Virus record (IMG/VR): IMGVR_UViG_3300025012_001961
Location: 1-23,679 of that record
Length of the DNA stretch: 23,679 nucleotides
Origin: a virus
Reading direction: 5' to 3' (one strand)
This document shows, in pieces, positions 1 to 23,679 of the stretch. Positions within the stretch are counted from its first letter, which is position 1; each line of letters starts with the position of its first letter. The notes beneath the pieces were generated by a model. The model had not been told where the DNA came from, made no database searches, and saw nothing but the letters and a program-made list of their open reading frames with translations. Position numbers and translations under genes: made by a program.

Positions 1-1
1 T

Positions 2-391
2 CAACTCGTTATGGAAAAAGTACTAAAAAGAGGTGGCGTTAATGCAAGCGATATAGAATACATCAATGCACACGCAACAAGTACACCAAGAGGCGATGCT
101 ATGGAAGCAACTGGTATTTACAATGTTTTTGGTGGAACTCCTTATGTTTCTTCAACAAAGTCTATGACTGGTCACGAATGTTGGATGGCTGGGGCGAGTG
201 AAGTAATTTATAGTTTAATTATGATTAAAGATAAATTCTTAGCACCAAATATTAACTTTGTACAAGGTGATGAAATGACATCTAAAATCAATGTCTTCAA
301 TAAAAAAATTGATTTTGCACCAAAACTAATTCTTTCTAACTCTTTTGGTTTTGGCGGTACAAATGCAGCATTAATTATTAGAAAAATATAA
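2..391 (+). CDS. fabF: 3-oxoacyl-ACP synthase II (FabF-like), C-terminal part
   Basis: This is the C-terminal part of a beta-ketoacyl-ACP synthase, the condensing enzyme that elongates acyl-ACP with malonyl-ACP in fatty acid synthesis. The frame is open from base 2, so the gene starts left of the window; the Met at base 11 is internal. Visible thiolase-fold signatures are NAHATSTPRGD (first active-site His), STKSMTGHE (second active-site His, preceded by the conserved Lys) and the C-terminal NSFGFGGTNAALI glycine-rich loop. The catalytic Cys lies upstream of the window. It ends at a TAA and is followed by non-coding repeat-rich DNA. It is the only convincing chromosomal housekeeping gene here. 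The family (KAS I/II) is certain. The exact paralogue (primary FabF or a FabF-like enzyme of a secondary lipid pathway) cannot be decided from this fragment. Confidence 0.93.
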   Translation, partial: QLVMEKVLKRGGVNASDIEYINAHATSTPRGDAMEATGIYNVFGGTPYVSSTKSMTGHECWMAGASEVIYSLIMIKDKFLAPNINFVQGDEMTSKINVFNKKIDFAPKLILSNSFGFGGTNAALIIRKI

Positions 392-710
392 TACAGATTT
401 TATCAGATTAAGATAGATTGACACAGATTACGCTAATAGTAAAAAGATAAATCTCTCACAAAGTACACGGAGAACACAGAGTTAAGAATGAAAAAAACTC
501 TCCAAAACTCTTTTTCTCTGTGTCTTTGTGCCATCGCCTGCTATCGTTTAACGGGTGTGCTAAATTTTCCTAGTTAGATTGACAAAAAATAAAACTGAGT
601 AATTTATCAGGAGATACACCTTGTTTCCTGTGATTAATTTGTAGACAATACATCCTCAAATATTTTTAAAATTTATTTAAACTCAAAAATCAATTTATTA
701 GGATATAATC
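392..710. other. chromosomal intergenic region, no gene seen
   Basis: No open frame with a plausible ribosome binding site was found. The stretch has repetitive CAGATTA/GATTGACA-like words near 392-425 and a hyphenated inverted repeat at 457-530. It also holds one copy (574-583) of the 10-bp word TTAGATTGAC that recurs at 1271-1280. Its composition is less AT-extreme around 460-570 than in the DNA that follows. It looks like ordinary, partly repetitive chromosomal spacer downstream of fabF. Confidence 0.6.
457..530. repeat. hyphenated inverted repeat, likely dispersed intergenic element
   Basis: The left arm carries CACAAAG (457-463) and CACAGAG (475-481). The right arm carries CTCTGTG (516-522) and CTTTGTG (524-530). 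Both pairs are exactly complementary, so the transcript could fold with a 34-nt loop and an asymmetric internal bulge. The 'CACGGAGAACACAGAG' style of word resembles dispersed intergenic repeats seen in several bacterial chromosomes (general knowledge, not searched). There is no U-tract directly after the right arm, so it is not a simple terminator of fabF. Confidence 0.5.
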
Positions 711-845
711 TTGGAAATAAAAGAAAATTTTAGTGAATACGAAAATTGTATTCTTTGTCCCCATGAATGTAAAGTTAATAGAAATATTCAAATTGGGTTT
801 TGTAATAATAATAACATAATAGTATTGCATAGCATACTAAAATAA
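711..845 (+). pseudogene. truncated radical-SAM (PflA-like) protein, N-terminal remnant
   Basis: A 44-codon frame begins at a TTG (711), 8 nt after an AGGA, and ends at TAA (843-845). It encodes YENCILCPHECKVNR and then IGFC. This is the N-terminal Cys-rich signature of a family of pyruvate formate-lyase activating enzyme-like radical-SAM proteins (CxxCPRxCxxNR...GxC). In intact members a conserved His is followed by an EEP motif and then the CxxxCxxC cluster-binding loop. Here the similarity stops right after LH and a stop follows within five codons, so the catalytic part is missing. I read it as a gene fragment left by deletion or rearrangement. A genuine short Cys-rich peptide is possible but less likely. 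Confidence 0.6.
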
Positions 846-871
846 TTTTGCATAAAAATTAGGAGACAAAA

Positions 872-985
872 ATGATAGAGACAAATCAAAATTTGATTGA
901 ATATATTGAATTAAAATCTGGCGAACCTTGCCATCATATCGGATGTAGGGCTCATATAACACATCCATGTGAGATTTTCTTGTGA
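872..985 (+). CDS. Cys/His-rich mini-protein or gene fragment (37 aa)
   Basis: The ATG at 872 is preceded by a strong AGGAGA at 861-866. The peptide ends with SGEPCHHIGCRAHITHPCE, a dense Cys/His pattern that would suit a small zinc-binding site, followed by three residues and TGA. The neighbouring radical-SAM gene is clearly broken, so this may also be the start of a longer zinc-binding protein lost by frameshift: a different frame stays open for about 23 codons after the CE. The complementary strand also reads reasonably (FLKKTFDVPSQENLTW), but it has no start nearby and contains a stop. I do not recognise a function. Confidence 0.4.
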   Translation: MIETNQNLIEYIELKSGEPCHHIGCRAHITHPCEIFL

Positions 986-1275
986 AGGAACATCGAAAGT
1001 TTTTTTTAAAAAAGTAGCAATAAAATCTAATTCTTTTTTATCTATTTAAAAAACTTTATTATCAAATTCATTGTTTTACTAATTCTTTTTGTCTTTGTGT
1101 CATATCAAACTCCTATTATTTTGATTTTATCAATACTTTTTTGTCAAATATTTTAATATTTTATTATTTTATTTAAAATAAACTCTTAAAAGTCTATTAC
1201 AGTATTTTTTTACAAAAATATCTTTAAATTAAATAAAATATTAAAAAAAATCTTTAAAATTTATTATTATTTAGA
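986..1275. other. extremely AT-rich spacer with a dead minus-strand gene start
   Basis: This stretch is close to pure A/T runs. The one gene-like object is on the minus strand at 1068-1103. An AGGAG with 6-nt spacing precedes an ATG that encodes MTQRQKELVKQ and then stops; a TTGACA lies upstream at 1148-1143. MTQRQKEL resembles the start of LexA-type repressors, but eleven residues prove nothing. It is best read as the promoter, ribosome binding site and first codons of a lost gene. Otherwise I see no RNA gene or coding region. The prophage's left boundary in these coordinates probably lies in or near this stretch, but no defined end sequence could be identified. Confidence 0.45.
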
Positions 1276-1315
1276 TTGACTTTCCTATGCGACAGCGTTA
1301 TTGTGTCTGTATAAT
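1276..1315 (+). promoter_or_regulatory. putative promoter for the two small plus-strand genes
   Basis: A TTGACT at 1276-1281 is followed after 17 bp by TATTGT (1299-1304). A perfect TATAAT lies at 1310-1315, preceded directly by TG. Either -10 would place a start shortly before the AGGAG and ATG at 1344. The TTGACT/TATAAT pair itself is too far apart (28 bp), so which elements are used is open. Confidence 0.5.
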
Positions 1316-1343
1316 GAATAAACTAAATAACAGGAGATTTTAA

Positions 1344-1508
1344 ATGAAAAAGCCTACAATTAAAACTAAAAAAGGATTTTTTACACAATATCAAGTTTTT
1401 TATGATGGATATTTGATTAAATCTTTTTATGATAAAAAAGACGCTACAAAATTGAGAAACGAAATAAATGAAGAACAAAAAAAAATGGCAGTCTTTTATA
1501 CAGCCTGA
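1344..1508 (+). CDS. small basic protein, 54 aa, unknown function
   Basis: The start is supported by AGGAG seven bases upstream and the promoter-like sequences at 1276-1315. The protein is Lys-rich. It reads like a beta-beta-alpha unit: a basic N-terminus, FFTQYQVFYDGYLIKSFYD (two likely strands), then a charged helix with DATKLRNEINEEQKK. That layout is seen in small DNA-binding or integrase-arm-like domains, but no family is recognised. It lies at the outer end of the prophage on the opposite strand from the late genes, followed by a second tiny gene, a hairpin between them and a shared terminator. It could be a phage right-end accessory gene or belong to the host flank. Confidence 0.6.
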   Translation: MKKPTIKTKKGFFTQYQVFYDGYLIKSFYDKKDATKLRNEINEEQKKMAVFYTA

Positions 1509-1514
1509 TTTCTA

Positions 1515-1537
1515 TTACTTTCATTATAAGAAAGTAA
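1515..1537 (+). repeat. hairpin between the two small genes
   Basis: TTACTTTC (1515-1522) and GAAAGTAA (1530-1537) are perfectly complementary around a 7-base loop. No U-tract follows on the plus strand, so it is more likely an mRNA processing or stability element than a full terminator. It ends shortly before the ribosome binding site of the next gene. Confidence 0.4.
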
Positions 1538-1559
1538 CTAAAATAAATAGGAGTTTTTT

Positions 1560-1709
1560 ATGGAACAAAAAAAAATATTTGAAACATTGATTGAAAAATT
1601 AGAAAAATTTAAAGAGAGCGAAAAAAGATATGAATATCTCGAAAAAAAATACAACTATTTTTTAAAAAAAAGAAGTAAAAGAAATTTATCAAAAAAGATG
1701 GCTGTCTAA
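1560..1709 (+). CDS. small charged helical protein, 49 aa, unknown function
   Basis: The ATG follows an AGGAG by 7 nt. Nearly every residue is Lys, Glu, Tyr, Phe or Leu, and the chain is predicted by eye to be one long helix (IFETLIEKLEKFKESEKRYEYLEKKY) with a basic tail. The heptad-like spacing of Leu, Phe and Tyr fits a coiled coil. The stop codon and the last codons lie inside the left arm of the terminator at 1693-1727, so the coding end and the terminator have evolved together. It is probably co-transcribed with the 54-aa gene upstream. No family is recognised. Confidence 0.55.
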   Translation: MEQKKIFETLIEKLEKFKESEKRYEYLEKKYNYFLKKRSKRNLSKKMAV

Positions 1710-1727
1710 AAAAGACAGCCATCTTTT
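1693..1727. terminator. strong symmetric, bidirectional terminator
   Basis: AAAAGATGGCTGTCT (1693-1707), a five-A loop and the exact complement (1713-1727) form a 15-bp perfect stem. Each strand has an A-run before and a T-run after the GC-rich core. It can therefore stop plus-strand transcription of the two small genes and minus-strand transcription leaving the methyltransferase gene, whose stop is at 1731. It marks the end of the prophage late transcript. Confidence 0.9.
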
Positions 1728-1730
1728 AGT

Positions 1731-2534
1731 CTAATAATTCTTAATTAGTAATTCTGTTGTCTCTTGTTGCGTTTTCTGAAAACAACTATAAGTTGTTTCA
1801 AGTTTGATTATTTTGAACTCTTTATATAATTCTTTTATTTCTGGTACATTGTTGTATGAAAGACAAAACTGTCCTTTGAAAGTTTTTAATAAATCTCTTA
1901 ATTCTTCATGTCTTTTTTTAGAGAATTTTTCTTGATATAAATATTCTTTTTCGTAGTACGGTGGGTCAAGATATAAAAATACATTTTCTCTATCAAAACG
2001 TTTAATTATTTCTGCAAAATCTTGATTCATAATAGAAACGGTTTCAAGTCTTTTTGACACTTTCATAATGTTCTCGATTGCGTTTTCACGACTTCTTGGT
2101 TTTGGGGAATAAAACTTTGTGTTCGCTGAAAAACTGTGACAATGAAGATAGTAAGTTTTTACTGCTTTTTGAATATCAGTTAAAAACATTTTATCAGTGT
2201 TTAAATAACGATTAAATATTGTTTCTGAATTTGGCATTTTTTCTAAAGTTTTACAAAACTCTTCTGGATGATTTTGTATTACTATAAATAAATTTGCTAT
2301 GTCGTCATTTCTATCATTGATGACTTCACAATTTGCCCATCGTTCGTTTTCAACAAAAAGCCCCCCAGCTCCAAAAAAAGGAACAACAAAATACTGATTT
2401 TTCCTTTTTTTTAAAGCAATATTTTGTTCTGGAAAATGTGCAATAATTTGCTTTGAAAGTTTCGTTTTACCGCCAATGTAAGGCATTGGTGGCTTACATT
2501 TTAAATTTTTTAAGACATCCTTGTCTTGAATCAT
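1731..2534 (-). CDS. DNA adenine methyltransferase, D12/Dam class
   Basis: This is a SAM-dependent N6-adenine DNA methyltransferase of the D12 (Dam-like) class, about 267 aa, which is full length for the family. Motifs in order: MPYIGGKTKL near the N-terminus (the GGK SAM-binding motif), PFFGAGGLFVE (motif I) and YLDPPYYEKE (the catalytic DPPY). It ends in a typical LLIKN strand. I place the start at 2534, not at the in-frame ATG at 2546: a GGAGG (2544-2539 region) sits 5 nt before 2534 and overlaps the upstream ATG. It is the last gene of the late transcript, the position where Mu carries its DNA-modification gene mom. A likely role is protecting the phage genome from host restriction or timing expression. 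The target site cannot be read from the sequence; GATC is only a guess from family habit. Confidence 0.9.
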   Translation of the reverse strand: MIQDKDVLKNLKCKPPMPYIGGKTKLSKQIIAHFPEQNIALKKRKNQYFVVPFFGAGGLFVENERWANCEVINDRNDDIANLFIVIQNHPEEFCKTLEKMPNSETIFNRYLNTDKMFLTDIQKAVKTYYLHCHSFSANTKFYSPKPRSRENAIENIMKVSKRLETVSIMNQDFAEIIKRFDRENVFLYLDPPYYEKEYLYQEKFSKKRHEELRDLLKTFKGQFCLSYNNVPEIKELYKEFKIIKLETTYSCFQKTQQETTELLIKNY

Positions 2535-2573
2535 AAAACCCTCCATGGTTTCGTTAAAAATATAAATATATCA

Positions 2574-2592
2574 CAGTTTTTTAGAAAAACTG
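2574..2592. terminator. weak hairpin between fibre operon and methyltransferase
   Basis: CAGTTTTT and AAAAACTG form an 8-bp stem with a 3-base loop. The T-run that would make a classical terminator is on the plus-strand side. On the minus strand only a mixed T/A stretch follows, so at best it would attenuate transcription into the methyltransferase gene. Confidence 0.3.
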
Positions 2593-2608
2593 ATTTTTTT
2601 ATAAAAAA

Positions 2609-3007
2609 TTACAAAAGGTCTATACTTTCTTTAAAAATATCTATTTTTTTCAATTCTTCATAAATGAAACTTAACAAAATAGTTTTGATTGTATTTATGT
2701 CTAAATTAATATTATCTTGTAATAATAAATATCCAGATATGCCCAACGATTTTTCATTATTGAAATTTGAGTAGATTAGATTAAGATTATTAAATTTTTT
2801 TGTAATTTCATTTTCTTCAAACGTGAATTTAAAAGATTTTGTTTCAATTGAAGTTTTTTTATTTATTCTAGCCTCTTCGTCTTTATATCCATCGACGGAG
2901 ACAGTGATTATTCGATTATTACAATCTTTTATCAAATTAAATGATTTTATAGTCCAATACAGAGCATTAAATCCTGATGTTGTTTCAATTGTTTTTAATA
3001 AAGCCAT
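2609..3007 (-). CDS. small fibre-adjacent phage protein (132 aa)
   Basis: It lies 10 nt downstream of the tail fibre gene with a clear TAGGAG before its ATG. The N-terminal half (ETTSGFNALYWTIKSFNL, then VSVDGYKDEEARINKK) resembles a common type of small tail-module protein in which a 'YW.I' strand is followed by 'GY.D.EAR' (recalled pattern, not searched). The C-terminal half is a Glu/Lys-rich domain ending in helices (SFIYEELKKIDIFKES). Position suggests a fibre accessory or chaperone, or a minor tip protein. It has no signal peptide or membrane segment. Confidence 0.6.
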   Translation of the reverse strand: MALLKTIETTSGFNALYWTIKSFNLIKDCNNRIITVSVDGYKDEEARINKKTSIETKSFKFTFEENEITKKFNNLNLIYSNFNNEKSLGISGYLLLQDNINLDINTIKTILLSFIYEELKKIDIFKESIDLL

Positions 3008-3017
3008 GTCTTTTCTC

Positions 3018-5201
3018 CTACTTTTTCGCTTTTATATAATATGCAACTGTCTTAGAGACAGGTTTTGTTTCTCCACCACCTTGCTTTAATGATGTTATAG
3101 CGTAAATTCTATCGCCAGTAGAATAATCTTGAAAATCATTATCTCCATCTTTTTCTACTGAAGCAAAATCTTTTGAAGGATCTCCAATATTTCCACCATT
3201 ATAGACTTTTGAAAAAATCGTTTGTGATCCTGAACCTCTCAAAAACATACCTCGCAAGTCTGGTAAATTGAAAGTTGTTATTGAATCACCTGCACCCCAA
3301 GTGATACTAATAACACTGAATAAGTCAGGATAATCAGTTCTTTTAACAGCAGAACCATCACATAACAAATACTTATTTGATATATTTGAAGGAATACCAG
3401 CCAAGATTTTAATTTCTCCAACCAAAATATTGTCGTTTATCTTTGCATCTACAAAAGTTTCTTTTGCTACTTTTTCCCATCCGAAATTACTTGCACTGTC
3501 AGTAGAGAATACTCCTAAATTATTTGAAACGCGAGTATGTTTGCTTCCGTTATCAAAAGTGATTTCTTGAGTAATGTAATCCCCACCATCTCTTTTATCA
3601 TTGTAATATACAGTCAAATAGTAGTTGTATAAAGCAGGAGAGTGATTTGTTGTTGTATTATTAGAATAACCTCTATAATTTCCTGGTGTTTTTATTGTAT
3701 TTAAATCATCATTGCCTGTTAAAAAAATACCTTTGTCAGCATATAGTTTCGCACTATTTAAAGTACTTAAATCTTTATTGTCAATATCAGTTCGATTATA
3801 AGTTTCTGATTTTTGATAAAATGCTCCAAAATGTTTGGAATCATGACTATTTATCTGTAAATCTGTATAATTATTAGACGTTGTTACCGCATTCGTATTT
3901 TTATTGTCAATATCAGTTCGATTATAAGTTTCTGATTTTTGATAAAATGCTCCAAAATGTTTGGAATCATGACTATTTATCTGTAAATCTGTATAATTAT
4001 TCGAAGTCGTCACAGCAGTCGTAACATCGTTTATATTTGCAGTTCTAAGCCATCCAAAATTAATTGTGCTATCAGTAGAAAAATTTCCTAAATTATCGGA
4101 TGAACGAGTATATTTATTTCCATTGTTAAAAATTATTTCTTGAGTAAAAAAATCCCCACCATCTCTTTTATCATTGTAATATACAGTCAAATAGAAGTTA
4201 TATAAAGCAGGAGAGTGATTTGTTGTTGTATTATTAGAATAACCTCTATAATTTCCAGGAGTTTTAATTGTATTTAAATCATCATTGCCTGTTAAAAAAA
4301 TACCTTTGTCAGCATATAGTTTCGCACTATTAAGAGTCGTTAAATCTTTATTGTCGGTTTCTACTCTTGAATAAACAGATATATTATTTCTTGCTATTGA
4401 AATATTATATAAATCAGATAGATTGTTGTTTTTGTTTAACATATTTTTTGGTGAATAATCTATCCAATTCAGAAAAAAATTATTGCTGTCCGTATATCTA
4501 TAAAATATTTCTCCTGCGAACGAATAGAACAATTGATATAATCTGCTCTCTATTAAAAATACGGATAATCTGAATTGCCAAGCCACTGGTGCTTTTTGTG
4601 TCATATAGTTTAACGTTGGTTTACTTTCAATAGAATCATACCAACCAAAATAAGTACCAGCACGAGTTATTTCATCCAACGATTTTGTTTCAGGAATTTT
4701 ACTACCTACAAAAAAATTATCGAAAGATTGTATTTTTCTCACTCTTGACAAATCTATTTTATCTATGTTTGACTCAGTAATATAAAGATCACACAAAAGA
4801 GTTCCTATGTCGATTAATCCATGTGGAGTTGTTTCAAAAAATATATTGAATTGATAAGAGTCTTCTTTATTATATAAAATTGTTTGATTTTTGCCATCAA
4901 CAATAGGAGTTGAATATATTTCTTTTGGAAGAACAAAAATACTTAAAACTTTTGTTTCTGTTGATGTGAATGGTGATATATCTATTTCATCACTTGTAAT
5001 TGAAAGTTTCTTGCCGTTTTTGTAACCTAAAAAATTTGAGATTTTTAATTTTTTGTCAACAAGTTGAATGTCTTTTGATACAATTCCATCCTTTACTATA
5101 AAAGAGATATTCTCTTCAATAATTGTTTCAATGTCTGTTTGAAGTTTATTTAAATGCGTATGCTCTAATGTTTGGTCTATATAAAAGTTTTGTTTTATCA
5201 C
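3018..5201 (-). CDS. tail fibre with repeated knob-like domains and tail collar domain (727 aa)
   Basis: This is the receptor-binding fibre. Residues 1 to about 180 form the baseplate-proximal part. A first knob-like segment follows (DEITRAGTYFGWY). Two nearly identical modules then carry DDLNTIKTPGNYRGY, a pyocin-knob-like signature, near residues 285-380 and 478-575. Between them lie two tandem copies of a 42-residue unit (AVTTSNNYTDLQINSHDSKH...). The last 140 residues hold a phage tail collar domain (LLCDGSAVKRTDYPDLF, TTFNLPDLRGMFLRG), which usually forms the fibre tip. The start overlaps the upstream gp48-like stop as ATGA. The repeats are near-identical at DNA level, so copy number may change by recombination. 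No adjacent DNA invertase or reverse transcriptase is visible. Confidence 0.9.
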   Translation of the reverse strand: MIKQNFYIDQTLEHTHLNKLQTDIETIIEENISFIVKDGIVSKDIQLVDKKLKISNFLGYKNGKKLSITSDEIDISPFTSTETKVLSIFVLPKEIYSTPIVDGKNQTILYNKEDSYQFNIFFETTPHGLIDIGTLLCDLYITESNIDKIDLSRVRKIQSFDNFFVGSKIPETKSLDEITRAGTYFGWYDSIESKPTLNYMTQKAPVAWQFRLSVFLIESRLYQLFYSFAGEIFYRYTDSNNFFLNWIDYSPKNMLNKNNNLSDLYNISIARNNISVYSRVETDNKDLTTLNSAKLYADKGIFLTGNDDLNTIKTPGNYRGYSNNTTTNHSPALYNFYLTVYYNDKRDGGDFFTQEIIFNNGNKYTRSSDNLGNFSTDSTINFGWLRTANINDVTTAVTTSNNYTDLQINSHDSKHFGAFYQKSETYNRTDIDNKNTNAVTTSNNYTDLQINSHDSKHFGAFYQKSETYNRTDIDNKDLSTLNSAKLYADKGIFLTGNDDLNTIKTPGNYRGYSNNTTTNHSPALYNYYLTVYYNDKRDGGDYITQEITFDNGSKHTRVSNNLGVFSTDSASNFGWEKVAKETFVDAKINDNILVGEIKILAGIPSNISNKYLLCDGSAVKRTDYPDLFSVISITWGAGDSITTFNLPDLRGMFLRGSGSQTIFSKVYNGGNIGDPSKDFASVEKDGDNDFQDYSTGDRIYAITSLKQGGGETKPVSKTVAYYIKAKK
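3578..4331 (-). repeat. long direct repeat (offset 573 bp) of the knob module in the tail fibre
   Basis: Bases 3578-3758 match 4151-4331 with only a handful of substitutions. The two copies are offset by 573 bp, exactly 191 codons. Protein similarity extends further, through the strand-rich block that ends ...TDSxxNFGW. Together with the 126-bp tandem repeat this shows serial in-frame duplication in the fibre shaft. Confidence 0.88.
3774..4001 (-). repeat. tandem 126-bp coding repeat in the tail fibre
   Basis: Bases 3774-3875 and 3900-4001 are identical over 102 bp with a 126-bp period, equal to 42 codons, so each unit adds or removes an in-frame block. The 24 bp between copies differ. It lies within the fibre, at about residues 400-476. 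Confidence 0.9.
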
Positions 5202-5713
5202 ACTTTCTCCACGATAAAAAAATTAATGTATATTGGTAAAAAAGTTTGAAGTAGTTCTTGTATCGCTTGTTTTTCTTTTATTGTCAGATATTCTGTAAAT
5301 TCGATAATCATTTCATATTTTGGGATTGCCAAACTACTATTATTTAATTTTGATTTATTAAGTTTTAAACCTTTTTGACAATCTTTTATTGAAAAAGTTT
5401 TTTTTGTCACTAAAAGAACTAAAGACTGTATGTTTTTTATTGAAGTTTCTTTTGCGTAAAAAGTATATGCACATACTACTCTTTTTTTGAAGGTTTCCTC
5501 ACTTTCATTTGGAAGTCTTTCTATTCCTCTCTCGACTTGAAAGTTTTGTAAATCGTCAGTTTTTAAAGCAATGAATTTATTTCTTGTTAAAATTGCATTT
5601 CCTTTGAGATTATCAAAAGATATCGATATTGCATTTATTATTGCATTAAAAAGTTTTGATATTGAAATAACAGGAATTTTTAGATATTTTTGATAAAACT
5701 CATAGAATGTCAC
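5198..5713 (-). CDS. Mu gp48-like baseplate/tail protein (171 aa)
   Basis: This gene sits between the baseplate J-like gene (directly adjacent) and the fibre (ATGA overlap), exactly where Mu has gp48 and P2-type phages have gpI. The length fits that group. Its middle has ERGIERLPNESEETFKKRVV, typical of this group, where a short acidic helix after a Pro-Asn turn precedes the connecting domain. The C-terminal part is a strand-loop-helix unit (IPKYEMIIEF ... KEKQAIQELLQTFLP) that probably links fibres to the baseplate wedge. The assignment rests mainly on position and general pattern. Confidence 0.7.
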   Translation of the reverse strand: MTFYEFYQKYLKIPVISISKLFNAIINAISISFDNLKGNAILTRNKFIALKTDDLQNFQVERGIERLPNESEETFKKRVVCAYTFYAKETSIKNIQSLVLLVTKKTFSIKDCQKGLKLNKSKLNNSSLAIPKYEMIIEFTEYLTIKEKQAIQELLQTFLPIYINFFIVEKV

Positions 5714-6829
5714 TTAGATTTCCTCCTCTTTTGTTGAAGAAAAAACAATATTAGAAATTTGTAAAATTTCATATTTTGTCGCTGTCACATTTTGTGTTGG
5801 AGATGTTATTTTTATATCTTTTAAAAACCCTTTTAGACTTGTTGAAATTTCTGTTGCAAGTTGTGAAAGTATGAAGTCTTGAGATATTTTTAGTTTATTG
5901 AAATATGCTATTACTGCATCGTAAGCAATAGTTTCTTTTTCTGCAAAGTTAAAAACATTGTTATAAAAAATCAATTGTATATTTATAGAAATATTTTTAA
6001 TTGTAGGTCCTTTAACTGATATTTCAATTCCAGGTTCTCTTACTGCATTGATTTTATTTGAAACGATAATAATTATTTCTTGTGAAGGACTTCCAGATAC
6101 AGTTCTTATTATTAAATCAAAAGTGCCTTTCCCTCTAGGTTCTGAAATGATAACAGCATCGGTTACTCCTTGAGTCTCTAAAGCAAGTCTTTTGTATAGA
6201 CTTGCAGAGTCTTTTGCAAGACTAGTCCATTGCAAAAAATATCTTGCTCTTAAATCTTCGTCACATTCTTTGTCCTCTCCAGGAGTTGTTATCCAATCTG
6301 AGAAATTGTCAATATAATCAATACCTTGTGTGGTTGTACTTAAAATCGAAATAGCATGAGTTGCTACATTGTAATCTTTTCCTTCATAGGAAGCTGCCAC
6401 TGGTACGAATACTTCTGTTTGATTTGCAACTAAAATCTTTTCTTCTGTTGTATAAAAAACAAATTCTTTGCCTTTACTATTGGTTTTCGTTTTAACTATT
6501 GTGCCTTTTTTTATTTTTATATTTTCATCTTTTGCTATGTTTCTTGCAAATTTTACAAGCCCTATTGTTTTTACTGCTTGTTTTCTTGTTATACCAACTT
6601 CTGTACATTTTAAATCGAGCCAATCGCCTTCAGCTGTTTGAACAAAAGCATTTTTGAAAATTTTGTTTAGTAAATCATAAAAAAGCCAAATGAAAAAAGC
6701 AACTACTTCAAAAATACCTCGCAACACCCCACCAACGTTATAATTTGTTAGGTTTATATATTCATTATTTTTGAATGCAGTTATTAATTCTGTTTTTATT
6801 TCTTCTTGCGTTTTATTAAAAAGTTCCAT
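5714..6829 (-). CDS. baseplate J-like protein (Mu gp47 type, 371 aa)
   Basis: This is the wedge protein of the contractile baseplate. N-terminal features include NYNVGGVLRGIFEVVAFFIWLFYDLLNKI, corresponding to the helical start of J-like proteins, and then AEGDWLDLKCTEVGITRKQA, the hallmark 'G.WLD..A...G..R..A' segment. The strand-rich middle has GTIVKT and YNVATHAI. 'EDLRARYFLQW' in the centre corresponds to 'E.LR.R'. Length is normal for the family. It overlaps the preceding W-like gene by 14 nt and abuts the next gene. Confidence 0.9.
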   Translation of the reverse strand: MELFNKTQEEIKTELITAFKNNEYINLTNYNVGGVLRGIFEVVAFFIWLFYDLLNKIFKNAFVQTAEGDWLDLKCTEVGITRKQAVKTIGLVKFARNIAKDENIKIKKGTIVKTKTNSKGKEFVFYTTEEKILVANQTEVFVPVAASYEGKDYNVATHAISILSTTTQGIDYIDNFSDWITTPGEDKECDEDLRARYFLQWTSLAKDSASLYKRLALETQGVTDAVIISEPRGKGTFDLIIRTVSGSPSQEIIIIVSNKINAVREPGIEISVKGPTIKNISINIQLIFYNNVFNFAEKETIAYDAVIAYFNKLKISQDFILSQLATEISTSLKGFLKDIKITSPTQNVTATKYEILQISNIVFSSTKEEEI

Positions 6830-7232
6830 CGTCTAACCTTATCTGTAATTCTTCTAAAGTTTCTATAACAAGATTGTATTTTGTTTTTTTTTTTATAAAA
6901 GAAAAACTAACTTTTGCTACAAGAGAATCGTCCTCATCGTCAGATGTTTCAATTTCAATAGACTCTTTGTCTACTCTTGGGTCTTGTTTTATAGTCTCTT
7001 TTATTTCAATTTCAAAATCTAATATATTAATTCTCGTTTTTGCTTCTTGAATAAACTCATGAAGTCTTGAGCCAAAATACTCATCATAGAATAAACTACC
7101 TTTTGGTGTCAAAAGTCTTATTATTATGTCTTGTAATGCACATTCTTCATTTTCTACTGTATCCAAACCGTTGAAACTAAAAGGAATTTCGGTTGTTTCA
7201 AAATCAATTTTTATGTCAGAACCTAATATCAT
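6816..7232 (-). CDS. baseplate wedge protein, gp25/gpW-like (Mu gp46 type, 138 aa)
   Basis: The sequence has the lysozyme-like gp25 layout. An early loop (ALQDIIIRLLTPKGSLFYDEYFGSRL) matches the family's 'i..iL.T..GE...p.yG..l' pattern. A helix (FIQEAKTRINILDFEIEIKETIKQDPRV) follows, then strands ending the domain. It lies between spike and J-like genes, as in Mu, with ATGA coupling to the spike gene. A short acidic stretch (SDDEDD) precedes the last strands. Confidence 0.85.
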   Translation of the reverse strand: MILGSDIKIDFETTEIPFSFNGLDTVENEECALQDIIIRLLTPKGSLFYDEYFGSRLHEFIQEAKTRINILDFEIEIKETIKQDPRVDKESIEIETSDDEDDSLVAKVSFSFIKKKTKYNLVIETLEELQIRLDDGTF

Positions 7233-7888
7233 TTCACACTCCCATAAGTAGAGTTTATTTCAGAAAAATTTGGGAGAGGTAAACTAGTAAATCCTGTTAT
7301 TGCTCCTTTTAATGCAGCCCCTCCGTCTTGTGGTGAAGGAGTCCAACTAATGAACGTCTTTTGTAAAATATCTAAAGCAAGTTTTATTTTTTCTAACTCT
7401 ATTTTTGTTTTATTTCCTTTAAGTATTGGTTCTACTGCTTCGTCACCACCAAGTTTTATAGAGTTATTTGTTATCTCAAAACTTGAAGTTTCACCAATTT
7501 TAATTACTACTTTTTGGTCTTTAACTTTTAATACTGTTTGATTTTGAATAATGATTAACTCGTTTTCTGCTCTCTCTGTATCAAACTCACTGCCCATTAC
7601 GTTTTGGATATATGGAAAATTTTTATTGCCATTTCTAAAACCAATGATTACTTCTGTCCCTACTGACGGATTACAAAAAACTCCACCAGTAGTACTACCC
7701 CAAATTTTTGGTATTCTGACTTTTGGGTAAATATTTTTTATAACAGAATTATCAAGTCCAACTTCTTGACAATCGATATAGTATTTTCCGTTTTCTGTGT
7801 AATTTTTTATTACTTTTGCAGAAATGGGAAACTTATAAAACTTCTCGATTATATTTCTTATCGCATTATATAAAATGTTATTATCCAA
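7229..7888 (-). CDS. baseplate spike, Mu gp45/gpV-like (219 aa)
   Basis: This is the membrane-piercing spike at the tail tip. After a helical N-terminus comes an OB-fold-like segment (YYIDCQEVGLDNSVIKNIYPKVRIPKIWGSTTGG). The conserved 'PSVGTEVIIGFRNGN' follows, typical of gpV/gp45 proteins. A run of short strands with alternating I/V (QNQTVLKVKDQKVVIKIG) would form the trimeric beta-helix. The C-terminus (GAALKGAITGFTSLPLPNF) is an unusual extension. The His-x-His iron site of many spikes is not visible. It overlaps the hub gene by 8 nt. Confidence 0.82.
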   Translation of the reverse strand: MDNNILYNAIRNIIEKFYKFPISAKVIKNYTENGKYYIDCQEVGLDNSVIKNIYPKVRIPKIWGSTTGGVFCNPSVGTEVIIGFRNGNKNFPYIQNVMGSEFDTERAENELIIIQNQTVLKVKDQKVVIKIGETSSFEITNNSIKLGGDEAVEPILKGNKTKIELEKIKLALDILQKTFISWTPSPQDGGAALKGAITGFTSLPLPNFSEINSTYGSVK

Positions 7889-8567
7889 CTGTTAAAACCA
7901 TCTCTCTTTGAGTATATTGAATGCCAACAACTTTGTAATTAGTGTTGTTATATACAACTGAATCACCTAACCGAATTTCTTTTATTGGAAATATAGTAAG
8001 TTTGTCCAAATTAACTTTTCTTATTACATCATCAATTAGATGTACATTTCCATCTAATTGATTTTTTATAACAACAATGTTATTTTCATTGTAAAAATAA
8101 AAAGGCGTTTTCAAAATCTCTTTTATTGTGTATATTAGGTTATACAAAGATTTCTTTTTTGTGCCTTCTGCAATAAAACTCTCAAGTAGTGTATCTGTTG
8201 CTTGATAGTTGACATCACAAATATTTGTGAATATCTGTGATGCTTGCAAGTTTTCAAATGTTGTAAAAAGAGTGTTTTCCAACAAAACATTATTATAACA
8301 ATTGATTTTGTAGAAATTGTTTGTTTCTTGTATATTGTCAATTTCACCTTCAAAAATCAAAGTCAATGTTTCATTGGTACTCATCATTATTTTTATTTTA
8401 TCTTTCTTATTTAAAACGAGTTTATTTGTTTTAGAATAAGGCTTTTGTATTTCTATGTAAGCAGTATCTTCTATAACATTGATTGATTTTATTACTACAA
8501 AATTAAACCCTTGACTAATTTCTTTGTTATTTAATAATAATTTTGATTTTACTCTTCTTACGTTCAT
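7881..8567 (-). CDS. baseplate hub protein, Mu gp44/gpD-like (228 aa)
   Basis: Its position between the N-position protein and the spike gene matches the Mu hub gp44. The chain is strand-rich throughout (SINVIEDTAYIEIQKP, KIKIMMSTNETLTLIFEGEIDNI), as expected for the tail-tube-like domains of gp27/gpD hubs. A helical middle (LLESFIAEGTKKKSLYNLIYTIKEIL) follows, and the end (GDSVVYNNTNYKVVGIQYTQREMVLTVG) is typical of hub C-termini. It is shorter than Mu gp44 (about 380 aa), so it may be a minimal hub. The start abuts the previous stop. Confidence 0.68.
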   Translation of the reverse strand: MNVRRVKSKLLLNNKEISQGFNFVVIKSINVIEDTAYIEIQKPYSKTNKLVLNKKDKIKIMMSTNETLTLIFEGEIDNIQETNNFYKINCYNNVLLENTLFTTFENLQASQIFTNICDVNYQATDTLLESFIAEGTKKKSLYNLIYTIKEILKTPFYFYNENNIVVIKNQLDGNVHLIDDVIRKVNLDKLTIFPIKEIRLGDSVVYNNTNYKVVGIQYTQREMVLTVG

Positions 8568-9218
8568 TTAGTTCCCATCCGTCAAGCTGTTTCTGTCAAG
8601 TCCATATTGTTTTAATCCTAAATTATCTCCATCAACAAAACCATTTTTCGAGATAGATTCTTTTTTCTTCTTTTCTTCTTGCACTTTCAGATATTCATCT
8701 TGAGTGAATTTTTCATATTTTACTGGTTGAAACTCAGTAAACTCCAAGTCAACGTAGATGATATTATCATACTCATCATCTTCTTGACTGTCAAAAGATG
8801 CGAAAATCGTTTGAGAAATATTTCTTGCTTTTGTGTGTTCTGATACTATTGTCCAAATCTCTGGAGTATCTCCTTTCTCAAAAAGTTTTTCTAATTCTTC
8901 TAATTGTTGATATGCTGTTTTTCCTTTTTTTGTTGTAAAATTCGTTACTCCTTTTATAAATTTTTTCCCTTTCCTAAAAGTAGTTGAACCTTCCTCATAC
9001 GCAAAATCTTGGTCTATTAGTTTTAGACTGATTTTTACTGTTTTGGGGTCAAATCCCAAAACTATCGCAGCTTTGTTTTGATGAGAGCTTTCTTTTTCGT
9101 GTCTCTCATAGAGTATTTTCCCTCCAACTGAAATGCCTGTTATTATACCAGGGAGAGTTACATTTTCTCCAGATTCTCCTTTTAATAAAATAGGATATTC
9201 ATTTTTTTTAAATTGCAT
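8568..9218 (-). CDS. tail/baseplate protein in the Mu N (gp43) position (216 aa)
   Basis: It overlaps the tape-measure stop by 11 nt. It starts with a strand-rich domain (YPILLKGESGENVTLPGIITGISVGGKI), has a Lys-rich middle, and ends with a Lys/Glu-rich linker (LKVQEEKKKKES) and a short Gly/Asp tail. Mu has its DNA-circularisation/tail protein N here, and PBSX-type elements have an XkdP-like tube-hub linker. The visible domain could be the tube-like N-terminal domain of either. There is no LysM motif. Role inferred from position only. Confidence 0.5.
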   Translation of the reverse strand: MQFKKNEYPILLKGESGENVTLPGIITGISVGGKILYERHEKESSHQNKAAIVLGFDPKTVKISLKLIDQDFAYEEGSTTFRKGKKFIKGVTNFTTKKGKTAYQQLEELEKLFEKGDTPEIWTIVSEHTKARNISQTIFASFDSQEDDEYDNIIYVDLEFTEFQPVKYEKFTQDEYLKVQEEKKKKESISKNGFVDGDNLGLKQYGLDRNSLTDGN

Positions 9219-11799
9219 ATATTTCTTTCCCTTCTTTTTCTAACATCATTAGAAATCGTTTTATTGAGTTTAAGTCGTCTAAATCTGACGCTTTTATATT
9301 TACTTCAATTTTTGTGTTTTTATTTATGGTTGTTTTTGAGTTATTTGTGTTATTGTTTTTTTTACTTAAAATTTGATTAGTTTCTTTGTTGGTGTAAACA
9401 TTTGTGCCTTTTGATAAATGTAAAAGTTCTGGTCCTTTTTCGCCAACTAATGCAAGCCCACCACCAAAATTTCTTACCCCTGTTGCAAACGCAGGTATTG
9501 GTTTTATGTTGAAGCCGAAACTTTGACCACCAACGCCAGGAAGCCATTTAGGGAAATCAATTTTGATACTATTAAGACCTGCAATAAGTCCGTTAATTGG
9601 TGCTATGAAAATATTTCCAAGACCTTTTAAACCACCTATCAAATTTTCAATTTTGAATGTTTCTGTTATCACTTTCCAAATTGATTTAATCCCAGTTTTA
9701 ATATCATTTAAATTAAATTTAAATGATATATGATTGTTACCAAAAATGTTTTTTAATAGAGAGTCAACGCTTCCCATTGCAGATTTTATTTTCCCTCCAA
9801 AAAAATCAAATAAATAATTTTTTATTTGTGATACTTTTTTTATTATTTTTTCAATAATTTTGGCTATAACTGGAATTATTGCTTCAAAACCATTTTTTAT
9901 AAAACTTGGGATATTTAAGAAAAAATCTCTTATATTTAAAATTGTTTTAAAAAAGAAACTTCTTATTGCTAATATTTTATCTTGAATTGGTTTTGGTAGA
10001 CAATCAAAAATAGATTTTACAAATCTATAAAACATTTTAAAAGGTTCTACTAAAATAGAAAAAACTGCCTTGATACCAGATGAGGCTATATTAAAAATGC
10101 CACCTAAAATATTTCCTTTTTTTATTTTTTCAATACCAGTTTGTATTGATTCAAAAAAAGATAAAACTGCATTTTTTAAAGCGATTATAGGTAAAAATAA
10201 ATGCCCAAATAAAACAAATAAAGGTTTTGCATATTTTGGAATTCTATCAAAGAGTGATTTGAATGTCACTTCTATTGTTTTGTATGGTGCTGAAAAAATA
10301 TCTATTAATCCACCTATTATATCTCCGTCACCAAATTTCTTGAAAGCACTTTTAAACGAACCTATAAAAGTATTTATTCCTTTTAACCAACTAGTTAAAA
10401 CAATTATCCAAAATCCTGTTACTATTCCAAATAAGAAACCAAAACCAAAACTTACCCAATACACAAAGTCGTCAAATTTATCTGTTGCCCCACCAAAAAT
10501 ATTTTTAAAGAAATCTTTCAAAGGACTAAAAGCCTCAAGGAAAGTATTTTTTAGTATTTTTAGTTCGTTTTTTAATGGATTAATAAGATTATTCCAACTA
10601 TCTTTTATAATATCAAAATGCTTATTGAGTGAATATATTGCAGCAGCTAATGCTACTACACCTACAATAATCCATGTAAGAGGATTTGTTAATAATGCAG
10701 CAGTAAATCGTAGGACTGCAGGTATTGCTTGCTTCAACAGTGTTTGAGAAAATGCTTTTATTCCCCATATCGTCGATGACATTTTACCCATCCCCATACC
10801 TTGAGCCGTCCACATTGCCATCTGTGCGTTTTGGAATGCAGCAGTTGCAGTTACATTTTGCCACAAAGAAGTAGTAAGCATTGAAAAAGATTTTTTTAAC
10901 ATTCCTGCATTAGTTATTAGAGTAGTCTTTATTTTTGAAATATTAGTATATAATAGTAATAATAATCCAAGTGGGACTAACAATATAGTGACAGTCCCAA
11001 GAAATCCCATTATAATAGAAGAAAGTATAGGATGAGCGTCTCCCCACTTTGCTAAAGCATTCAAAATAGAAGTTATTGAGTTTACAACAGTTTTTGTCGG
11101 TTCTAAAAATACTTTTCCATAAACAGATGCAAATCGCAATACAGAACCTCGAAGGTTTGACATTGAGCCTTCAAAGGTTTTAGACATCTTTTCCATCATA
11201 CCAGAAAAGTTTTTATTTTTTATTACAGTATGTATGGAGTTCATCATTTCTTCAACAGTTGCCTCAGCAACATCTTTCCCAAGTGCTTTGTTCCAATCTG
11301 CTTTTGTGACTAACAAGTCTTGAAACATCATCAATGCTTCGCCTTTTTGTCCAGAGTTGAGTTTTTTTATAGCATTTCCAACTTGATCTAAAGGTTTTCT
11401 TGCACCAGCTGCTAAGTCTCCTAAGTCGGTCATCATTTGTATTGAGTATCTGCCAACAGTTTGTAAAGAGTTGCCAAATTCAATAACATTGTCTAGGTCA
11501 AATGGTGCTATGTCTGAAAAAGTATCGAGTTCTTTTAGTCTTTGCTTAGCTAACTCAGTATCTCCAAGCATGACTTCAAGTTGACTTAGATAACCCTCCA
11601 TCTTGCCAGCAGCAGAAACAAAACCTGCACCTGCAATAATGCCAGCAGTCCCTACACCAATGAGTCCATGAGAAAACTTTGAAATAGTTTCGTTCGCTCT
11701 CTCAAGTGAGTTCACTGATGAGACTACTTTTTCCATTGGATTTGAGAATTTATCGATTAAATTTATTATTACGCCAACACCAAAAAGTTTATCAAGCAT
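9208..11799 (-). CDS. tail tape measure protein (863 aa)
   Basis: This is the largest gene. The protein sets tail length and is released or inserted on infection. An N-terminal helical domain of the TP901-type core is visible (GYLSQLEVMLGDTELAKQRLKELDTFSDIAPFDLDNVIEFG, GSMSNLRGSVLRFASVYGKVF). Several strongly hydrophobic stretches follow (for example around residues 260-285, 370-390 and 445-475), then repeated F/I-rich helices. The C-terminus carries FATGVRNFGGGLALVGEKGPELLHLSKG, the usual 'A.G..nf..G..aLVGE.GPEl..l..G' end. Its ATG (11799) lies inside the last codons of the frameshift extension of the chaperone, so translation is probably coupled. Confidence 0.95.
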   Translation of the reverse strand: MLDKLFGVGVIINLIDKFSNPMEKVVSSVNSLERANETISKFSHGLIGVGTAGIIAGAGFVSAAGKMEGYLSQLEVMLGDTELAKQRLKELDTFSDIAPFDLDNVIEFGNSLQTVGRYSIQMMTDLGDLAAGARKPLDQVGNAIKKLNSGQKGEALMMFQDLLVTKADWNKALGKDVAEATVEEMMNSIHTVIKNKNFSGMMEKMSKTFEGSMSNLRGSVLRFASVYGKVFLEPTKTVVNSITSILNALAKWGDAHPILSSIIMGFLGTVTILLVPLGLLLLLYTNISKIKTTLITNAGMLKKSFSMLTTSLWQNVTATAAFQNAQMAMWTAQGMGMGKMSSTIWGIKAFSQTLLKQAIPAVLRFTAALLTNPLTWIIVGVVALAAAIYSLNKHFDIIKDSWNNLINPLKNELKILKNTFLEAFSPLKDFFKNIFGGATDKFDDFVYWVSFGFGFLFGIVTGFWIIVLTSWLKGINTFIGSFKSAFKKFGDGDIIGGLIDIFSAPYKTIEVTFKSLFDRIPKYAKPLFVLFGHLFLPIIALKNAVLSFFESIQTGIEKIKKGNILGGIFNIASSGIKAVFSILVEPFKMFYRFVKSIFDCLPKPIQDKILAIRSFFFKTILNIRDFFLNIPSFIKNGFEAIIPVIAKIIEKIIKKVSQIKNYLFDFFGGKIKSAMGSVDSLLKNIFGNNHISFKFNLNDIKTGIKSIWKVITETFKIENLIGGLKGLGNIFIAPINGLIAGLNSIKIDFPKWLPGVGGQSFGFNIKPIPAFATGVRNFGGGLALVGEKGPELLHLSKGTNVYTNKETNQILSKKNNNTNNSKTTINKNTKIEVNIKASDLDDLNSIKRFLMMLEKEGKEIYAI

Positions 11800-12085
11800 C
11801 GTTATTGTTTCCGTTAAATCCCTTATTCACTGCAAAAGCAATCAAATTAAACCAGTTTTCTTCTATCATTTCTGCTTCTACATATTTTTGACACAGATCA
11901 TCGATTTTCATTTTTTCAGTATTGGAATGAGGTATAAAAGTTTTGACTTTTACCCTCATTTTTTTTAACAAACTTTCTTGAAAATCTTTTTTGTAAGTTT
12001 TTAGTTTTTTTTCGATTGAGTTGTTAATTAGAGATATAGCCCAATAAGCACCCTCACGAGTGCTTAGTTCTATATCTCTTCTGCT
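11792..12085 (-). CDS. -1 frameshift extension of the tail chaperone (97 codons)
   Basis: This frame has no start of its own. It opens in the -1 frame directly after the slippery site and runs 97 codons from AGC (12085-12083) to TGA (11794-11792), overlapping the tape-measure ATG. The peptide begins SRRDIELSTREGAYWAISL and has two helical parts with KMKIDDLCQKYVEAEMIEENWF. This is the pattern expected for the 'T' domain of G/GT-type tail chaperones, which binds the tape measure while the G domain binds tube protein. The full fusion would be 212 + 97 = 309 residues. Absence of stops over this length in AT-rich DNA, plus the signal at 12031-12091, makes a real coding extension likely. Confidence 0.88.
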   Translation of the reverse strand, partial: SRRDIELSTREGAYWAISLINNSIEKKLKTYKKDFQESLLKKMRVKVKTFIPHSNTEKMKIDDLCQKYVEAEMIEENWFNLIAFAVNKGFNGNNNDA

Positions 12086-12091
12086 AAAAAA
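12031..12091 (-). promoter_or_regulatory. programmed -1 ribosomal frameshift signal
   Basis: Reading 5' to 3' on the minus strand: slippery heptamer T TTT TTA (12091-12085, correctly phased), spacer GCAGAA (6 nt), then a two-tier hairpin. The outer stem is GAGATATAG (12078-12070) with CTATATCTC (12039-12031), 9 bp. The inner stem is TAAGCACTC (12066-12058) with GGGTGCTTA (12053-12045), 9 bp including one G-T wobble. It is capped by GTGA, a GNRA tetraloop. A 3x5 internal loop separates the tiers. The 0-frame stop TAG (12072-12070) is in the outer stem, so non-shifting ribosomes end while melting it. Heptamer, spacing and structure match known bacteriophage and viral -1 signals. Confidence 0.9.
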
Positions 12092-12720
12092 GAGTCTGTA
12101 AGTCCTGTTTCTGCCATGAGTTCGTTGAACAGTGCAAAAGGTAAACCAGGTCTATCTTCAGTTATTTTCGCAAAGTTTTCTTTGTCTGAAATAATAATGT
12201 TTTTCATTATGTTACTTTCAACAAAAGTAACATATTCTTTTTTGTCTTTAGTCATTGTATCAAGAGTTGTCTCAATTGTTTCACTTTGAAGTTTTTCAAA
12301 ATAGAAAGTTTCTTTTTCATTGAAAAGTTTCACTACTTCAATTCCGTTTTCGATATGTCCTTTTACCATTTCTGGCAAAATTTCATCTGTCAAACTCACT
12401 GCTTCAACAGTGAACTTTTCAGAAATTCCAGTCTTGTCCAAAATTTCAGAGTACATAGGAGCGAAAAGACCTGGTTTGTTTTTTAATAAAGTTTCAAATT
12501 CTTCTACTTTTGGATAAATGATAGATTTTTTTATTTGATTTTTCATCAAAGCGGAGAATTTCTCTCTACTATTTCCAGCAGAAGATATAACTCTTCTTAC
12601 TTCTGGTTTGGTGAGTTTAGCAAAATAAAAATCACCAAGTCTATTAGACAATTTTATAATTTTTCTTCCTCTATTTTTTGCGTCTATTACGATTTGTGGT
12701 ATTTCTTTGTTTTTATTCAT
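12070..12720 (-). CDS. tail assembly chaperone (G-type) with internal duplication (216 aa)
   Basis: This gene lies between tube and tape-measure genes, where Mu has gp41 and most long-tailed phages have the G/GT chaperones that coat the tape measure during tail assembly. The protein is two copies of one domain: residues 7-103 and 115-211 align without gaps at an offset of 108. Shared landmarks are IP..V/LP..V, KLSN/KLFN, DFYF/TFYF, N-I-K (NQIKKSII/SNIMKNII), KPGL/RPGL and TGISEKF/TGLTDSF. Copy 1 is encoded at 12702-12412 and copy 2 at 12378-12088. The second copy ends on the slippery site, so a -1 shift swaps the last four residues for the extension at 11792-12085. Confidence 0.85.
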   Translation of the reverse strand: MNKNKEIPQIVIDAKNRGRKIIKLSNRLGDFYFAKLTKPEVRRVISSAGNSREKFSALMKNQIKKSIIYPKVEEFETLLKNKPGLFAPMYSEILDKTGISEKFTVEAVSLTDEILPEMVKGHIENGIEVVKLFNEKETFYFEKLQSETIETTLDTMTKDKKEYVTFVESNIMKNIIISDKENFAKITEDRPGLPFALFNELMAETGLTDSFLAEEI

Positions 12721-12732
12721 ATTTTCCCTTTC

Positions 12733-12936
12733 TTATAAACTTCTTATAAAAAAATCAGATGCTTCATTTAAATGTTTCAAGCATTCTGTTTTATTTGTAT
12801 TGTTGAACGTTGTTTCATTAATTAATTCTTTAATGCTTTCGATTGAAAGAATGACTCTTTCTGCTTGTGCTTTTTTGTTATTTGGTAAACTTTCAATTTT
12901 ATTTTTTAATTCTTTTATTTTTTTTTCGTGAAACAT
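12733..12936 (-). CDS. small helical protein between tube and chaperone genes (67 aa)
   Basis: AAGGGAAT-type ribosome binding sequence precedes the ATG, and the gene fits tightly between its neighbours (12-nt gaps each side). It is entirely helical by eye: a Lys/Glu-rich first helix (KKIKELKNKIESLP), a long second helix (KKAQAERVILSIESIKELINE), a short polar loop (TTFNNTNKT) and a third helix (ECLKHLNEASDFFIRSL). The helix-loop-helix with 'CLKHLNEASDFFI' loosely resembles the hairpin of Acb2/Tad1-type phage anti-defence proteins, which sponge cyclic nucleotides. That likeness is weak. It could equally be a tail assembly helper. Confidence 0.6.
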   Translation of the reverse strand: MFHEKKIKELKNKIESLPNNKKAQAERVILSIESIKELINETTFNNTNKTECLKHLNEASDFFIRSL

Positions 12937-12948
12937 TTATTCCCTTTC

Positions 12949-13407
12949 TTATAACATCCCAGCAGGATCATGTAGTCCGCTTGCTGTTACATCTTTTACT
13001 CCACCAAGTATATTAAAATCCAATTTTATTGTTTGTTCTCCGTCATCTGTAGAACCAAAACTAAAACCATCAAAAGCAATTTGCATAAGCATAAAGCCAA
13101 TCGGCGGTTCTTCATCGTTTGCAAAACTAACAACAATATTTGTTGCTTGAGGTTTCATTTTATATAACCCATCTTCAACTTTTGATGCAGCAGTAACCTG
13201 TGTCCAAGTTTCTAAAAGGATTTCTAAAGAACCATTGCCTTCGAATTTACCTCTTACATATGCGATAGCTTTTGCACTACCTAAAGCGTAAACTGCTTTA
13301 CTTGGTTTTTTGTGAGAAAAATCAATCTTTTTTACTCCAAAGATAAAACCCATTTTATTACAAACTACTGAAATATCTTCGTGTGAGAATACTTTTCCAT
13401 TTATCAA
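12949..13407 (-). CDS. tail tube protein (152 aa)
   Basis: It directly follows the sheath gene, as in all contractile tails. The fold is strand-rich with one helix. Landmarks are MINGKVFSHEDI at the start, ALGSAKAIAYVRGKFEGNGSLEILLETW in the middle (the 'G....G.l.i...e' strands of tube proteins) and IAFDGFSFGSTDDGEQTIKLDFNILGG near the end. Length is normal. It polymerises into the inner tube around the tape measure. Confidence 0.82.
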   Translation of the reverse strand: MINGKVFSHEDISVVCNKMGFIFGVKKIDFSHKKPSKAVYALGSAKAIAYVRGKFEGNGSLEILLETWTQVTAASKVEDGLYKMKPQATNIVVSFANDEEPPIGFMLMQIAFDGFSFGSTDDGEQTIKLDFNILGGVKDVTASGLHDPAGML

Positions 13408-13420
13408 CTTTTAAATCTCC

Positions 13421-15013
13421 TTATTCCTCAAAAGGGTTGGCGTATTTGAACATGAAATTGAGTTTCATATTTTTTATTATAGGTATTCCATAAAGTACCA
13501 AATTAAAAACTAATCCATTATTCACAATATCTTGGTTTGGTGGTATTATTACTTCAAAAGAATCTAATTCTTTTGGACTTGCGGATGTCATTGTTGATAT
13601 TGCAGTAATAATTTCTGCATGTGCATTTGTGATACCTGCAGAGTCTCCTTCAGACTGTAAATCTTTTAAAGCACCAACTCTTCCAAGTCGAATTGCTTTA
13701 AAAACGGTGTCTACAATTTCTATATATTTGTAGTCAGATGTATCTTCTGCTAAAGTATTACCTCTCGCAAAATACAATGAGTTAAGCCCTTCGAGTCTTC
13801 TAAGTACTACAAAACCAGCATCGTTTAAAATTGTTGAATGTGTATTTGTCCAGCCCTGAGGAAGTTTAACATTGCTTATTGGAAACTTTTTAACTTTTCC
13901 TATTGACTCATTAACTCGAGCAGATGCAATAGTGCCAGCCATCACACCCGAGTAATTTCTAACTTGAGAAATTCCTGTTTTTTCTATAACTTCACCATAC
14001 CCAGCACAAACAGCCACAAATCTATGACTAAAAGATTGTCTTTCTTTTACGAGACTATTTACATAGTTTGAAATGTCTTCTTTTATAAGTAAACTAATTG
14101 TTTGTGTCTTTGTTGCATTGTTGTTTATTTCAACAGATGTTGGACTTAATATTTTTGTAATAATCGTGTTTGTAGGAATTCCATCACCTGTAACACTGCA
14201 ACCTTCAACAAAATCATCTGTTTTTGACAATCCTGTTATTATTTTTGTACTGATTGTAATAGTACCATTTCGCTTTATTGCTTCTATTTTTTCTCGAGTA
14301 TCTGTTATAAAATATGTTGGTTTATGCAAACTAAAAAGTTCATCTGCTTTCATACCAAAAGTAACCCAATGAAGCGAATCAGTATCTTGACATACATATA
14401 CGTAACGAGGTGTATATAATTCAAGACCAACTTCAATAGCTTCTATCAATGCTGTAATACCACTCTTTGGTGATATTGTTTTTAAAAAATATCTATCGCC
14501 AGTTACAAAACTTTGAGATGGAGTTGTGAAGTTGGCAAATGTCACTACGATTCCTGCTATCTCTACATTTACTTTTCCATCAACGGGCATTGTGAATGGA
14601 GACATCCAATTATCTCCTCCATCAATTGATATTTTTGCCGTTGCTTCATTTAATGCACCACCAGATAAAATTTGAATAACAATATCTGTGTCACAAAGAC
14701 TATTTCCTGTTACTGTATATGTTGCTTTTCCTGTACCTTCAAAAATAATTTCTCTGATTTCTCCTGCAATGTCTTTTTCAGAAGGTATTGCAATTACAAT
14801 TGCTTCCTCCTGTAATACAGAGAAAAAGTCTTTGATTTTATCTGTTAATCTACCTTCGCCAAGTTCTTTTTTATAGTCTGAGTTTTTCCCAAAAGTATAA
14901 ATTTTATTTTCTATGCCTTTGGAACACGTACCAACAAAGATATATTTTTCTGCTTTCGTTGGAACTTGCCCAGAAACTCCATCAATGATGATTTCTTGAA
15001 CATCAATAGTCAT
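13421..15013 (-). CDS. tail sheath protein with an inserted beta domain (530 aa)
   Basis: This is the contractile sheath. Residues 1-85 carry the conserved start (VPTKAEKYIFVGTCSKG). Residues about 88-182 form a beta domain also seen in other prophage sheaths (GTGKATYTVTGNSLCDTDIVIQIL ... SIDGGDNW). Residues about 183-247 continue the core. Residues about 248-310 (14084-14272) look like a separate inserted module: TISTKIITGLSKTDDFVEG, VTGDGIPTNTIITKI, VEINNNATKTQTISLLI. The core then resumes (RQSFSHRFVAVCAGYGEV, LNDAGFVVLRR, ARGNTLAE) and ends with the C-terminal strand (IIKNMKLNFMFKYANPFEE) that links to tube and neighbours. Start overlaps the previous stop as TAATG. Confidence 0.88.
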   Translation of the reverse strand: MTIDVQEIIIDGVSGQVPTKAEKYIFVGTCSKGIENKIYTFGKNSDYKKELGEGRLTDKIKDFFSVLQEEAIVIAIPSEKDIAGEIREIIFEGTGKATYTVTGNSLCDTDIVIQILSGGALNEATAKISIDGGDNWMSPFTMPVDGKVNVEIAGIVVTFANFTTPSQSFVTGDRYFLKTISPKSGITALIEAIEVGLELYTPRYVYVCQDTDSLHWVTFGMKADELFSLHKPTYFITDTREKIEAIKRNGTITISTKIITGLSKTDDFVEGCSVTGDGIPTNTIITKILSPTSVEINNNATKTQTISLLIKEDISNYVNSLVKERQSFSHRFVAVCAGYGEVIEKTGISQVRNYSGVMAGTIASARVNESIGKVKKFPISNVKLPQGWTNTHSTILNDAGFVVLRRLEGLNSLYFARGNTLAEDTSDYKYIEIVDTVFKAIRLGRVGALKDLQSEGDSAGITNAHAEIITAISTMTSASPKELDSFEVIIPPNQDIVNNGLVFNLVLYGIPIIKNMKLNFMFKYANPFEE

Positions 15014-15306
15014 TATTCACTACTCCAATTCGTTTTTATGATTTCTTTTTTACCTAAATACTTTGAAGAATAAAGAGAATATTTCGCTTCAAATTCTGAT
15101 CTTGTAACTTTTTTACCTTTCAGCCAATTTTCTCTCAAAAAGAATTGATGCAAAATAAAAACTTCTGTTTTATTTTTTGTTTTTTCTTCTATCAACTTTT
15201 CTAAGTCGAAATATTGGGATTCTTCAATACTCTTTGCTTCCTCTGTATTATTGTTTGTTTCTTCAAGAATGTCAGTTTCTTGTTTTTCATTCATTGTTAC
15301 TTCCAT
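15013..15306 (-). CDS. small acidic protein before the sheath, Mu gp38 position (97 aa)
   Basis: It starts within the end of the gp37-like gene (20-nt overlap) after a GAGGAG. An internal ATG four codons later also has a GGAAG, so either start is possible. The first 50 residues are a low-complexity Glu/Asn/Thr stretch. The last 45 form a helical domain with FILHQFFLRENWLKGKKVTRSEFEAKYSLY, a helix-turn-helix-like arrangement. Mu has its short gp38 (DUF2635) here, but this protein is longer and does not clearly match it. It stops as TAATG with the sheath start, implying coupled translation. Confidence 0.65.
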   Translation of the reverse strand: MEVTMNEKQETDILEETNNNTEEAKSIEESQYFDLEKLIEEKTKNKTEVFILHQFFLRENWLKGKKVTRSEFEAKYSLYSSKYLGKKEIIKTNWSSE

Positions 15307-15805
15307 TTAATCTCTCCTCAATTGAAATACTTTTAATTTCAATTTTTTGTATTTTTGGTACTTCTTTATTTTTATAAGTTCCATAGATAAAGTTTATGTC
15401 TATTGCAGCACTTGCAACAGATAGAGAACTTTTGTTGTCAGAATACTCAAGAGATACAATTTCAATCTCTACATACTGTTGTATATTATTAATTGTAAAA
15501 ATATGTTTACTCTCGATTTCTGAAAAAAAATCTTCCGTCCAATTTTCTACATCTTCTTCTTTTGTGCTTGCAATCACAAGTCTTATAGGTTGTACAATTT
15601 CATAAGTTTTTAAATAAATTGTTTGATTTTCTTTGCGTTCTTTTAGAAAAGTTTTTTTTGGAATTGCTTTTTTTGATAGAATTGATATATATGGCGGTGA
15701 TTTATACGTTGCTTCATCTTTTACAGAGTAGAATACTTTTATTTTTTCAGTCCCTATTATTTTAGATAACATCATTTTTAAATATTCTTTAAACATGTTT
15801 TTCAT
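15287..15805 (-). CDS. Mu gp37-like / tail terminator-position protein (172 aa)
   Basis: This gene lies between the gpG-like and pre-sheath genes, where Mu has gp37 (K), whose family contributes to tail completion. The N-terminus is a helix (KEYLKMMLSKIIG), then strands (YISILSKKAIPKKTFLKERKENQTIYLKTYEIVQPIRLVIAS) and a helix (VENWTEDFFSEIES), then two closing strands. This alpha-beta plan is like tail terminator proteins. Start overlaps the previous stop as ATGA. No sequence signature is diagnostic, so the call is positional. Confidence 0.55.
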   Translation of the reverse strand: MKNMFKEYLKMMLSKIIGTEKIKVFYSVKDEATYKSPPYISILSKKAIPKKTFLKERKENQTIYLKTYEIVQPIRLVIASTKEEDVENWTEDFFSEIESKHIFTINNIQQYVEIEIVSLEYSDNKSSLSVASAAIDINFIYGTYKNKEVPKIQKIEIKSISIEERLNGSNNE

Positions 15806-16266
15806 TTAATAACTCTTCCCCACCAATCATATATTTCTTCATCAATTCGTTGTTGCTCTTCTTCTCCAATGCCAATAAATTGTCTTGCCTCCAAATTTCT
15901 TTCTTTATAACCATTATTATGAGATCTAGCATAAGGAACATCTGAAGCATCACCAGCGCCAACAACTACTTGATTTTCATTTTCTTTGTATCCAACACTT
16001 CTTAGAAGTTTTCCCTCACTAACAAGAATATCAGTAGTACCTTTTTTCTTAATTTTTTGTCCTTTGTATGGGTCTTTTAAATCAGCCCATTTTTCACCAT
16101 TAGGTCCTTTTTTCTCTTGAAAATAGTCAGGTATTACTTCGTTTGTGATTCTACTCCCAATTTTTTTTAAAACTTTTTTTCGTGCATCTGCTGACATGTT
16201 TTCTTCTAAAACACCAATAAACTTTTTTAATTCATCTATTCCCAAAATCTTTTTTGCAGTTCCCAA
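15802..16266 (-). CDS. virion morphogenesis / tail completion protein, Mu gpG-like (154 aa, TTG start)
   Basis: This matches the Mu gpG / P2 gpS group. It has a helical N-terminus, RITNEVIPDYFQEKKGPNGEKWADLKDP (the family's 'F..q..P.G..W..l'), ILVSEGKLLRSV ('L..tG.L..s'), VVVGAGDASDVPYARSHNNGY ('v..Ya..hq.G') and EARQFIGIGEEE (the 'R.fLG' motif). The start codon is TTG (16266), 7 nt after GGAAAGG; no ATG occurs until residue 24. In Mu, G lies between F and I; here it has moved downstream of DUF1320 and a cargo locus sits in its usual place. Confidence 0.85.
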   Translation of the reverse strand: MGTAKKILGIDELKKFIGVLEENMSADARKKVLKKIGSRITNEVIPDYFQEKKGPNGEKWADLKDPYKGQKIKKKGTTDILVSEGKLLRSVGYKENENQVVVGAGDASDVPYARSHNNGYKERNLEARQFIGIGEEEQQRIDEEIYDWWGRVIK

Positions 16267-16716
16267 TTAAAAACCTTTCCAGAATTTCTTATTAAAATCT
16301 TTGTTTTCGATATTTTTTAAAAAAGGGCTTGATTGTACAATTGGTTTTTGTTCACCTGTATTATTAATATTCAAAATGTCTTTTTCACTATCTCTAACGG
16401 TCTCAAGATATTTAATTGCTTTATTATATTTTTCTATAAAACTATATTCTTCTGAATCTTTAGCAATTCCACTAGCACTAACAATATAGTAGATAGCAAT
16501 ATCAGCACATTTGTTTTTAATATGTCCAGGTACAACTTGTAGTGGTATCTGATATTTTGAAGAAAGATAGCCATCAATTTCCACTGTAGCATCTTCTATA
16601 CTTTTTTGTATTCTTTCAATATATTCTTCTGCAACATCTTCATCTCTACGTGCTTTATTTATCAAAAAATCTTTTTTTACAAAGTTGTTTAAATCCTCAA
16701 TTGTACAATATCCCAT
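16267..16716 (-). CDS. DUF1320 family protein, Mu gp36 (J)-like head-tail connector (149 aa)
   Basis: The N-terminus GYCTIEDLNNFV and the central 'IEDATVEIDGYLSSKYQIPL' with 'KNKCADIAIYYIVSA' are diagnostic for DUF1320: helical, 'A...IDgYL..RY..PL', then 'c.diA.y.l'. This family contributes to the connector between head and tail. The C-terminus (NNTGEQKPIVQSSPF...FWKGF) resembles the usual low-complexity end with a WKGF/W..f motif. It lies directly upstream of the gpG-like gene, with which it abuts. Confidence 0.9.
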   Translation of the reverse strand: MGYCTIEDLNNFVKKDFLINKARRDEDVAEEYIERIQKSIEDATVEIDGYLSSKYQIPLQVVPGHIKNKCADIAIYYIVSASGIAKDSEEYSFIEKYNKAIKYLETVRDSEKDILNINNTGEQKPIVQSSPFLKNIENKDFNKKFWKGF

Positions 16717-16722
16717 TTTATT

Positions 16723-17250
16723 TTAGACCTCTCTTATCTCACCACAAATTACATCCCCATCCTTTACACCAAGTTCTCTCACTTTTTTGTTGTATGCTAC
16801 AAGATTTTCTGGTCCTAAAAACATTATACACCCCGCAGAATAACAACATCCTACTGCTTTACCTTTGTGTTCGTCACTATGTCCAAGGTATCTTCCTTTT
16901 CTAATGCCATCATCTATTTGCGTACTGTCTTCTTTGATGTATTGTCCTTCAATGTCATAACAGTCGAAAATTCCGTGAATATCTTCAGTATACGCTCTTT
17001 TTTCAACAAAGTGTTTCATCTTGAATTTGCCTGGTGCTATTGTATCATCGTAAGAGTCAAACAAGTTGTAGTTAGATACGGTTTGCATTCTTTTATGTCT
17101 AAAAACTTCTTTCCCATTTTGGTATAAAATTAAAGTGTCTAAAGAATTGTTTTTTGAGTTATTCGCTAAGTCATTCCTTTTAGAATTGTACTTATAATCA
17201 TAACTCTTTTTATTTCTTTCAATTATGATAGATAAATCATCTCTTATCAT
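16723..17250 (-). CDS. endolysin candidate with Ser-x-Gly-Cys site (175 aa)
   Basis: This is the best candidate for the peptidoglycan-acting enzyme, since no classical lysozyme or amidase is seen here. A strand-rich region (LDTLILYQNGKEVFRHKR ... DTIAPGKFKMKHF) leads to HSDEHKG (124-130) and GCCYSAGCIMF (134-144). The spacing of a His and an S-x-G-C is like YkuD-type L,D-transpeptidases and DUF5675-type phage proteins, which share 'H......S.GCI'. The cassette (holin-like, small proteins, lipoprotein, then this) supports a lysis role. It has no signal peptide, so export by the holin would be needed. A tail-associated or non-enzymatic role cannot be excluded. Confidence 0.5.
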   Translation of the reverse strand: MIRDDLSIIIERNKKSYDYKYNSKRNDLANNSKNNSLDTLILYQNGKEVFRHKRMQTVSNYNLFDSYDDTIAPGKFKMKHFVEKRAYTEDIHGIFDCYDIEGQYIKEDSTQIDDGIRKGRYLGHSDEHKGKAVGCCYSAGCIMFLGPENLVAYNKKVRELGVKDGDVICGEIREV

Positions 17251-17408
17251 TTGTCATACTCCTCCTCAATATACTGTTTTTCAAGTAGTTCTTGAGCTTC
17301 ATCGATTTTTTGTTTTGCTAACTCAGTTGTGTTTGAGTTACTATTTTTTTTGATGATTGAGCTAACACCAATTAATATTTTACTCAATCTGTGCCATAAA
17401 TTATTCAT
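17247..17408 (-). CDS. small amphipathic protein in the lysis cassette (53 aa)
   Basis: I place the start at 17408: an AGGAG with suitable spacing precedes it, and it overlaps the lipoprotein stop as TAATG. A longer frame upstream would lack this. The N-terminus (LWHRLSKILIGVSSIIKK) is an amphipathic or weakly hydrophobic helix with basic residues that could lie on a membrane. The rest is an acidic helix (ELAKQKIDEAQELLEKQYIEEEYDK). It is coupled to the endolysin candidate by ATGA overlap. It may be a spanin-like or lysis-timing protein; no family is recognised. Confidence 0.6.
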   Translation of the reverse strand: MNNLWHRLSKILIGVSSIIKKNSNSNTTELAKQKIDEAQELLEKQYIEEEYDK

Positions 17409-17914
17409 TAAAAAACTCCTGTTTTTTTCTCTCCACCAAATATAAATCCTACTGTAAAACCAGCACCAGCACCCCAATCAGGATAAAATTTTAAATTGAT
17501 TTCAGGTGATAAAAATATGTTTTTTATAGGAAAATAATAGAATTTGAGAGAGGCATTTGCATCTAAATATAATTTACTATCTATTAAAAAATTAGCACCA
17601 ACACCAAATCCCCAACGTGGTCGCCATTCTTTTTGAGTTTCTAAAAAAGTAACATTGCTTTTTAATTGCTCTGCTCTTTTAAGCGATATTTTTCTTGCTG
17701 TTTGATAGAGAGTTCTATATCCTTTGGCAATGCTTTTTGCTTCTTGATATTTGCAGAACTTCTCAAACTCATTCATTTGCCACCATGTTTTTTTTGTGGT
17801 AGTCTTTTGCCACCACGGTTTTTTTTGAGTTTGATTCTCTTGTTTTTCTTGACAGGTAAGACCAAAATTAAAGACTATTAAACTTAGCGTCAATATCAGT
17901 AGCAGTTTTTTCAT
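17408..17914 (-). CDS. exported lipoprotein-like protein of the lysis cassette (168 aa)
   Basis: A strong AGGAGGAG lies 7 nt before the ATG. Residues 1-21 form an N-terminal signal (MKKLLLILTLSLIVFNFG) followed by LTC, a relaxed lipobox. Residues 33-47 hold a paired motif (PWWQK, TWWQM) joined by Thr/Lys. A helix with KRAEQLKSNVTFLETQKEW follows. The C-terminal 65 residues alternate aromatic and small residues (WGFGVGANFL, LYLDANASLKFYYF, FLSPEINLKFYP, GAGAGFTVGFIFGG), like four to six outer-membrane beta strands. In this position phages normally carry outer-membrane spanins, so this could be an unusual spanin that reaches the outer membrane. The role is inferred from the cassette. Confidence 0.65.
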   Translation of the reverse strand: MKKLLLILTLSLIVFNFGLTCQEKQENQTQKKPWWQKTTTKKTWWQMNEFEKFCKYQEAKSIAKGYRTLYQTARKISLKRAEQLKSNVTFLETQKEWRPRWGFGVGANFLIDSKLYLDANASLKFYYFPIKNIFLSPEINLKFYPDWGAGAGFTVGFIFGGEKKTGVF

Positions 17915-18008
17915 TTGCTTTCTCCTCCTTTTCTGTGTTCTTTAATACTTCATTTGTTTTATCAATTTGTTGTTGTTTTTTATCAAAAAGTCCTTTAAAT
18001 ATATTCAT
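17868..18008 (-). CDS. very small lysis-cassette protein overlapping the lipoprotein gene (46 aa)
   Basis: The ATG at 18008 overlaps the holin-like gene's stop as ATGA, and a GGAGGT lies 11 nt upstream. The frame reads MNIFKGLFDKKQQQIDKTNE, an acidic-basic helix, and ends at 17868. Its last 47 nt overlap the start of the lipoprotein gene in another frame, and that gene's ribosome binding site is inside it. It has no membrane segment. It could be a leader that couples translation of the lipoprotein to the holin, or a short regulatory partner. Confidence 0.5.
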   Translation of the reverse strand: MNIFKGLFDKKQQQIDKTNEVLKNTEKEEKANEKTATDIDAKFNSL

Positions 18009-18292
18009 TGAATTTCACTACCTCCGTTTTTCCCTAAAAAATTATTAATTAAAGGTGAAAATTTTGTTATTGCATTTGTTCCTAAATAAACGCAAGTAAT
18101 GATTCCCCACCAAGAACCATCGAGTCTTCCAAGAAAAATTAAAACAGTCGCAATAATCCAGACCATTAATTTTTTAGGTATCATTTTATTGAAGAAAAAA
18201 TCTAATTTTTGAGAGATTGGTTTCTTTTTCGTTGTATTAACATACTCTTCGAGTTCGTGTATTTCTTCTTTTGTAAGACTTGTGTCACTCAT
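18005..18292 (-). CDS. holin-like small membrane protein (95 aa)
   Basis: A charged N-terminal part (residues 1-40) precedes two hydrophobic segments (about 42-60 LMVWIIATVLIFLGRL and 62-80 SWWGIITCVYLGTNAI). A short polar C-terminus follows. This size and layout with two membrane segments is typical of phage holins. The position at the head of the lysis cassette supports this. Start is preceded by AAGGA in the previous gene's last codons and separated from its stop by 1 nt. No family-specific motif is recognised. Confidence 0.65.
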   Translation of the reverse strand: MSDTSLTKEEIHELEEYVNTTKKKPISQKLDFFFNKMIPKKLMVWIIATVLIFLGRLDGSWWGIITCVYLGTNAITKFSPLINNFLGKNGGSEIQ

Positions 18293-18293
18293 G

Positions 18294-18476
18294 TTATTGT
18301 CCTTGCTTGCTCGTTTCTTTTAAAACAATTTTTTTATTCTTTAATAAGTATTCAATTTCTTTTTCAGATAAGACCTCGTCTGTGATTGTTTTACCTTTTT
18401 TGTGTTTAATATTGTTTACTGTGATTGATTCTTTTACAATATAGATAATTTTTTCTTTCTTCTTTTCTTCAGCCAT
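18294..18476 (-). CDS. small protein downstream of the major capsid gene (60 aa)
   Basis: A GGAGAG precedes the ATG, and the gene follows the capsid gene by 15 nt. It is basic, beginning with a Lys/Glu run, then KIIYIVKESITVNNIKHKKGKTITDEVLSEKEIEYLLKNKKIV. This 'V...I...G..Y/H..G..I.....' followed by 'E.E..L...G.I' pattern is seen in short connector-region proteins of Mu-like and other phages. The domain is likely a small beta-barrel plus helix. A role in head completion is inferred only from the neighbours. Confidence 0.6.
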   Translation of the reverse strand: MAEEKKKEKIIYIVKESITVNNIKHKKGKTITDEVLSEKEIEYLLKNKKIVLKETSKQGQ

Positions 18477-18491
18477 ACTACTCTCCTTAAA

Positions 18492-19433
18492 TTATGAAAC
18501 TGCATTTTCAATAAGATAACCAGATTTTCCATCAATAACTAATGACTCTAACGCGTCTCTATATCTGTACATCCACGATATTGAAGGTTCATCTCTGTAT
18601 CTTTCTACTTTAGGGAAACTTTGTTTTCTAACAGTAACACCAAACGAAGGTTCTTTTAGTGATTCAATTTTGTCTGGAACATACGCCAAAGTTATATTTT
18701 TACCCCAAATCACAGTTCTTTCTCCACTAACACGTTTCACCGCTCTACCAACAACAATATCTTTTACTTCTAATATTTCTATTAAGTCTTTTTTTGATAA
18801 AACTTTTGTTCTTTGCGAACTTAATGCTTCTTTGAGTTTTGGATGATCTTTTAATGCTCTGTAAGCTTTTCCAGAAACAACCATTGTAATATCGGTTAAA
18901 GGATCAACACCTGTTTCATCTGCTATACATTCTTTTGCTTCATCAATGATTTTTTGTGGGTCTGAATCTGGGCTATCAAATTTTGATGTACCAATAAGTT
19001 CAGTTTTGTTTGGAAAATTGTTTGGATTTGTGGCAAGGTTGGCTTGTTTTACTTCCATCTCGATAGCAAGTAAATTTCTTAAAGTCGATAGTAATGCTTG
19101 CTCTTCTAATTTTAATGTTTTAATTGGTTCTAAAGCTTCTTCTATAATAGAGTCATCAATTCCCATTTCACGCGCAAACTCTTCTATGAAGAAATTCTTA
19201 AAATCTGCTTTATCTAATGATACTCTTTTTGTATTTGACCCAGGTGCTCTTCTTGAGTCAGAATATTCAAGCATTTCTCTAAATTTTGCTATTTGTCCCA
19301 TTGAAACTGGATGTGTTATTATTGGAAATAGTTTAAAGCCTACGTAATCTCTAAGCTTATTCGCGTATGCAAGTTTTGTTAGTAAAGGAACAATCCCTGC
19401 ATTTAAATTTTTTATAAATGGATTAATTGGCAT
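18492..19433 (-). CDS. major capsid protein (313 aa)
   Basis: It lies directly after the decoration protein and protease/scaffold, as gene T does in Mu. The protein has a long N-terminal arm (residues about 1-70), an acidic helical stretch with REMGIDDSIIEEALEPIKTLKLEEQALLSTLRNLL, then a P-domain-like region (ITMVVSGKAYRALKDHPKLKEAL) and a strand-rich C-terminus (VIWGKNITLAYVPDK ... FGVTVRKQSFPKVERYRDEPSISWMYRYRDALESLVIDGKSGYLIENAVS). The 'R.R......vi....a.Li.nav' end is typical of this major capsid group. HK97-like fold is expected. SD AGGAG precedes the ATG. Confidence 0.88.
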   Translation of the reverse strand: MPINPFIKNLNAGIVPLLTKLAYANKLRDYVGFKLFPIITHPVSMGQIAKFREMLEYSDSRRAPGSNTKRVSLDKADFKNFFIEEFAREMGIDDSIIEEALEPIKTLKLEEQALLSTLRNLLAIEMEVKQANLATNPNNFPNKTELIGTSKFDSPDSDPQKIIDEAKECIADETGVDPLTDITMVVSGKAYRALKDHPKLKEALSSQRTKVLSKKDLIEILEVKDIVVGRAVKRVSGERTVIWGKNITLAYVPDKIESLKEPSFGVTVRKQSFPKVERYRDEPSISWMYRYRDALESLVIDGKSGYLIENAVS

Positions 19434-19442
19434 TTTTTTCTC

Positions 19443-19766
19443 CTATCTTAATACTACTTCTATTTTGCAAGGTGCTTGACCACCTGTACGAGCAAGAAAT
19501 TTTCCATCGGCGTTATTCTTTTTTGCTTTTCCATTTAATGATGTGGATATTCTATCTCCAACCAAAATTTCTTCTCCGTCTTCAACTAAAACTTCCACTA
19601 TTCCCATGTAAATCGCATCTGTTGCAAAATCTTTTGTTCCTCCGTACTCTGACACGCCAAAAACTTGCGTATCATTTGTCGCTATTTTTCCATCAACTGT
19701 AAAAAAAATACTTTCTGATATATCTTGTTGTGCAATTACTGTCTCTGATGCAACTTTATAAAACAT
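19443..19766 (-). CDS. capsid decoration / DUF2190-like protein (107 aa)
   Basis: This is a short strand-rich protein, with ISESIFFTVDGKI, MGIVEVLVEDGEEILVGDRISTSLNGKA and QAPCKIEVVL. That is the beta-sandwich pattern of DUF2190-type or Mu-like head decoration proteins, which trimerise on the capsid surface. It starts at TAATG overlapping the protease/scaffold stop and precedes the major capsid gene by 9 nt. 'GIVEVLVEDGE.I..GD.I' is the most characteristic part (the 'G.v.v..g..i..Gd.v' pattern). Confidence 0.75.
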   Translation of the reverse strand: MFYKVASETVIAQQDISESIFFTVDGKIATNDTQVFGVSEYGGTKDFATDAIYMGIVEVLVEDGEEILVGDRISTSLNGKAKKNNADGKFLARTGGQAPCKIEVVLR

Positions 19767-20257
19767 TATACCTCCAATTTTTTTATATACTCTGTGTATG
19801 CTTCTTCAAACTCAATCTTGTTTTCTTCTGCATATTTCATTATTTCTTGTATAGCAGCTTCTTCATCTAAAGATACTTCTCCATTTTCTGAAAATTTCAA
19901 AACATTTGGCTTTTTTGTTTTTGCATTTTTTTCTGTGTATTTTGCTTCTTTTGTTACAGAGTTGAAAGTTCCTTCTGGAATTCCTTCAAAAAACTTAAAT
20001 ATAAAGTCTGTTGGTTTTTCTTCTGTTGAATCAGAAAACTTGATAACATTGTCATTATTCATAGACATTATATAATCACTAAATTTTGTGATTTCTGCGT
20101 TTGGCACTTTCCCAGCATCAGAAAGTTTTTTTAACTTTTCTGTAACTTCTTTTGCTTTGTTTGTTTTTTCTCTTTTCAAAGCATCTTCTTTAAATCTCAA
20201 CAAATCTTGAAATTCTTTGTCTCTTTTTTCTTGGGCTTTTTTTTCGTCTTCTGTCAT
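19766..20257 (-). CDS. nested scaffold protein, Mu Z-like (163 aa, internal start)
   Basis: An ATG at 20257, in frame with the protease gene (residue 224), is preceded by AAGGAG (20275-20270) and a closer AAGAAGGA. It would produce the C-terminal scaffold by itself. The peptide is a charged coil (MTEDEKKAQEKRDKE) and ends LKKLSDAG..., DEEAAIQEIMKYAEENKIEFEEAYTEYIKKLEV. Mu uses the same nested I/Z arrangement. The AAGGAG is a little far (12 nt), so the second purine run may be the real site. Confidence 0.7.
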   Translation of the reverse strand: MTEDEKKAQEKRDKEFQDLLRFKEDALKREKTNKAKEVTEKLKKLSDAGKVPNAEITKFSDYIMSMNNDNVIKFSDSTEEKPTDFIFKFFEGIPEGTFNSVTKEAKYTEKNAKTKKPNVLKFSENGEVSLDEEAAIQEIMKYAEENKIEFEEAYTEYIKKLEV

Positions 20258-20926
20258 TCCTTCTTTTTTCTCCTTTTGATTAGTTTGATTAGTATGTACA
20301 AAGTGATTGTCTTGTAGCTGATTTGTGACTTTTTTGTCGAGATGTGTTTGTTCTGTAAAATTAATCTGATTAGATGTGTTTTTAGGGAAGATTTTATTAA
20401 AGACTTCTTCTACGCTTGTCTTTATTTTTGAAATTAAATCATCTTCTTTTTCTTCTTTGAAAATGATAAAATCGCCATCTTTAAAAGTGTTAGACTCTTC
20501 TGAAAAACGAAGAATACCCGAATTCGTTTCTTCTTTTAAATCTTTTGATATTTCTATTTGTTCTAATCCTTTATTTTCTGGAAATCGAACAAAAGATATT
20601 GCTCTCAGATAAGGTCCTTTTCCGTCAAGGTCTTTATAGAATTCTGGAGATATATACTGATACTCACCACTTTGGATTTTTTCAACAAGTGATTTTTTTA
20701 TCCAATCAAATTTTACATATAGATTTTCTTTTTCTGCATAAACTTCTTTAACTTTTCCAAAAGACGGTCCTTTTTCTTCATGATCTAAAGTTATTGGTGC
20801 TGAAAAATATTTTGTATCATAATTTTTTGCAACTGCTTGTAAGAAGGCTTCGTCAACTTTCCCTTGCTTGTAGTTGCCACCGTTTCTTATTCTAAAGACG
20901 TGTATTTTATCAAAAATTTTACTCAT
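19766..20926 (-). CDS. prohead protease-scaffold, Mu gpI-like (386 aa)
   Basis: Residues about 1-130 match the Mu I protease: IHVFRIRNGGN, then APITLDHEEKGPSFGKVKEV (a conserved His followed by 'G.P.fG.v'), LYVKFDW, and GEYQYISPEFYKD with GPYLRAISFVRFPENKG. It would cleave the scaffold during head maturation. Residues about 130-223 form a Ser/Asn/Lys-rich linker. Residues 224-386 are a highly charged helical region (EKKAQEKRDKEFQDLLRFKEDALKREK) typical of scaffold. SD AGAGGA lies before the ATG. A nested in-frame start at 20257 probably makes the scaffold alone, as with Mu I/Z. Confidence 0.85.
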   Translation of the reverse strand: MSKIFDKIHVFRIRNGGNYKQGKVDEAFLQAVAKNYDTKYFSAPITLDHEEKGPSFGKVKEVYAEKENLYVKFDWIKKSLVEKIQSGEYQYISPEFYKDLDGKGPYLRAISFVRFPENKGLEQIEISKDLKEETNSGILRFSEESNTFKDGDFIIFKEEKEDDLISKIKTSVEEVFNKIFPKNTSNQINFTEQTHLDKKVTNQLQDNHFVHTNQTNQKEKKEGMTEDEKKAQEKRDKEFQDLLRFKEDALKREKTNKAKEVTEKLKKLSDAGKVPNAEITKFSDYIMSMNNDNVIKFSDSTEEKPTDFIFKFFEGIPEGTFNSVTKEAKYTEKNAKTKKPNVLKFSENGEVSLDEEAAIQEIMKYAEENKIEFEEAYTEYIKKLEV

Positions 20927-20972
20927 AAAATCCTCTTGTTTTTTATATAGTCTAAAAATATCAAAAAGTTTC

Positions 20973-20988
20973 TTGACATAGGTGTCAA
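20973..20988. promoter_or_regulatory. operator-like dyad with -35 on both strands
   Basis: TTGACATAGGTGTCAA has perfect 6-bp arms (TTGACA/TGTCAA) around 4 bp. The arms read as a consensus -35 on each strand. It lies in the divergent gap between the minus-strand protease gene (start 20926) and the plus-strand 93-aa gene (start 21038). -10 candidates exist for both directions but match only partly. A regulator binding here could switch both promoters. Confidence 0.55.
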
Positions 20989-21037
20989 AATATGCGAAAT
21001 TATATACAAATATTAATTATTTTTTTTAGGTGTTTTT

Positions 21038-21319
21038 ATGTACGAAATAAACGACCTCATCCGTGACTGTGGCTTATCTCCTATCGAATATGAAAATCTT
21101 TTGTGGTATATGCATTCTCCTCGAGGTATGGGAAAGAATACTATTATTGAAAGATTAAAAAATTTCAAGTTTGTAAAAGATACTTTTGACAATGCACAGA
21201 TAGACTCAAATAAAAAAGATTTTTATCTACAAAAGTTTAAAAATATGATTTTATTCCCAGCAGAAGATACTATTCTAAACTTAAAAACAATTATTACTTC
21301 CTGTAGAAAGAAGAAATAA
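21038..21319 (+). CDS. small protein, possible regulator of the cargo locus (93 aa)
   Basis: This is the only plus-strand gene inside the late region. AGGTG precedes the ATG by 5 nt, and an operator-like dyad at 20973-20988 lies upstream. The N-terminal half (YEINDLIRDCGLSPIEYENLLWYMHSP) contains a possible helix-turn-helix (LSPIEYENLLWYM ... GKNTIIERLKNFKF). The C-terminus is Lys/Arg-rich (KTIITSCRKKK). Small phage repressors have such a shape, but no family is recognised. Its stop directly abuts the stop of the convergent two-TM gene. A small antitoxin or immunity role is an alternative. Confidence 0.55.
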   Translation: MYEINDLIRDCGLSPIEYENLLWYMHSPRGMGKNTIIERLKNFKFVKDTFDNAQIDSNKKDFYLQKFKNMILFPAEDTILNLKTIITSCRKKK

Positions 21320-22087
21320 TTAAAATTCTTTTTTCTTTTTTTCTAATTTTTCTTGTAGTTCGTTCAATTCCTTATGTCTATTTGTAAAAATGTTTCTAAT
21401 CTCATCTATTATATTTTTAAAATTCTTTTTGTATTCATTAAAAAGTTTGTCTCCGAATTTTTGAAATAAAGTTTTTTGAGGTATAATACAGATTGAGTCT
21501 GAATATTTCTTGTTTAAGACTTCTAAAGCATTGTAGACATATTGTGATGCTTTTCTTTCTCTGTATTTATCAAACTCATCAACTGATTTTTTTTCAATAC
21601 CATTTCTATCAACAACAATTTCTAAATCGTTTTTTGTTTCAGTTGAGATGTCTTCTATTATTTCGATGAAGTAAATATACGAATCTGTTTTTTTTATATA
21701 AGTTTCCAATTTTATTTTTTCTTCTATTGAATATTCTTGTAAAGCATCTGCATAAATGTCACCAACCCTGTTATTATTTTGTTTCAATAGATCAGATATG
21801 AGTCTCATTAGTTCTTCTTTTGTTTTTATTGTATGAAAATCAATTTTTGTTTGAAGTATTAAAAGTTCGTTAATATCTCCTTTTTGCATTAAAGAATTTT
21901 CAACTTCTTTTTGATTTTTACTTTTTTTTAAAAAAAATATTGCCGATATAACAATTAAAGAAAGGATACTTATAGAAAAAAGAATTGTCGCTAACACAAC
22001 ATTATTTTTCTCAATAAGAAGTGTTATCATTCCAAAAACGGAGGTGATGAGTGCTACTGCTATACTAGATATAGTTGTTAGTTTCAT
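21320..22087 (-). CDS. two-TM membrane protein, cargo gene of unknown function (255 aa)
   Basis: SD-like GGAAGG lies 6 nt before the ATG. Residues about 5-24 (TISSIAVALITSVFGMITLL) and 30-53 (VVLATILFSISILSLIVISAIFFL) are two membrane segments. Residues 54-255 form a charged, mostly helical cytoplasmic domain with KDELM-type heptads (KTKEELMRLISDLLKQ) and a central strand region (DSYIYFIEIIE, DLEIVVDRNG). The C-terminus is a Lys/Glu coiled coil (ELNELQEKLEKKKKEF). It sits between F-like and I-like genes, where Mu has gene G, with its own repeat-bearing upstream region. This layout recalls superinfection-exclusion or abortive-infection morons; that is inference. Confidence 0.6.
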   Translation of the reverse strand: MKLTTISSIAVALITSVFGMITLLIEKNNVVLATILFSISILSLIVISAIFFLKKSKNQKEVENSLMQKGDINELLILQTKIDFHTIKTKEELMRLISDLLKQNNNRVGDIYADALQEYSIEEKIKLETYIKKTDSYIYFIEIIEDISTETKNDLEIVVDRNGIEKKSVDEFDKYRERKASQYVYNALEVLNKKYSDSICIIPQKTLFQKFGDKLFNEYKKNFKNIIDEIRNIFTNRHKELNELQEKLEKKKKEF

Positions 22088-22135
22088 TTTTGACCTTCCA
22101 ATCTCTTTGTAATTTTGTTTTAAATGAAAATTTTA

Positions 22136-22155
22136 CCGTTTAAATCCCGTTTAAA
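22136..22155. repeat. paired 9-bp direct repeat upstream of the two-TM gene
   Basis: CCGTTTAAA occurs at 22136-22144 and 22147-22155, an 11-bp period that places both copies on the same face of the helix. They lie about 50-70 bp upstream of the two-TM gene, where a promoter of that minus-strand gene would be. On that strand TAAAAT follows directly (22135-22130) and could serve as a -10. It fits an operator for a dimeric regulator. Confidence 0.5.
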
Positions 22156-22189
22156 ATTAATATTGCTATTTTCTATTGATTTGGCTTTT

Positions 22190-23679
22190 TTACTCTTTTT
22201 TAACAAGATTTTTGTTTTTCATCCAAAAATCCAAATCCTCACCGACATTCCCCAAAAAACCATTCTCAGGGGACATTTTGACTATATTTTCTTTAGTCTC
22301 TGTTATATTCTTTTTCAACTCTTCAAATGAATTAAAAAACTTAATTCTGCTTTTGTTTTGTTCTATTTTATCAACAATGTCTTGAATATCATACATTCTA
22401 ATTTCTTTCTCAACATTCTTAACTATATATTTTAATTCGTTTTTTTGTTCTTCATTCAATGACTTTTTTCTCAACTGTGTGTAAAAAGATTTCGTTTTTT
22501 TTATGTCTATTTTATCTGCAACGATATCATCAATTTTATTATTAATTGTGCGTAATATATTTGAAATAGAATTTCTTTCTTCTATGGTCAAATCTTCTTT
22601 TTTGTCACACAAGTTTATTATGTTATCAATTTTTTCTGTGCTTCGTAGAAGTTGTTGAGTCTTTTCATTTTCTAGTGAAACTATATTATTTTTACTTGTT
22701 TCAAATGTTTTTCTTCTATCTTCTTGACCTTTCTCTATTAATGATAGAAGTTCTCCTTTTTCAGGCATTCCATTCCGTTTATCAATTTCTTCTGGTGATA
22801 AGCCCAATTTTTTTCTCACATAAGAAGCAGAAAGGCTTCTTACATAACATCTACATCTATATCCGTTTGGCGGATACCAATCTTTCCAAAAAGTATCATC
22901 ATATCTACGAATGAATCCGTTCAAAGCAGCATGTTCTGGTCTTGTCTGATTGTCAAGAATCGCAGAGTATTGCCAATACGGTGCTATGTCTACATCTTGC
23001 ATCATTTGATTGTATCTACCTGCAGCTTGTGCTGATTTGATATTTTGCCAATACACCAAACTATTTACTTTTAGTTCTTTTTCTTGGCAACTTTTTTGAA
23101 ACTCTTTAAAGCCTAGCCCTTTTTCTTTACATTCTATTAGCATATTTTGAATGCTTTCTATTTGAGACTTTTCTTCGTAGCCTTTTATCGTGAAAGCATA
23201 TTTTTTGTATTTATTTTCGAGTACATCAAACTCTTTTTTTGTCATTGCTACTTTCATTTTCAGAAAGTTGACATCTGTATAATCAAAAATGATATTTTCT
23301 ATATCTGATACATTACTTGTTTCTGCAAAAAGAATTACATCTTCATCTCGTTGAAGTCTTGCATATCCACGACCAATTATATCAGCAGTTAAAAAAGCAT
23401 AAGCAATTTTTTTTACATCTTTATTTTTTCCTACACATTTTGATATTTTTTCTTTTGCTTCATCATAGTCTTTTGAGTCTTTAATCGCTTTTGAAACATC
23501 ATTTAAAAATTGTTTAAAATAGTTAGAAAAATTGTTTTCTGTCTTTTCAATGAACTTTTCAATCTGATTATCTTCTTGATAAAAAAGATTAATATTCTCT
23601 TCAGAAAAGAGTAGGCTAATTAGTTTTTCTGCTGGACTTTTTTTTTTAAGGTCAAGCCAAAATTTGTTTTGTGCTTGAG
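22190..23679 (-). CDS. portal C-terminus fused to F-like head morphogenesis protein (5' end outside window)
   Basis: One open frame runs from the right edge (first full codon at 23677) to 22190, 495 residues visible; the ATG at 23257 is internal. Residues about 1-115 (SPAEKLISLLF ... KKIAYAFLTADIIGRGYARLQ) are helical and resemble the end of Mu gp29 (DUF935) portals. Next comes the F-like/SPP1 gp7 domain: FLKMKVAMTKKEFDVLENKYKKYAFTIKG, GLGFKEFQK, IKSAQAAGRYNQMMQD, PYWQYSAILDNQTRPEHAALNG and WYPPNGYRCRCYVRSLS, the diagnostic pattern. A roughly 170-residue helical tail follows, ending near ENGFLGNVGEDL, like the 'DKGF.yNvG' end of F proteins. A separate portal gene that ends upstream is excluded only within the visible part. 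Confidence 0.85.
   Translation of the reverse strand, partial: QAQNKFWLDLKKKSPAEKLISLLFSEENINLFYQEDNQIEKFIEKTENNFSNYFKQFLNDVSKAIKDSKDYDEAKEKISKCVGKNKDVKKIAYAFLTADIIGRGYARLQRDEDVILFAETSNVSDIENIIFDYTDVNFLKMKVAMTKKEFDVLENKYKKYAFTIKGYEEKSQIESIQNMLIECKEKGLGFKEFQKSCQEKELKVNSLVYWQNIKSAQAAGRYNQMMQDVDIAPYWQYSAILDNQTRPEHAALNGFIRRYDDTFWKDWYPPNGYRCRCYVRSLSASYVRKKLGLSPEEIDKRNGMPEKGELLSLIEKGQEDRRKTFETSKNNIVSLENEKTQQLLRSTEKIDNIINLCDKKEDLTIEERNSISNILRTINNKIDDIVADKIDIKKTKSFYTQLRKKSLNEEQKNELKYIVKNVEKEIRMYDIQDIVDKIEQNKSRIKFFNSFEELKKNITETKENIVKMSPENGFLGNVGEDLDFWMKNKNLVKKE

Follow-up and report, generated by a model that had tools for sequence, protein, structure and literature searches.

Tail gene region

The DNA analysed here, referred to as the window, is an IMG/VR virus record of 23,679 bases with 29% GC, read with the standard code, in which TGA is a stop. 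Its tail region is identical to that of MIAN01000104.1 (MAG Spirochaetes bacterium GWB1_27_13), and the chaperone gene discussed below is 100% identical in MIAN01000104.1 and in IMGVR_UViG_3300024999_003445; the same holds for the extension, the tube and the tape measure. The minus strand carries nearly all of the late genes, which, judged by domain matches, belong to a contractile-tailed prophage whose head genes are Mu-like. On the head side, these matches include Mu F-like and Mu Gp36 proteins, a Mu-like protease just below the Pfam cut-off, and a weak match to capsid protein E. On the tail side, they comprise a DUF2586 sheath, tube, chaperone, tape measure, a Dit-like protein (below the cut-off), baseplate J, and a collar-domain fibre. 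The features of the tail region, with the evidence for each, are as follows.

13421..15013, minus strand: contractile tail sheath, DUF2586 (PF10758, 8e-57; phrog_907 tail sheath, 1e-49)
12949..13407, minus strand: tail tube protein (phrog_4579 tail protein, 4.2e-10; adjoins the sheath)
12070..12720, minus strand: putative tail assembly chaperone, 0-frame ORF of 216 aa (ORF list, domain matches, position of homologues)
12085..12091, minus strand: candidate slippery heptamer T TTT TTA, in phase for a -1 slip (sequence; equivalent heptamers of relatives)
12079..12084, minus strand: spacer GCAGAA, 6 nt, or 5 if an extra A-U pair forms (sequence, fold)
12031..12079, minus strand: two-tier stem-loop with an outer stem of 9-10 bp, an internal loop, an inner stem of 9-10 bp and a GUGA tetraloop (RNAfold)
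12070..12072, minus strand: 0-frame stop TAG, in the 5' arm of the outer stem (sequence)
11792..12085, minus strand: -1 frame extension, T-like part, 97 codons plus TGA (relatives' profile, E 2.7e-15; alignment)
9208..11799, minus strand: tail length tape measure protein, 863 aa (PHROG tape measure matches, best 7.7e-23)

The chaperone gene thus lies between tube and tape measure, as in lambda G/GT-type loci, and its homologues occupy the same place. The matches of the 0-frame product are weak (DUF6848, phrog_20303 and, by tblastn, the “XkdN-like” protein of the Meiothermus phage MMP7), and the window's chaperone found no match when used as a query against the phage collection. The nearest named families being a DUF and a “minor tail protein”, the assignment as a probable chaperone is based on position and on homology to the XkdN-like annotation. 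A single-sequence AlphaFold prediction reached a pLDDT of 37.7 and gave no usable model.

The 216-aa product consists of two tandem copies of a domain of about 100 aa, the first at about 12720-12385 and the second at about 12384-12073, which share 25% identity over 102 aa in a gapless alignment (E 2e-15). Copy 2 matches PF20941 (DUF6848; 1.6e-6) and the copy 1 region matches phrog_20303 (1.9e-6); in the relatives examined, the domain is single. Where copy 1 ends, the codons equivalent to the slip site read GAA AAG TTC ACT GTT, which is not an X XXY YYZ arrangement, so the slip site is kept by the last copy only.

Tube and chaperone are separated by a 67-aa ORF (12733-12936, minus strand) in the chaperone's frame. 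It, too, ends near an in-frame heptamer, a run of seven T that lacks structure, and tblastn against the relatives' loci found no counterpart.

Heptamer and stem-loop

The 3' end of the chaperone ORF reads GAC TCT TTT TTA GCA GAA GAG ATA TAG. A preliminary description of this DNA had proposed a complete programmed -1 frameshift signal here, and its anatomy proves accurate: the heptamer is in the right phase, with TTT (12090-12088) and TTA (12087-12085) as codons of the 216-aa ORF; the GCAGAA spacer is 6 nt long by that count and 5 nt with the additional A-U pair found by RNAfold; the TAG, which the heptamer precedes by 19 nt, falls within the outer stem's 5' arm; and the two 9-bp stems capped by GTGA are present, each tier being one pair longer in RNAfold. 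Specifically, the outer stem, GAGATATAG/CTATATCTC, has 9 bp, or 10 with the A-U pair; the inner stem, TAAGCACTC/GGGTGCTTA, has 9 bp including one G-U; and the tetraloop is of the GNRA type. Together, RNAfold predicts a 20-bp stem-loop that starts 5-6 nt past the heptamer, within the 5-9 nt expected of stem-loop stimulators of -1 frameshifting. A candidate AGGA, possibly a Shine-Dalgarno-like element, stands 11 nt upstream.

In a sequence of 29% GC whose genes hold 11 in-frame copies of TTTTTTA, the heptamer is uninformative by itself. The window contains 155 X XXY YYZ heptamers among 7035 codons, seven of them no more than 33 nt from a gene end, and this is the only one of the seven with a strong fold after it. 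The fold has a predicted energy of -27.3 kcal/mol (z = -5.6), and none of 200 shuffles was as good. It is the most stable among 9448 overlapping 60-nt windows on both strands; the runners-up cluster at 1690-1750 and overlap a perfect inverted repeat found where the late operon ends. When the 155 heptamer sites are compared with one another, the best z is found here (-6.7) and the next is -4.9. By its position and stability, the stem-loop is likely to be a stimulator of the frameshift.

Other identities were considered for the hairpin. It is not a dispersed repeat, the host genome holding one full copy, nor is it a terminator, there being no T run and no minus-strand terminator-like site in the region. 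The inner stem calls to mind the CIRCE operator, a likeness set aside as chance because the loop has 4 nt and not 9. Rfam and tRNA scans were empty.

The -1 frame extension and its relatives

The -1 frame runs open for 97 codons to the start of the tape measure gene, as had been described; its TGA (11794-11792) gives an 8-nt overlap with the ATG at 11799, and the predicted fusion would have 212 + 97 = 309 aa. Relatives were sought in 393 genomes of the Spirochaete phylum with the chaperone as the query, followed by a nine-row alignment, and homologues were found in eight other Spirochaete genomes, at ten loci in total. Further relatives, one gut phage and one Flavobacterium phage, also carry an X XXY YYZ heptamer and a -1 ORF, and the order of sheath, tube, chaperone and tape measure is common to the relatives' loci. 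When viral contigs were scanned, the sheath, the capsid, the chaperone and those of two relatives each gave either the window-identical record or nothing; the tape measure gave this record and, in addition, a single distant locus (L039). All close records found are identical at the site.

The -1 frame is conserved in relatives. When the -1 extensions of four of them (L006, L007, L009 and L010) are made into a profile that excludes the window, the window's -1 frame is detected at E = 2.7e-15, against 1.4 for the second-best of 634 frames; the -1 frame is therefore a conserved protein-coding region. The alignment of the extensions has a conserved AEW-like motif. At all ten Spirochaete loci, the chaperone is followed by an open -1 frame, which measures 73-95 codons from its upstream stop, and an in-phase X XXY YYZ heptamer is present near the 0-frame stop. 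The open stretch of the -1 frame begins, in nearly all of these relatives, just 0-27 nt ahead of the heptamer, which would place the shift inside a short overlap containing the heptamer. The heptamer precedes the stop by 19-22 nt in L028 and in the seven relatives that the first search gave, and by 10-16 nt in L029, L030, Mushuvirus and Flavobacterium phage FPSV-S27.

The heptamer itself varies. It is TTTTTTG at three loci (L006, L007 and L010), TTTTTTA at L009, AAATTTT at L008, L017, L018 and L028 (and, one codon upstream, at L009 and L010 as well), and AAAAAAG at L029 and L030; Mushuvirus has AAATTTG and FPSV-S27 has AAAAAAG, with the -1 frame open in both. The earlier remark that a U UUU UUA type with so clear a structure is less usual in phage chaperones thus does not hold, as regards the heptamer, within this family: TTTTTTA or TTTTTTG serves four relatives, the others having AAATTTT, AAATTTG or AAAAAAG, and the window's heptamer is not unusual among them. 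Lambda's slippery heptamer is GGGAAAG, a sequence that no examined relative uses. In the literature, a search for phage tail genes with TTTTTTA found no relevant case, which does not imply that there is none.

These comparisons bear directly on three other explanations of the two-frame layout. A decayed gene or an assembly error, in which a real one-base indel split a once-continuous chaperone, would be the natural suspicion at a homopolymer in a metagenome-derived contig. The same sequence, however, occurs in three records (the window, L002/L003 and MIAN01000104.1), which possibly derive from one sampling source, and the two-frame layout recurs, with other heptamers, in homologues from other genomes. 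Since the layout is shared, a sequencing error is disfavoured, and this explanation is scarcely credible.

Transcriptional slippage on the run of six T residues, with a base gained or lost, is a known other path to the same product, and such a run in an AT-rich genome invites the thought. Yet documented runs are longer (over 7 for A and over 8 for T; PMC3711429), and the AAATTTT and AAATTTG of relatives occupy the same place with no run of at least six. Slippage by the polymerase also gives the downstream hairpin no role. The short T run and the relatives without one make it very improbable that transcription, and not the ribosome, does the slipping.

Two separate genes, the -1 frame being translated by its own initiation or by reinitiation past the 0-frame stop, would be in keeping with the frequency of overlapping genes and coupled translation in phages. 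An AUA codon overlaps the stop in the window's -1 frame, and the Thermus and Meiothermus relatives are annotated in this manner. AUA is a very poor start, however, and the overlapping codon is AUA, GUA, CUA or UUA depending on the relative; no ATG, GTG or TTG lies near the junction in the -1 frame. No ATG or GTG precedes the internal Met of ...SLLKKM, far 3' of the junction, with a TTG Leu just 5' of that Met, and the homologous part of the extension starts well ahead of it. The missing start codon and the unconserved overlap codon thus disfavour independent initiation, which is highly unlikely.

A genuine programmed -1 frameshift in the tail chaperone is, by comparison, very probably the correct reading. 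The position of the heptamer, the open -1 frame and the sequence of its product in relatives strongly support it, in agreement with the preliminary description. The heptamer says little by itself, but the fold is exceptional and the -1 frame is conserved.

The hairpin is less widely shared. It aligns with nothing in the relatives, which have different hairpins, weaker ones or none. As the best of 15 windows for each locus, and therefore inflated, z is -8.5 for the window, between -3 and -5 for L006, L007, L009, L010, L018 and L028, and -2.9 for L017; L008 (-0.3), L029 (-1.3), L030 (-0.6) and FPSV-S27 (0.1) have weak or no local structure. The 0-frame stop is likewise inside or adjacent to several of the relatives' hairpins, a hint that the arrangement may be a recurring one. 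The window's extension includes about 23 residues, LSTREGAYWAISLINNSIEKKLK, that are absent from relatives in the extension alignment, and the distal part of the hairpin is encoded within this insert. The putative hairpin stimulator hence appears to have been gained in the window's lineage.

Direction, too, may vary within the family. In Meiothermus phage MMP7 (L034) and Thermus phage Riverbug (L035), the downstream ORF is annotated as a separate gene and is open in the +1 and not the -1 frame, a direction unlike that in the window. This suggests +1 or -2 recoding in the same chaperone family; different phages are known to use -1, -2 or +1 shifts (PMC5009743).

Proposed mechanism and comparison with known systems

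Frameshifting in the tail chaperone is a long-known device of tailed phages, and the locus, read from its sequence, is a further case of this well-known kind, with lambda G/GT-type recoding. As with lambda gpG/gpGT, a short 0-frame product would be accompanied by a longer fusion; given this layout, the same explanation is the most likely. The likeness is one of layout, and the window differs in its U UUU UUA, its very stable two-tier hairpin, and its tandem-duplicated 0-frame product. G/GT frameshifting is widely conserved in long-tailed dsDNA phages, and in lambda many G are made per GT, the common part binding the tape measure and the T part binding the tail tube subunit (PMC5009743).

In the mechanism proposed here, the majority of ribosomes would end at the UAG and yield the 216-aa, G-like chaperone. 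A minority, held up by the stem-loop when UUU occupies the P site and UUA the A site, would move back by one base on U UUU UUA and translate 97 more codons, producing a GT-like fusion of 309 aa. If lambda is a guide, the tape measure protein would be coated by the part shared by both products, and the extension would serve to recruit subunits of the tail tube; the efficiency of the shift would set the proportion of the two products.

The form of the signal resembles that of HIV-1 gag-pol, with the same U UUU UUA, a short spacer and a stable stem-loop, the two being unrelated by descent. On E. coli ribosomes, U UUU UUA combined with the HIV stem-loop causes shifting at rates comparable to those of eukaryotic systems (PMC7282821), and the form seen here is therefore compatible with bacterial ribosomes. 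Counting against the proposed shift, constructs tested in E. coli shifted less readily on U UUU UUA than on A AAA AAG (PMC5009743). The E. coli dnaX gene, like the window, combines a heptamer with a downstream stem-loop on bacterial ribosomes; its heptamer, unlike the window's, is A AAA AAG. The dnaX signal also has an upstream Shine-Dalgarno-like stimulator.

Phages with a DUF2586 sheath (Mushuvirus, MMP7, Riverbug and FPSV-S27) have the same order of sheath, tube, chaperone and tape measure, and none of their records is annotated with a joined frameshift gene. Mushuvirus and FPSV-S27 share the heptamer and the open -1 frame with the window. MMP7 and Riverbug have the chaperone homology by tblastn, but with the +1 frame open.

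What is distinctive here is the domain duplication together with an unusually strong, lineage-specific hairpin. It is tempting to suggest, as a tentative and rather doubtful idea, that duplication of the G domain, a slip site only after copy 2, and a strong HIV-like hairpin gained in an insert have perhaps retuned the G:GT ratio. A duplicated domain with the slip site past the last copy only is, in any event, a small natural experiment on chaperone stoichiometry. While a further tail-chaperone case leaves the understanding of recoding unchanged, it adds a documented example from uncultured Spirochaete prophages and shows the heptamer to be freely exchanged at a fixed place, and annotators gain a predicted 309-aa product that ordinary gene calling overlooks.

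Other features of the window

Several further features were noted in the window. The 15-bp inverted repeat mentioned above, AAAAGATGGCTGTCT/AGACAGCCATCTTTT at 1693-1727, is perfect and is probably the terminator of the minus-strand late operon. The collar-domain tail fibre (3018-5201, minus strand) has internal repeats, seen by eye in the translation, of NAVTTSNNYTDLQINSHDSKHFGAFYQKSETYNRTDIDNK and of a longer unit of about 100 aa. Between the head and neck genes, at 16723-18292 (minus strand), lies a group of small genes that match nothing in Pfam; one product begins like a signal peptide and another is membrane-like, and the group may be an unusually placed lysis cassette. A D12-class adenine methyltransferase (1731-2546, minus strand; PF02086, 4.8e-28) is found at the tail-fibre end of the prophage. 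Finally, the left end of the window holds the C-terminal part of a beta-ketoacyl synthase (11-391, plus strand; PF02801, 3.7e-22), which is probably either a cargo gene or host DNA that flanks the prophage.
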